From: Hamadaea tsunoensis DSM 44101
GTDB lineage: Bacteria > Actinomycetota > Actinomycetes > Mycobacteriales > Micromonosporaceae
Assembly: GCF_000428945.1 (NCBI RefSeq)
Contig: NZ_AUAX01000041.1
Coordinates: 1-51,620 of the forward strand
DNA length: 51,620 nucleotides
Direction of reading: 5' to 3'
Shown piece by piece: positions 1 to 51,620 of this stretch. Position numbers and translations under genes: made by a program. Every line of letters starts with the position of its first letter. Within the stretch, counting starts at the first letter, position 1. The notes beneath the pieces were generated by a model. That model was given only the letters and a program-made list of their open reading frames with translations, did not search any database and was not told the origin of the DNA.

Positions 1-169
1 ACAGCGGCCGAGATGTAAAAACGCACCCCGCACCCAAGATCCACAGCGGGCGGATGTAGAAAACCAGCCCGAATCGACATACCAGCCGCAATGGATCAAG
101 AGAACAGCCCCGAAAACTACATCCCAGCCGCGAACAATCACCAGCAAGCCGACCCACCCAACCACCATT

Positions 170-363
170 TCGGACAGTCACGACAAAGGCCGGGCACGGC
201 CACGCTTCAGCGACCCGCAGCACCCCTGAACGGCTTCGTAAATGTGGATCTTGACGGATGTCTAGAAAGCAACGTCAAACCGGCCAGAATGATGTTTCTT
301 TCCCGACATCCGTCAAGATCCAGCCCACTGCGACCGCCCACAAGTCGGACAGTCACGACAAAG
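170..363. repeat. 19-bp perfect direct repeat flanking the hairpin
   Basis: TCGGACAGTCACGACAAAG occurs at 170-188 and again at 345-363. The two copies bracket the 246-321 inverted repeat. This suggests local duplication, or a composite element of about 190 bp. Confidence 0.7.
246..321. repeat. 28-bp imperfect inverted repeat (hairpin)
   Basis: Arm one (246-273) begins GGATCTTGACGGATGTC. Arm two (294-321) ends with its exact complement GACATCCGTCAAGATCC. The match continues inward over 28 bp with three mismatches, leaving a loop of about 20 nt. There is no U-tract, so it does not look like a classical terminator. It could be a small non-autonomous mobile element or a regulatory palindrome. 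Confidence 0.75.
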
Positions 364-547
364 TCCGGACGGGGGTTCGGGGTAAACGGTGACCGGACGA
401 CGGTGAACGATGCTTCGCCCCACTGTGCTGGCAGTGGAGTCCCCGGAGCGCAGCGATAGGGGCGTAACGGTCTCCCGCGGGAGGAGCGGAAGTGAGATCG
501 ACGAACCCGGGACAAAATGAACCCAAAAAGATCTTGAATGTGACGCC

Positions 548-1147
548 TCAGAGGCTGGGGCGGGTACGCAGGACCGCGAGCAGTCCGGCCTGGACTTCCT
601 CGACCGGGCGTTCCGGCGAGAACAGCAGCCAGTCGAGTGCCACCACCAGCCCGGCCCCGAACAGTGCCGACGCCGAGATGCGGGGATCGAGTTCGGGCGG
701 GAACTCCCCGGACGCCACGCCTGCTTCGAGGACTTCGACGATGACGCTGATGGCCTGTTCGCGTACGAGGAGGATGGTCTGCTGCCATTCGCGGTTGGTA
801 CGCCACATCTCCGCCAGCAGCAGCTGGGCGAAGGCCCGGTAGCGCTGGATGTAGGACAGCTGGGCGCCGATCAGGGCGGCGATCGCCTCGCGGGGCGGCA
901 GTCCTTCGATGGCCGACCGGGATTCGGCGGCGAGCAGCCCGACGCCGTAGCGCAGAAGCTCCTCGTAGAGTGCGGTCTTCGAGGCGAAGTTGTAGAAGAC
1001 CGTGCCCTTGGCGACGCCGGCCCGGTCGGCGATCTCGTCGACCGTGGTGCCGGAGAAGCCCTGCTCCGCGATGAGGGCGACGGCGGCTTCGAAGATCTTC
1101 CGGCGGGTCGCGTCGCGGCGGCGCGTACGCCCGTCGGATTCGGTCAC
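548..1147 (-). CDS. TetR family transcriptional regulator
   Basis: A 199-residue DNA-binding repressor. The N-terminus carries the TetR helix-turn-helix at about residues 34-56 (TVDEIADRAGVAKGTVFYNF), followed by an all-helical ligand/dimerisation domain typical in length for the family. The GTG start at 1147 is chosen because it overlaps the stop of the upstream YhgE-like gene by 4 bp (GTGA), so it is translationally coupled as the last gene of a three-gene minus-strand operon (ATPase, membrane protein, repressor). It probably represses its own operon: a palindrome matching TetR operators lies just upstream of the first gene (4020-4033). The ligand is unknown; a membrane-active compound is a reasonable guess given the transporter partners. 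Confidence 0.9.
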   Translation of the reverse strand: MTESDGRTRRRDATRRKIFEAAVALIAEQGFSGTTVDEIADRAGVAKGTVFYNFASKTALYEELLRYGVGLLAAESRSAIEGLPPREAIAALIGAQLSYIQRYRAFAQLLLAEMWRTNREWQQTILLVREQAISVIVEVLEAGVASGEFPPELDPRISASALFGAGLVVALDWLLFSPERPVEEVQAGLLAVLRTRPSL

Positions 1148-3237
1148 ATGGTCAGGATAGGGTGCAGGTCGGCCGGGCGGAGCCGGCGGGCGCGCCGGGC
1201 GGACAGCGTGGTCAGTGCGAAGGCGCCGAGGGCGAAGCAGGCGAGCACGGCGACGGCCGTCCAGACCACGTCCGCCGAGCCGCCGACGGTCAGCCGGCGC
1301 AGGGCAGCGATCACGTAGGTCATCGGCAGCCACGGGTGCAGCGCCTGGAAGAAGCCCGGCGACGTCTGCACCGGATAGGTGCCGCCCGACGAGGTCAGCT
1401 GCAGCATGAGCAGGGCCAGCGCGACCAGGCGGCCGGGCGTGCCGAGGGCGGCGCCGAGCAGTTGCACGATCGCCGTGAACGCGAGCGCGGTCAGGATCAG
1501 CATCGCGACCGTGCCCGCCGGGGAGATCGGGACGAGACCGAGGGCGTACCGCAGGACGAGGTAGAGGATCACGGCCTGGGCGGTGCCGACCGCGGCCGCC
1601 GGCAGGTATCCGGCCAGCGCCACCCGCCAGGATCGGCCGCCGGCCAGCACGTGCCGCCGGTTCAACGGCTTGAGCAGCATGTACGCGAGCATCGCCCCGA
1701 CCCACAGCGCCAGCGCGATGAAGTAGGGCGCGAAGCCGACGCCGTACGTGGCGGCCGCGTGGCGTACCGAGCGTTGCAGGTCGACGGGGTTGCCGAGCAC
1801 GCCCGCCCGGGCCGCGCGGTCGTCCGGGTCGTAGCCGGGGATCTTCTCCGCGCCGTCGGCCAGCCCGTCGGCGAGTCGCTGCGCGCCGTCGGTCAGCGTG
1901 GCGAGGCCGGTCGCGAGGCTGCGCGTACCGGTGGACAGGCTGCTCAGGCCGCTGTCCAGTTGGCGGGCGCCGGACGCGAGCCGGTAGACGCCGCCGGCCA
2001 GTTGCCGGGCTCCGGTCGCCGCGCTGCGCGTACCGTCGGAAAGTCTCTGGGCTCCGGCGGCGAGCGAGTCGAGGCCGGCGGCGAGCTGATCCACCTGGTC
2101 ACGGGCCTGGGCGACCTGGTCTGCGAGGTGAGGCGCGGCCTGCGCGACGGCGCGCGCCTGCGTCGCCACGGCGCGCAGCGTGGCGACGATCTTGTCCAGA
2201 TCCTGCAGCTGCGCGCGGAGCTGCACCGCTGCCACCACCGCCTCATGCGCCGCGGCCGTGTCCAGATTCTGGGCCTTGAGCTGCGCTTCCACCTCTTGTG
2301 TACGCGCGACCGCCCGATCGGCCAGCGCCGGCAGCTCGCCGAGGTGGTCGGCGATCGTGTCGGCCCCGTCGGCGATGACCGTCGCGGCCCGGGCGATGTC
2401 GTCGGCGTGCTCGCGCAGCGTCGGCTCGACCGCGTCGACGGCCTTGTCCACGGCCCCGGCGAGCTGCCGCCCACCGGCTGCGGCCTGGGCGGTTCCGTCC
2501 GCGAGCTGCGCCGACCCGGCCTCCAGAGTGGACAGACCGGCGGCGAGATCCCGGGCGCCCGAGTTCGCGCCGTTCAGCCCGTTCGCGAGGGTGGCCGCCC
2601 CGGACTGGGCCTGATCGGCGCCATTGGCAAGCTTTCCCGCCCCGGTACGCGCCTGCCCGGCCCCGTCGGCCAGCTGACCCGCCCCGTCGGCGGCCTGCGC
2701 GGTCTGGCCCTTCAGATCGGTGAAGCCGACCAGCATCCGGTCGAAGAAGGTGGCCGACGCGCTGCTCGCGGCGGCCGCCCGGATCTCGGCGAAGGCGCTG
2801 CGCGCGAGCAGTCCCGACAGGTAGTTCGTGGCGTCGTCGCTCTCCACGGTCAGCTGGGCCTGCTCGGCCGCGTGCGCGGGATCGGGGTCGGCCGCGAGGT
2901 CCTTCGAGAAGTCCGCCGGGATCGTGAACACCAGGTGGTACGCGCCGCTGCGCAGACCGGCCTCCGCCTGGGCGGCCGAGGTCGGGACCCAGCCGAAGAC
3001 CTGCCGGTCGATCAGCTTGTCCGCGAGATCGCGTCCGGCGTGGACGGTCGAGCCGTCGCTCGCGGCGGCGTCCTGGTCGGCGAGGACCAGCGCGACCGGG
3101 ATCTTGTTCAGATGGTTGTAGGGATCCCAGAAGGCCGCGAGGTACACGGCACCGTAGAGCAGCGGCACGACGGCGAGTACGCACAGCGCCGCCCGCGTCA
3201 GCCGGTGCCGCAGGAACCGGCGCAGGTCGACAAGCAT
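1144..3237 (-). CDS. YhgE/Pip-family membrane protein (ABC-2-like exporter permease)
   Basis: A 697-residue integral membrane protein of the YhgE/Pip family. One transmembrane helix lies near residues 15-35. A large extracytoplasmic region follows, and about five more helices occupy the last 210 residues, as in ABC-2 permeases. Two long stretches of the outer region consist of degenerate LADGAxxLxxGA-type repeats (about residues 180-265 and 380-460), the coiled-coil-like pattern of this family and of YueB phage receptors. It starts 5 nt after the ATPase stop and overlaps the tetR-like start, so all three form one operon. A drug or lipid export role is inferred from the context, not from a specific motif. 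Confidence 0.85.
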   Translation of the reverse strand: MLVDLRRFLRHRLTRAALCVLAVVPLLYGAVYLAAFWDPYNHLNKIPVALVLADQDAAASDGSTVHAGRDLADKLIDRQVFGWVPTSAAQAEAGLRSGAYHLVFTIPADFSKDLAADPDPAHAAEQAQLTVESDDATNYLSGLLARSAFAEIRAAAASSASATFFDRMLVGFTDLKGQTAQAADGAGQLADGAGQARTGAGKLANGADQAQSGAATLANGLNGANSGARDLAAGLSTLEAGSAQLADGTAQAAAGGRQLAGAVDKAVDAVEPTLREHADDIARAATVIADGADTIADHLGELPALADRAVARTQEVEAQLKAQNLDTAAAHEAVVAAVQLRAQLQDLDKIVATLRAVATQARAVAQAAPHLADQVAQARDQVDQLAAGLDSLAAGAQRLSDGTRSAATGARQLAGGVYRLASGARQLDSGLSSLSTGTRSLATGLATLTDGAQRLADGLADGAEKIPGYDPDDRAARAGVLGNPVDLQRSVRHAAATYGVGFAPYFIALALWVGAMLAYMLLKPLNRRHVLAGGRSWRVALAGYLPAAAVGTAQAVILYLVLRYALGLVPISPAGTVAMLILTALAFTAIVQLLGAALGTPGRLVALALLMLQLTSSGGTYPVQTSPGFFQALHPWLPMTYVIAALRRLTVGGSADVVWTAVAVLACFALGAFALTTLSARRARRLRPADLHPILTM

Positions 3238-3242
3238 GGGGG

Positions 3243-3998
3243 TCAGTTCCCTTCGCGCATGGTCACCACGGCGGCCCGGCCGGCGGCGCTGATCTCCTCG
3301 ATCAGCGTGGCCTGCTCGGCGGGGGTGAGGCCGAGATCGAGATCGTCGATGAGGATCACGCCGGGATCGGAGATCAGGGCGACGTGCAGCATCAGCTCGT
3401 GCCGCTGCAGGGGACTCAGGTCCCGGGCGAGCGTACGCGGATCGAACGGCAGTGCGGCGGCGCGTTCGTCGAGCTCACGACGGGTCCGGCGGAACAGCGG
3501 CCGGAGCAGCCGGAGCCGTTCGGCGAGATGATCCCGCCCGGTCAGCATCGGTTCAGGCTCGTACGCGTTCCGCACCAGCCCCAGCGCGACCCCTCTCGCC
3601 CCCGGGCCCGCCCCTGCCGGGTCCGCCCCCTTGATCCGGTTTGGATCAGGGAGATCACCCGAATCTTGGGCCTTGATCACGTGCGAAACCGTGATCCGAA
3701 CCGGCTCGGCCGGACAGCCCGAGCCGGCACGCGGGTCGGGTGTGGCGCGGGGGTTGGGGGTGGTGCGCGGTCTGCGCGGCTGGGCGTAGTTGCCGGCGAG
3801 GGAGAGCAGCGCGGCCGTACGCCCGCTGTTCGGCGGGCCGGCCAGCGCCACGATCTCGCCGGGGTAGACGGTCACCGGCTCGGAAAGACCGAGCCCGCGG
3901 GCCACCAGGACCGGGGTGGGCGCCGCGGGCTCTTCAGCCGTTCCCGTGTTCTCCGCGTCTTCCGCGATCGCGGGAGCCTGAACCTCCGCAGTGTTCAT
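3243..3998 (-). CDS. Degenerate ABC transporter ATP-binding subunit
   Basis: A 251-residue nucleotide-binding-domain protein and first gene of the operon with the YhgE-like protein and TetR. Recognisable parts are a Walker A-like loop at 53-61 (GPPNSGRTA), an ABC signature-like LSPLQ at 194-198 and a Walker B-like VILIDD at 214-219. The Walker A lysine is replaced by Arg, the expected inner Gly by Asn, and the catalytic Glu after Walker B by Asp. The region where the Q-loop should be (about residues 75-135) is low-complexity, Pro/Arg-rich sequence, and residues 100-124 are encoded by a dispersed palindromic repeat (3629-3700). ATP hydrolysis is therefore doubtful. The ATG at 3998 has a GGGGAG ribosome binding site. 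Confidence 0.75.
   Translation of the reverse strand: MNTAEVQAPAIAEDAENTGTAEEPAAPTPVLVARGLGLSEPVTVYPGEIVALAGPPNSGRTAALLSLAGNYAQPRRPRTTPNPRATPDPRAGSGCPAEPVRITVSHVIKAQDSGDLPDPNRIKGADPAGAGPGARGVALGLVRNAYEPEPMLTGRDHLAERLRLLRPLFRRTRRELDERAAALPFDPRTLARDLSPLQRHELMLHVALISDPGVILIDDLDLGLTPAEQATLIEEISAAGRAAVVTMREGN
3629..3700. repeat. Dispersed palindromic repeat within a coding region
   Basis: Two adjoining palindromes. 3629-3670 contains GATCCGGTTTGGATCAGGGA between arms resembling CCCAAGATYYGG and CCGAATCTTGGG. 3675-3696 is a perfect hairpin, GATCACG, 8-nt loop, CGTGATC. The 20-nt core recurs with one base changed at 50068-50087. The whole block is read in frame by the ABC ATPase gene on the minus strand. 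Confidence 0.75.
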
Positions 3999-4019
3999 GT
4001 CGGCTCCCCAGAAAACTGA

Positions 4020-4033
4020 ACTGACCGGTCGGT
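4020..4033. promoter_or_regulatory. Candidate TetR operator upstream of the ABC operon
   Basis: ACTGACCGGTCGGT is a 14-bp palindrome with one mismatch (perfect core GACCGGTC at 4023-4030), 22 nt upstream of the first gene of the operon whose last gene encodes a TetR repressor. Autorepression is inferred. The 12-mer ACCGGTCGGTAC (4024-4035) also occurs upstream of the thiolase gene. Confidence 0.5.
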
Positions 4034-4150
4034 ACAGAAACTTACGCGGACCGGCCGTCGCGCGCCAGCCGCGTACCGGTGACCTGCCTCACGCCGCGTC
4101 GTACCAGAACTGGACAGTCGCCGGGTCGCCCGAACCGCCCCTCATCGGGG

Positions 4151-4852
4151 ATGCTGTACCGCATGCTTGGCATCGTGCGGCGCCGTCCACTGGTGACCCT
4201 GATCGCGCTCGTCGTCCTCGTGGGCGTCGCGTACGGCGGGGGTTCGCTGATCGCGTACCTGCAGAAGCATCCACGGACGACACCACTGGCCTCGGAGATG
4301 TCGACCGGCCCGTCGGCCCCGGCGCAGAGCCCGTCCCCGTCGCCCTCGCCGCTGCCCTCCGGCTACCTGCTGCTGCCCGACCTGAGCAAGCGCCGCGCGC
4401 CCGACGCCCAGTCGATGCTGTCGCTGCTCGGCTTCAAGGTGAACCTCCAGGACAGCAGCGGCGCCGGCCGCCTCATCGTCGACCCCGCCAACTGGATCGT
4501 CGACGGGCAGGACCCGCCGGCCGACAGTGCCGTGGCGATCAAGTCACCGGTCACCCTCAAGGTGCACAAGCCGACCGACGGCAAGGGCGACCAGAAGTTC
4601 AGCCTCGGCGTGATGCCCAACGTGGTCTGCAAGAACCTGCAGGACGCGTACGACGCGCTGCACAAGGCGACCTACTTCAACATCGGGTCCAAGGACGCGT
4701 CCGGCGCGAACCGGCTCCAGCTGCTGACCGCGGACTGGATCGTCGTCGGGCAGTCCGAGACGGCCGGCAAGAAGCCGGGCCTGCTCACGCACATCACGCT
4801 GACCGTCGTGAAATACAACGAATCCACCGGAGACTCCGGCTGCGAAAGCTGA
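4151..4852 (+). CDS. Membrane-anchored protein with two PASTA-like domains
   Basis: About 233 residues from the ATG at 4151 (an in-frame ATG at 4163 is possible). A short cytoplasmic start is followed by one transmembrane helix (LVTLIALVVLVGVAYGGGSLIAY split over about residues 14-36), a Ser/Pro-rich linker, then two similar domains of about 65 residues. Each has the PASTA pattern of a conserved hydrophobic start (LLLPDLSKRRAPDA; VMPNVVCKNLQDA) and a later WIVDGQ/WIVVGQ segment. PASTA domains bind peptidoglycan fragments or beta-lactams in kinases and penicillin-binding proteins; here no kinase domain is attached. The product probably faces the cell wall. Its 3' end overlaps the convergent HEAT-repeat gene by 59 bp. 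Confidence 0.75.
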   Translation: MLYRMLGIVRRRPLVTLIALVVLVGVAYGGGSLIAYLQKHPRTTPLASEMSTGPSAPAQSPSPSPSPLPSGYLLLPDLSKRRAPDAQSMLSLLGFKVNLQDSSGAGRLIVDPANWIVDGQDPPADSAVAIKSPVTLKVHKPTDGKGDQKFSLGVMPNVVCKNLQDAYDALHKATYFNIGSKDASGANRLQLLTADWIVVGQSETAGKKPGLLTHITLTVVKYNESTGDSGCES

Positions 4853-6215
4853 CCCGCACGGGCGGGGGCTCGGCCTTCCCGAGGCGGGCGTGGAAGCGCA
4901 GCAGCCGCGTCCGCTCCGGTCCGAGCCAGCGCTCCGCGCCGTCGAGGAGTTCGGCCGTGCCTTCCACCGGCTTTCCGGCCGGTAGGTAGGCCGAGGCCGC
5001 CCACCGGTCCAGCCAGTCGACGACATCCCGTCGCGCCTTCGGCCCGAGCGCGGGATCATCGGCCGTACGCAACGCGACGAGCAGGGCCGGCCACGTGCCG
5101 CGGGCCGCTTCCAGGCGATAGCCGGCGAGGCGTACGTGCGGCGGCCGCCGGTCGCCCAGCAGATCGCGGAGAAGTGCCGGGGACAGCTCGGGCGCGTGCC
5201 TGAGCAGTGCCCGGGTGGCCTGGCGCACCACCGCGGGTTCGGAGTCGGTCAGCAACGCCAGGAAGTCGTCGACCCGGCCGGCATCCAACTGCCGCAGCGC
5301 TCGGACGGCGGCGGACCGCAGGGCCGCGCGCCGATGCGTCAGGTACGCGACGAGCAGCCCCGCGTCGGCGGCACCCCCGGTCTCGGCCAGCCCGCGAAGG
5401 ACGGCGGTACGCGGATCCGGCCCGAGCAGCCGTCGGTACCGTGCGGCCGGGTCCTCGCCGGCTCCACGGAGGATCGTCTGGGCCGTCTGGCGTACGCCGG
5501 AGTTGCGATCGGTCAGCGCGGCCGTGGCGAGTGCGACGTCACCGGTACGCGCCAGCACCGACCGTCGCACGTGGACACTGCGGTTGACGGCCAGGCCGAG
5601 CAGGTCGGCGGGCTCGACGGCGGCGACGGCCAGCGCGCGTACCTGGCCGTCGGGGTGGTCACGGACGGCGGTGAGCAACTCGTCCCGGCTCAACCGGCCA
5701 CGTTCGATCCGCGTCGCGTACGCGATGCGGCGCGACCGCTGACCGGCGGCCGTCAACGCGGCGACCGGCACCTCGGCCAGGGCCTCCCGGACGCGGGGCG
5801 GCAACCACCGGCCCTCGTGCCGCTGTTCCAGCCCGAAGACGAGGTCGGCGCTCGGCAGCCAGATCTCCGCCGGCCCCCCGAGCAGCACGGCGTACGCGGC
5901 CCGGGCGCGCTCGCGTACGGCGTGGACCCAGTCCGCGGCGCGGAGCGCGAGCACGCAGGCTCCCAGGGCGGACGGCCGCCCGGCGAAGTACGCGACGGCG
6001 CGCTCCCGCACGAATCCGTCGGCGAGCACGGACGCGATCAGTGCCCGGAACTCGTCGGTGAGCTCCGGCTCGACCTGCCACGGCCAGGCCGCCCGCAACC
6101 GGTCGGCGAGGATCGGCCACTGCCGCGGGGCGAGGGAGACCAGTGCGGCGGTCAGCGCCGCCCGCTCCCGCGGATCAGGGCCGACGTCCCGCACCCGGTA
6201 CGCGAGTTCGTCCAT
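4794..6215 (-). CDS. HEAT-repeat protein of unknown function
   Basis: A 473-residue, Ala/Leu/Arg-rich, all-helical protein. The middle and C-terminal halves show repeating paired helices of HEAT type (for example VNRSVHVRRSVLARTG, LTDRNSGVRQTAQTIL, THRRAALRSAAVRALRQLDA, LTDSEPAVVRQATRALLRHA), each with the conserved VR or VRxxA position. HEAT repeats form superhelical scaffolds for protein binding. No enzyme domain, signal peptide or membrane helix is seen. The last 20 codons overlap the PASTA-like gene on the other strand. The ATG at 6215 begins MDELAYRVRDVG. Confidence 0.75.
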   Translation of the reverse strand: MDELAYRVRDVGPDPRERAALTAALVSLAPRQWPILADRLRAAWPWQVEPELTDEFRALIASVLADGFVRERAVAYFAGRPSALGACVLALRAADWVHAVRERARAAYAVLLGGPAEIWLPSADLVFGLEQRHEGRWLPPRVREALAEVPVAALTAAGQRSRRIAYATRIERGRLSRDELLTAVRDHPDGQVRALAVAAVEPADLLGLAVNRSVHVRRSVLARTGDVALATAALTDRNSGVRQTAQTILRGAGEDPAARYRRLLGPDPRTAVLRGLAETGGAADAGLLVAYLTHRRAALRSAAVRALRQLDAGRVDDFLALLTDSEPAVVRQATRALLRHAPELSPALLRDLLGDRRPPHVRLAGYRLEAARGTWPALLVALRTADDPALGPKARRDVVDWLDRWAASAYLPAGKPVEGTAELLDGAERWLGPERTRLLRFHARLGKAEPPPVRVSFRSRSLRWIRCISRRSA

Positions 6216-6280
6216 CCCGGGATTGTGCGAATCCGCCGGTCCGGACCGCCACCGGAATACCAGCCCTTATCCTCGGCTGC

Positions 6281-6706
6281 ATGGAGCTGATCTCGAAGAC
6301 GTTCGCCGAGCTGGACACCGTGACCCTCTACCGGATCCTCCAACTCCGCGTGGACGTGTTCGTGGTCGAGCAGGAGTGCGCGTACCCCGAAATCGACGGG
6401 CGCGACCCCGAACCGGGAACCGTCCACGTGTACGCGCAGGACGGCGGCGAGATCGTCGGCTACCTCCGCATCCTCGAGGACCAGGACGGGAAGGCACGCA
6501 TCGGCCGGGTCCTGACGGCGAAGCAGGCGCGCGGCACCGGACTCGGCGGGCAGCTCATGCGGAAGGCTCTGGAGATCATCGGAGACCGGCCGTCCGTGCT
6601 GGACGCCCAGTCCCACCTCGTCGGCTTCTACGAGACCTTCGGCTTCACCGCAAGCGGGGAATCCTATGTGGAGGACGGGATCCCGCACACCCCGATGGCG
6701 CGCTAG
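6281..6706 (+). CDS. GNAT family N-acetyltransferase (ElaA-like)
   Basis: A 141-residue acetyl-CoA-dependent acyltransferase. It has the ElaA-type opening (LYRILQLRVDVFVVEQECAYPEIDG) where the LRxxVFVVEQ motif is characteristic. The acetyl-CoA-binding stretch is IGRVLTAKQARGTGLGGQLM (RGxGxG/A loop) at about residues 77-98, and the C-terminal strand is FYETFGFTASGESY. The ATG at 6281 is preferred over an upstream in-frame ATG at 6143, which would start inside the neighbouring HEAT-repeat gene. The substrate is unknown. It converges on hemQ across a hairpin terminator. Confidence 0.88.
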   Translation: MELISKTFAELDTVTLYRILQLRVDVFVVEQECAYPEIDGRDPEPGTVHVYAQDGGEIVGYLRILEDQDGKARIGRVLTAKQARGTGLGGQLMRKALEIIGDRPSVLDAQSHLVGFYETFGFTASGESYVEDGIPHTPMAR

Positions 6707-6749
6707 CGCCGTCGACACCCCCGAATCCGAGTCGGCCCCGCGATCGGAG

Positions 6750-6797
6750 CGCGCCGCGTCGCGTATTCCCGAAGTGGAGAAGAAGCGACGCGGCGCG
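6750..6797. terminator. Bidirectional hairpin between convergent genes
   Basis: Perfect 13-bp inverted repeat CGCGCCGCGTCGC (6750-6762) and GCGACGCGGCGCG (6785-6797) with a 22-nt loop, placed between the convergent acetyltransferase and hemQ genes. There is no U-tract, which is common for GC-rich actinobacterial terminators. Confidence 0.65.
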
Positions 6798-6811
6798 TGC
6801 GAAGCCGAAGA

Positions 6812-7513
6812 TCAGGGGAGCGTGTTGATGATGTCGGCGATGGCGCGGCGGCGGCCGGTGTAGAAGGGCACCTCTTCGCGGACGTGCCGGCGGGCCCGGG
6901 AGGCGCGCAGGTCGCGCATGAGGTCGACGATGCGGTGGAGCTCGTCGGCTTCGAACGCGAGCATCCACTCGTAGTCGCCCAGGGCGAACGACGCGACCGT
7001 GTTGGCGCGGACGTCCGGGTATCCGCGGGCCATCTGCCCGTGTTCGGCCAGCATCTCGCGGCGCTCCGCGTCGGGCAGCAGGTACCACTCGTAGGAGCGG
7101 ACGAACGGGTAGACGCAGATGTACGCGCGCGCCTCCTCCCCCGCCAGGAAGGCCGGGATGTGGCTGCGGTTGAACTCGGCCGGGCGGTGCAGGGCGGCCT
7201 GGGACCAGACCGGGGCGAGGCTGCGCCCGAGCGCGGTACGCCGCAGCAGCCCGTACGCGTCCTGCAGCGCGTCGGCGGACGAGGAGTGCCACCAGATCAT
7301 CAGGTCGGCGTCGGCCCGCAGACCGGAGACGTCGTAGGTGCCGCGGATCGTGACGTCCTTGTCGGCGAGGCGTTCGAAGAGGCCCTCGACCTCGCCGGTG
7401 ATGTCGTCCCGCAGCGACGGCAGCGGGGCGGCGGCCCGGAAGACCGACCACATCGTGTAGCGGATGGTGTCGTTGAGTTGCCGCAGGCGCGCGGCGTTGG
7501 ACTGATCGGTCAC
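6812..7513 (-). CDS. hemQ: Coproheme decarboxylase HemQ (chlorite-dismutase family)
   Basis: A 233-residue enzyme that converts iron-coproporphyrin III (coproheme) to haem b by two oxidative decarboxylations, the last step of the coproporphyrin-dependent pathway of Gram-positive bacteria. Visible family marks are [13 protein letters not shown] (with the catalytic Tyr of the family), [11 protein letters not shown] (with the proximal haem His) and [14 protein letters not shown]. The GTG start at 7513 overlaps the hemG stop by 4 bp and follows a GGGAGGA ribosome binding site, so it is the third gene of the hemE-hemG-hemQ operon. Ferrochelatase is not in the window. Confidence 0.93.
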
Positions 7514-8838
7514 GGCAGGAATCCTCCCAGGTGAGCGGCGGCACGAGCGCCGGAGGTGATGCAGACGGGCAGGCCGACGCCGTCGAAGGCGGCCCCCGCG
7601 AGGGCGATCGGCCGGTCCGCGAGGGCGTCGCGGGCGGCGGCGACGCGGTCGACGTGGCCGGGGGCGTACTGCGGGAGTGCCCCGCCCCATCGGGTCACCC
7701 GGCCGGCCGTCGGCTCGGGTACGGCGCCGAGGATGGTGCGCAGATCGTCGAGCACCCGGCCGAGCAGCGTGGCGTCGGTCTGGTGCAGGGCCTCCGTGTC
7801 GCCGTACCGGCCGATCGAGGTGCGCAGCACGACCTCACCCGGGAACGCCGCCGCCAGATGTGTCCACTTGCGAGTGAAGAACGTGCCGGCCTTGATGGTC
7901 AGCCCCTGGTCGGCCGGCACCAGGAAACCGCTCAGCTCCGGCAGGTCGAACGGCGGCAGCCGCAGGGTCGCGAGGCCGATGCTCGCGTACGGGAGGGCGG
8001 CCAGGTCGGCCAGGCCGGTCAGGGCGGCCGCCGGCTTCGCCGGGACCGCGATCACGTGGGCGTCCGCGGGCCACTCGCTCAGGTCGCGTACCGGGGTCCC
8101 GGTCTTCACCTGTACGCCGAGCGAGGCCAGCCGCTCCGCGAGCGCGTCGACGAGCCGCGACAGTCCACCCACGACGGTGCCGAACACCGGTTTCGGGGCG
8201 GATGCCGGGGCCAGGCCGGTCGAGGCGTGCGCCCGGCTCGCGGCCGCCGTCGCCGCCACCGCGTCCCGCAGGGTCGTCCGCGTACGGAGTTCGGCGTGCA
8301 GGGCCGGAATCGTGGCCTGGAGGGAGAGCAGGTCGGCGCGGCCCGCGTACACCCCGCCGAGGAGGGGGTCGACGAGATGTTCGACGACCGCGCCGCCGAG
8401 CCGCTCCCGGACCAGTACCCCGACCGCGATGTCGCCCGCCGGCAGCACCGGTACGCCCTTGTCCACGTCGTCCGCGGACAGCTCGGCGATCCCGTCGAGC
8501 ACCGCGCCCGGCCCCGGTACGCCCATCACGGTCCCGCCGGGTAGCGGCCGTAGCGTGCCGTCGACCCAGAGCCCGGCCGAGCCGGTAGCCGGATGCACGA
8601 TGTCGTCGAGCAGGCCGAGCCGGTCGAGGAGGGCCACGACACCGCTCGGGCCGCCGGTCGCGCCGTCGCGCATGAGGAACTGCTCGGGTCCGGTCTCGAT
8701 GCCGTCCGGGCCGGTCTGGATCTTGCCGCCGAGCCGGTCGGTGCTCTCGACCACGGTGACCTGGTGACCCGCCTCGGCCAGATCCAGGGCGGCGGTCAGC
8801 CCCGCGATCCCGCCGCCGACGACTACGACGCTGCCCAT
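7510..8838 (-). CDS. hemG: Coproporphyrinogen/protoporphyrinogen oxidase
   Basis: A 442-residue FAD enzyme of the HemY/CgoX type, which oxidises coproporphyrinogen III to coproporphyrin III in this pathway. The N-terminus is a dinucleotide-binding Rossmann motif ([20 protein letters not shown], residues 4-24). [13 protein letters not shown] follows, and the C-terminus closes the FAD site with [20 protein letters not shown]. The ATG at 8838 overlaps the hemE stop (TGATG), and the gene overlaps hemQ at its end. The oxidase is usually named hemY or cgoX; hemG is used loosely in actinobacteria. Its location beside hemQ supports coproporphyrinogen as substrate. Confidence 0.93.
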
Positions 8839-9953
8839 CAGCGCATGCTGACCTTGTGCACCAGCTCGACGATGCGGGTCAGCACCGCCGGGTCGGTCTC
8901 GGGCGGCACCCCGTGACCCAGGTTGAAGACGTGTCCCGGGGCGGCCTCGCCCTCGGCCAGCACCCGGCGTACCTCGTGTTCGATGACGTCCCACGGGGCC
9001 AGCAGCAGCGCCGGATCCAGGTTGCCCTGGACCGCCCGCGACCGGGGCTCCGGCAGCGGCTCGCCGGTGGCCGCCCGCGGCAGCACCAGGTCCGGGCGTA
9101 CGCCGATCAGCCGGCTCGCCTCGTCCAGCGGCGTACGCCAGTCGACGCCGACGACGTCCGCGCCCGCCTCGGCCATCGCCGGGAGCAGGTGGCCGGTGCC
9201 CACGCCGAAGTGGATCCGGGGCACGCCGGTGCCGGCCAGACCCTGCAGGACGTGCGCGGAATGCGGCAGGACGAAGGTCCGGTAGTCGGCCTCGCTGAGC
9301 GCGCCGGCCCACGAGTCGAACAGCTGGACCGCGCTGACCCCCGCCTCGACCTGTACGCGCAGGAAGGTGAGCGTGATCTCGGCCAGCCGGGCGGCGAGCG
9401 CGTGCCACAGCTGCGGATCGCCGTGCATGAGCGCCTTGGTCCGGGCGTGGCTCTTGGACGGGCCGCCCTCGATGAGGTAGCTCGCCAGGGTGAACGGGGC
9501 GCCCGCGAAGCCGATCAGGGGCGTGTCGCCGAGCTCGGTCAGCAGCAGCCGGATCGCGTCGTCCACAAAGGAGACCTGAGCGGGTTCGAGCTCGCCCACC
9601 CGGGCGAGGTCGGCCATCGCCTGGATCGGCTGCGCCACGACCGGACCGGTGCCGGGGACGATGTCGAGGTCCACGCCGGCCGCGGCGACCGGGACGACGA
9701 TGTCGCTGTAGAGGATCGCGGCATCCACGTTGTGCCGGCGGACGGGCTGGAGGGTGATCTCGCGGACGAGCTCGGGGGTCCGGCACGCCTCCAACATCGA
9801 CAGTCCGGCCTGGGCTCGCAACTCTCGGTATTCCGGCAGCGAACGGCCGGCCTGGCGCATGAACCAGACGGGCGTGTGTTCGACCGTCTCACCTCGGCAG
9901 GCCCGGACGAATACGGAGTCAGCGGGAACGGCAACGCTGGTCATTCTCACCAT
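8838..9953 (-). CDS. hemE: Uroporphyrinogen decarboxylase
   Basis: A 371-residue enzyme that decarboxylates the four acetate side chains of uroporphyrinogen III to give coproporphyrinogen III. The family signatures are present: [17 protein letters not shown] near the N-terminus (the RQAGR active-site arginines), [32 protein letters not shown] split over the middle, and [13 protein letters not shown] near the C-terminus. First gene of the haem operon, with a 1-bp overlap to hemG. The start could be the ATG at 9953 or 9944 (MTSVAV); neither has a strong ribosome binding site. It is divergent from the DUF3000 gene. Confidence 0.95.
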
Positions 9954-10078
9954 CGTGCCAGCAGAACAGAGAGTGGCGACGCGCGGGGCCGAAAGAAGGT
10001 CCGCAGGTCACGGCCCAACTACTGAGTAACGGCGTGCCGAAGCGCGACGCGGGATGCGAAGGGACCTAGGGTTGCGCT

Positions 10079-10639
10079 ATGCCGACCACGCTGCGCACTC
10101 CCCCGGAAGTCTTCAGTCGGGGGGTGGAGGCGCTGCGGGCCACGGAGGCACGGCGGGAGATCTCGATCGAGGAAATCGGCGCGCCCGCCCGGCTCGCACC
10201 CTTCGCCTTCGCCCTCGGCGCCACCGTCCTGCGCGACGGCGACGAGGTCGCCACCGGACGCCTCATCCTCCTGCACGACCCCGCCGGCCACGAGGCCTGG
10301 CAGGGGACGACCCGCCTGGTCACCTACGTCACCGCCGACCTCGAACCGGAGCTCGCCACCGACCCGCTGCTCCCCCAGGTCGGCTGGTCGTGGCTGGTCG
10401 ACGCGCTCGACACGTACACCGGAAAGGGCTATCTGGCGATCGGCGGGACGGTCACTCAGACGATCTCGACCCGATTCGGCGACCTGGCCGCCGACGGTGC
10501 CGACGCGGATCTGGAGATCCGCGCGTCCTGGAGCCCGCAGGGCGGTCTCGAAGATCACATGAGGGCCTGGTGCGCGATGCTGGCCTCCACCGCGGGGCTG
10601 CCCCCGGAAGGTGTCACGGCGCTACCCGGCAGACATTGA
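10079..10639 (+). CDS. DUF3000 domain protein
   Basis: A 186-residue conserved actinobacterial protein that matches DUF3000 by its FSRGVEALRA start, the GATVLRDGDEVATGRLILLHDP segment and GWSWLVDALDTYTG. The function is unknown. It sits between the haem operon and RNase D, as in mycobacteria and streptomycetes. No signal peptide, membrane helix or catalytic motif is evident. The ATG at 10079 is followed by a normal reading frame; the upstream ribosome binding site is weak. Confidence 0.85.
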   Translation: MPTTLRTPPEVFSRGVEALRATEARREISIEEIGAPARLAPFAFALGATVLRDGDEVATGRLILLHDPAGHEAWQGTTRLVTYVTADLEPELATDPLLPQVGWSWLVDALDTYTGKGYLAIGGTVTQTISTRFGDLAADGADADLEIRASWSPQGGLEDHMRAWCAMLASTAGLPPEGVTALPGRH

Positions 10640-10801
10640 GTCCACAGGACTAAGATCACCGGAACGCGGGTGGAACCGGCCGTCCGCAGCCTCGCGCCCC
10701 ACCGACAGATCGGACCTATCCGAGTGATCCTCACAACTCGTCCCGCCGCCGCGCCGCCCACGCGCTCCCGGCGGATCACGGCGAACCCGTAGGTTGTTCA
10801 C

Positions 10802-12133
10802 GTGACCGACGACGAGATGGTGACGCGACGTCGGACCCGCTCCCGCGGTGGCGAGCCCTCGACGGAGGACACCGCGCCCGACGCGGGTCCCGCGCCCGTC
10901 CTGCTGACCTCCCCCGCCGAGGGGACGCCCGACCCGGTGGCGACGCCCGCCGGGCTCGCGGCCGCCGTGGAGCGCTTCGCGCACGGCTCGGGGCCGGTGG
11001 CCGTCGACGCCGAGCGCGCCTCCGGCTACCGCTACAGCCAGCGCGCGTACCTGGTGCAGCTGCGCCGGCAGGGCGCCGGCACCGTGCTCATCGACCCCGT
11101 GCCGCTCGCCGACCTCGCCACCCTCGACGAGGCGCTCGCGAGCACCGAGTGGGTCCTGCACGCCGCCAGCCAGGACCTCGCCTGCCTGGCCGAGCTCGGC
11201 CTGCGCCCGCGCAAGCTCTTCGACACCGAGCTCGCCGCGCGCCTGGCCGGTTTCGAACGCGTCGGGCTCGCGGCCCTCACCGAGAACCTTCTCGGGTACG
11301 CGCTGGAGAAGCACCATTCAGCGGCGGACTGGTCGACGAGGCCGCTGCCGGACTCCTGGCTGAGCTACGCCGCGCTGGACGTCGAGCTGCTCGTCGAACT
11401 GCGGGACGCGCTCGCCCAGGAACTCGCCGACCAGGGCAAGACCGAATGGGCCGCCCAGGAGTTCGCCGCACTGGTCGCGACCGGCGCGCAGCCGCCGAAA
11501 CAGCGTACGGACCCGTGGCGGCGGACCTCCGGCATGCACCGCGTCCGCGGCCAGCGGGCCCAGGCTCGCGTACGCGCGCTCTGGTACGCCCGGGATCTCA
11601 TCGCGCAGCGGCGGGACACGGCTCCGGGACGCGTACTGCCGGACGCCTCGATCGTGGCCGCCGCGGAGATGGACCCGAAGACGGAGCGCGAGCTGCTGGT
11701 GCTGCCGGGGTTCGGCGGCCGATCGACCCGGCGGCTGGCGGCGACCTGGCTGGAAGCGCTGTCCGAGGCACGTTCTCTGCCGGATTCGGCGCTGCCGACC
11801 ACGCCGCCGTACGACGGGCCGCCCCCGCCGCACCGCTGGGCGGAACGCGACCCGGTGGCCGCGGCGCGGCTGGCGCGGGCCCGGGAGCTGGTGACCCGTC
11901 TGGCGGCCGAGGTGAACATGCCGCCGGAGAACCTCATCACCCCCGAGTTCGTCCGCCGGCTGGCCTGGGAGCCGCCGGCCGACCTGAGCGAGGTCGGCGA
12001 GCTGCTCGCGTCCTACGGCGCCCGCCTCTGGCAGCGCGAACTGCTCGCCGACGACCTCGCGAAGGCGCTGGCCGAGCCGGCTCCCGCCGCGGCGCCGCCG
12101 CCGGCCGCGGAGCCCGCGCCGCCCGTGGAGTAA
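10802..12133 (+). CDS. rnd: Ribonuclease D (DEDD exonuclease with HRDC domain)
   Basis: A 443-residue 3'-5' exoribonuclease of the RNase D family, acting in stable RNA processing. A disordered N-terminus (about 50 residues) precedes the DEDDy exonuclease domain: motif I VAVDAERASG (DxE), motif II HAASQDLACLAELG and motif III YAALDVELLVELRD (the YxxxD motif). An HRDC helical domain follows (about 255-335: RVRALWYARDLIAQRRDTAPG, LPGFGGRSTRR). The C-terminus ends in an Ala/Pro-rich tail. GTG start at 10802. It has the same conserved neighbourhood (DUF3000 upstream) as in other actinobacteria. Confidence 0.92.
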   Translation: MTDDEMVTRRRTRSRGGEPSTEDTAPDAGPAPVLLTSPAEGTPDPVATPAGLAAAVERFAHGSGPVAVDAERASGYRYSQRAYLVQLRRQGAGTVLIDPVPLADLATLDEALASTEWVLHAASQDLACLAELGLRPRKLFDTELAARLAGFERVGLAALTENLLGYALEKHHSAADWSTRPLPDSWLSYAALDVELLVELRDALAQELADQGKTEWAAQEFAALVATGAQPPKQRTDPWRRTSGMHRVRGQRAQARVRALWYARDLIAQRRDTAPGRVLPDASIVAAAEMDPKTERELLVLPGFGGRSTRRLAATWLEALSEARSLPDSALPTTPPYDGPPPPHRWAERDPVAAARLARARELVTRLAAEVNMPPENLITPEFVRRLAWEPPADLSEVGELLASYGARLWQRELLADDLAKALAEPAPAAAPPPAAEPAPPVE

Positions 12134-12159
12134 CGCGGATTCCTCACACCCGGGGGCGG

Positions 12160-12177
12160 GTATCTACCGGTCGGTAC
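12160..12177. promoter_or_regulatory. Candidate operator upstream of the thiolase-fadB operon
   Basis: GTATCTACCGGTCGGTAC is a partial 18-bp palindrome (GTA, ACCGGT core, TAC), about 49 nt before the thiolase start. It shares the 12-mer ACCGGTCGGTAC with the putative TetR operator at 4024-4035. A TetR-type fatty-acid regulator site is plausible but unproven. Confidence 0.35.
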
Positions 12178-12225
12178 TTACTCACGGGTAACATCCGAGA
12201 AGTCCCACCACTCCAAGGAGGCGCT

Positions 12226-13449
12226 GTGCCCCGCAACGTCCGCGATGTCGTCTTCGTCGACGGCGTCCGCACTCCCTTCGGCAAGGCCGGGGGTGTGTAC
12301 GCCCAGACCCGCGCCGACGATCTCGTCATCCGCTGCATTCGTGAACTGCTGAAGCGCAACCCGCAGCTGCCGCCCGAGCGCGTCGAGGAGGTGGCGATCG
12401 CCGCCACGACGCAGATCGGCGACCAGGGCCTGACCCTGGGCCGCACCGCCGCCCTGCTGTCGGGCCTGCCGAAGACCACTCCGGGCTACTCGATCGACCG
12501 CATGTGCGCCGGCGCGATGACCGCCGTGACGACCGTCGCGGGCAGCATCGCCATGGGCGCCATCGACATCGCGATCGCCGGCGGCGTCGAGCACATGGGC
12601 CGCCACCCGATGGGCGAGGGCGTCGACCCGAACCCCCGCATCCTCGCCGAGAAGCTGGTCGACCCGTCGGCGCTGGTCATGGGCTCCACCGCGGAGAACC
12701 TGCACGACCGGCTGCCCGAGGTGACCAAGGAGCGTACCGACCGGTTCGGCCTGCGCTCGCAGGAGAAGACCGCCGCCGCGTACGCCGCCGGCAAGCTGCA
12801 GCCCGACCTCGTCCCCATGGCCGTACGCGACGCGGACGGCGCCTGGGGCCTGTCCACCGTCGACGAGGCGCCCCGCAGCACGAGCCTGGCCAAGCTGGCC
12901 ACGCTGAAGACGCCGTTCCGTCCACACGGGAGGGTGTCGGCGGGCAACTCGGCCGGCCTGAACGACGGCGCCACCGCGGCCATCCTCGCGTCCGCCGAGG
13001 CCGCCGAGGAACTGGGCCTGCCCGTCGCGATGAAGCTCGTCAGCTTCGGTTTCGTCGGCGTCGAGCCCGAGGTCATGGGCGTCGGCCCGATCCCGTCGAC
13101 CGAGAAGGCGCTCAAGGTCGCCGGGCTCACCATCGACGACATCGGCCTGTTCGAGCTGAACGAGGCGTTCGCCGTCCAGGTGCTGGCCTTCCTCGACCAC
13201 TTCGGCATCAAGGACGACGACCCCCGCGTGAACCAGTGGGGCGGCGCGATCGCGATCGGCCACCCGCTCGCTTCGTCCGGCGTACGCCTGATGACGCAGC
13301 TGGCCCGGCAGTTCGCCGAGCAGCCCGAGGTCCGCTACGGCCTGACCGCCATGTGCATCGGCATCGGCATGGGCGGGACGGTCATCTGGGAGAACCCTCG
13401 TTGGTCGCAGGCCAAGCAGCCGGCACATTGGAACGGAGAAGCGAAGTGA
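12226..13449 (+). CDS. fadA: Acetyl-CoA C-acyltransferase (thiolase)
   Basis: A 407-residue thiolase that cleaves 3-ketoacyl-CoA with CoA in the last step of beta-oxidation. The acylated nucleophile is Cys94 in SIDRMCAGAM. The C-terminal catalytic pair is His in GGAIAIGHPLASSG and Cys in AMCIGIGMGGT. The NEAF motif (FELNEAFAVQ) is present. The GTG at 12226 is chosen for its AAGGAG ribosome binding site five bases upstream; longer in-frame extensions run back into the rnd gene. The stop overlaps the fadB-like start by 4 bp, so the two are translationally coupled as the two subunits of a trifunctional-type complex. Confidence 0.93.
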   Translation: MPRNVRDVVFVDGVRTPFGKAGGVYAQTRADDLVIRCIRELLKRNPQLPPERVEEVAIAATTQIGDQGLTLGRTAALLSGLPKTTPGYSIDRMCAGAMTAVTTVAGSIAMGAIDIAIAGGVEHMGRHPMGEGVDPNPRILAEKLVDPSALVMGSTAENLHDRLPEVTKERTDRFGLRSQEKTAAAYAAGKLQPDLVPMAVRDADGAWGLSTVDEAPRSTSLAKLATLKTPFRPHGRVSAGNSAGLNDGATAAILASAEAAEELGLPVAMKLVSFGFVGVEPEVMGVGPIPSTEKALKVAGLTIDDIGLFELNEAFAVQVLAFLDHFGIKDDDPRVNQWGGAIAIGHPLASSGVRLMTQLARQFAEQPEVRYGLTAMCIGIGMGGTVIWENPRWSQAKQPAHWNGEAK

Positions 13450-15506
13450 CCTTCCCTGCTGAGACCGTGACGCAGGCGAAGCTTCGCCTCACGGCGGTAC
13501 CCGGGCTCGACAAGCCGGCGGCCGTCATCACGCTGGACAACGGGTTCGACCACACCAAGCCCAACACGATGGGTCCCGGCGGCCTCGCCGCCCTGTCGTC
13601 GGCCATCGACGCGGCGCTCGCGGCCGATCCGGCGTTCATCGCCGTCACCGGCAAGCCGTACATCTTCTGCGTCGGCGCCGACCTCATGGGCATCGGCTAC
13701 GTCACCACGCGTGAGCAGGCTCTGGAGATCGCGAACCTCGGCCATTCCGTGTACGCGAAGCTGCGCGAGTCGGCCGTCCCCACGTTCGCCTTCGTCAACG
13801 GGGCGGCCATGGGCGGCGGCGTCGAGCTCGCCCTGCACTGCCACTACCGGACGGTGTCGGCGGGCGCGGCCGCGGTCTCGCTGCCCGAGGTGAGCCTGGG
13901 CCTGGTCCCCGGCTGGGGCGGTACGCAGCTCCTGCCGAACCTCGTCGGGGTCATCCCCGCCGCGCAGGTCGTCGTGCAGAACCCGCTCATGATGAACAAG
14001 CAGCTCAAGCCGAAGAACGTCATCGAGCTCGGCATCGCCGACGCGCTCTTCGAGGCGGCCGACTTCCTGGAGTCCTCGCTCGCCTGGGCCGCCGGCGTGG
14101 TGAACGGAACCGTCACGGTGGAACGGCCCGAGGTCGACCGCAGCGAGATGTGGGACGCGGTCGTCGGCTTCGCCCGCATGGAGCTGGACAAGAAGATCCA
14201 CGGCGCGTCCAAGGCCGCCACGCGGGCCCTGGACCTGTTGCAGCTGGCCAAGAACGGCGTCACCGAGGAAGGCCTCGCCGCCGAGCGGGACGCCCTCGCC
14301 GACCTGATCATGTCGCAGGAGCTGCGGGCCGGCATCTACTCCTTCGACCTCGTGCAGCGGCGGGCCAAGCGCCCGGCCGGCGCGCCGGACAAGGGCTACG
14401 CCCGCGACGTCACCAAGGTCGGCGTCGTCGGCGCCGGTCTCATGGCCTCGCAGCTCGCCCTGCTGTTCGCGAAGCGGCTGGAGGTCCCGGTGGTCATGAC
14501 CGACCTCGACCAGGCCCGCGTGGACAAGGGCGTCGCGTACGTGCACGCCGAGATCGCCAAGGCCGTCGGCAAGGGCCGGATGTCCCGGCTGCAGGCCGAC
14601 AAGCTGCGTACGCTCGTCACCGGCACGGTCGACAAGAGCACCTTCGCCGACGCCGACTTCGTCATCGAGGCGGTCTTCGAGGAGCTGTCGGTCAAGCAGA
14701 AGGTCTGGGCCGAGATCGAGGAGATCGTCTCGCCGGAGTGCGTCCTCGCGACGAACACCTCGTCGCTGTCGGTCTCCGCGATGGGTGCCGAGCTGAAGCA
14801 CCCCGAGCGGATCGTCGGCTTCCACTTCTTCAACCCGGTGGCGCTCATGCCGCTGCTGGAGATCGTGCGGGCCGAGAAGACGAACGACGCGACCCTCGCG
14901 ACCGCGTTCGCGGTGGGCAAGCAGCTGAAGAAGTCGTGCGTACTGGTCAAGGACGCGCCCGCCTTCGTCTTCAACCGCATCCTCACCCGCTTCTTCGGCG
15001 AGATCTACTCGGCGATCGACCTCGGTACGCCGCTCGACGTGGCCAACACCGCGCTCGACCCGCTGGGCCTGCCGATGCGCCCGCTCGAACTCCTCCAGCT
15101 GGTCGGCCCGGCCGTCGCGGCGCACGTGGGCAACACGCTGCACCAGGCGTACCCGGACCGGTTCACGGCCTCGCCGAGCCTGGCGAAGATCGTGGCCGCG
15201 GGCCTGCCGCTCATCGTGGACGAGGCCCCGAACCCCGAGGTGGTCGCGCTGCTGCAGGGCGGCCAGAGCCCGCTGACGGCCGAGGAGGTACGCGAGCGCG
15301 CGCTCGCCGCGCTGGCCGAGGAGATCCGGATCATGCTCGACGAGGGCGTGGTGGCCGACTCCGCGGACATCGACCTGTGCCTCATCCTCGGCGGCGGCTG
15401 GCCGTTCTACCTGGGCGGCATCACGCCGTACCTGGACCGGACCGGCGTCTCCGAGAAGGTCACGGGCAAGCGTTTCGCCGCTCCCGGCGTGGCGACGCTC
15501 CCCTGA
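13446..15506 (+). CDS. fadB: 3-hydroxyacyl-CoA dehydrogenase / enoyl-CoA hydratase (FadB-like)
   Basis: A 686-residue bifunctional beta-oxidation enzyme. Residues 1 to about 310 form the crotonase hydratase domain: oxyanion segments FCVGADLMGIG and AAMGGGVELALHC, and the general acid/base Glu in SLPEVSLGLVPGWGGTQ. From about residue 325 comes the NAD-binding dehydrogenase (VGVVGAGLMASQLALLFA; in most homologues GAGTMG), with the catalytic His in IVGFHFFNPVALMPLLEIV and the ATNTSSLSV segment. A C-terminal helical domain follows. GTG start overlaps the thiolase stop (GTGA). It acts with the thiolase in fatty acid degradation. Confidence 0.92.
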   Translation: MTFPAETVTQAKLRLTAVPGLDKPAAVITLDNGFDHTKPNTMGPGGLAALSSAIDAALAADPAFIAVTGKPYIFCVGADLMGIGYVTTREQALEIANLGHSVYAKLRESAVPTFAFVNGAAMGGGVELALHCHYRTVSAGAAAVSLPEVSLGLVPGWGGTQLLPNLVGVIPAAQVVVQNPLMMNKQLKPKNVIELGIADALFEAADFLESSLAWAAGVVNGTVTVERPEVDRSEMWDAVVGFARMELDKKIHGASKAATRALDLLQLAKNGVTEEGLAAERDALADLIMSQELRAGIYSFDLVQRRAKRPAGAPDKGYARDVTKVGVVGAGLMASQLALLFAKRLEVPVVMTDLDQARVDKGVAYVHAEIAKAVGKGRMSRLQADKLRTLVTGTVDKSTFADADFVIEAVFEELSVKQKVWAEIEEIVSPECVLATNTSSLSVSAMGAELKHPERIVGFHFFNPVALMPLLEIVRAEKTNDATLATAFAVGKQLKKSCVLVKDAPAFVFNRILTRFFGEIYSAIDLGTPLDVANTALDPLGLPMRPLELLQLVGPAVAAHVGNTLHQAYPDRFTASPSLAKIVAAGLPLIVDEAPNPEVVALLQGGQSPLTAEEVRERALAALAEEIRIMLDEGVVADSADIDLCLILGGGWPFYLGGITPYLDRTGVSEKVTGKRFAAPGVATLP

Positions 15507-15520
15507 AGCACCGCTTTTCC

Positions 15521-15554
15521 GGGGGCCGCCTTTCGTGCGGCCCCCTTTTCTTTT
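15521..15554 (+). terminator. Rho-independent terminator after fadB
   Basis: A perfect 9-bp stem GGGGGCCGC/GCGGCCCCC with a 7-nt loop, followed by TTTTCTTTT. This is the best intrinsic terminator in the window and ends the thiolase-fadB transcript. Confidence 0.9.
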
Positions 15555-15579
15555 CCGCTCCGAGTGGCAGGATGTCGCC

Positions 15580-16317
15580 ATGTCGCATGAGGCGTACGCG
15601 TTCGACGGCTCGTCCGGGGTCGGTGTCCTGGTCTGCCACGGCTTCACGGGTTCGCCGGTCAGCATGCGCCCCTGGGCCGAGCACCTGGCCGCCCAGAACT
15701 GGTCCGTACGCCTCCCGCTCCTGCCCGGCCACGGTACACACTGGACGGACGCGAACCGGACCACCTGGGAACACTGGTTTTCCGCCGTCACCGCGGCCTT
15801 CGCCTCGTTGCGCGAGACCTGCTCGCAGGTCTTCGTCGTCGGGTTGTCGATGGGCGGCACCCTCGCCCTGCGCCTCGCCGAGGAGAACGGTCCGGCGATC
15901 TCCGGCGTCGTGGTGGTCAACCCGTCCGTGCTCCTGCCGCCCCGCGACAATCTCCTGCTGCCGGTGATCGGTCGAGTCCTCTCGAACCTGCCGGCCATCG
16001 GCAACGACATCAAGAAGCCGGACGTGACCGAAGGCGCGTACGACCGGACGCCTTTGAAGGCAGCTCTCTCCCTACGATCGTTCCAGCGGCTCGTACGCGA
16101 AGACCTCGGGAAGGTCACGCAGCCGCTGCTGTTGCTGCGGTCGGCGGAGGACCACGTGGTGCCGGCGGCGTCGAGTGCCTTCGTCCTGAGCCACGTCGGG
16201 TCGGCGGCGAAGCGGGAGATCGTCCTGGCCGACAGCTACCACGTGGCGACGCTGGACAACGACGCGGAGCTGATCTTCTCCGAAAGCACAGACTTCATCA
16301 ACTCCCTGGTCGGCTGA
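15580..16317 (+). CDS. Alpha/beta hydrolase (Est30-like carboxylesterase or monoacylglycerol lipase)
   Basis: A 245-residue serine hydrolase. The chain opens with GVGVLVCHGFTGSPVSM (oxyanion-hole HGFTG motif). The nucleophile elbow is VVGLSMGGTLAL (GxSMGG), the acid is in LLRSAEDHVVP and the catalytic His in DSYHVATLDND. The arrangement and length match the Est30/thermostable carboxylesterase and monoacylglycerol lipase group, so short-chain esters are likely substrates. The ATG at 15580 lies outside the upstream terminator; the in-frame GTG at 15535 is inside that terminator and is rejected. The stop overlaps the next start (TGATGA). Confidence 0.9.
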   Translation: MSHEAYAFDGSSGVGVLVCHGFTGSPVSMRPWAEHLAAQNWSVRLPLLPGHGTHWTDANRTTWEHWFSAVTAAFASLRETCSQVFVVGLSMGGTLALRLAEENGPAISGVVVVNPSVLLPPRDNLLLPVIGRVLSNLPAIGNDIKKPDVTEGAYDRTPLKAALSLRSFQRLVREDLGKVTQPLLLLRSAEDHVVPAASSAFVLSHVGSAAKREIVLADSYHVATLDNDAELIFSESTDFINSLVG

Positions 16318-16571
16318 TGACCGAGTTCCACGACTGGGACGACATCCGCGCGGAGCTGGACGACCGAAACAGCGCGGCCCTCGCCACGGAACGGGCCCGC
16401 ACCGAGGCGTGGGCCAACGCTTTCCATCTCGCTGCGCGACGAGCGGTGGACGATGACCAAGCCAGCTTGTACCATATCTGGTACAAGTCGCAGGAGGTCC
16501 ACCATGACGGCGGCGATCAGCGCCAGCGAAGCACGCAAGACACTGTTCCCGTTGATCGAACGCGTCAATGA
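16317..16571 (+). CDS. Truncated HigA/XRE-type antitoxin remnant
   Basis: An 84-codon frame starting on the last base of the esterase stop. The first ~45 residues (WDDIRAELDD, ALATERARTEAWANAFHLA) look like the N-terminal arm of HigA/XRE antitoxins, in which a helix-turn-helix should follow. The frame instead runs through the YefM-YoeB operator and into the yefM gene in another frame, so the helix-turn-helix is missing. It could be a remnant cut by arrival of the toxin-antitoxin module, or an expressed short leader. Family assignment rests on general resemblance only. Confidence 0.45.
   Translation: MTEFHDWDDIRAELDDRNSAALATERARTEAWANAFHLAARRAVDDDQASLYHIWYKSQEVHHDGGDQRQRSTQDTVPVDRTRQ
16466..16487. 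promoter_or_regulatory. Perfect palindromic operator of the yefM-yoeB module
   Basis: CTTGTACCA, TATC, TGGTACAAG: two perfect 9-bp arms, 16 nt upstream of the antitoxin start. E. coli YefM binds palindromes with a TGTACA core, and the GTAC-centred arms here fit that type. Autorepression by the antitoxin and toxin-antitoxin complex is inferred. Confidence 0.75.
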
Positions 16572-16761
16572 GGACCACACACCCATTGAGATCGTCTCGA
16601 AGCGTGGCAATGTCGTACTGGTCAGCAAGGAAGACTGGGACGCGATCGTAGAGACCAATTACCTGCTGCGGTCCCCCGCCAATGCCAAGCGCCTCGCGGA
16701 GAGCATCGAGCAGTGGCGGACCGGCCACACCACGGAGCGGGATCTGGACCTCGATCAGTGA
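16504..16761 (+). CDS. yefM: YefM/Phd-family antitoxin
   Basis: An 85-residue antitoxin that neutralises the adjacent YoeB toxin and represses its own operon. The N-terminal DNA-binding part is typical of the Phd/YefM family (ISASEARKTLFPLIERVNEDHTPIEIVSKRGNVVLVSKEDWDAIVET). The flexible C-terminal half (LLRSPANAKRLAESIEQWR) binds the toxin. The ATG at 16504 has a strong AGGAGG site seven bases upstream; the frame extension to 16453 lacks one and would cross the operator. It overlaps yoeB by 4 bp. Third codon positions are less GC-rich than in the flanking genes, in keeping with horizontal transfer. Confidence 0.92.
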   Translation: MTAAISASEARKTLFPLIERVNEDHTPIEIVSKRGNVVLVSKEDWDAIVETNYLLRSPANAKRLAESIEQWRTGHTTERDLDLDQ

Positions 16762-17018
16762 AGCTGAGCTGGACCGACCATGCCTGGGACGACTACCTGT
16801 ACTGGCAGACGCAGGATCGAAAGACGCTGAAGCGGATCAACACGTTGATCGCGGACATCAAACGGGACCCGGACGGGCAGGGAATCGGCAAGCCCGAGAT
16901 TCTGCGCAACAACCTCGCCGGGCTGCGATCACGCCGCATCGACGACGAACACCGCCTGGTGTACGCGGTCCAGCCGGACGAAATCACGATCATCTCGTGC
17001 CGTTACCACTACGAATGA
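16758..17018 (+). CDS. yoeB: YoeB-family mRNA interferase toxin
   Basis: An 86-residue ribosome-dependent endoribonuclease of the Txe/YoeB family. The E. coli YoeB catalytic residues align as Glu47 (in GIGKPE), Arg66 (in DDEHRLVY), His84 and Tyr85 (in CRYHYE). The SRRIDDEHRLVYAV block is diagnostic. One difference is visible: the usual GFWSRRI reads GLRSRRI, losing the aromatic pair. GTG start overlaps the antitoxin stop (GTGA). Expected to be kept inactive by YefM and to cleave translated mRNA when freed. Confidence 0.93.
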   Translation: MKLSWTDHAWDDYLYWQTQDRKTLKRINTLIADIKRDPDGQGIGKPEILRNNLAGLRSRRIDDEHRLVYAVQPDEITIISCRYHYE

Positions 17019-17041
17019 GGGCGTCAGCCAGATGTAGGATG

Positions 17042-17066
17042 GCGACCTCGACGTCACCGAGGTCGC
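17042..17066. terminator. Hairpin after yoeB
   Basis: GCGACCTCG (17042-17050), 7-nt loop, CGAGGTCGC (17058-17066), between the convergent yoeB and DUF7711 genes. The stem is perfect and there is no U-tract. Confidence 0.6.
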
Positions 17067-17149
17067 GCCCTCAGCCGCTACCCTCCGGCGCTCGGCGCGG
17101 CTACGTATCATCTTCGATGGCGGCACCGACCTTTGCCAGATCGCCTGAA

Positions 17150-17743
17150 TCAGCCATGGACGGCCGCTAGAAGGTCGAGGTAGCCGTGGACGGCCCGCCA
17201 GAGGTGATCTTCCGGGTGGAAGCCGTCACCTCGGTGTCCCCGCCGCCAGTCGGCCTCCCAGTAGAGTTCCTCGACCTGCCGCACATGGGTGAGACTCGCC
17301 GCCAGTTCCGCCGCGAGCTGTTCGCGAAGGACGGCCGGATGAGGTTCGGGCAGGCGTAGCGACTCAACACGGCCGGTACTCAGTGCATCCATGGAAGACA
17401 CGTCGATCCCCTCGCTCGCCGACCATAAACGCAACGGGCGGCGAATGGCGTGGTTGGAAACCGGCCACTCCGTCGGCCGCCAATGCCGCTCAACGGGCGC
17501 CTTGTCCATCTCCAGCAGGTGAGCGAGGCTGGCTGCCCATGGCGGACTCGTGCCCCAGATGACGTCCGCCAACGGCAGGTCGACCACGCAAGCAACCTGT
17601 ACGTAGTCGAGATCGGCAGGGGACTCCAGTACCGGACCGAAGGCGTAGACGCTGAGCAGGGCCGGCACGCTCGCGAAAGGGCTGACCTGCTGGGCGCGTT
17701 CGGCGATGCTGCGGAGTCGGCGCACCGCGGTCGAAAGGCGCAT
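17150..17743 (-). CDS. Conserved hypothetical protein (DUF7711-like)
   Basis: A 197-residue soluble protein resembling the actinobacterial DUF7711 family: an N-terminal STAVRRLRSIAERA helix, a strand with VYAFGPVLESPADLDYVQVACVVDLP, then IWGTSPPWAASLAHLLEMDK and WPVSNHAIRRPLRLW. Function unknown. The pattern of a short helix followed by a D-x-D-containing strand recalls nucleotidyltransferase-like folds, but that is speculative. It converges on yoeB and is divergent from a VOC gene 17 bp away, so the two probably share a promoter region. Confidence 0.65.
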   Translation of the reverse strand: MRLSTAVRRLRSIAERAQQVSPFASVPALLSVYAFGPVLESPADLDYVQVACVVDLPLADVIWGTSPPWAASLAHLLEMDKAPVERHWRPTEWPVSNHAIRRPLRLWSASEGIDVSSMDALSTGRVESLRLPEPHPAVLREQLAAELAASLTHVRQVEELYWEADWRRGHRGDGFHPEDHLWRAVHGYLDLLAAVHG

Positions 17744-17760
17744 CCGGGTATTCTGCCGCG

Positions 17761-18159
17761 ATGGTCGCGTTCATCTCCCATACGTCCGTGGACTGTTCCG
17801 ACGCGTACGCCTTGTCGCGCTGGTGGGGCGACGTCCTGGACTACGCCGAGGACCCGAACGATCCGAACGAACCGGGCCACGAGGAGTGCTTGATCATCTC
17901 CCCCGACGGTACGCATCGCCTCCTGTTCATCGAGGTGCCCGAGGCGAAGCAGCTCAAGAACCGGATCCACTTCGATCTACGCCCGGCCGAGGGCTCCCGT
18001 GACGACGAGCTGGCCCGGCTGATCGAACTGGGCGCGACCACCGTCGACGACCGGCGCAATCCGGACGGGACCGGCTGGGTCGTGCTCGCCGATCCGGAGG
18101 GCAACGAATTCTGCATCCTGCGCAGCAGAGCCGAAGTGGCCGCACACAGCACGGAATGA
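17761..18159 (+). CDS. VOC family protein (glyoxalase-like)
   Basis: A 132-residue single-module vicinal-oxygen-chelate protein: SHTSVDCSDAYALSRWWGDVLDY at the start, NRIHFDLRP in the middle and GTGWVVLADPEGNEFCILRS at the end. Candidate metal ligands are His7, His69-type in RIHFDL and Glu in GNEFC. VOC proteins cover glyoxalases, dioxygenases and resistance proteins, so no reaction is assigned. A clearly related protein is encoded 30 bp downstream on the other strand (18189-18569), sharing the order and spacing of all three motifs. Confidence 0.88.
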   Translation: MVAFISHTSVDCSDAYALSRWWGDVLDYAEDPNDPNEPGHEECLIISPDGTHRLLFIEVPEAKQLKNRIHFDLRPAEGSRDDELARLIELGATTVDDRRNPDGTGWVVLADPEGNEFCILRSRAEVAAHSTE

Positions 18160-18188
18160 GCGGCGAGGACGCGTACTGCGACAAGGAG

Positions 18189-18569
18189 TCAGGCGCGCTC
18201 GGACAGCGACCGTTCCACGCAGAACTCGTTCCCCTCGATGTCCGCCAGGACCGCCCATCCCGTGCCGTCCGCGTTGCGGTGGTCGGCGATCAGCGTCGCG
18301 CCGAGCTTGAGCAGCTGCTCGATCTGCTCGTCGCGCCGGCAGTCGGTCGGCTGGAGGTCGAGATGCAGGCGGTTCTTGGCACCTTTGCCCTCCGGCACCC
18401 GGACGAAGAGGATGCCCGGCCCTTCTCCGTCCGGGGCCACGAGCAACGCCGCTTCCCCGCCCGGCTCCCCTTCGGGGTGCCGCGGGTAGCCCGTGACCTC
18501 GCTCCAGAATCCGGCGAGCGCGTACGGGTCGGCGCAATCCACGGTGATATGCCGAATCAAGGCCGTCAC
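18189..18569 (-). CDS. VOC family protein coupled to a histidine kinase gene
   Basis: A 126-residue VOC protein: IRHITVDCADPYALAGFWSEVTGY, KNRLHLDLQPTD, GTGWAVLADIEGNEFCVERS. It is a paralogue of the convergent protein at 17761-18159 (both keep VDCxDxYAL, KNRxHxDL and DGTGWxVLADxEGNEFC). The GTG start at 18569 overlaps the stop of the sensor kinase gene by 4 bp, so it appears to be the third gene of the response regulator-kinase operon. A link between the enzyme and the signalling pair is an inference from coupling only. Confidence 0.85.
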   Translation of the reverse strand: MTALIRHITVDCADPYALAGFWSEVTGYPRHPEGEPGGEAALLVAPDGEGPGILFVRVPEGKGAKNRLHLDLQPTDCRRDEQIEQLLKLGATLIADHRNADGTGWAVLADIEGNEFCVERSLSERA

Positions 18570-19723
18570 GCGCCAGATGGTAGCGGCTCCGCGCCGCCGG
18601 GAACAGCGACCGTCACTTCGAGGCCTCCGCCGGGCAGGGCGATCGCCGCGACGGTGCCGCCGTGTGCGGTGCAGACCGCGCGGACGATCGACAGGCCGAG
18701 GCCGGAGCCGCGGGCGCCGGTACGCTCCCGGCCGCCCCGCCGGAACGGTTCGAAGAGGCCGTCGACGTCCTTGGCGTCCACCTCGAAGCCGGTGTTGCCG
18801 ACGACGAGGCGGGACATCCCGTCGTAGGTGCTCGTCCGGACCCAGATGCGGCCGTCGCGGTGGTTGTAGCGGCAGGCGTTCTCGATCAGGTTGCCGGCGA
18901 GCCGGTCGAGCAGGCTGGGGTCGCCGACGACCGGGGCCGGGGCCAGTTTCAGTTCGACGTCGAGGTCGAGGCGGCGGATCTCCTTGGCCATCGCGTCGAG
19001 CGCCTGCGGTACGCCGTTGGCCAGGTCGACCGGCTGGTGTTTGGCGAAGGCGGGCCGGGCTTCGGAGCGTGCGAGGACCAGCAGCGCGTCGACGAGGGCG
19101 TTGGCGCGTTCGGAGGCGTCCCGCACGACGGTGCCCATGCGGCGCAGTTCCGCCTTGTCGGCCTCCGAGTCCGACAGTGTCACGTCGATCTCGGTCTTCA
19201 TGACCGCCAGCGGCGTACGCAGTTCGTGCGAGGCGTTGGCGACGAAGCGGCGCTGGGATTCGAAGGAGGACTTGAGCCGGTCCAGCATCGCGTCGAAGGT
19301 CTCGGCCAGTTCGGCCACCTCGTCGTCGGCTCCGGAGTAGTTGATGCGCTGGTCGAGGGTCTGGCCGCCGAGGTGCCGGGCGGTCGCCGTGACCTGCTGC
19401 AGGGGGCGCAGCGCGCGGCCGGCCACCGCGTACGCGCCCGCGACGCCGACCACGCTGATGGCGAGCACCACCAGCAGGCCTTTCTCGATGAGTTCGACGC
19501 CGATCGCGTGGCGGAGCTGGTTCTCCCAGTCCACGACGGGCATCTGCCGGCCGTCGGCCAGCACGACGACCGACTCCGTACGCAGCTGCTCGGCCGGTCG
19601 CAGGGCGTCGCTCAGCAGCAGGTACGCGATCGTCAGCAGCAGCGCGCCGGCGCCGATGAGCAGCAGGCCGTTCAGCAGGGTGAGCCGCAGCCGGAGGGTG
19701 GGCCGCAGGATCCGGCTCAGCAC
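18566..19723 (-). CDS. Sensor histidine kinase
   Basis: A 385-residue membrane histidine kinase. Two transmembrane helices (about 14-38 and 80-103) flank a very short external loop of about 40 residues. A HAMP segment follows. The phosphoacceptor is His166 in ASHELRTPLAVMKTEID. The N box is NLIENACRYN, the G1 region DVDGLFEPFRRGG and the G2 region GSGLGLSIVRAV. GTG start at 19723, overlapping the response regulator gene by 7 bp. The small sensor loop suggests detection in or near the membrane. Longer in-frame extensions upstream run antisense through other genes and are rejected. Confidence 0.92.
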   Translation of the reverse strand: MLSRILRPTLRLRLTLLNGLLLIGAGALLLTIAYLLLSDALRPAEQLRTESVVVLADGRQMPVVDWENQLRHAIGVELIEKGLLVVLAISVVGVAGAYAVAGRALRPLQQVTATARHLGGQTLDQRINYSGADDEVAELAETFDAMLDRLKSSFESQRRFVANASHELRTPLAVMKTEIDVTLSDSEADKAELRRMGTVVRDASERANALVDALLVLARSEARPAFAKHQPVDLANGVPQALDAMAKEIRRLDLDVELKLAPAPVVGDPSLLDRLAGNLIENACRYNHRDGRIWVRTSTYDGMSRLVVGNTGFEVDAKDVDGLFEPFRRGGRERTGARGSGLGLSIVRAVCTAHGGTVAAIALPGGGLEVTVAVPGGAEPLPSGA

Positions 19724-20379
19724 GGCACGATCCGGTATCCGGCGCCGACCAGCGTCTCGATCAGCGGCGGGTCCCCCAGTTTGCGGCGCAGCGTACGCAT
19801 CGTGACCCGGACGATCGTGGTGAACGGGTCCGCGTTGGCGTCCCACACCCGGTCCAGAAGTTCCTCTGTGGACACGACCGCGCCGTCCGCCCGCATCAGC
19901 TCCTCCAGCAGGCCGAACTCCTTGTTGGTGAGGTCGAGCACGAGACCAGCCCGGGTCGCGACCCGCTTGGCCGGGTCGAGCGTGACGTCCGCGACCCGCA
20001 GCACGGGCGGCGTGACCGGCGTGGCCCGCCGCCCGAGCGCCTGGACGCGCGCCACCAGCTCGGTGAAGTCGAACGGTTTGGGCAGATAGTCGTCGGCGCC
20101 GAGGCCGAGCCCCTCGACCCGGTCGGCGACCGTGCCGCTGGCGGTGAGCATGAGCACGCGGGTCAGGGTGCCGGAGTTGGCGAGGTCGGCGCAGATCTGG
20201 TCGCCGTGCACCCCGGGCAGGTCGCGGTCGAGCACGACCACGTCGTAGCGGGTGACGAAGGCGGCCTCGTGCCCCGCGTCGCCGTCGTAGGCGACGTCCA
20301 CCGCCATGCCGTGGCGGCGCAGGCCGCGCGCGATGGCGTCGGCGAGATGGCGCTCGTCCTCGATCACGAGCACTCGCAT
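19717..20379 (-). CDS. OmpR-family response regulator
   Basis: A 220-residue transcriptional regulator. The receiver domain (1-115) has the acidic pair in VIEDER, phosphoacceptor Asp51 in VVVLDRDLPG, Thr79 in LMLTAS and Lys101 in YLPKPF. The C-terminal winged helix (about 125-220) contains LDLTNKEFGLLEELM and the recognition region TTIVRVTMRTLRRKLG, ending in LIETLVGAGYRIVPC. First gene of the operon with the sensor kinase and the VOC protein. The target genes are not evident; the divergent C39-like gene is a candidate neighbour. Confidence 0.93.
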   Translation of the reverse strand: MRVLVIEDERHLADAIARGLRRHGMAVDVAYDGDAGHEAAFVTRYDVVVLDRDLPGVHGDQICADLANSGTLTRVLMLTASGTVADRVEGLGLGADDYLPKPFDFTELVARVQALGRRATPVTPPVLRVADVTLDPAKRVATRAGLVLDLTNKEFGLLEELMRADGAVVSTEELLDRVWDANADPFTTIVRVTMRTLRRKLGDPPLIETLVGAGYRIVPC

Positions 20380-20527
20380 CGATCCTCCCCCTGGTCGGCC
20401 CCGCTTCTCGGCCCCGCTTCACGGTGATCTCCACCCCGGCCCTGTTGCGCCGCACCTCGACGTCCGCCAGGCTGGAGATCCCTTGCGCCGGATCCCCGCG
20501 CCACGAGCCCCCGACGAAGAGACACCG

Positions 20528-21661
20528 ATGAAGGACCGCAGTGTACTTCCCGAGGCCATTGTGCCTCCCGCCGCCGACCCCGCGGCCCCGCGAGACATCG
20601 TCCTGCGTCGCTGGACACCGGGCTTCACCCTGCCGCCCGGCCACGACACCGCCAGCTGGCTGACCGAGGTCGCCCTCGACTTCCCGGCCACCGAGATCGT
20701 CGCCTCCTGGACGGCCACGACGCCCGGCCCGAGCTGGATCGAGGTCGAGACGCGCGGCACCACCACCGCCGGGACCACCACCCGGTGGTACGCGCTGGGG
20801 CGCTGGGCGGCGACCGACGAACATGTCCGGCGTACGACGGTCGCCGGGCAGGCCGACGCGGACGGCCGCGTCAACGCCGACGTCTTCGCCGCCGCTCCCG
20901 GCCGCGAGTGGGTCTCGTGCGAGCTGCGGATCACCCTGCACCGGCCGGCGGGTTCGACGGCCGGGCCCGTGCTGCGCAGCGCCGCCGTGATGGCGTCGCG
21001 GCTGCCGGGGCCGGACGCGCCCTGTCCCGCCGTCGAGCCGGCCGGGCCGATCGGGATCGTGCTGGACGTCCCGGCGTACTCGCAGAACATCCACAAGGGA
21101 GAATATCCCGAGTACGACGACGGCGGCGAGTCCTGGTGCAGCCCGACGTCGACCACCATGGTCATGGACTTCTGGGGCCGCCTGCCCGAGCCCGCCGAGT
21201 ACGCCTGGGTCGACCCCGCGTACCCGGACCCGTTCGTCTGCCACGCCGCCCGGGGGACGTTCGACCACGCGTACAACGGTTGCGGCAACTGGCCTTTCAA
21301 CGTCGCGTACGCCGGCCGCTACGGGCTCGACGGCTTCGTGACCCGGCTGCGGTCGCTGGACGAGGCGGCCCGGTTCATCGCGGCGGGCGTACCGCTGATC
21401 CTGTCGGCGTCCTTCGAGAAGGGCGAGGTTCCGGGGCTGGACTACAGCACGAGAGGGCACCTGGTGGTCCTGGCCGGCTTCGCCGAGGACGGCCGGCCCG
21501 TGCTCAACGATCCGGCCTCCACCGGCAACACCGACGTACGCAAACCGGTCGGCCGGGCCGAGTTCGAGCGGGCCTGGCTGCGGGGGTCGCGCGGCGTGGC
21601 GTACGTGATCACGCCGCCCGGGCACCCGCTGCCGGCCGCCCCGGAGCAGGCGAACTGGTGA
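20528..21661 (+). CDS. C39-like peptidase domain protein
   Basis: A 377-residue protein with a papain-like C39_2 domain in its C-terminal half: Cys204 in GGESWCSPTSTTMVMDFWG, His311 in RGHLVVLAGF and Asn327/Asp328 in PVLNDPAST, in the right order for a Cys-His-Asn/Asp triad. The N-terminal ~165 residues form a beta-rich region (WTPGFTLPPGHDTASWLTEVALDFPA) with no known match. No signal peptide is seen with the ATG at 20528, so either the protein is cytoplasmic or the true start lies elsewhere. The function is probably cysteine peptidase; the target is unknown. Confidence 0.8.
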   Translation: MKDRSVLPEAIVPPAADPAAPRDIVLRRWTPGFTLPPGHDTASWLTEVALDFPATEIVASWTATTPGPSWIEVETRGTTTAGTTTRWYALGRWAATDEHVRRTTVAGQADADGRVNADVFAAAPGREWVSCELRITLHRPAGSTAGPVLRSAAVMASRLPGPDAPCPAVEPAGPIGIVLDVPAYSQNIHKGEYPEYDDGGESWCSPTSTTMVMDFWGRLPEPAEYAWVDPAYPDPFVCHAARGTFDHAYNGCGNWPFNVAYAGRYGLDGFVTRLRSLDEAARFIAAGVPLILSASFEKGEVPGLDYSTRGHLVVLAGFAEDGRPVLNDPASTGNTDVRKPVGRAEFERAWLRGSRGVAYVITPPGHPLPAAPEQANW

Positions 21662-21688
21662 TACCGCCGCCGATCAGCCGGCCGCCGG

Positions 21689-22948
21689 TCAGCCGCCGAT
21701 GAGGCGGTCGAGGTCGCTCAGCCGGACCGAGACCGCGTCGACGATGACCGAACCGTCGCAGTAGAGCCACCGCTGCGTCAGGTCGCAGTAGTTGGCCCGG
21801 CCGCCGAGGGGCATCAGCGGACGCAGCGCGTACGCGCGCCCGTCCGGCGTGTACGGCGCGTAACCGAGCCAGGCCTGGTGGTCGGCCGAGTACGAGGGGT
21901 CGAGGCGCAGCAGCTGCCCGTCCCGGTACGCGCCGATCGCCTCCCAGCCGGTGAGATCGAGGCCGTCGAGGCCGGCGACGGGCTCGGGCGGCTGCTCGGT
22001 CTGGGTGGAGATGATCGCGCCGGTGGCCGGGTCGAGCCTGGCGAACGTGCCCGAGTCGGACTGGCAGATCACCCCGTCGCACGGCCACAGCGCGTGATCG
22101 CCGGGGATCCGCCAGATGATCTTCCTGCGCGACAGGCTGTACGCGGCCAGGTCGATCAGCCCCTCGGCACTGGTCTCCCGCAGCACGAGCAGGTCGCGCC
22201 AGGCGAACAGCGCCGCTCCGGTGACCGCCCGGCCCATCGGCTCGATCGCGCCGTCCGCGAGCCGCAGCGATCCGACCGTGCCGTCCGCGCCGAGCAGGAC
22301 GGCTCGGCGGACCGGACCGGCGTCGGTCGTCTCCGCCGTGATCTGCGTGTGCGCCGCCACCGTACGCGTCCACAGGATCCGCCCGTCGGACGTCGACAGC
22401 CCGGAGAGCTTCGCCGGGGCGTCGGGATCGCTCACCGTCCCCGACAGCAGCATGATCGGAACCTCACCGCTGGTCAGCGCGAAGCCGAACTGCCGCCAGA
22501 GCACCCGGCCGGTCGCGAGGTCGATGGCCGCCACCGAGGCCTTCGCTCCCGATCCGGGTACGTCCTCGGTGATCCCCGGGTAGAGGATCGCGATCAGCCG
22601 GCCGTCGCCCTGCTCGTAGAGGCCGTTCGGCGCGCCGACGCCGTCGACGGTCCAGACGACGCCCCGCCCGTCCAGCGCGTACGCGACCAGGCGGCCGCGC
22701 TCCTGGTCGGTGTTGATCACGAGGTCGCCGATCACGGGCGCCAGCGGCCCGGTCATCCGGCCGATCACGTTCAGGTGCGGGCGCGCGTACGCGGTCGGGG
22801 GCGAACCGGCGAGGAAGCCGGCCGCCGCGATCGTCGCAGCCGCACCGGCGAGCAGGCGGCGGGAGCGCGACAGCAGGCTGTCCATCCGCGGGCCGGGCGG
22901 CGGGCCGGGCTCGAAGCGGCTCGGCTCGCCTAGATCAATGAGGACCAC
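21689..22948 (-). CDS. PQQ-binding-like beta-propeller protein, probably exported
   Basis: A 419-residue protein. It begins with MVLIDLGEPS, a tag seen in a family of actinobacterial PQQ-like proteins, then a Ser/Arg-rich stretch and a hydrophobic helix (about 31-50, RRLLAGAAATIAAAGFLAG) that acts as signal or anchor. The body has repeated propeller blades of the type GRVLWRQFGF, GRILWTRTV, RKIIWRIPGD, each with the W of the beta-propeller repeat. The ligand and partner are unknown; these folds often serve as scaffolds rather than dehydrogenases. It converges on the C39-like gene, 27 bp away. Confidence 0.78.
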   Translation of the reverse strand: MVLIDLGEPSRFEPGPPPGPRMDSLLSRSRRLLAGAAATIAAAGFLAGSPPTAYARPHLNVIGRMTGPLAPVIGDLVINTDQERGRLVAYALDGRGVVWTVDGVGAPNGLYEQGDGRLIAILYPGITEDVPGSGAKASVAAIDLATGRVLWRQFGFALTSGEVPIMLLSGTVSDPDAPAKLSGLSTSDGRILWTRTVAAHTQITAETTDAGPVRRAVLLGADGTVGSLRLADGAIEPMGRAVTGAALFAWRDLLVLRETSAEGLIDLAAYSLSRRKIIWRIPGDHALWPCDGVICQSDSGTFARLDPATGAIISTQTEQPPEPVAGLDGLDLTGWEAIGAYRDGQLLRLDPSYSADHQAWLGYAPYTPDGRAYALRPLMPLGGRANYCDLTQRWLYCDGSVIVDAVSVRLSDLDRLIGG

Positions 22949-22982
22949 GGCAACTCGACGCTCCGGCTCGTCGGCCCGGTTG

Positions 22983-24869
22983 TCAGGCGGTCGGCGCGGT
23001 GATCCGGCTCAGCCAGCCCGACACCTTGCCGGCGATCTCCGGCGCGGTCAGGCCCAGGTCGGCGAGGATCTCGTTGCGCGTGCCGTGCTCGATCCAGCGG
23101 GCGTCGACGCCGAGGTCGCGGACCGGCACGTCGACCTCGTGGTCGCGCAGCAGCTTGCTGACGGCGTCCCCGACACCGCCGTTGCGTACGCCGTCCTCCA
23201 CCGTCACGACCAGCCGGTACGCCGCAGCCAGCGAGACGAGCTCGGTCGGCGCGGGCCGGACCCAGCGCGGGTCGACGACGGTGACCCCGACGCCCTGCTC
23301 CTTGAGGAGGGCGGCGACGGCCATCGCGGTGTGCGCGAAGGAGCCGACGGCGACGAGCAGGACGTCTTTGCTCTCGTCCGCCAGCAGGATGTCGACCGTG
23401 CCCTGGCGGCGCAGCGCGGGCAGGGCGGCCGGGACCGAACCGGTCGGGAAGCGCACGATGGTCGGGCCGTCGGTGACCGCGATCGCCTCGCGCAGTTCCT
23501 CGCGGAGGGTGGCGGCGTCGCGCGGCGCGGCGACCCGCAGGCCGGGCACGACACCGAAGATCGACATGTCCCAGATGCCGTAGTGGCTGGGCCCGTCCGG
23601 ACCGGTGATGCCGGCCCGGTCCAGCACGAACGTCACCGGCAGCTTGTGCAGCGCCACGTCGAGCAGGACCTGGTCGAACGCGCGGTTGAGGAAGGTCGCG
23701 TAGACGGCCACGACGGGGTGCAGGCCGGCGAGGGCGAGGCCGGCCGCCGACGTCGTCGCGTGCTGCTCGGCGATGCCGACGTCGTACGCCCGCTCCGGGT
23801 ACTTGGCGGCGAGCCGGTCGATGCCGGTCGACTCGGGCATGGCGGCGGTGATGCCGACCACGTCCGGCCGCTCGGTGGCGATCTGCACCAGTTCCTCGCC
23901 GAAGACGTGGGTCCACTTCAGGCTGGGCGCGGCCAGCGACTTGCCGGTCAGCGGGTCGAACGCGCCCGGCGCGTGGAAGTTGTCGGCCTCGTCGTCCAGG
24001 GCCGGCTGGTAGCCGTAGCCCTTGCGGGTCACCGCGTGCACGATGACCGGGCCGTTGAACCGCTTGGCCCGCTCCAGCGCGCTCTCCACGGCCGCCTGGT
24101 CGTGGCCGTCGACCGGGCCGACGTACTTGATCCCGAGGTCCTCGAACATCGCCTGCGGGGCGACCGCGTCCTTGATGCCCTTCTTGACCGCGTGCAGCGC
24201 CTCGTAGAGCGGCCGGCCGACCAGCGGCGTACGCTCCAGCGCATCCTTGACCAGGTCGAGCACCTTCTCGTAACCCGGGTTCAGCCGCAGGGTGGCCAGG
24301 TGGTCGGCGAGGCCGCCGATCGTCGGCGCGTACGAACGGCCGTTGTCGTTGACCACGATGATCAACGGGTTCTTGGTGGCCGCGATGTTGTTCAGCGCCT
24401 CCCAGCACATGCCGCCGGTCAGGGCGCCGTCGCCGACGACGGCCACGACGTGGCGGTCCTCACCCAGCAGGGCGTTCGCCTTGGCCAGGCCGTCGGCGTA
24501 GCTCAGGGCGGTGGAGGCGTGGCAGTTCTCGACGAGGTCGTGCTCGCTCTCGGCCCGGCTCGGGTAGCCGGTCAGGCCGCCGCGCTGCTTGAGCCGGTCG
24601 AAGCCGTCCTGGCGGCCGGTCACCATCTTGTGCACGTACGACTGGTGCCCGGTGTCGAAGACGAACCGGTCCCGCGGCGAGTCGAACACCCGGTGCATGG
24701 CCAGGGTCAGCTCGACGACGCCCAGGTTGGGGCCGAGGTGGCCGCCGGTCTTGGCGACCTTGGTGATCAGGAACTCCCGGATCTCCGTACTGAGCAGGGC
24801 CAGCTCCTCGTAGCTGAGACCACGCAGGTCCTGCGGTGAGGTGATGCCGGGGAGAAGTTCACTGCTCAT
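22983..24869 (-). CDS. dxs: 1-deoxy-D-xylulose-5-phosphate synthase
   Basis: A 628-residue thiamine-diphosphate enzyme that joins pyruvate and glyceraldehyde 3-phosphate, the first step of the non-mevalonate isoprenoid pathway. Visible marks: [35 protein letters not shown], the ThDP motif [18 protein letters not shown], and the pyrimidine-domain [18 protein letters not shown] with the catalytic Glu. The C-terminal transketolase domain is complete ([11 protein letters not shown]). Length is normal. The ATG at 24869 begins MSSELLPGI. Confidence 0.97.
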
Positions 24870-24960
24870 GGTCCAGAAGTCTATCGGAGCTGGACCTCTT
24901 CGCTCGTCACCCGTCAGGGCGCCTGAATTGTGTTGGTCTGCGACCCGGGCAAACGTGGTG

Positions 24961-25419
24961 TCAGGAGGACGGCACCGGCGGCAGTTGACCGCCGCCCGGG
25001 GCTTTGGCCAGGAAATCCTCGACCGTGGCGAACCTGGTGAGATCAGTGAGCGTGATCCTGCGCACCGGTACGCTGCCCGCCGGACACCGGCCCGCCCCGC
25101 CGGCCGCGGCCGAGGCGTTCACCACACAGTCGACTACTGCACCGTTGTCCGCGTAGCTGGTCGGGACCTGGCTGTCGGCGTACCGGGACAGGACATAGGT
25201 ACGCATCGCCCGGAAGGCGCCCTCGTCCTTCACCTGGACGCCGGCCTTGCCCGCGTACTGGGCGTACGTCGAGTCTGTGGTGTCGGCCACGAACCGGTCG
25301 AACGGCACGACCGCGCCGGACGGGGACGGGCCGGAGGACGCGGCGGTCGAGGGGCCCGCACATCCCCCGAGCGCGATCAGGCAGACGGCGGCGAGCAGCG
25401 GACCCGATCGAGATCGCAT
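24961..25419 (-). CDS. Lipoprotein homologous to the N-terminal domain of the neighbouring neprosin-like protease
   Basis: A 152-residue lipoprotein. The signal peptide ends in the lipobox LIALGGC, so Cys20 is the likely lipid anchor. The mature part ([73 protein letters not shown]) follows the pre-catalytic domain of the protein at 25529-26869 along its whole length (FLTEVAGHGYADYAKAG, FEQMRSYVLDAY, SYVDNGSYFDCV, GTIPMQRLSIERLTAY, LAGFLAKGP). It lacks the catalytic domain. It may be a membrane-tethered inhibitor, chaperone or decoy for the protease, or just a diverged partial duplicate. Confidence 0.8.
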
Positions 25420-25528
25420 GAGCAGAACCCCTCCTCGCGGCGAGCCGGGCGGGCCGCCCCCGCCGGTAGGTACTCGGACATACCGGTGGGAACGGCCCTT
25501 TCCTCACAAGGCTAGTGGAACCCGGAGA

Positions 25529-26869
25529 TCAGCAGTAGCCGCCGGGGCCGCCGTAATAGAAGTACGTCCCCCAGCTGCCGCCGCTCTGCCACGGCGTGAT
25601 CGAGATGCTGTAGCAGGCCGGGTTGGTGATGATCGAGTTGAGCACCGACCACTGGCTCACGTCGGACCGGTCGATGTAGAAGACCGTGTTCTGGTACGCC
25701 GCGTACGTCCAGCCGGAGCTCGGCCAGGAGCCGCTGCCCATCTGCGGCCAGTTGGTGCCGCCGGTGTAGGTCTCGCCGCCGGCCTCCGCGAGGGTCGCGT
25801 TGCCGTAGCGCATGTTGCCCGTGCCGTAGATCGTGCCCGGGTAGTAGCCGATCGCGGTGCCCTGGATGTAGAGCCACCAGTTGCCGGCGTAGTACTTCCA
25901 CTGCAGGCCGAAGCCGTACTGGCCGCCGCCGCTGGTGCTGTAGTTGCTCCAGGCGCCGCCCAGCGTGAACGCGCTGCTGGTCTGCACGAAGCCGGAGCAG
26001 TCCAGGTTGTAGCAGCCGTGGACGTAGTTGTCCGGCGTCCAGAAGATGAACAGCACCGCGTTGTTGCCGAACTTGCCCGGGTAGTGCACCCAGCCGCCCT
26101 CGACCGTCTGCGAGCCGTCCACGTACCACTGCTGCGAGAGGGTGAACTCGCCGGACGGGTTCCACAGGTTCAGCCACGAGTTGCCGCCGTGGTTGTTGAC
26201 GTACTGGTAGCCGACGCCGTACCGGTGCGCGTTGGCGTTGGTCGAGCTGCCGTTGGTCGAGGCCCGGTCGGTCGAGGCGCTCGGGTTGCTGCCGGCCGGG
26301 CCCTTGGCCAGGAATCCGGCGAGCGTCGGGTACGCGGTCAGCCGCTCGATCGACAGCCGCTGCATCGGGATCGTCCCGGCACCGCAGACGGTCGAGTTGC
26401 CGTACGCGTCGAGCCGTCCGGCGTTCGCCGTCTGCGTGGCCGGTACGGCGTCCTTCGGGGTGCCGGCCGCCTGCGGCGCGGGCGGCGTGGCGAGCTGCTT
26501 GATGCCGAGGTCGCGGACGGACGGCTGCGTCTCGGTACGCACGCAGTCGAAGTACGAACCGTTGTCCACGTAGGAGTGGTCGACGACGACCCCCCGGTAC
26601 GCGTCGAGGACGTAGGAGCGCATCTGCTCGAATGAGGCGGACGACGTGACCGCGCCGGTGCGGCCCGCCTTGGCGTAGTCGGCGTAGCCGTGCCCGGCGA
26701 CCTCGGTCAGGAAGCCGCTGAACGACTGGAAGCCGCCCGCGGTCGAGACGGGCGTCGAGCCGGCCGAGACCGGAGCAGCCTGTGCCGGAACACCGCCGGC
26801 GACGAGACCGGCGGCCGCGAGGAACAGTGCCGCGGCGTATGCGCGCCGCGACAGGGAACCACGTGACAT
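25529..26869 (-). CDS. Secreted neprosin-like peptidase
   Basis: A 446-residue secreted protein. The signal peptide (MSRGSLSRRAYAAALFLAAA to about Ala31) is followed by an N-terminal domain of about 160 residues. A neprosin domain of about 225 residues covers the C-terminus (SGEFTLSQQWYVDG, QTVEGGWVHYPGKFGNNAVLFIFWTPDNY, GCYNLDCSGFVQTS, AEAGGETYTGGTNWPQMGSG, ending YYGGPGGYC). Plant neprosin is a glutamic prolyl endopeptidase with two catalytic Glu; VEGGW and AGGET are the matching positions here. The ATG at 26869 has a GGGGAGG site; an upstream in-frame start (26956) would hide the signal peptide. Confidence 0.85.
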   Translation of the reverse strand: MSRGSLSRRAYAAALFLAAAGLVAGGVPAQAAPVSAGSTPVSTAGGFQSFSGFLTEVAGHGYADYAKAGRTGAVTSSASFEQMRSYVLDAYRGVVVDHSYVDNGSYFDCVRTETQPSVRDLGIKQLATPPAPQAAGTPKDAVPATQTANAGRLDAYGNSTVCGAGTIPMQRLSIERLTAYPTLAGFLAKGPAGSNPSASTDRASTNGSSTNANAHRYGVGYQYVNNHGGNSWLNLWNPSGEFTLSQQWYVDGSQTVEGGWVHYPGKFGNNAVLFIFWTPDNYVHGCYNLDCSGFVQTSSAFTLGGAWSNYSTSGGGQYGFGLQWKYYAGNWWLYIQGTAIGYYPGTIYGTGNMRYGNATLAEAGGETYTGGTNWPQMGSGSWPSSGWTYAAYQNTVFYIDRSDVSQWSVLNSIITNPACYSISITPWQSGGSWGTYFYYGGPGGYC

Positions 26870-26897
26870 GGAACCTCCCCAGGTAGATCTGCACGTG

Positions 26898-26919
26898 TAC
26901 GCCGAGTCTTTCCGGCGTA
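26898..26919. promoter_or_regulatory. Hairpin in the leader of the neprosin-like gene
   Basis: TACGCCG (26898-26904) and CGGCGTA (26913-26919) with an 8-nt loop, about 30 nt upstream of the start codon and just before the ribosome binding site. It could be a translation control element or an operator. Nothing else is recognised between the gene and its divergent neighbourhood. Confidence 0.35.
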
Positions 26920-27032
26920 GCGGGGAGTAGCCACGGTCCCGTCGTATTGATGACATCGATTGGCTTATATGGCTTGGTCGACCTTCCCCGGATTCCGGGG
27001 CGACCGTCCAGGTGGGACGGCCCGGGCCGCGA

Positions 27033-27854
27033 TCACCAGAAGCGGGGCTGGCCGGGGATCGTCTCGAGGTCCGTGAGAAGAAGTTCGCGATCCTCCGACT
27101 CCGCGATATCCTCCGCGGCCGCGAGCGCCTGCTCGGTCCACGACCGGGCCCCGGCCGCGTCCCCGGCCACGGCGGCCGCCCGGGCCAGCGCTTCGTACGC
27201 GTACGCCAGGTCCCAGTCGCCGATGCCGTTCTCCTGGCAGAGGGCGAGATCCCGCCGGGCGTGGAACAGGGCGGGCTCGGCGCGTTCGAGGACGGCGTAC
27301 ACGCGGGAGATCTGCCACTCGCCGCGGCTCAGGTTGACGGCCGTGCCGACGTTGCCCCAGTGGTACCGCGAGGCGTGCGCCATGTGGATCATCTGATCGT
27401 CGTCCGCGGCCGACCGGCCCTCCTTCTCCATCAGCCGCCACACGGCGTTGAAGAGGTCGACCGCGATCTTGCGCTCGTCCGTCGGGGCGGTGGTGGTGCT
27501 GGTCTCGGTCATCGGGACTCCGTCCTGCAGCAGGTGGTCGACGCGGTGGAGGTCGCCCGTGATCCGGTCGAGCCGCGACCGCAGCCGCCGCCGGTGCGCG
27601 GCGAGCAGGTCCGCCAGCGCCGACCGGTCGGCCAGCACCGCGCGGATCTGCTCGAGCGGCAGGTCCACCGCGCGCAGCACGCCGATCAGGCGGGCCTGCT
27701 CGACCTGCTCCGGCGCGTAGTACCGGTACCCGGTCGCCGGATCGACCGCGCTCGGCGACAGCAGCCCCACGCGGTCGTAGTGGCGCAGCGCCTTCGCGGT
27801 CAGCCCCGACCGGCGGGCCAGCCGGCCCACCGTCATCAGCCCGGGCTCCTCCAT
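27033..27854 (-). CDS. MerR-family regulator fused to a helical C-terminal domain
   Basis: A 273-residue protein. Residues 7-75 are a MerR DNA-binding domain (MTVGRLARRSGLTAKALRHY, then GYRYYAPEQVEQARLI), followed by a coiled-coil helix to about residue 112. The rest is not a usual effector domain: from MTETSTTTAPTDERKIAVDLF it reads like a complete protein with its own start, containing two TPR-like helical pairs (AEPALFHARRDLALCQENG, DLAYAYEALARAAAVAGD). The fusion suggests sensing by the helical domain. No metal-binding cysteines are seen, so it is not a metal-type MerR. Confidence 0.85.
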   Translation of the reverse strand: MEEPGLMTVGRLARRSGLTAKALRHYDRVGLLSPSAVDPATGYRYYAPEQVEQARLIGVLRAVDLPLEQIRAVLADRSALADLLAAHRRRLRSRLDRITGDLHRVDHLLQDGVPMTETSTTTAPTDERKIAVDLFNAVWRLMEKEGRSAADDDQMIHMAHASRYHWGNVGTAVNLSRGEWQISRVYAVLERAEPALFHARRDLALCQENGIGDWDLAYAYEALARAAAVAGDAAGARSWTEQALAAAEDIAESEDRELLLTDLETIPGQPRFW

Positions 27855-27888
27855 GCGCGAAAACCTAGAACCTTGCCCTGCGGCAACG

Positions 27889-28485
27889 TCAAGCGAGGAT
27901 CTCGTACTTCACCGTGACCTCGCCCTTGCCGAGGTCGTCGATCGCGTCGAAGGCCGCCCGGGACAGGTCCAGGCAGCGTCCCGAGACGTACGGGCCCCGG
28001 TCGTTGATGCGTACGACCACCGACTTGCCGGTGTCCAGGCTCGTCACGCGTACCCGGGTGTCGAAGGCCAGCGTCTTGCTCGCGGCCGTCAGCGCGTTCG
28101 GGTCGAAGGTCTCCCCGTTCGCGGTTCCCTGCGGCTCGTCGTAGAACGACGCGCCGCACGTCCCGCTCGACGTGACCTTCGCAGTGGTCTTGGTGGGCGT
28201 CGGGCTCACAGTCCGCGTCTTGCCCCGGGAAGCAGCTTCAGGTGTACGCGCGGCGGCGCTGGACGGCGAGGCCGAAGCGCTCTGCGCCGGGCCGGCCGAC
28301 GGGCTCGCCGAGGCGGACGTCGAGACGGACACGGCGGTGTCCGCCTGCACGTCGCCGACCTTCGAGGAGCCACTGAGATCGATAGCGGTAACTGCAACAC
28401 CTCCCCCGACCAGGATGGCGGCCGAGAGGGCGGCGGTGACGAGGCGGCGGCGGGCAATCGGGTTCTGCTGATGCTTTCCGGTCAC
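27889..28485 (-). CDS. RlpA-like double-psi beta-barrel protein
   Basis: A 198-residue exported protein. An N-terminal hydrophobic helix (about 15-36) and a long Ser/Thr/Ala/Pro-rich linker lead to an RlpA domain (about 105-198: SGTCGASFYDEPQGTANGETFDP, VVRINDRGPYVSGRCLDLSRAAFDAI). RlpA proteins are septal lytic transglycosylases that act on glycan strands. The conserved His of the TAAHKTL motif is replaced by Ser here (LTAASKTLAFDT), while the Asp in CLDLS is kept, so catalytic activity is uncertain. The GTG at 28485 is the only good start. Confidence 0.85.
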   Translation of the reverse strand: MTGKHQQNPIARRRLVTAALSAAILVGGGVAVTAIDLSGSSKVGDVQADTAVSVSTSASASPSAGPAQSASASPSSAAARTPEAASRGKTRTVSPTPTKTTAKVTSSGTCGASFYDEPQGTANGETFDPNALTAASKTLAFDTRVRVTSLDTGKSVVVRINDRGPYVSGRCLDLSRAAFDAIDDLGKGEVTVKYEILA

Positions 28486-28607
28486 GAGGAGCGACCGTAG
28501 CCACCTCCGCTAGGGCACCCGCAAAGTGATCATGCCCATTGGCCCGGGTATGCCCGTTATCTCCGGCCGAACGACCGAGGCGGACCCGGGCCGAACTCCT
28601 GGGGTGG

Positions 28608-29897
28608 CTACGGGGTCAGCAGGGCCACGCATTCGACGTGATGGGTGAACGGGAAACAGTCGAAGGCCCTGAGCTGCGCCAACCGCCAGCCGTGGGTCTG
28701 AAAGAAGTCGATGTCGCGAGCCAGCGCGGCCGGATCGCAGGCGACGTAGGAGACCGCGCGGGGCTGGGCCGCCACGATCGCGTCCACCACCTTCTTGCCC
28801 GCCCCGGTACGCGGCGGGTCCAGCACGACGACGTCCACCGGACCCTGCACCTGGGCGGCACCGCCGCGCAACGGCATCTTCCCGCCGCCACCCCCGCCCC
28901 GCCCGGGGCGCTTGGACCGGCGCGGCGAGAGGGCGTGCTCGACGGTCGACTGCACGACGCGTACGGGGAGGTCGGCGAGGTTGGCCCGGGCCGCGGCCAC
29001 CCCGTCGGCGGCCGCTTCGACCAGGGTCACGTTGCCGGTGACGCCCACGGCCGAACCGACGGCCGCGGCGAAGAGCCCGGCGCCGCCGTAGAGATCCCAG
29101 GCGGTCTCGCCCGGCTTCGGCTCCAGCTGGGCCAGGACGGCGTCGACCAGGGTCTGCGCGGCCGCCGGGTGCACCTGCCAGAAACCGCTCGCGGCGATCG
29201 TGAAGTCACGGCCGGCCACGTGCTCGACGATCTTCGCCGCCGGATCTTCGATGATCAGCGCCGAGCCGTCCGACGGGGCGACGGTCTCCACCGCTTCCAC
29301 GCCCGGCCAGGTACGCCCGAGCACCGGCAGCGCCCGGATCGCCGGGTGGGCGATCATGCACTCGTCGATCGGGACGACCTCGTGCGACCGGTGCTTACGC
29401 AGGCCGGGCCGGTCGGCGGCGTCCACTGTGTACCGGACCCGCGTACGCCAGCCGGGATCGGCTGAATGAACTTCTGGCGTCTCGCGCGAGCGCTCGCCGG
29501 CGCTGCCCGGTACGGGGAGCTGCTCCACGCGTACAGGATGATCGGGGAGATGGGCCAGGCGCGCGAGCTGTTCGCGGACGACGGCCTCTTTCCAGGCGAG
29601 CTGGCCTGGTTCGGAGACGTGCTGCAGGTCGCAGCCGCCGCAGGCGTTGGGGCCGGACCACCGGCAGGGCGGGGTGACCCGGTCGGGCGCGGCGCTGAGG
29701 ATCTCCACGGCCTCGGCGCGCGCGTAGCCGGGGTGCAGTTCGGTGATCTCGGCGACCACACGCTCGCCGGGCAGGGCGTGCCGCACGAAGATCACGACGC
29801 CCTCGTGCCGCGCGACGCAGTGGCCGCCGTGGGCGACCTCACCGACCGTGACCTCGATGCGTTCGCGCTCGGTCAGGGTCTGCGGAATGGCACTCAT
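28608..29897 (-). CDS. TrmA/RumA-type 23S rRNA or tRNA (uracil-5-)-methyltransferase
   Basis: A 429-residue SAM-dependent RNA m5U methyltransferase. A TRAM domain (about 10-68: ERIEVTVGEVAHGGHCVARHEGVVIFVRHALPGE) is followed by an iron-sulphur-type cysteine cluster (PPCRWSGPNACGGCDLQH). The methyltransferase core has AWDLYGGAGLFAAAVG for SAM binding, VVVLDPPRTGAGKKV, and the nucleophile region SYVACDPAALARD. A Gly/Lys/Arg-rich insert lies at about 318-335. The ATG at 29897 overlaps the stop of the APC permease gene (ATGA), so they share a transcript. Which uridine is modified cannot be told from sequence. Confidence 0.9.
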   Translation of the reverse strand: MSAIPQTLTERERIEVTVGEVAHGGHCVARHEGVVIFVRHALPGERVVAEITELHPGYARAEAVEILSAAPDRVTPPCRWSGPNACGGCDLQHVSEPGQLAWKEAVVREQLARLAHLPDHPVRVEQLPVPGSAGERSRETPEVHSADPGWRTRVRYTVDAADRPGLRKHRSHEVVPIDECMIAHPAIRALPVLGRTWPGVEAVETVAPSDGSALIIEDPAAKIVEHVAGRDFTIAASGFWQVHPAAAQTLVDAVLAQLEPKPGETAWDLYGGAGLFAAAVGSAVGVTGNVTLVEAAADGVAAARANLADLPVRVVQSTVEHALSPRRSKRPGRGGGGGGKMPLRGGAAQVQGPVDVVVLDPPRTGAGKKVVDAIVAAQPRAVSYVACDPAALARDIDFFQTHGWRLAQLRAFDCFPFTHHVECVALLTP

Positions 29898-31936
29898 CGC
29901 TGGGAAGCATTCTCCTCGGTACGGGCGTCGCGCGCGGGCGCGTAGCCGAGCCGGCGGTCGAACCGCGCGACACTCTTCTCGGAGGTGGACGAGAGCTGCC
30001 AGGGCACGCTGGTGACCATGACGCCGGGCTCGAAGAGCAGCCGGGCCTTCAGGCGCAGCGCGGACTGGTTGTGCAGCAGGTTCTCCCACCAGTGGCCGAC
30101 GACGTATTCCGGGATGTAGACGGTGACCACGTCGCGGGGAGCGTTCTCCCTAACATCCTTCACGTAGTCAATGATCGGACGTGTGATCTCGCGGTACGGC
30201 GAGTCGATCACGGTCAGCTTGACGCTGATACCCCGATTATCCCACTCGTCCTGGATCACCCGGGTGTCCGCGGTGTCGACGTTGACCGTGAGCGCGGTCA
30301 GCGTGTCGGGCCGGGTCGCCTTGGCGTACGCGAGCGCCCGCAGGGTCGGGTTGTGCAGCTTGGAGACCAGGACGATCGCGTGGTTGCGGGCGGGCAGGAT
30401 CGGCCGCTCCTCGGTCGGCTCCAGCTCCCGGGCGACGCGGTCGTAGTGCTTGCGGATGCCGACCATGAGCGCGTAGATCACGGCCATCGCGGCGATCGAG
30501 ATCCAGGCGCCCTTCGTGAATTTGGTGACCAGCACCAGGAGGAGCACGAAGCCGGTCATGAACATGCCGAATGTGTTGATCACCCGCGACCGCTTCATGC
30601 GGCTGCGGATCGCCGGATCCCGCTCGGTACGCAGCAGCCGGTTCCAGTGCCGGATCATGCCGGTCTGCGAGAGGGTGAAGGACACGAAGACGCCGACGAT
30701 GTAGAGCTGGATGAGCTTGGTGGTCTCGGCCCGGAACACGATGACGAGGACCGCGGCCGCCGAGGCCAGGAACACGATGCCGTTGGAGAAGGCCAGCCGG
30801 TCGCCCCGGGTGTGCAACTGGCGGGGCAGGTAGCGGTCCTGGGCGAGGATCGAGCCGAGCACCGGGAAGCCGTTGAACGCGGTGTTGGCCGCCAGCACCA
30901 GGATCAGCGCGGTCACCGCCAGCACGATGAAGTAGCCGGGCCGGAAGTGGTCGAACACCGTCTCGGCCAGCTGCGCGGTCACCGTCGGCTGTTTGGTGAA
31001 CGGGGCGGGGCCCTCGATCTGGCTCGCGGTGCAGCCGATGCTCGGATCGACCTTGAAGCACTCCACGTACTGCAGGCCGGTCTTGCGGGCCAGCAGGATG
31101 ATGCCGGCCATCATCGAGATCGCGATCGTGCCCAGCATCAGCAGCGTGGTGGCCGCGTTCTTCGACTTCGGCGGCTTGAACGCCGGTACGCCGTTGGAGA
31201 TCGCCTCGACACCGGTCAGCGCCGCGCAGCCGGACGAGAAGGCGCGTACGAGCAGGAAGACGAAGGCGAACGAGGACCCGACGAACAGCCCGTGCTCGGC
31301 CTTCACGTGCATCGAGGCGCTGGCCGCCTTGAGGTCGTCGCCGAGCACGAAGATCCGGAACACGCCCCAGATCACGAGGCTCAGGATCGCGATCATGAAG
31401 GCATAGGTGGGGATGGCGAACGCGGTGCCGGCCTCCCGGATGCCCCGCAGGTTGATGGCGGTCAGCACGGCGATCAGGCCGACCGCGAAGGCCACCCGGT
31501 GCTGGCCGACGTAGGGCCACATGTCGCCGAGAGCGTCCACACCGGACGAGATCGACACCGCCACCGTGAGGACGTAGTCCACCAGCAGGGCGCTGGCGAC
31601 CGTGAGACCGAACTTGGAGCCGAGGTTGACCGTCGCGACCTCGTAGTCGCCGCCTCCCGACGGGTACGCGTGCACGTTCTGCCGGTAGCTCGCCACGACC
31701 GTCGCCATGACGACCGCGACCGCCAGGGCGATCCAGGGCGAGAAGAGGAAAGCCGTCGCCCCGGCCGCCGACAGGGTCAGCAGGATCTCCGCGGGCGCGT
31801 ACGCGACCGACGAAAGGGCGTCGGAAGCGAAGACCGGCAGGGCCACCCGCTTCGGGAGAAGGGTGTGCGCCATGGCGTCGGAACGATAGGGACGCCCGAG
31901 CAGCAGCCGCTTCATGACAGAGGTCGGGTTCGGCAC
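29894..31936 (-). CDS. APC-superfamily potassium transporter (KimA-like)
   Basis: A 680-residue membrane protein with about 12 transmembrane helices and a C-terminal cytosolic domain of about 170 residues. The N-terminus (KRLLLGRPYRSDA, VALPVFASDALSSVAYAP, HAYPSGGGDYEVATVNLG, LLVDYVLTVAVSISSGVDAL) resembles Bacillus KimA, a proton-coupled K+ importer regulated by c-di-AMP. Potassium transport is supported by the divergent pair of TrkA-type genes 97 bp away. No space exists for a c-di-AMP riboswitch in that gap, so control may be protein-level. The gene is cotranscribed with the downstream RNA methyltransferase. Confidence 0.82.
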   Translation of the reverse strand: MPNPTSVMKRLLLGRPYRSDAMAHTLLPKRVALPVFASDALSSVAYAPAEILLTLSAAGATAFLFSPWIALAVAVVMATVVASYRQNVHAYPSGGGDYEVATVNLGSKFGLTVASALLVDYVLTVAVSISSGVDALGDMWPYVGQHRVAFAVGLIAVLTAINLRGIREAGTAFAIPTYAFMIAILSLVIWGVFRIFVLGDDLKAASASMHVKAEHGLFVGSSFAFVFLLVRAFSSGCAALTGVEAISNGVPAFKPPKSKNAATTLLMLGTIAISMMAGIILLARKTGLQYVECFKVDPSIGCTASQIEGPAPFTKQPTVTAQLAETVFDHFRPGYFIVLAVTALILVLAANTAFNGFPVLGSILAQDRYLPRQLHTRGDRLAFSNGIVFLASAAAVLVIVFRAETTKLIQLYIVGVFVSFTLSQTGMIRHWNRLLRTERDPAIRSRMKRSRVINTFGMFMTGFVLLLVLVTKFTKGAWISIAAMAVIYALMVGIRKHYDRVARELEPTEERPILPARNHAIVLVSKLHNPTLRALAYAKATRPDTLTALTVNVDTADTRVIQDEWDNRGISVKLTVIDSPYREITRPIIDYVKDVRENAPRDVVTVYIPEYVVGHWWENLLHNQSALRLKARLLFEPGVMVTSVPWQLSSTSEKSVARFDRRLGYAPARDARTEENASQR

Positions 31937-32033
31937 AAGCGCAGCCTACGGCGCCTCCGCCAGCCCCACATCCCGGGCTCGCCCACTGGGATCCACCGTG
32001 TAGCGTCCCGTATGAGGACAGGGAGGGGCTCGG

Positions 32034-32696
32034 GTGCACATCGTGATCATGGGCTGCGGCCGCGTGGGGTCCAGCGTCGCGCACAGCCTGGAGGCCAAGG
32101 GCCACTCGGTGGCCGTCATCGATCAGGATGGCGACGCGTTCCGGCGCCTCTCGGCCGACTTCTCGGGGATCACGGTGACCGGCGTCGGCTTCGACCGCGA
32201 CGTGCTGATCCAGGCGGGCATCGAGCGCGCCGACTGTTTCGCGGCGGTCTCCAGCGGCGACAACTCCAACATCATCTCGGCCCGGCTGGCCCGCGAGACG
32301 TTCAACGTGTCCCGTGTCGTCGCCCGCATCTACGACCAGAACCGCGCCGAGGTCTACGAGCGCGTGGGCATCCCGACGGTGGCCACCGTCCGGTGGACCG
32401 CGATGCGGATCGTCCGGCACCTGCTGCCCGGCGAAACCTCCGAGCTCTGGCGCGATCCGACCAGCGTCGTCGCGATCGTCGAGGCGCCGCTGCACCCCGA
32501 CTGGGTCGGCCGGCCGCTGCGATCGCTGGAGGAGGCGGCCGGGACGCGGGCCGCGTACGTGATGCGGTTCGGGCTGGGCGTGCTGCCGACGGCCTCCACC
32601 GTGCTGCAGGACGGCGACCAGCTCTACATGCTCGTCACCGACGAGATCGCGGCCAGCGTACGCAAGATCACCGGCTCCGCCCCCACGGCTCATTGA
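32034..32696 (+). CDS. ceoB: TrkA-family potassium uptake regulator (CeoB-like)
   Basis: A 220-residue cytoplasmic Trk/Ktr gating protein. The RCK_N nucleotide-binding Rossmann motif is at the very start (HIVIMGCGRVGSSVAHSLEAKG, acid VAVIDQD), followed by the RCK_C domain from about residue 140 (IVEAPLHPDWVGRPLRSL). It binds NAD(H)/ATP to gate a K+ transporter in the family. GTG start at 32034. The gene is 14 bp upstream of a second, related gene, the CeoB/CeoC pair of actinobacteria. The partner channel is probably the divergent KimA-like protein, since no TrkH or KtrB gene is present here. Confidence 0.88.
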   Translation: MHIVIMGCGRVGSSVAHSLEAKGHSVAVIDQDGDAFRRLSADFSGITVTGVGFDRDVLIQAGIERADCFAAVSSGDNSNIISARLARETFNVSRVVARIYDQNRAEVYERVGIPTVATVRWTAMRIVRHLLPGETSELWRDPTSVVAIVEAPLHPDWVGRPLRSLEEAAGTRAAYVMRFGLGVLPTASTVLQDGDQLYMLVTDEIAASVRKITGSAPTAH

Positions 32697-32710
32697 GAGG
32701 GTCACCGAAC

Positions 32711-33370
32711 ATGCGCGTCGCCATCGCCGGAGCCGGCAACGTCGGCCGCTCGATCGCCCAGGAGCTGGTCGAGAACGGCCACCAGGTGCTGCTGATCGAG
32801 CGCTCGCCGCGGATGCTGCGCCCGGAGCGCGTACCCGCCGCGGAATGGGCCCTGGCCGACTGCTGCGAGCTGTCCAGCCTCCAGGAGCTCGACGTGGCCA
32901 GCTGTGACGTGGTCGTGGCCGCGACCGGCGACGACAAGGTCAACCTCGTGCTGTCGCTGCTGGCCAAGACCGAGTTCGCCGTCCCCCGCGTGGTCGCCCG
33001 GGTCAACCGGGCCGAGAACGAGTGGCTGTTCACCGAGCAGTGGGGCGTGGACGTCTCGGTCTCCAAGCCGCGCCTGATGGCCGCCCTCGTCGAGGAGGCG
33101 GTGACCGTCGGCGAGCTGGTCCGGCTCATGACCTTCCGGCAGGGCGAGGCGAACCTCGTGGAGATCACGCTGCCCACCGACGCGCCCTACGTCGGCCGCC
33201 CCGTGCGCGAGGTCCCGATGCCCCCGGACAGCGCGCTCGTCGCGATCGTCCGCGGCCGGCGGGTGCTCTCCCCGACCCCGGACGACCCGATCGAGGGCGG
33301 CGACGAGCTGATCTTCGTCTGCACGCAGGCCGCCGAGGAGCAGGTACGCGCGATCGTCCTGGGGCTGTAG
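32711..33370 (+). CDS. ceoC: TrkA-family potassium uptake regulator (CeoC-like)
   Basis: A 219-residue second TrkA protein. RCK_N Rossmann motif: VAIAGAGNVGRSIAQELVENG with acid VLLIERS. RCK_C from about residue 138 (EITLPTDAPYVGRPVREV, GDELIFVCT). It differs from its neighbour in most positions, so the two probably form a heteromeric ring. The ATG at 32711 follows the first gene by 14 bp. It converges on DUF3159 with only 7 bp between stops. Confidence 0.88.
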   Translation: MRVAIAGAGNVGRSIAQELVENGHQVLLIERSPRMLRPERVPAAEWALADCCELSSLQELDVASCDVVVAATGDDKVNLVLSLLAKTEFAVPRVVARVNRAENEWLFTEQWGVDVSVSKPRLMAALVEEAVTVGELVRLMTFRQGEANLVEITLPTDAPYVGRPVREVPMPPDSALVAIVRGRRVLSPTPDDPIEGGDELIFVCTQAAEEQVRAIVLGL

Positions 33371-33377
33371 ACCCGGC

Positions 33378-34109
33378 TCAGTTCTCCGGTCCGGGCTCGG
33401 GCAGCGTGGCCCGGACCTTGCGGACCGCCCACACGGTGAGCGCCAGCAGGAGCAGGTACGGCGGGTAGCCGAGGACGATCCGGGAGACGCCCAGCGCCAC
33501 GCTCGCGTCGGCCAGGTAGAGCAGCCACTGCACGCCCGCCTTGACGATGTACGTGGCCGCCCAGAGGACAGTCAGCCAGGCGAAGGTACGCACCAGCTTG
33601 GGCTCGCCCCGCCACTCCTTCTTGCCGCCGTCCGCGACGACGGAGTAGATCCATCCGACCAGCGGCTGCCGGAACGCGACCGAGGCCAGCAGGGCCACCC
33701 CGTAGGCGAGCGTGTAGAGGATGCCGGGCAGGTAGAACGCCCGCTCCTGGCCCGACTTCCAGGCCAGCACGGCGCCGATGGCGATGCCGAACAGCCCGTT
33801 GACGGCGAACCGGATCGGCTTGCCCTGCGCCAGCCGCCAGACGGCGATGCCGACCGCGACCCCGACCGACGCCAGGATCGCGAGCTTGAGAGCCGGCTTG
33901 TCGCCCAGCACCGGAATGGTCGCGCCGGCGCTGTAGATCTGGCTGAGGATCACGTTGGCGACGACGAACACGATCACCGGCACGCCGGACTCGATCAGCC
34001 CGCGTACGCCGCCGAGCTGCTGCGCCATCTGCTCGGTGAACGGCGGCAGGGTCTCCTCGTCGGATTCCTTGCCGGTGGCCGGCTCGGCCGTGGTCTTGTC
34101 AGTCGTCAC
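33378..34109 (-). CDS. DUF3159 membrane protein
   Basis: A 243-residue integral membrane protein with about six helices (for example VPVIVFVVANVILSQIY, ILASVGVAVGIAVWRLA, YLPGILYTLAYGVALLASVAF, YPPYLLLLALTVWAV). It matches DUF3159, a conserved actinobacterial family found next to the CeoB/CeoC pair. Function unknown; a potassium or lipid link is only guessed from position. GTG start at 34109; the OB-fold gene ends 9 bp upstream in the same direction. Confidence 0.87.
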   Translation of the reverse strand: MTTDKTTAEPATGKESDEETLPPFTEQMAQQLGGVRGLIESGVPVIVFVVANVILSQIYSAGATIPVLGDKPALKLAILASVGVAVGIAVWRLAQGKPIRFAVNGLFGIAIGAVLAWKSGQERAFYLPGILYTLAYGVALLASVAFRQPLVGWIYSVVADGGKKEWRGEPKLVRTFAWLTVLWAATYIVKAGVQWLLYLADASVALGVSRIVLGYPPYLLLLALTVWAVRKVRATLPEPGPEN

Positions 34110-34118
34110 CGACGGGCC

Positions 34119-34517
34119 TCATTTCGGGGCGTCCAGCTCGTAATGCGGGTTGTAGATGACCTTGCGTCCGTCCCGCAGCGCGATCCGGCCCGACGCGGTG
34201 AGCGCCCGGCCCGGCTCGATGCCGGCGATGTGACGACGACCGAGGAAGACGAGCGTGACGACGTCGGTGCCGTCATACAGCTCCGCCTCCAGGGTCGGCA
34301 GGTTGGTACGTGGAGTATAGACAACCGTGCGCAGCCGGCCGGCGACGTTGACGAGCTCGCCCCGGCGCACGACATTGGCACGCAGGCAGCCCGGCTTGGC
34401 GCTGTCGCGCCGCATCTCCTCGCGTTCGAGCTCGGAATCGGTGGCGGTAAATTTACGCAGCATACGCCGCAGACCGGTAAGTTCAGCCGGTTGCGACGGG
34501 CCCTCTTCGACGGCCAT
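34119..34517 (-). CDS. OB-fold nucleic-acid-binding domain protein
   Basis: A 132-residue small protein with an OB-fold (about 45-130: CLRANVVRRGELVNVAGRLRTVVYTP, TLEAELYDGTDVVTLVFLGRRHIAGIEPGRALTASGRI). The fold resembles the RecG/aspartyl-tRNA-synthetase type. The N-terminal helix (LTGLRRMLRKFTATDSELEREEM) is typical of the actinobacterial homologues beside DUF3159. The ATG at 34517 is preferred; a TTG at 34541 is in frame. Probably RNA or DNA binding; no partner is known. Confidence 0.83.
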   Translation of the reverse strand: MAVEEGPSQPAELTGLRRMLRKFTATDSELEREEMRRDSAKPGCLRANVVRRGELVNVAGRLRTVVYTPRTNLPTLEAELYDGTDVVTLVFLGRRHIAGIEPGRALTASGRIALRDGRKVIYNPHYELDAPK

Positions 34518-34610
34518 GGCCCCGTGGTCACACCCTTCCAAGTGACGACGCTTCCAGCGTACGTCGATCGACGATCGGCTTCACGCGGAGATCTTCACGC
34601 AGGAAGAAGT

Positions 34611-35363
34611 TCAGAGCCGGCGAGGGCGCGGGGAGGGCTTGCGGCGCTCGTCGGCGGCCGGCATCGGCTGCGCGGCGGCGGCGACGGCGGTGCCGTCACC
34701 CGCGGCGGCGGCCTCGGCCATCTCCTTCGGCAGGCGCAGCATCAGCGGCTCGCGGACCGGCTTGGCGTCGTTGCCCCGGCTCACCACCAGACCGCGCAGG
34801 CAGTCGCCGAGCTGCGGCGCGACGGCCGGATCGACCGCGACAGGGCCCTGGAACAGGCCCCGCACCATCCACCGGGGCCCATCCACGCCCACGAACCGCA
34901 GGTCCGCCAGGCCTTCCGCGGTACGCACCCGGGCCCGCAGCTCGACGCCGTAGTCGCCGGGCGCCTCCTCGGCCGCCACGCCCTCGTCGAAGAGCGACTT
35001 GCGGATCTCGGCGCGTACCTCGTCCCAGATGCCCTCGCCCTTCGGTGCGGCGAAGACGCCGAGCTGCAGGGCGCTGTCGCCGCGCACGAGCATGACCTGC
35101 TGGATCACGCCCTCGTTGTCCGCCTGTACGCGCAGGTCCACGCCCTCGACGGCGGGCACCTGCAGGGCGCCGAGATCGAGCCGGACGCCGGCGGGGGCCT
35201 CGGTGACATCCCAGGGACCGATGCCGCCTGCGGGCTCGTCCGCGCGGGCGGGCGCGGGCAGGTCCTCGGCGGGCGTACGCCGTTCGGCGGCGCGCTTGGT
35301 CGCTTCGGCCTTGGCGTTGTCAGCCTTGGCGTGGCGGCCGCCGCCCTGGCGGGAGAAGATCAC
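34611..35363 (-). CDS. DUF3710 protein
   Basis: A 250-residue soluble protein of the DUF3710 family: [63 protein letters not shown], and [16 protein letters not shown]. The N-terminal ~45 residues and the C-terminal ~40 are charged or Ala-rich and likely disordered. Function unknown. The GTG start at 35363 overlaps the dut stop by 4 bp, so it is translated with dUTPase, an arrangement kept in actinobacteria. Confidence 0.88.
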
Positions 35364-35860
35364 TGTTCTGCCTTTCCGGTCGTGGCGCCGGTGAGACTAC
35401 CGGTAGCGAGCTCGGCGTGCCCACCGGTGGAGCCGTGACCACCCGCTCCCCGCACGGACTCGGCGAGGGCATCGACGAGGTGGAACGCCGCCCGCTCCAC
35501 CCGTTGTACAACCAGTTGGGCTATGCGGTCACCCCGTGCGATGCGTGCGGTGTTACCCAGATCATGGTTAACCAGATTCACCAAGATCTCGCCGCGGTAC
35601 CCGGCGTCGACCGTCCCGGGAGCGTTGAGGACCGTCACACCGAGCTTCGCGGCCAACCCCGAACGCGGGTGCACGAGGCCCACGAAGCCCTCCGGCAACT
35701 CGATCGCCACCCCGGTACGCACGAGCCGGCGCTCGCCCGGCGGGATCGCGACGCTCTCGGCGGCCACGAGATCGGCGCCCGCGTCGCCGGGATGCGCGTA
35801 CGCCGGCATCGGCAGCTCGGCGTCGAGCATCCGCACCGCGACGGGAACCTCACTGGACAT
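35360..35860 (-). CDS. dut: dUTP diphosphatase
   Basis: A 166-residue trimeric dUTPase that converts dUTP to dUMP and pyrophosphate, keeping uracil out of DNA. All five motifs are visible: [10 protein letters not shown] (I), [10 protein letters not shown] (II), [14 protein letters not shown] (III, catalytic Asp), [10 protein letters not shown] (IV) and [11 protein letters not shown] (V). Motif V has His where many homologues have Phe; M. tuberculosis dUTPase also has His there. The ATG at 35860 has a GGAGG site; the 17-codon extension lacks one. Overlaps the DUF3710 start. Confidence 0.95.
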
Positions 35861-35928
35861 GTCAAAAACCTCCGGGGGAAGGACCTTACCGAGTGCCGGG
35901 GGCGGTGGCACGCGTACCCTCGGTCACC

Positions 35929-36516
35929 ATGGCAGCAGTGGCACCAGGGGTACCCCCACGGACAACGCCGACACCCCGCCTGACGGAACGGCTGGCCGTC
36001 CCGCTGTGGTGGTGGCCGGCGGGCTTCGCGCTGGCCTCGATCGCCGCCGCCGAGGTGGGACTGGGCGCGCCCGGTCCGCGCGGCTGGGCGCCGTTCGCCG
36101 TGCTGCTGCCGCTGACGGTGCTGCTGCTGATCCTGGCTTCGCGGCTGCGCGTACGCGTGACCGCCGACGAGTTCGAGGTCGACGACGCCCGGCTGCCGGT
36201 CGGGGTGATCTCGGACGTGGTGGCCCTCGACGCGGCCGGCAAGAAGGCGCTGATCGGCGCGGACGCCCACCCGTACGCCTTCGTGGTCCTGCGGCCGTGG
36301 GTCGGCACCGCCGTCCAGGTGCTGCTGGACGACCCCACCGACCCCACGCCCTACTGGCTGGTGTCCACCCGCCGGCCGCTCGAACTCGCGGCTAGCCTCC
36401 GAGCCGCGGCGGGGATTGCCCCGGCGGCAGCTGCGGATGCGGCCCCGGCTGCCCCGGCGGCAGCTGTGGATGCGTCTCCTGCGGCGGGCGGCGGTGCAGC
36501 CGCAGGTCGCGGCTGA
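35929..36516 (+). CDS. DUF3093 membrane protein
   Basis: A 195-residue protein with two transmembrane helices near the N-terminus (WWWPAGFALASIAAAEVGLG; WAPFAVLLPLTVLLLILASRL), then a PH-like cytoplasmic domain (VRVTADEFEVDDARLPVGVISDVVALD, HPYAFVVLRPWVGTAVQVLLDDPTDPTPYWLVSTRRP) typical of DUF3093. The last ~40 residues are Ala/Pro-rich and are encoded within a 125-bp tail-to-tail overlap with the gene on the other strand. Start at 35929; an earlier in-frame ATG at 35893 is possible. Divergent from dut. Confidence 0.87.
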   Translation: MAAVAPGVPPRTTPTPRLTERLAVPLWWWPAGFALASIAAAEVGLGAPGPRGWAPFAVLLPLTVLLLILASRLRVRVTADEFEVDDARLPVGVISDVVALDAAGKKALIGADAHPYAFVVLRPWVGTAVQVLLDDPTDPTPYWLVSTRRPLELAASLRAAAGIAPAAAADAAPAAPAAAVDASPAAGGGAAAGRG

Positions 36517-37345
36517 TCGACTCGCCGAGCGCCTTGGTGGCCCGGCGGTTGAGGTAGCTCGCGACGGCCGCGCCGGTCAGCACCGGACCGAGGGTCGTGA
36601 GGTTGCGGCCGAGCCGCTTGATGATCATGTCCCGCAGTTCCTTGCGGGCGGCCGTGCCCAGCACGCTCGCCACGCCCACGCCGGGCACGAGCGGGTTCAC
36701 GCCCCGGCGGTGCGCCCAGGACTGCAACAGGGCGACCGCGCGCTGCGTGGTCGTCCCGGTGATCGGCTGGCCGTAGACCTCGTGCAGCTCGCCGATGAGC
36801 TTCAGCTCGATGCCGACGACGGCGACGGTCTCGACCGCGAGCATCACCGGCGTGGTGAGCAGCGTCGGCGGCAGGGCCCACTCCACCGAGGCCACGCCGC
36901 CACCGACCGCGCCGACCCCGGCGGTCGCCCGGGCGGCGTTGCGGACCAGGCGTTCGGCGAGCGCGTCGCCGTCCAGGTCCGGGTAGTGCCGGCGCAACGT
37001 CTCCCGGTCGCGGATGGGAACGTGCGGCGCGATCTCGGAGACCGCGTCGGTGATCCATTTGACGGCCTGCTTCGGCTGGAACAGCCGCCCCACACCGCGC
37101 TCGCGCACGGCCGCCACGATCGTGCCGAGAACCCGCCGGCGTCCGGCGGTGTCCAATTCGGAATCCGACAACGCCGCGACGGCCTGCGAGAGATCGTCCG
37201 ACTCGGGCGTGTCGTCCACCTTGAACACCACCTCGTCCTCGGGCAGGACGGGCGGTACCGGGTCGCCGATACGCGCGGCACCCGGCGGGGTGCCGCCCGG
37301 GCCGGGCGCGCCTTCCCCGGCGGGCACCTGCGATTCGCTGCTCAT
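36392..37345 (-). CDS. Conserved actinobacterial protein (EcsC-like), unknown function
   Basis: A 317-residue protein. The first ~45 residues are Gly/Pro-rich. The core (about 90-285) is helical, with hydrophobic helices VGAVGGGVASVEWALPPTLLTTPVMLAVETVAVVGIELK and the segment LIGELHEVYGQPI, which recalls the EcsC-like group of membrane-associated proteins. The C-terminus has a duplicated HPQLPPGQ segment encoded by the direct repeat at 36418-36474. It overlaps DUF3093 tail-to-tail by 125 bp. Assignment to EcsC-like is tentative. Confidence 0.6.
   Translation of the reverse strand: MSSESQVPAGEGAPGPGGTPPGAARIGDPVPPVLPEDEVVFKVDDTPESDDLSQAVAALSDSELDTAGRRRVLGTIVAAVRERGVGRLFQPKQAVKWITDAVSEIAPHVPIRDRETLRRHYPDLDGDALAERLVRNAARATAGVGAVGGGVASVEWALPPTLLTTPVMLAVETVAVVGIELKLIGELHEVYGQPITGTTTQRAVALLQSWAHRRGVNPLVPGVGVASVLGTAARKELRDMIIKRLGRNLTTLGPVLTGAAVASYLNRRATKALGESISRDLRLHRRPPQETHPQLPPGQPGPHPQLPPGQSPPRLGG
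36418..36474. repeat. 24-bp direct repeat inside the coding overlap
   Basis: GCCCCGGCGGCAGCTG followed by C/TGGATGCG occurs at 36418-36441 and 36451-36474, one mismatch, 33 bp apart (11 codons). It lies in the overlap of two convergent genes and is read in frame by both, as an Ala-rich repeat on the plus strand and as HPQLPPGQ twice on the minus strand. Confidence 0.85.
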
Positions 37346-37424
37346 ACGGGCCTCCTACCGCTGTCCCTTGCGAACAGTTGACCCGATCGCGTCAACTCCC
37401 GCCACTCGGGCGTACGGCCACAGC

Positions 37425-37721
37425 TCAGATGCACTCCCGGCAGATCGGCAGGCCGTTCTTCTCACCGGCCAGCTGACTGCGGTGGTGCACGAGGAAACAC
37501 CGGGAACAGGTGAACTCGTCGGCCTGCAGGGGCACGACCTTGACACTCAGTTCCTCGTCGGTGAGGTCCGCGCCGGGCAGTTCGAAGCTCTCGGCCACCT
37601 CGGCTTCGTCCACGTCCACGCTGCCGGACTGGGAATCGGTGCGGCGCGCCTTGAGCTCCTCCAGGCTGTCCTCGCCGATCTCAGCCTCGTCGCGGCGCGG
37701 GGCGTCGTAGTCGGTCGCCAT
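37425..37721 (-). CDS. DUF4193 zinc-ribbon-like protein
   Basis: A 98-residue acidic protein of the DUF4193 family. The N-terminus (MATDYDAPRRDEAEIGEDSLEELKARR) is typical. The C-terminus has a four-cysteine set, CSRCFLVHHRSQLA and ICREC, that should bind zinc. It is conserved in actinobacteria beside Cei and suhB. Function unknown. The ATG at 37721 is chosen; extensions upstream have no homologous character. Confidence 0.88.
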   Translation of the reverse strand: MATDYDAPRRDEAEIGEDSLEELKARRTDSQSGSVDVDEAEVAESFELPGADLTDEELSVKVVPLQADEFTCSRCFLVHHRSQLAGEKNGLPICRECI

Positions 37722-38113
37722 CGCTGTACTCACACTCCTGTACTCATCGTGTGTTCGTTCGCCGCATGGGCGCTGCGGCGGGTCTTCCAGCTGCACATTG
37801 CGATCTGTCTCACCCTGTGCGCGGCGCTGGGCGACCCGGGCGGACGCGGCACAATACCTCGCCCGCGTCGGTGTTGTACGCCCAAGCGCGCCGGGATGTT
37901 CCCAATGTGACTGAGGCGACAACAGACCAAGACGAATGGGCGAGACAAAGGTAGGGCACGCGCCGGGCGCAGCGGTGCGGCACGCCGGGAAATCTCCGTG
38001 ATCCGCCGGGTCCTGCCCGCACGAAGCGCGGCCAGCCGATACCCTCACCGTGACGGCCTGTCACACCGGACCCGTCGGTCTCGTTCCGCCTCACTGATCA
38101 ACGGGAGCAGCTC
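37722..38113. other. Intergenic region between divergent DUF4193 and Cei genes
   Basis: 392 bp with no supported gene. It must hold the two divergent promoters, but no clear -35/-10 pair was recognised. A short CCGC/GCGG stem lies near 37762-37778. Small open frames here have no ribosome binding site or domain. Confidence 0.5.
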
Positions 38114-38656
38114 ATGAGCTTCGCACGCGTCCGCGCGCTGGCCCTTGTCGGCATCCTGGTGCTGGCCGCCGGTGTGCTCACCGTGATGGCTCTCACCAAG
38201 GGCTCGAAGGGTAATGAGGCCCACGCGAGCACGTGCCCGTCCGGCTACGTGCTGGCGAACATGAAGCTGCCCAACGACAACCAGCAGATCAACCTCAACG
38301 TCTTCAACGCGACGGACAAGGTCGGCCTGGCCAACAGCGTGAAACTGGACTTCGAGTACCGGCGGTTCAAGGTCGCCAAGACGGGCAACAACCCGCTGAA
38401 GAAGCCGGTGCAGGGCGTCGGCATCCTGCGGTTCGGCCCGCAGTCGGTCGGCTCGGCGTACGTGGTGAACGCGTACTTCCTCAACGACGCGTTCCTCGAC
38501 TTCGACCCGAACCGCACCGACGCCAGCGTCGACGTGATCCTCGGCCCGGGCTTCAAGCAGCTCGCCACCCAGACCGAGGTCAACCAGGCGTTCACCGTCC
38601 TCGCCGGCAACGGCGGCCCCGTGGTGCCGTCGGGCGCCTGCGAATCGGGCAGCTGA
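38114..38656 (+). CDS. cei: Cei-like envelope integrity protein (LytR C-terminal domain)
   Basis: A 180-residue exported or membrane-anchored protein. One N-terminal transmembrane helix (about 9-29, LVGILVLAAGVLTVMAL) precedes an external domain with LytR_C-type pattern (INLNVFNATDKVGLANSVKLDFEYRRFKV, VQGVGILRFGPQSVGSAYVVNAYF, VDVILGPGF). The position between DUF4193 and suhB matches Rv2700 (Cei) of M. tuberculosis as I recall it. A role in cell-wall integrity is inferred from that orthology. Ribosome binding site GGGAG upstream. Confidence 0.82.
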   Translation: MSFARVRALALVGILVLAAGVLTVMALTKGSKGNEAHASTCPSGYVLANMKLPNDNQQINLNVFNATDKVGLANSVKLDFEYRRFKVAKTGNNPLKKPVQGVGILRFGPQSVGSAYVVNAYFLNDAFLDFDPNRTDASVDVILGPGFKQLATQTEVNQAFTVLAGNGGPVVPSGACESGS

Positions 38657-38660
38657 GCCG

Positions 38661-39467
38661 CTACGGGCCGCCGGCCGCGTCGAGGGCGGCCAGCCGGTCG
38701 TGCAGCTCGTTGTAGAGCGCCGGTGGCGCCGCCAGGACCATGTCCGGCCCCGCCGGACGGCCCGACAGCCCCGAGACGATCAGGCCCGCCTCGGTCGCGA
38801 TGAGGCCCCCCGCGGCCCTGTCCCAGGCTCCGAGCCCCTTCTCGAAGTACGCGTCCAGCATCCCCTCGGCCGCCGCCGCCAGATCCAGCGCGGCCGAGCC
38901 GAACCGGCGGATGTCGCGTACGTGGGTGATGAGGCCCTGGACCACGGCCGCCTGATGGGCCCGCCGCTCGGCCAGGTACGCGAATCCCGTGCCGACCAGC
39001 GCCTGGCCCAGTACGCGCTCCGCCGACCCGGTCAGCCGCCGACCCTCCCGCCAGGCGCCGCCCCCGCGGGTGGCCGTCCACTCCGCTCCGGTGGCCGCGT
39101 TGCGCACGACGCCCGCCACGATCTCGCCGCCGGACTCGGCCGCGATCGAGACCGCGTACTGGGGTAGTCCATAGAGGTAGTTAACGGTGCCGTCGATGGG
39201 ATCGATGATCCAGCGGACCGCGGCGCCCTCGGCCTCGGCCGTGCCGAACTCCTCCCCCAGAAAGGCGTCCCCCGGCCGGTACGCCCGCAGATCCTCGATG
39301 ATCTGGCGTTCGACGGCGCGATCGGCGGCCGTCACCACATCGGTCGCGGTACTTTTCGTGTCGACTTCATGAATCGCCTGATCGCGCATGGTGCGCGCGG
39401 TGTCCGCGGCACGGCGCGCCACCTCGACAGCGATCTTGAGCAGGTCCTGTGCGTCCGGTTCCACCAC
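38661..39467 (-). CDS. suhB: Inositol monophosphatase family protein
   Basis: A 268-residue Mg-dependent phosphatase that dephosphorylates inositol-1-phosphate or related sugar phosphates. Metal site motifs: FLGEEFG (motif I, Glu), [17 protein letters not shown] (motif II, DPIDGT) and [16 protein letters not shown] (motif III, the WD pair). In actinobacteria it feeds phosphatidylinositol and mycothiol synthesis. It converges on the Cei gene by 4 bp between stops and is divergent from sigA. The glucokinase gene found beside suhB in mycobacteria is absent here. Confidence 0.93.
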
Positions 39468-39552
39468 GGTTCTATCCTTTCAAAGCGAGCGTCCGGCAGT
39501 CCGTGGAGGGCGTGACCGGCGCGCTCGATGGGATGATCGCGCCAACCGGCGC

Positions 39553-39558
39553 TACAAT
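39553..39558 (+). promoter_or_regulatory. Possible -10 element of the sigA promoter
   Basis: TACAAT in an otherwise GC-rich leader, 152 nt upstream of the sigA start. No good -35 box is visible at the right spacing, so the call is weak. Confidence 0.3.
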
Positions 39559-39586
39559 TCACGCCTGCCGCCCAACCGCTCCCCGC

Positions 39587-39627
39587 CAGGTAACCCGGAG
39601 GGGGCGAGCCCGCGGCTCCCTCACCTG
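39587..39627 (+). promoter_or_regulatory. Structured 5' leader of sigA
   Basis: Nested stem: CAGGT/ACCTG outside, GAGG/CCTC in the middle and GAGCC-CGC-GGCTC at the tip (39606-39618). It lies between the candidate -10 and the sigA start codon. It resembles no riboswitch class that I know. Confidence 0.4.
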
Positions 39628-39709
39628 CAAACCGGCTGCCCGGACGGCGCGCCCCAAGGGCCGGCCGGACGGCCATGCTCCACGCACCGCTGATGACGGA
39701 AGGTCGTTC

Positions 39710-41380
39710 GTGACAGAAGCCCGCCAGATCGGCGCCGACGTACGCTCGCTCACCGATGCTCTGATCGCTCATGCCGAACAGGCCGGCGGACAGTTGACAT
39801 CGGCGGAGATCGCCCGTTCCGTCGAGGCCGCCGAGGTGACCCCGAGCCAGGCCAAGAAGTTGCTGCGCGCCCTCGCCGAGGCCGGAGTGACCGTCGTCGT
39901 CGACGGCCGGACCGCGGGAGCCGCCAAGAAGGTGGCCGCCGCCCGGTCGGCGACGCCCGCCTCCAAGGCCACCACCGCCAAGGCGACACCGGCGGCCGTC
40001 AGGCCCGCCGCGAAGGTCGTCCCGGCCAAGACGCCCGTACAGGCCACGCCGTCGGACGGCGGGGCCGAGTCGGAGGCGAAGGTCGTTCCCGTGAAGAAGG
40101 CCGCCGAGGCCCCGGCGAAGAAGGCAGCCGCCAAGAAGGCCGCCCCGCTCGCCAAGAAGGCCGCACCCAAGGAAAGCGACGCCGACGCGTCGAAGACCAC
40201 ACCCGCCGCCAAGAAGGCCGCTCCGGCCAAGAAGGCGGCCGACGGCACACCCGCCAAGCCGCGTGGCGAGGGCGAGGAGCCGGAGGTCGAGGATCTCGAA
40301 GTCGAGGATCTGACCGCCGAGCTCGAGGAGGTCGTCGTCGAGGAGCCCGTCGAGATGGCCACCCAGGCCGCCGCGGACGCGCAGGCCGCCGACGACTTCG
40401 AGTGGGACGCCGAGGAGTCCGAGGCGCTCAAGCAGGCCCGCAAGGACGCCGAGCTGACCGCTTCGGCCGACTCGGTGCGTGCGTACCTGAAGCAGATCGG
40501 CAAGGTTCCGCTGCTCAACGCGGAGCAGGAGGTCGAGCTGGCCAAGCGGATCGAGGCCGGCCTGTTCGCCGCCGAGCGCCTGCGGGCCGCCGAGGACGGC
40601 GAGATCTCGCTCGTCCGCGACATGCAGCGCGACCTGCTGTGGATCTCCCGCGACGGCGACCGGGCCAAGAACCACCTGCTGGAGGCCAACCTCCGGCTCG
40701 TGGTCTCGCTGGCCAAGCGCTACACGGGCCGTGGCATGGCGTTCCTGGATCTGATCCAGGAGGGCAACCTGGGTCTGATCCGCGCGGTGGAGAAGTTCGA
40801 CTACACCAAGGGCTACAAGTTCTCGACGTACGCGACGTGGTGGATCCGCCAGGCGATCACCCGGGCGATGGCCGACCAGGCACGTACGATCCGTATCCCC
40901 GTGCACATGGTCGAAGTGATCAACAAGCTCGGCCGCATCCAGCGCGAGCTGCTCCAGGACCTCGGGCGCGAGCCCACCCCGGAGGAGCTGGCGAAGGAAA
41001 TGGACATCACCCCGGAGAAGGTGCTGGAGATCCAGCAGTACGCCCGGGAGCCCATCTCGCTCGACCAGACCATCGGCGACGAGGGCGACAGCCAGCTCGG
41101 CGACTTCATCGAGGACTCCGAGGCGGTCGTCGCGGTCGACGCGGTGTCGTTCTCGCTCCTGCAGGACCAGCTTCAGCAGGTGCTGCAGACGCTGTCCGAG
41201 CGTGAGGCCGGCGTCGTGCGGCTGCGGTTCGGCCTGACCGACGGCCAGCCGCGCACGCTCGACGAGATCGGCCAGGTCTACGGCGTGACCCGGGAGCGGA
41301 TCCGCCAGATCGAGTCCAAGACGATGTCGAAACTGCGCCACCCGTCACGCTCTCAGGTGTTGCGCGACTACCTCGACTAA
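39710..41380 (+). CDS. sigA: Principal RNA polymerase sigma factor (SigA/HrdB)
   Basis: A 556-residue group 1 sigma-70 factor. Region 1.1 is followed by a long Ala/Lys-rich tract (about 60-190, with repeated AKKAAP units) and an acidic stretch (about 185-220), as in actinobacterial SigA. Regions 1.2-2 carry [36 protein letters not shown] and the -10 binding [17 protein letters not shown]. Region 3 and region 4 ([33 protein letters not shown]) complete it. GTG start at 39710 with a GGAAGG site. It directs transcription of housekeeping genes. Confidence 0.97.
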
Positions 41381-41382
41381 GA

Positions 41383-41404
41383 CTGTTTCGCGGTAAGCGA
41401 ACAG
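41383..41404 (+). terminator. Hairpin downstream of sigA
   Basis: CTGTTTCGC (41383-41391) pairs with GCGAACAG (41397-41404) with one bulged T and a 5-nt loop, directly after the sigA stop. No U-tract. Confidence 0.5.
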
Positions 41405-41806
41405 CCGCCGTGGCCGACCCCGGCCGCCGACGTGAAAACGGACAATTCGCACGTCAGCGGTCGGGAAGCCGACGGAATTCCGCCCGAAATGCGGGGATGT
41501 CCAGCCGCCACGTTCAACCGAACGTATCGGCTCCATCACCGTGCGTGCGAACTCGGCGGTGTGACCGGGGAGCCATCGCCAATGTCGTGTTGACGTGGCA
41601 CGCTGGGGGAACGCAAGGTGGGAGGCACACAGGCACTTCGGGTGCCTCCCGGAACTCCCGGAAGTGTGACCCCGATCCCCGGGGCTCGATTCGGGAAGCC
41701 CTCCGGCGGTGCTGACGTTGGAGGGTGTGTGGGTAAGGAAGCAAGTGCCGACGGCGTGACCGGCGGCGAACAGATCAGCATCGGTGACTACCAGAGGAGG
41801 CCGGGC
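41405..41806. other. Intergenic leader with hairpin upstream of the DUF7455 gene
   Basis: About 400 bp without a supported gene. It holds an alternative hairpin set at 41620-41650: GGGAGGCAC pairs with GTGCCTCCC, and the internal AGGCAC can pair with the same GTGCCT around TTCGG. This might be a leader control element or an attenuator. No promoter is clear; TTGACG at 41590 has no matching -10. Confidence 0.4.
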
Positions 41807-42040
41807 ATGACAGCGACCCTCACGCCGCCGCCGGAGACGGCGGCTCCAGCCGCCGATGAGCGATGCGACCGCTGCAACGCGTCGGGCAAGCTGCGAATCG
41901 TTCTCGCGGGCGGAAGCGAGCTGGTGTTCTGCGGACACCACGCCAACCGTTACGCGGAGGACCTCGTGAAGATCACGGTGGACTACTCGACGGAGCCGGA
42001 CTTCGACTGGCGCGGCAGCGAGATGATCACGAAGAACTGA
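41807..42040 (+). CDS. DUF7455-like small zinc-ribbon protein
   Basis: A 77-residue protein. ADERCDRCNASGKLRIVLAGGSELVFCGHHANRYAEDLVKI has a CxxC and a CxHH set that should bind one zinc. Conserved in actinobacteria beside sigA. The ATG at 41807 has a GAGGAGG site; the longer frame back to 41618 runs through the leader hairpin. Function unknown. Confidence 0.85.
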   Translation: MTATLTPPPETAAPAADERCDRCNASGKLRIVLAGGSELVFCGHHANRYAEDLVKITVDYSTEPDFDWRGSEMITKN

Positions 42041-42064
42041 CGAAACTCCCTCATTCTGACGACG

Positions 42065-42101
42065 GGCCCCGTCGCCGCTCCCCTGAGTCGGCGACGGGGC
42101 C
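42065..42101 (+). terminator. Terminator after the DUF7455 gene
   Basis: Perfect 13-bp stem GGCCCCGTCGCCG (42065-42077) / CGGCGACGGGGCC (42089-42101) with an 11-nt loop, followed by a weak T-containing tail. Confidence 0.85.
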
Positions 42102-42184
42102 TTCGACTGTCCCGCCCTCATACCGACCCCGGTTCGGGGCGTTGCGGGCGCTGAGCGACCGCTGAGGGCCTTAGCATCGGCGAC

Positions 42185-42871
42185 GTGGACTCCTCGGACG
42201 CCCTGATCGCCGCCGACCTGCTCGGGGTGGCGGTCTTCGCCGTCTCCGGGGCCTCCGCGGGCGTCGCCAAGAAGCTCGACGTCTTCGGCGTGGTGTTCGT
42301 CGGATTCATGACCGCGATGGGCGGTGGGATCTTCCGCGATCTCGTGATCGACACGGTGCCCCCGCTCGCCTTCTCCGACTGGCGGTACGCGGCCGTCGCG
42401 ATGGCCGCCGCGCTCGCGACCTTCCGGTTCCATCCGCAGATCGGCCGGCTGTCGCGTACGGTGCTGACGCTCGACGCGGCGGGGCTGGGGCTGTTCACCG
42501 TCACCGGCACCCTGAAGGCCCTGCACGATCCCTCGCCGGTCCCCGCCGTGGGCGCCTGCCTGATCGGCATGTTCACCGGCATGGGCGGCGGTCTGGCCCG
42601 CGATCTGCTCGTCGGCGAGATCCCGGCCGTCCTGCGGCACGAGATCTACGCGCTTGCCTCGCTCGCCGGTGCCGGGACCGTGGTGATCCTCACGAAACTC
42701 GACTACGACCGGTTCGTGCCGCTGTTCGCCGCGGCCCTGCTGGTCTTCGCCATTCGCATGATCGCCCTGCAAAGGAAGTGGTCGGCGCCGGTCGCCCGGC
42801 CGCCCGAGGCCGGCCCGACCGGCTGGCCGACCCGCCGGGGGCCGGACACTCGGCCGCCCTCGGACGGCTGA
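42185..42871 (+). CDS. TRIC-family (UPF0126) membrane channel
   Basis: A 228-residue membrane protein with about seven helices in two repeated halves. Each half has the family's glycine-rich turn: GFMTAMGGGIFRDLVIDTVPP and GMFTGMGGGLARDLLVGEIP. These match bacterial trimeric intracellular cation channels, which conduct monovalent cations. The C-terminus ends in a Pro/Arg-rich tail. GTG start at 42185. Whether K+ or another ion is carried is not decided by the sequence. Confidence 0.9.
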   Translation: MDSSDALIAADLLGVAVFAVSGASAGVAKKLDVFGVVFVGFMTAMGGGIFRDLVIDTVPPLAFSDWRYAAVAMAAALATFRFHPQIGRLSRTVLTLDAAGLGLFTVTGTLKALHDPSPVPAVGACLIGMFTGMGGGLARDLLVGEIPAVLRHEIYALASLAGAGTVVILTKLDYDRFVPLFAAALLVFAIRMIALQRKWSAPVARPPEAGPTGWPTRRGPDTRPPSDG

Positions 42872-42910
42872 AGACACGAGCTTGTCGGTCGCGGCTTGTA
42901 GAGTTTGCCG

Positions 42911-44665
42911 GTGCCAATCGAATCCGCCGCCCGCATGATCCCGGATCTGGCCACTTTCCCCGCATTGCGCGCCTGGCAACGGAAGGCTCTCGTCGAGTAC
43001 CTGCGCCGACGCTCGCCCGACTTCCTCGCGGTCGCGACGCCCGGCGCCGGCAAGACCACGTTCGCCCTGCGCATCGCGGCCGAGCTGCTCGCCGACGGCA
43101 GCGTCGAGCGCGTCACGGTCGTGGCCCCCACCGAACATCTCAAGATCCAGTGGGCGCGCGCCGCCGCGGCCGTCGGCATCCAGCTCGACCCGGCCTTCCG
43201 CAACTCCGACGAGTACGCCTCGCGCGACTTCCACGGCGTCGTCATCACGTACGCGCAGGTGGGCATGGCTCCGCAGGTGCATCGGAAGATGACGTTCACC
43301 CGGCCGACGCTGGTGATCCTCGACGAGATCCACCATGCCGGCGACTCCCGCAGCTGGGGCGACGGCGTGAAGGCGGCCTTCGAGCCCGCCGTGCGCCGCC
43401 TGATGCTCACCGGTACGCCGTTCCGCTCGGACGACAATCCGATCCCGTTCGTCGAATACGTCCGGGACGGCGCCGACGGCCTGCCCCGATCCCGCTCCGA
43501 CAGCAGCTACGGGTACGCCGACGCGCTCGCCGACGGCGTCGTGCGGCCGGTCATCTTCCTCGCGTACTCGGGCGAGACACGCTGGCGTACGAGTGCGGGT
43601 GACGAGCTGGCCGTGCGGCTGGGCGAGCCGATGACCCAGGACGTCGTCGCGCAGGCGTGGCGGACCGCCCTGGACCCGGTCGGCGACTGGATGCCCCAGG
43701 TGCTGCGGGCCGCCGACGCCCGCCTCCAGGTGAAGCGGAAGGGCGGCATCCCCGACGCCGCCGGCCTCGTCATCGCCTCCGACCAGCAGTCCGCCCGCGC
43801 GTACGCGAAACTCCTGCACACCATCACCGGCGAGAAGGCGGTGGTGGTCCTCTCCGACGACGACGGCGCCTCGAAGCGGATCGCGGACTTCGCGGAGAGC
43901 GAGGACCGCTGGCTCGTCGCGGTGCGGATGGTCTCCGAGGGTGTCGACATCCCCCGCCTCGCCGTCGGTGTGTACGCGACCAGCGCCTCCACCCCGCTCT
44001 ACTTCGCCCAGGCGATCGGCCGGTTCGTCCGGGCCCGCCGGCCCGGCGAGACGGCGAGCGTCTTCCTGCCCAGCGTCCCGCACCTGCTCGGACTGGCCTC
44101 CGAGATGGAGATGCAGCGCGACCACGTGCTCGGCGCGAAGCAGAAGCGGGAAGGCTTCGACGACGAACTGCTGGAGCGGGCGCAGAAGAGCGAGGACGCC
44201 AGCGGCGAGCTGACCAAGAAGATCGAGGCGCTGTCGGCGACGGCCGAGCTCGATCAGGTCATCTTCGACGGCGCCACGTTCGGCCTGCCGGCCCTCTCGG
44301 GTACGCCCGAGGAGGAGGAGTTCCTCGGCCTGCCCGGCCTGCTGACCGCCGACCAGGTGGCCCAGCTGCTGCACAAGCGCCAGGCCGAACAGGTCGCCGC
44401 CGCCCGCCGCCGCTCCAACGCCGCCGCGGCCGCCAGCATCGCCAAGGGCGCCCCGGTCGCGGCCCCGGCCCCCATGTCCGCCGGCGAGCGCCGCATCAAC
44501 CTGCGCAAGCAGCTCAACGCGCTGGTGGCGGCCCATCACCACAGGACGGACCTACCTCACGGCAAGATCCACGCCGAACTCCGGAGGCTGTGCGGCGGCC
44601 CGCCCAGCGCCCAGGCGACCATCGAGCAGCTCGAAGAGCGCATCGCCACCCTCCAGACGCTGTAA
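42911..44665 (+). CDS. Superfamily 2 DEAD/DEAH-box helicase
   Basis: A 584-residue helicase. Walker A ATPGAGKTTFALRIA (motif I), VVAPTEHLKIQW (Ia), LVILDEIHH (motif II, DEIH), LMLTGTPFRSD (III), VRMVSEGVDIPRL (V) and FAQAIGRFVRARRPGE (VI) are all present. This SF2 type resembles the restriction-enzyme/XPB-like helicases rather than RNA helicases. The C-terminal third is helical and charged (KKIEALSATAEL, IATLQTL) with no nuclease motif. The GTG at 42911 is preferred to the TTG at 42905. No methylase or restriction partner lies nearby. Confidence 0.9.
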   Translation: MPIESAARMIPDLATFPALRAWQRKALVEYLRRRSPDFLAVATPGAGKTTFALRIAAELLADGSVERVTVVAPTEHLKIQWARAAAAVGIQLDPAFRNSDEYASRDFHGVVITYAQVGMAPQVHRKMTFTRPTLVILDEIHHAGDSRSWGDGVKAAFEPAVRRLMLTGTPFRSDDNPIPFVEYVRDGADGLPRSRSDSSYGYADALADGVVRPVIFLAYSGETRWRTSAGDELAVRLGEPMTQDVVAQAWRTALDPVGDWMPQVLRAADARLQVKRKGGIPDAAGLVIASDQQSARAYAKLLHTITGEKAVVVLSDDDGASKRIADFAESEDRWLVAVRMVSEGVDIPRLAVGVYATSASTPLYFAQAIGRFVRARRPGETASVFLPSVPHLLGLASEMEMQRDHVLGAKQKREGFDDELLERAQKSEDASGELTKKIEALSATAELDQVIFDGATFGLPALSGTPEEEEFLGLPGLLTADQVAQLLHKRQAEQVAAARRRSNAAAAASIAKGAPVAAPAPMSAGERRINLRKQLNALVAAHHHRTDLPHGKIHAELRRLCGGPPSAQATIEQLEERIATLQTL

Positions 44666-44673
44666 GAACCACA

Positions 44674-44707
44674 AAGACCACCGGAGTCGGAAAACCTCGG
44701 TGGTCTT
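44674..44707 (+). terminator. Hairpin after the helicase gene
   Basis: AAGACCACCG (44674-44683) and CGGTGGTCTT (44698-44707), perfect 10-bp stem with a 14-nt loop, 8 nt after the helicase stop. A short T-rich tail follows (TGTC). It may stop transcription in both directions. Confidence 0.75.
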
Positions 44708-44713
44708 GTCCCC

Positions 44714-44809
44714 GCACTCGGCCCGCGACGTCCGGCAGTGCAAGATCAACAAATACGAAGTAATTGTTGATCTCTGTGCTGACGGACGTTGCACTATGGG
44801 GCCGAGTGC
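44714..44809. repeat. Extended imperfect palindrome, about 96 nt
   Basis: The outer arms are GCACTCGGCCC (44714-44724) and GGGCCGAGTGC (44799-44809). Inside, ACGTCCGGCAGTGCA, AGATCAACAAATAC faces GTAATTGTTGATCT, CTGTGCTGACGGACGT around a 3-nt GAA tip, with several mismatches and one extra segment (TGCACTATG) on the right. The centre is unusually AT-rich. It may be a small inverted-repeat element or a strong RNA hairpin. Confidence 0.75.
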
Positions 44810-44860
44810 CCGGCACCGCCCGAAGGGCGGGCCCAGCAACAACCTTCCAGCCCAAGCCCC

Positions 44861-44960
44861 CGTGGCCCAGGCCGTGCCTTCATGGTCCAGGCCGTGCCCT
44901 CATGGTCCAGGCCGTGCCCTCATGGTCCAGGCCGTGCCCTCATGGTCCAGGCCGTGCTAT
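44861..44960. repeat. Five-unit 20-bp tandem repeat
   Basis: Units of CATGGTCCAGGCCGTGCCCT: three perfect copies at 44881-44940, flanked by a diverged first copy (44861-44880, CGTGGCCC...) and a diverged last copy (44941-44960). The array abuts the stop codon of the DUF3039 gene on the minus strand (44960-44962). The unit is not a multiple of three. Confidence 0.95.
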
Positions 44961-45202
44961 CAGTCGTTCAGCGCTTCGTAGATTTCCTTGCATTCAGGGC
45001 AGACAGGGAACCGCTGCGGGTCACGCGAGGGCACCCAGACCTTGCCGCACAAGGCGCGGACCGGCGTCCCCTCGACCATCGCCGAAAGGATCTTGTCCTT
45101 CGGCGCATAGTGCGAGAAGCGCTCATGGTCGCCCTCGTCCATCCGGTAATCGGTATCGGTGCGCTCTTCGATGAGCGTGCCGGTCTCAGGGGTCGTACTC
45201 AC
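44960..45202 (-). CDS. DUF3039 protein
   Basis: An 80-residue protein of the DUF3039 family: DEGDHERFSHYAPKDKILSAMVEGTPVRALCGKVWVPSRDPQRFPVCPECKEIYEAL. The HERFSHY motif, the lone Cys in ALCGKVW and the CPEC pair suggest a zinc site. Conserved across actinobacteria, often near sigB. Function unknown. The GTG at 45202 (VSTTPETGT) is chosen by homologue length. A five-unit tandem repeat begins at the stop codon. Confidence 0.85.
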   Translation of the reverse strand: MSTTPETGTLIEERTDTDYRMDEGDHERFSHYAPKDKILSAMVEGTPVRALCGKVWVPSRDPQRFPVCPECKEIYEALND

Positions 45203-45313
45203 GCCTCCAAGTCTGGCAGAGTCTGAGCCCGGCGGCGAGTCGGATAGGCCGACAACCCCGTAGAACCTGCCCACACGGCCCGCGGGTCCAGCCTCGCCGA
45301 CTATGTTCTAGGC

Positions 45314-46234
45314 GTGAGCATCAGACTGGGTGACGAAGTGGCGGCGGCTCTGGAGCAGGGTTCGCCGGTGGTGGCGCTGGAGAGCACGATCGTCTCGCAC
45401 GGCCTGCCCCGACCGGACAATCTGCGTATCGCTCGCGAGATCGAACAGACCGTACGCGAGAACGGCGCGATCCCCGCGACGATCGGCATGGTCGACGGCG
45501 AGCTGATCGTGGGGCTGTCCGACGCCGAACTGACCCGCCTCGCGACCAGCGATGACGTGATCAAGCTCTCGGTACGCGATCTCGCCACCGCCGCCGCCAT
45601 GAAGGCCGACGGGGCGACCACGGTCGCGAGTACCTCCGCGGTCGCGGCGGCGGTCGGGATCGGCGTGTTCGCCACCGGCGGGCTGGGCGGCGTACATCGG
45701 GAGGCCAACGTCACCTTCGACGAGTCGGCCGACCTGACGACCCTGTCGCGTACGCCGATCGTCGTGGTGTGCGCCGGGGTCAAGTCGATCCTCGACGTCG
45801 GGGCGACCCTGGAGCGGCTGGAGACGCTCGGCGTGGGCATCCTCGGCTACCGGACCAAGCGGTTCCCGGGGTTCTTCATCACCGACTCCGGTTTCGAGCT
45901 GACCTGGGAGGCCGCCTCGCCGGAGCAGATCGCGCAGGTCATGCTGGCCCAGAACGACCAGGGCCTGCACGACAGCGGGATCATCGTGGCCAACCCGCTG
46001 CCGGTGGACGAGCAGCTCGATCCGGCGCTGCACGACCGGACCCTGGCCGACGGGCTGCAGCTGCTGCGCGACCGCAAGATCACGGGCAAGGACGTGACGC
46101 CGGCGCTGCTCGCGCACTTCCACTCGGCGACCGAGGGCAAGAGCCTGGACGTCAACGTCCGCATCATCCTGCGCAACGCCGCCCTGGCCGCGCAGATCGC
46201 CGCGGCGGCGAGCAAGCTGGCGGAGGCCGAGTGA
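45314..46234 (+). CDS. psuG: Pseudouridine-5'-phosphate glycosidase
   Basis: A 306-residue enzyme that splits pseudouridine 5'-phosphate into ribose 5-phosphate and uracil. Family motifs include VALESTIVSHGLPRPDNL (catalytic Glu), DVIKLSVRDL (Lys), GGLGGVHREA and VVCAGVKSILDV (Lys), and FPGFFITDSGF. Together with the following PfkB kinase it forms a pseudouridine breakdown pathway. The GTG start at 45314 and normal length support an intact gene. The stop overlaps the kinase start by 4 bp. Confidence 0.95.
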   Translation: MSIRLGDEVAAALEQGSPVVALESTIVSHGLPRPDNLRIAREIEQTVRENGAIPATIGMVDGELIVGLSDAELTRLATSDDVIKLSVRDLATAAAMKADGATTVASTSAVAAAVGIGVFATGGLGGVHREANVTFDESADLTTLSRTPIVVVCAGVKSILDVGATLERLETLGVGILGYRTKRFPGFFITDSGFELTWEAASPEQIAQVMLAQNDQGLHDSGIIVANPLPVDEQLDPALHDRTLADGLQLLRDRKITGKDVTPALLAHFHSATEGKSLDVNVRIILRNAALAAQIAAAASKLAEAE

Positions 46235-47100
46235 CGGTCGTCTGCGTCGGCGACATCATCACCGACGTGGTCGCGGCCCTGCGGGCGCCGCTCGCGGCCG
46301 ACTCCGACACGCCGGCCCGGATCCGCGTGACCGGTGGCGGCCAGGCCGCGAACACCGCCGCCTGGCTGGCCGCCGCGGGCGCGGACGCGGTCCTGGTCGG
46401 CGCGGTCGGCGACGATCAGGCCGGTCGCGACCGGATCACCGAGCTGACCGGCCTGGGCGTACGCGTCCGGGCGCAGGTCTGCCCCGGCGTGGAGACGGGC
46501 GCCATCGTCATCCTGTCCGGCGACGGCGTACGCAGCATGGTCACCGACCGCGGGGCCAACGAGCTGCTCGCCGAGGACGAGATCGCCGCCGGCCTGTCCG
46601 GCGGAACCAGGCTGCACCTCTCCGCGTACACCCTGTTGGGGAAGACGACCCCGGGCCTGTACGCGCTGGCGCAGGCCCGGACTCGCGGCCTGGCGGTGAG
46701 CGTCGACGCGGCCTCGGCGCAGCCGCTGCGGGAACTCGGCGCGGCGGAGTTCTTCAGCCGGATCCGGCCCTGCGACCTGCTGTTCGCCAACCGCGAGGAG
46801 GCGGAGGTGCTGGCCGGGCCGGGCGAGCCGCACCATCAGGCGCTCGTGCTGGCGGCGGAGATCGGCGGCGGCGCGGTGGTGAAGCTGGGCGCGGCGGGCG
46901 CGGTGTGGGCCCTGCCCGACGGCGAGCTGGTACGCCAAACCGCGCCCGAGACCGAGGCGGTGGACACGACGGGCGCGGGTGACGCCTTCGCGGCGGGCCT
47001 GCTCGCCGCGCTGGACGCCGGCGCCGACCCGCGGGCCGCCCTGAAGGCCGCCGTCGACCTGGGCGCGCGGGCGGTCACCAGGATCGGCGCGCGCCCGTGA
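46231..47100 (+). CDS. psuK: PfkB-family kinase, probable pseudouridine kinase
   Basis: A 289-residue ribokinase-like sugar kinase. N-terminal substrate region: RIRVTGGGQAANTAAWLAAAGA. C-terminal ATP site and catalytic base: AVDTTGAGDAFAAGLLAAL (DTTGAGD motif). GTG start overlaps psuG stop (GTGA). The coupling to psuG points to pseudouridine as the substrate, phosphorylated to pseudouridine 5'-phosphate; sequence alone only proves the PfkB fold, and another ribonucleoside is possible. Confidence 0.88.
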   Translation: MTVVCVGDIITDVVAALRAPLAADSDTPARIRVTGGGQAANTAAWLAAAGADAVLVGAVGDDQAGRDRITELTGLGVRVRAQVCPGVETGAIVILSGDGVRSMVTDRGANELLAEDEIAAGLSGGTRLHLSAYTLLGKTTPGLYALAQARTRGLAVSVDAASAQPLRELGAAEFFSRIRPCDLLFANREEAEVLAGPGEPHHQALVLAAEIGGGAVVKLGAAGAVWALPDGELVRQTAPETEAVDTTGAGDAFAAGLLAALDAGADPRAALKAAVDLGARAVTRIGARP

Positions 47101-47186
47101 TGCGACGGGCGTGACAAGTACCCGCGAGTGGGGAATGTCGGTCATCGGTGGCAGGATGAGAAGTCCAGCCCCGAGGAGGCCTGAGG

Positions 47187-47537
47187 ATGGCTCGCCAGGC
47201 GTACCAGCCGATCTTGATCACCGATGCCGAGGAGAGCCTCGACAAGCAGCGGCACAGCCGCGAGATCCGCTACATGACGATGATGGGTCTGCGCGCCCTG
47301 TGCCTGATCCTGGGCGCCGTGCTGGCGATGTTGCAGGTTCCTCTGCTGTGGCTGTGGCTGACCTTCTGCGGCCTGGGAATGATCTTCCTGCCCTGGATGG
47401 CCGTCCTGATCGCCAACGACCGGCCGGTCAAGGCCGAGCACCGCTGGCGGCACAAGCCGGCCCCGCCCACGCCGCACGCCCCGAACGCCCTGCCCACTCA
47501 GCCCATCGGAAAGACCATCGACGCCGACCATGAGTGA
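47187..47537 (+). CDS. DUF3099 membrane protein
   Basis: A 116-residue protein of the DUF3099 family. N-terminus YQPILITDAEESLDKQRHSREIRYMTMMGLRALCLIL is characteristic, followed by two transmembrane helices (ALCLILGAVLAMLQVPLLWLW; FCGLGMIFLPWMAVLIAN) and a Pro-rich tail. Function unknown; conserved near sigB in actinobacteria. Its last 8 bp overlap the tag gene. Confidence 0.88.
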   Translation: MARQAYQPILITDAEESLDKQRHSREIRYMTMMGLRALCLILGAVLAMLQVPLLWLWLTFCGLGMIFLPWMAVLIANDRPVKAEHRWRHKPAPPTPHAPNALPTQPIGKTIDADHE

Positions 47538-48099
47538 CCTGATCATCGGGCCCGACGGCCTCGCCCGCTGCCCGTGGGGGCTGAGCACGCCGGACTACGT
47601 CGCGTACCACGACACGGAGTGGGGGCGGCGGCTGGAAGGCGACGACGCCCTCTTCGAGCGCCTGACGCTGGAGGCCTTCCAATCCGGACTGTCGTGGATC
47701 ACCATCCTGCGCAAGCGCCCCGCGTTCCGGGAGGCCTTCGCCGGCTTCTCGATCGAGAAGGTCGCCGCCTTCGGCGAGTCCGACGCGACCCGGCTGATGG
47801 CCGACGCCGGGATCGTCCGCAACCGGGCCAAGATCGACGCGGCCCTGCACAACGCCCGGGTCGCCCTCGACCTGCCCGACGGGCTGAGCGCGCTGCTCTG
47901 GTCGTACGCGCCACCGCCCCGCGAGCGCCGGCCGGCCGCGCCGGCCGACGTGCCGGCCACCACACCGGAGTCGGTGGCGATGGCCAAGGGGCTGCGCAAG
48001 GCGGGCTTCAAGTTCTTCGGACCCACCACCGCGTACGCGTTGATGCAGGCGACGGGCATGGTGGACGACCACCTCGACGGGTGCCACGTACAGCGTTGA
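47530..48099 (+). CDS. tag: DNA-3-methyladenine glycosylase I
   Basis: A 189-residue base-excision repair enzyme that removes 3-methyladenine from alkylated DNA. Zinc-finger-type ligands are Cys in LARCPWG, His in YHDTEWG, and the C-terminal His/Cys pair in DDHLDGCHVQR. YHDTEWGRRLEGDDALFERLTLEAFQSGLSW holds the catalytic Glu. The helix-hairpin-helix region is IVRNRAKIDAALHNA. The ATG at 47530 overlaps the DUF3099 gene. It converges on sigB. Confidence 0.95.
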   Translation: MSDLIIGPDGLARCPWGLSTPDYVAYHDTEWGRRLEGDDALFERLTLEAFQSGLSWITILRKRPAFREAFAGFSIEKVAAFGESDATRLMADAGIVRNRAKIDAALHNARVALDLPDGLSALLWSYAPPPRERRPAAPADVPATTPESVAMAKGLRKAGFKFFGPTTAYALMQATGMVDDHLDGCHVQR

Positions 48100-48119
48100 G
48101 GCGGCCCCGAAGGGCCGCC
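48100..48119. terminator. Terminator between tag and sigB
   Basis: GGCGGCCC, CGAA tetraloop, GGGCCGCC: perfect 8-bp stem placed between the convergent genes; no clear U-tract. Probably works in both directions. Confidence 0.8.
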
Positions 48120-48132
48120 CCGACAACCGTCG

Positions 48133-49116
48133 TCAGTTGGCGTAGACCGACAGGCGGCTCGCCCGCTCCGGCTGGCGCAGTTTCAGCAGCGTGGTCTTCT
48201 CGATCTGGCGGATGCGCTCCCGGGAGAGCCCGAACTCCTTGCCGACCTCGTCCAAGGTGCGCTGGCGGCCGTCGTCGAGGCCGAAGCGCAGCCGGATGAC
48301 GGCCTGCTCGCGCTGGCTCAGCGTGGCCAGCACGACCGCCACCTCACCGCGCAGCTGGCCGGTGGCCACGCTGTCCTCGGTCTGCGGCGCGACGCACGGG
48401 ACGAAGTCGCCGAGCGCGCTCTCGCCGTCGTCGCCGACGGCCTGGTCCAGGCTGACCGGCTCGCGGTCGTAGGACATGAGCTCGATCACCTGGTACTCCG
48501 GCACCTCCAGGGCGGCGGCGAGCTGGGCGATCGACGGTTCCCGGCCGAGCGAGGCGGCGAGGTCGCGGCGTACGCGGACCATCCGGTTGACCTGCTCCAC
48601 CATGTGCACGGGGATGCGGATCGTGCGCGCCTGGTCGGCCATCGCCCGGGTGATCGCCTGGCGGATCCACCACGTCGCGTACGTCGAGAACTTGTAGCCC
48701 TTGGTGTAGTCGAACTTCTCCACCGCGCGGATCAGACCCAGGTTGCCCTCCTGGATCAGATCCAGGAACGCCATGCCACGGCCCGTGTACCGCTTCGCGA
48801 CGCTGACGACCAGCCGGAGGTTCGCCTCCAGCAGGTGGTCCTTGGCGCCGCGGCCCTCGGCGACGACGATCATGAGCGCGGCGGCGTCGGCGGCGGGCAC
48901 GCCCGCTTCTGCGGCCTCGTCCAGCAGGTGCTCGGCCATCAGCCCGGCCTCGATCCGGCGGGCCAGCTCGACCTCCTCGACCGCGGTCAGCAGCTTCGTC
49001 CGGCCGATCGCGTTCAGATAGGCCCGGACCAGGTCGGACGAGATTCCCCGCTCGTCCACGGCGTCGAGATCGCTCACCGTGCTGCGGATGTCCCTCTCGA
49101 TCATCGTGTCGCTCAT
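48133..49116 (-). CDS. sigB: Group 2 sigma factor (SigB/HrdD-type)
   Basis: A 327-residue sigma-70 factor without region 1.1. Region 1.2 ([18 protein letters not shown]), region 2 ([38 protein letters not shown]) and region 4 ([40 protein letters not shown]) are complete. More than 60 consecutive residues of region 2 equal those of the principal sigma factor at 39710-41380, so the two probably share -10 sequence preference. The ATG at 49116 has a GGAGAGG site. It may serve stress or stationary-phase genes, as in mycobacteria, but that role is inferred. Confidence 0.93.
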
Positions 49117-49275
49117 CGCCTCTCCCCGTTCGCTGAACATGTGATCAGAGTGCGCGCGTACGCGTGAAGTGACGGTGAGTTGGATTCACGTCGTGTGTGG
49201 CGTGGATTACGCTGGGCCGGGCATCGCGGGTCCTGCCGGTCCACGCAGGACCGGGAGCCGGGGGAGGAAGTCAGC

Positions 49276-50049
49276 GTGTTCGAGCGGCTGAAGCAGGTCT
49301 TCGGCGCCGGTGGGCCGAGTGTCGCGACCACATTGGAGACTCCCCGGGTGCTGCCCGGCGGGGACGTCGTCGGCACCATCCACGTCGTCGGGGGTACGCG
49401 TCCGGTCTCCATCAGCCGGATCGTGCTGGGACTGTCCACGATGGTCTGCGTCGACGGGGACACCCAGCTCGACGAGGTCGTGTTCGCCCGGCAGGCGGCC
49501 ACCGACTCGTTCGGCCTGGCGCCGGGCGAGGAGCGGGACTTCGACTTCGAGTTCCTCGTCCCCTACGAGGTCCCGCTGACGATCGTGGCCGGTCGCCGGC
49601 TGGAGGGCATCCACCTCGGCGTACGCACGGAGCTGGAGGTGGCCCGCGCGTTCGACCGGTCCGACCTCGACCCCATCGAGACCGAGCCGCTGCCGGCGCA
49701 GGCCGTCATCGTCAAAGCGCTGCTGGATCTCGGCTTCCGCATCGTGCGCTCGGACGTGGAGCACGGCGTCCTGCGCGGGGTGAGCCAGACGCTGCCGTTC
49801 TACCAGGAGATCGAGTTCCACCCCGCCGCCAAGTACGCGGCCGCGATCAACCAGCTCGAGGTGACGTTCGTGACGGCGCCGACGGCCACCCAGGTCGTGC
49901 TGGAACTCGACCGGCGCGGCGGCGTGATCTCGGGACGCGACGTGTTCGGCCGGTTCGTGGTGGACCACTCGCGGATCGCCGACACGGACTGGAAGGGCCA
50001 GCTCGACGACTGGATCATGGAATCCTGCCGCCGCGTAGGCATCTTCTGA
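49276..50049 (+). CDS. Spo0M-family protein
   Basis: A 257-residue arrestin-like protein of the Spo0M family. The first half (VFERLKQVFGAGGPSVATTLETPRVLPGGDVVGTIHVVGG) is typical, and EERDFDFEFLVPYEVPLTIVAG and ELEVARAFDRSDLDPIETEPLP follow. B. subtilis Spo0M influences sporulation and the cytoskeleton; in actinomycetes the role is not established. The GTG at 49276 has a GGAGG-type site. It lies next to sigB (divergent) and just left of an insertion sequence. Confidence 0.9.
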   Translation: MFERLKQVFGAGGPSVATTLETPRVLPGGDVVGTIHVVGGTRPVSISRIVLGLSTMVCVDGDTQLDEVVFARQAATDSFGLAPGEERDFDFEFLVPYEVPLTIVAGRRLEGIHLGVRTELEVARAFDRSDLDPIETEPLPAQAVIVKALLDLGFRIVRSDVEHGVLRGVSQTLPFYQEIEFHPAAKYAAAINQLEVTFVTAPTATQVVLELDRRGGVISGRDVFGRFVVDHSRIADTDWKGQLDDWIMESCRRVGIF

Positions 50050-50062
50050 CCCCTCCCCCGGC

Positions 50063-50087
50063 CCCAAGATCTGGTTTGGATCAGGGA
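50063..50087. repeat. Half of the dispersed palindromic repeat, cut by the insertion sequence
   Basis: CCCAAGATCTGG then TTTGGATCAGGGA. The 20 nt at 50068-50087 equal 3633-3652 except one base. The insertion sequence begins at about 50086 and hides the second half of the unit, which would lie beyond the window. Confidence 0.7.
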
Positions 50088-50095
50088 CTCGGGTT

Positions 50096-51505
50096 TTAAG
50101 GTCGGATTAGTTCTTTGGGGATCTTGACTTTGGTTGTGCGGGTGGGTTCGTAGCGGGGTGCGGGTTCGCTGGTGCGGCCTTTGGGTCGTCCGGGTCCGGG
50201 TTTGGTGGGTTTTGGCCATCTAGCTGGTGTGTCGATTGTGGCTAGCAGGTGGGTGAAACCTTGCCGGACCCGGCCCGGGGTCATTTGCTGGCTGGTGAGG
50301 GGTTTCTGCCAGGGCAGGCGGTGGTCGGCGACGAGGGGGCGGGCCAGGCGTAGCTGGGTGGCGGTGATGGCGGTGAGTTGGCTGAACCGGTCGGCTTGTT
50401 GTGGGTGGCGTAGTCGTGGGGTGGCCCAGCCGAGGTTTTGGCGGGCGAAGCGGAAGAAGTGTTCGACGTCGAACCGGCGTAGGTAGGCGCGCCAGCAGCG
50501 GTCGGGGTCGAAGGTGTCGGCGGGGCCGTTGAACCAGAGCCAGATCGGGCCGGGTTGGCGGTGGCGGGGTGTCTTGTCGACGGTGAGCCGGAGGATGGTG
50601 GCTTCGATGATGCTGGGCCGCCCGTCGGGGTCGCGGTAGTGGGTTTGGGTTTCGGGGTGTAGTTGGTGCCATGCGGTGACGTGGACGTTTCCGTAGACCG
50701 GGTCGTGCAGGGCGAGTTCGTGGTCGGGTGGGGTGTGGCTTTCGGGGTGGGCGAAGTGGAATCGTCGTCCGTGTCGGCGGGGTGTGCCGGGGCCGCGTTT
50801 GCCGGTCGGTGGTTGGGGGCGGGTCCACATGACCCGGTCGTTGCGCAGCCGGATCAGGGTTTGCACGGGTTGGTCGGCGAGTTCGACGCCCAGGGTGACC
50901 GCGTCGTAGCCGGCGTCGCAGACGAACAGTGGCAGGGGTTGCGACCGGGGGTGCTCGAGCAGGGGAAGCAGGAGGAGGATCTGCCCGATCGCGGTTTCGG
51001 TGCAGGTCTGGGAGGTGTTCACCCGGGAGACGTCCAGGGGCGCGACCCAGCTACCGGGTTCGGTCGACAGGTTCACCAGCCATGAGTATGACCATCCCGC
51101 GGTGATCGGTTTCCCGTTGGTGATCTGTGCTTGGGCGTGGTTGTACTTGTGCAGGCCACGTTCGGGTGAGCATTGCGCGGCCGGACGTGCCCACAGGGTG
51201 GTGTCGACGGCGAACGTCGGTTCCCATTCGGCGGGCCGGAACCCGGCCAGGGTCTCGCGCAGCATGCCGGTGTCGATCGCTCCGTCGGCGATCGCCCGGT
51301 AGGCGCTGCCGTGCCCGCGCCGTGCGCCCGGCGCGAGCGTCAGATGCGCCAGGCCGTCCACCGCGACCGCCGACGCTTGCGCGTCGACCAGGTCGAACAA
51401 TGCGTCCGGCCAACGGTCCAGGCAGTCGTACACCTGATGGCGGAACTCTCGCAGCGCCTGCTGCGCGCCGGCCAACTCATGCGCGACACTGCTGGAAGTG
51501 GTCAT
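50096..51505 (-). CDS. DDE-type transposase (NF041680-like)
   Basis: A 469-residue transposase. The first acidic residue is probably in FAVDTTLWARP, the second in LFVCDAGYDAVTLG, and the third is the Glu in DVEHFFRFARQNLGWATPRLRHP; these fit a DDE core of the type annotated as NF041680. A basic Pro/Lys tail (PGPGRPKGRTSE) may bind DNA. The ATG at 51505 has a GGAGG site. The start codon lies in a 15-bp stem with upstream sequence (51495-51562). The family name is from memory and not checked. Confidence 0.85.
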   Translation of the reverse strand: MTTSSSVAHELAGAQQALREFRHQVYDCLDRWPDALFDLVDAQASAVAVDGLAHLTLAPGARRGHGSAYRAIADGAIDTGMLRETLAGFRPAEWEPTFAVDTTLWARPAAQCSPERGLHKYNHAQAQITNGKPITAGWSYSWLVNLSTEPGSWVAPLDVSRVNTSQTCTETAIGQILLLLPLLEHPRSQPLPLFVCDAGYDAVTLGVELADQPVQTLIRLRNDRVMWTRPQPPTGKRGPGTPRRHGRRFHFAHPESHTPPDHELALHDPVYGNVHVTAWHQLHPETQTHYRDPDGRPSIIEATILRLTVDKTPRHRQPGPIWLWFNGPADTFDPDRCWRAYLRRFDVEHFFRFARQNLGWATPRLRHPQQADRFSQLTAITATQLRLARPLVADHRLPWQKPLTSQQMTPGRVRQGFTHLLATIDTPARWPKPTKPGPGRPKGRTSEPAPRYEPTRTTKVKIPKELIRP

Positions 51506-51562
51506 CGCGACCTCCGAGAGGGTTTGTCAGGCCTTTACTCGAAGATCCGCGATGACCACTTC
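51495..51562 (-). promoter_or_regulatory. Hairpin that includes the transposase start codon
   Basis: GAAGTGGTCATCGCG (51495-51509) and CGCGATGACCACTTC (51548-51562) form a perfect 15-bp stem with a 38-nt loop. On the transcript the ATG at 51505-51503 is inside the stem and the GGAGG site is in the loop. Read-through transcripts from outside would fold this way and be poorly translated. Confidence 0.6.
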
Positions 51563-51620
51563 TATGTCACTACCCGACAAGAAGGACAAACAGCACTTCA
51601 CGTTAAAACCCGAGTCAGGG

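Follow-up and report, generated by a model that had tools for sequence, protein, structure and literature searches.

Does a palindromic repeat lying in frame within an ABC ATPase gene of the actinomycete Hamadaea tsunoensis DSM 44101 belong to a family that makes a habit of invading genes, or is this gene an exceptional resting place for a repeat that normally resides elsewhere? The DNA analysed here, referred to as the window, is a stretch of 51,620 nucleotides (contig NZ_AUAX01000041.1). The features relevant to the question are the following.

1144..3237, minus strand: partner ABC-2 type permease (PF12698, E 6.8e-23).
3243..3998, minus strand: ABC-ATPase-like protein of 251 aa with a degenerate Walker A motif (GPPNSGRT), carrying the element in frame (from the ORF, Pfam and orthologues).
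3591..3782, minus strand: ATPase residues 73-136, unmatched in same-genus orthologues, which have 9-10 residues there (from two-block matches and alignments).
3628..3712, plus strand: full-length 85-bp palindromic element (from an 82.2-bit model match, alignment with 73 other copies, and the arms).

The first-pass annotation had proposed that a dispersed palindromic repeat became coding sequence at this place, and this is borne out: the ORF remains open throughout the element. The same annotation described two adjoining palindromes; the in-frame palindrome is indeed there, but it is a single element, an interrupted and imperfect inverted repeat of 85 nt, the arms of which (3633-3651 and 3689-3707) are 84% complementary. 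It matches positions 1-85 of a profile model of the family, with its 'A' half, GGGAGATCACCCGAATC, on the left and the variable half on the right. The copy is strongly diverged, its best-strand score of 82.2 bits being the third lowest among 75 copies and its dyad containing 19 mismatches out of 42, compared with 5-15 in the other untruncated copies compared. A scan of positions 3400-3900 against Rfam returned a sole match, to sul1, which was discarded at 22.7 bits (gathering score 36.2).

In order to find out how often the repeat occurs, the genome was searched with the 16-mer arm CGGTTTGGATCAGGGA, allowing at most one mismatch. This gave 246 matches (135 forward and 111 reverse) versus none for the reversed pattern in the same genome, and the repeat is therefore not a product of chance. 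The core likewise has many occurrences, so that the possibility of its being found nowhere else in the genome can be set aside. A weight-matrix scan collected at least 208 distinct copies, a lower bound that includes two copies cut by an insertion sequence (IS) and one with an indel (L135:3798); the total estimated from the arm ratio (246 x 160/191) is about 206. The best 150 genome matches to the profile model, which was built from 19 copies, all have E-values of 2.1e-23 or better, often on both strands at one place. Over 851,620 bases, comprising the window and 40 stretches of 20 kb picked around strong copies, the model found 75 copies with scores down to 53.8 bits, and the next match scored 20.6 bits. 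All but one of the 75 are exactly 85 nt long, the exception having 84 nt; 74 were used in the alignment and the background set, a copy at a locus edge (L108:1) being excluded.

Orienting 156 distinct copies gave the majority consensus CCCAAGATCCCGTTTGGATCAGGGAAATCACCCGAATCTTGGGCCAAGATTACGTGGGAAACCCTGATCCAAACGGGATCTTGGG, with the ends CCCAAGATC and GATCTTGGG. Pairing was analysed in 157 of 160 copies (156 distinct), excluding the two IS-cut copies (L173 and L175) and the one with the indel. The paired halves can form a larger hairpin, as the outer-stem pairs covary: covariation at pairs 4/82, 5/81 and 11/75 was equalled in 0 of 300 shuffles and that at 13/73 in 1 of 300, whereas columns 25-34 are mostly unpaired, pairing in just 44% of cells. 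Comparison of the two halves within each of 74 copies showed fewer mismatches in the outer arms (columns 6-21) than between shuffled halves (0.69 versus 0.98, 0 of 2000 shuffles) and more in the inner 17 nt (6.72 versus 4.97, 0 of 5000 shuffles). We read this plan as an outer stem, an apparently open inner segment and a core stem, with one half invariant and the other variable. Dissimilar inner halves would also follow from an asymmetric parent and by themselves are no proof of selection for a loop; certain copies of the sister genome G003 are perfect palindromes in the inner region. Close to copies, at distances of up to 150 nt, the end motifs of the element are about ten times as frequent (26 in 47,608 bp) as in the background, which is mostly coding DNA (42 in 764,702 bp), and 19 of these 26 lie 10-30 nt outside a copy (for example, at L053 and L104:12230), which suggests local growth of the repeats.

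The genomic placement of the copies was determined with a codon-usage gene caller trained on this genome. Among the at least 208 copies, 108 lie between convergent genes, 70 between tandem and 14 between divergent genes; in seven cases a gene 3' end falls inside the element, six copies are at locus edges and three are within genes. The caller missed the ATPase gene, and its copy was moved by hand from the divergent to the in-gene class, leaving 13 divergent and giving four in-gene copies. A neighbouring gene presents its 3' end to 178 of the 191 intergenic copies (192 before this correction), at a median distance of 25.5 bp, and 58 of the 70 copies in tandem pairs are closer to the end of the upstream gene. 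The convergent share, 108 of 191, greatly exceeds the 20-21% expected (binomial P of 2.6e-27 or less) from a background of 715 adjacent gene pairs (148 convergent, 426 tandem and 141 divergent), and the test is conservative, since background stretches chosen around copies over-represent convergent pairs. In G003, the 19 top-scoring loci, called with codon scores trained on the H. tsunoensis genome, comprise eight convergent, ten tandem, no divergent and one overlapping context (L143 and L156 were skipped as the same places as L136 and L145).

An intrinsic terminator consists of a hairpin followed by a U-run, and the element departs from this description: there is no T-run after the hairpin (the 10 nt outside 160 copies contain 11% T), and a simple terminator scan of positions 2500-5000 found none. 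Actinomycete terminators can lack a U-run. A role of the element at 3' ends, as a terminator or stabilising hairpin, appears to us evenly balanced, judged from its sequence and position. Seven genes read into a copy and stop there (L122:17949, L130:10001, L188:3918, L216:2501, L222:2501, L248:1996 and L269:1999); five of their protein tails have the form DQG(N/D)HPNL and two end in FGSG(I/F)RT.

Copies inside genes number four among the at least 208, compared with about 177 expected from the coding fraction. With most copies sitting at gene 3' ends, invasion of genes is thus the exception. Apart from the ATPase, the genes concerned encode the following proteins (protein coordinates).

AtuA protein (L106): PF07287 at 3-415 and PF23544 at 496-589, with the element peptide SQDPVWIRDPHVIMGQDSGDFPDPNGILG between the domains.
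Molybdopterin oxidoreductase (L042): PF00174 at 289-442; in-gene element copy.
ABC exporter (L041): PF00005 at 356-498, with the element ahead of the ATPase domain; on our reading of the sequence, a membrane part would precede this domain.

All four copies are read on one strand and in one frame, encoding peptides of the form QDPVWIR..HVIMGQDSGDFPDPNGIL. This frame is one of the two to four stop-free frames among the six of each copy (two in 20, three in 101 and four in 39 of 160 copies), and by simple arithmetic the chance of all four sharing it is about 1 in 27. In a comparison covering the ATPase, AtuA and the oxidoreductase, homologues without the stretch were found for all three. AtuA homologues were matched in 9 of 20 relatives and in none of three congeners; in six (G012, G031, G028, G025, G006 and G032) the match consists of two blocks separated by 9-60 nt, where the H. 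tsunoensis protein has 46-62 residues, in G005 it is split over contigs, and in two of the nine (G004 and G026) it runs in a single piece across the linker. The two sides of the oxidoreductase match G002, G001, G012 and contig C4 of G009 with 0-15 nt between them, where the H. tsunoensis protein has 54-72 residues; contig C50 of G009 and G027 gave single-piece matches. These one-piece homologues of the two proteins indicate that long linkers without the element also occur. Peptide pieces shared with the insert were absent from all six frames of the ATPase, AtuA and oxidoreductase loci of 28 relatives (a set outside which contig C50 of G009 lies), so that the peptide is not a general property of the relatives covered. 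The inserts are larger than the element, because low-complexity flanks rich in P, A and G come along with it.

The ATPase gene illustrates this enlargement. Its stop codon is followed after 5 bp by the start of the permease gene, and the protein is 51-58% identical to three same-genus orthologues (G001, G002 and G003), none of which has the element. All three align up to residue 72/73 and again from residue 136/137, with 27-30 nt between the blocks. The unmatched stretch, 3591..3782, consists of the element and P/A/G/R-rich low-complexity flanks, and its mean codon score is -0.33, compared with 0.16 and 0.23 on either side. The earlier figure of about 25 added residues is too low: the element encodes about 28 (residues about 96-124), and the net excess over the three orthologues is about 54. 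By analogy with ABC folds in general, the insert would lie in a loop. The PF00005 fragment detected at residues 42-72 scores 20.7 bits, under the cut-off of 25. In this ATPase family (L062-L064) the Walker A lysine is replaced by arginine (GSGRT), and the window protein additionally has asparagine for glycine. With such a changed motif the protein may not hydrolyse ATP normally, and as further segments found in its orthologues are missing as well, the gene may be decaying. We read the ATPase copy as a rare tolerated insertion, a survivor enlarged by its low-complexity flanks.

A second site in the window connects the element with an insertion sequence.

50063..50087, plus strand: columns 1-25 of the element, a second copy cut by the IS, 13 bp past the stop of ORF 49180-50049.
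50081..50087, plus strand: TCAGGGA, left copy of a likely IS target duplication.
50088..51614, minus strand: insertion sequence of 1527 nt with ends CTCGGGTTTTAA and TTAAAACCCGAG; the outer part, CTCGGGTTTTAA, is an inverted repeat common to both.
50096-51505, within the IS (minus strand): transposase ORF of 469 aa (NF041680, PF13546 DDE_5).

The first-pass annotation had noted the same 20-nt core at 50068-50087. The resemblance is real but short of identity (19 of 20 positions, GATCTGG for GATCCGG, with an exact 15-mer in common), and the site is an occurrence of the element whose nature had been misjudged, namely a fragment cut by the IS. The transposase belongs to the NF041680 family of putative transposases (453.6 bits, cut-off 440) and also matches PF13546 (DDE_5). 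The genome contains four copies of the IS (L169-L172), all at contig ends (C31, C37, C38 and C47). All four lie inside an element, at one identical point, for which the chance is about 1e-11. Both junctions are seen on C37 and C38, where GGATCAGGG(A/T) is followed by the IS and then by TCAGGG up to the contig end, and a single junction on C31 and C47; in the window the right target copy begins at 51615, with 6 nt (TCAGGG) readable before the window and the contig end. Such junctions would fit duplication of the 7-nt target TCAGGGW, whose copy on the far side is readable over 6 nt. The IS was considered as the parent of the element and rejected, as its ends (CTCGGGTTTTAA) are unlike those of the element, which is instead its target. 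Relatives of the IS (E-value of 1e-80 or better) are present in 10 of 120 other genomes. Those about 44% identical insert elsewhere, the copies read in G136 (8 of 9; L291, L297, L301, L304 and L306-L309) and G135 (3 of 3; L287, L294 and L299) abutting CTAG/CTA-like sites with unrelated flanks. Target choice therefore varies within the IS family, and targeting of the palindrome is seen only for the four identical copies described here.

How does the element compare with known repeats? REPs have been described downstream of genes, in the gaps between ORFs that converge or run in one direction, and sometimes within ORFs or providing a stop codon (PMC3733652, in part). The element resembles REP/BIME sequences in its high copy number, its hairpin-forming paired halves and its location mostly downstream of genes. 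It differs in consisting of a single unit of 85 bp, one half of which is invariant and the other variable, in having a GTAG/CGTC tag within 8 nt of an element end in only 1 of the 208 collected copies, and in lacking a detectable Y1 (RAYT) transposase, PF01797 having no match in the H. tsunoensis genome or in G001-G003. The same search does give matches in 3 of the 31 genomes covered and in 5 of 14 controls, and a Y1 mobiliser was rejected given that PF01797 has no match in the genus. For want of tag and Y1 transposase the element is not filed as a classical REP, nor as an RPE or MITE. The text of PMC3733652 contains no mention of 'actino', 'Streptomyces' or 'Frankia'. As for the IS, several are known that use REPs as exclusive targets (ISPsy8, ISPa11, ISPpu9, ISPpu10, ISRm19, ISRm22, IS1397 and IS621; PMC1525189, in part); the IS of H. 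tsunoensis is like them in that every copy breaks the repeat at one point, and unlike them in being a DDE element of the NF041680 family in an actinomycete. The text of that source names the families IS3, IS110, IS4, IS256 and IS5, and in it 'IS701' and 'actinobacter' are not mentioned.

We consider it likely that the element represents a new, untagged REP/BIME-like family with rare coding insertions. The comparison drawn in the first-pass annotation was with the Rickettsia palindromic elements (RPEs), repeats of about 150 bp of which, in R. conorii, nearly half are in ORFs (PMC10969869, in part). The element is like these in that a palindromic repeat stands in frame in four unrelated genes with a common peptide, in one frame and orientation, that homologues lack the insert in three of the four cases, and that two or three of the inserts lie between domains; it is unlike them in length (85 bp), in phylum and in the share of copies within genes. 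In-frame entry, orthologues without the insert and a shared peptide thus stand, whereas gene invasion as a general habit does not: with 4 copies in genes among at least 208, against the roughly 177 given by the coding fraction and the near half reported for R. conorii, it is quite improbable that the element is a selfish palindrome of the RPE kind, whose main biology is insertion into ORFs. That it is a MITE moved by a DDE transposase, perhaps by that of the NF041680-family IS of this genome, is unlikely as well. The inverted-repeat form, the nearly constant length and the many similar copies would suit a MITE, but the IS has different ends and uses the element as its target, and in 203 of the 208 copies (four scoring under 80 and one at an edge excluded) target duplications of 3-9 nt, sought at fixed boundaries, do not rise above shuffled pairings.

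A somewhat less unlikely explanation is that the element is a binding site of a nucleoid or replication protein that reads the asymmetric unpaired centre, the hairpin being a by-product. Such a site might look like this, with one half nearly invariant and a variable second half that for the most part lacks complementarity at columns 25-34; the position of copies by gene 3' ends and the covariation of the outer stem, which favours pairing, speak against it. Decay of the ATPase gene, with an accidental in-frame state of its copy, is a real though doubtful possibility, and is compatible with the REP-like explanation of the element. The in-frame state could be accidental because two to four of the six frames of every copy are free of stops, and the missing segments and altered Walker A motif fit decay; against it stand the gene-like codon usage on both sides of the insert, the 251 codons without a stop, the intact partner permease and the use of the same frame by the three other in-gene copies.

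If the element is indeed an untagged REP-like family, it would be transcribed at the ends of messages and fold into a long hairpin, which would bound or protect transcript 3' ends from both sides. Insertions into genes would mostly be purged, and the survivors would be those with a stop-free frame and a hydrophilic, linker-like peptide, placed in inter-domain linkers or a loop. In the literature consulted, palindromes that enter genes in frame are described from Rickettsia and, in other groups, from tagged REPs. An actinomycete of high GC content that has at least 208 copies, four coding insertions in the same frame and homologues lacking them provides a clean case of palindromes adding residues to proteins. 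The element is also natural material for 3'-end formation between convergent actinomycete genes, and the same system provides an IS with apparently site-specific landing. We found no published account of the element in the open-licence literature.

The model matched all four genomes of the genus examined, that of H. tsunoensis included, and 9 of 150 genomes (4 of 44 genera) of the family Micromonosporaceae, a search in which filters lose weak matches. By eye, the ATPase proteins of G001 and G002 are the same as those of the Hamadaea sp. MAGs Bin8.36 and Bin2.24. The congeners carry diverged relatives of the element; the copies of G003 have in common GGATCAGGG - CGAATCTTGG..CCAAGATTCG - CCTGATCC but different outer arms. 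Tentatively, there might be a genus-wide class, extending to a sister genus, of untagged REP-like repeats in actinomycetes without a Y1 transposase, in which the wording differs between species and the plan is the same, namely an outer stem, an open inner segment and a core stem; such repeats would act from either side on the 3' ends of transcripts, serve as an IS landing site and repeatedly lend proteins one preferred frame as a linker peptide. In other genera of the family, at L165 (G012) and L166-L168 (genus g17), there are long palindromes with a different wording, such as GTGCAGTTTCGGGGAAA..., which are possibly parallel families.
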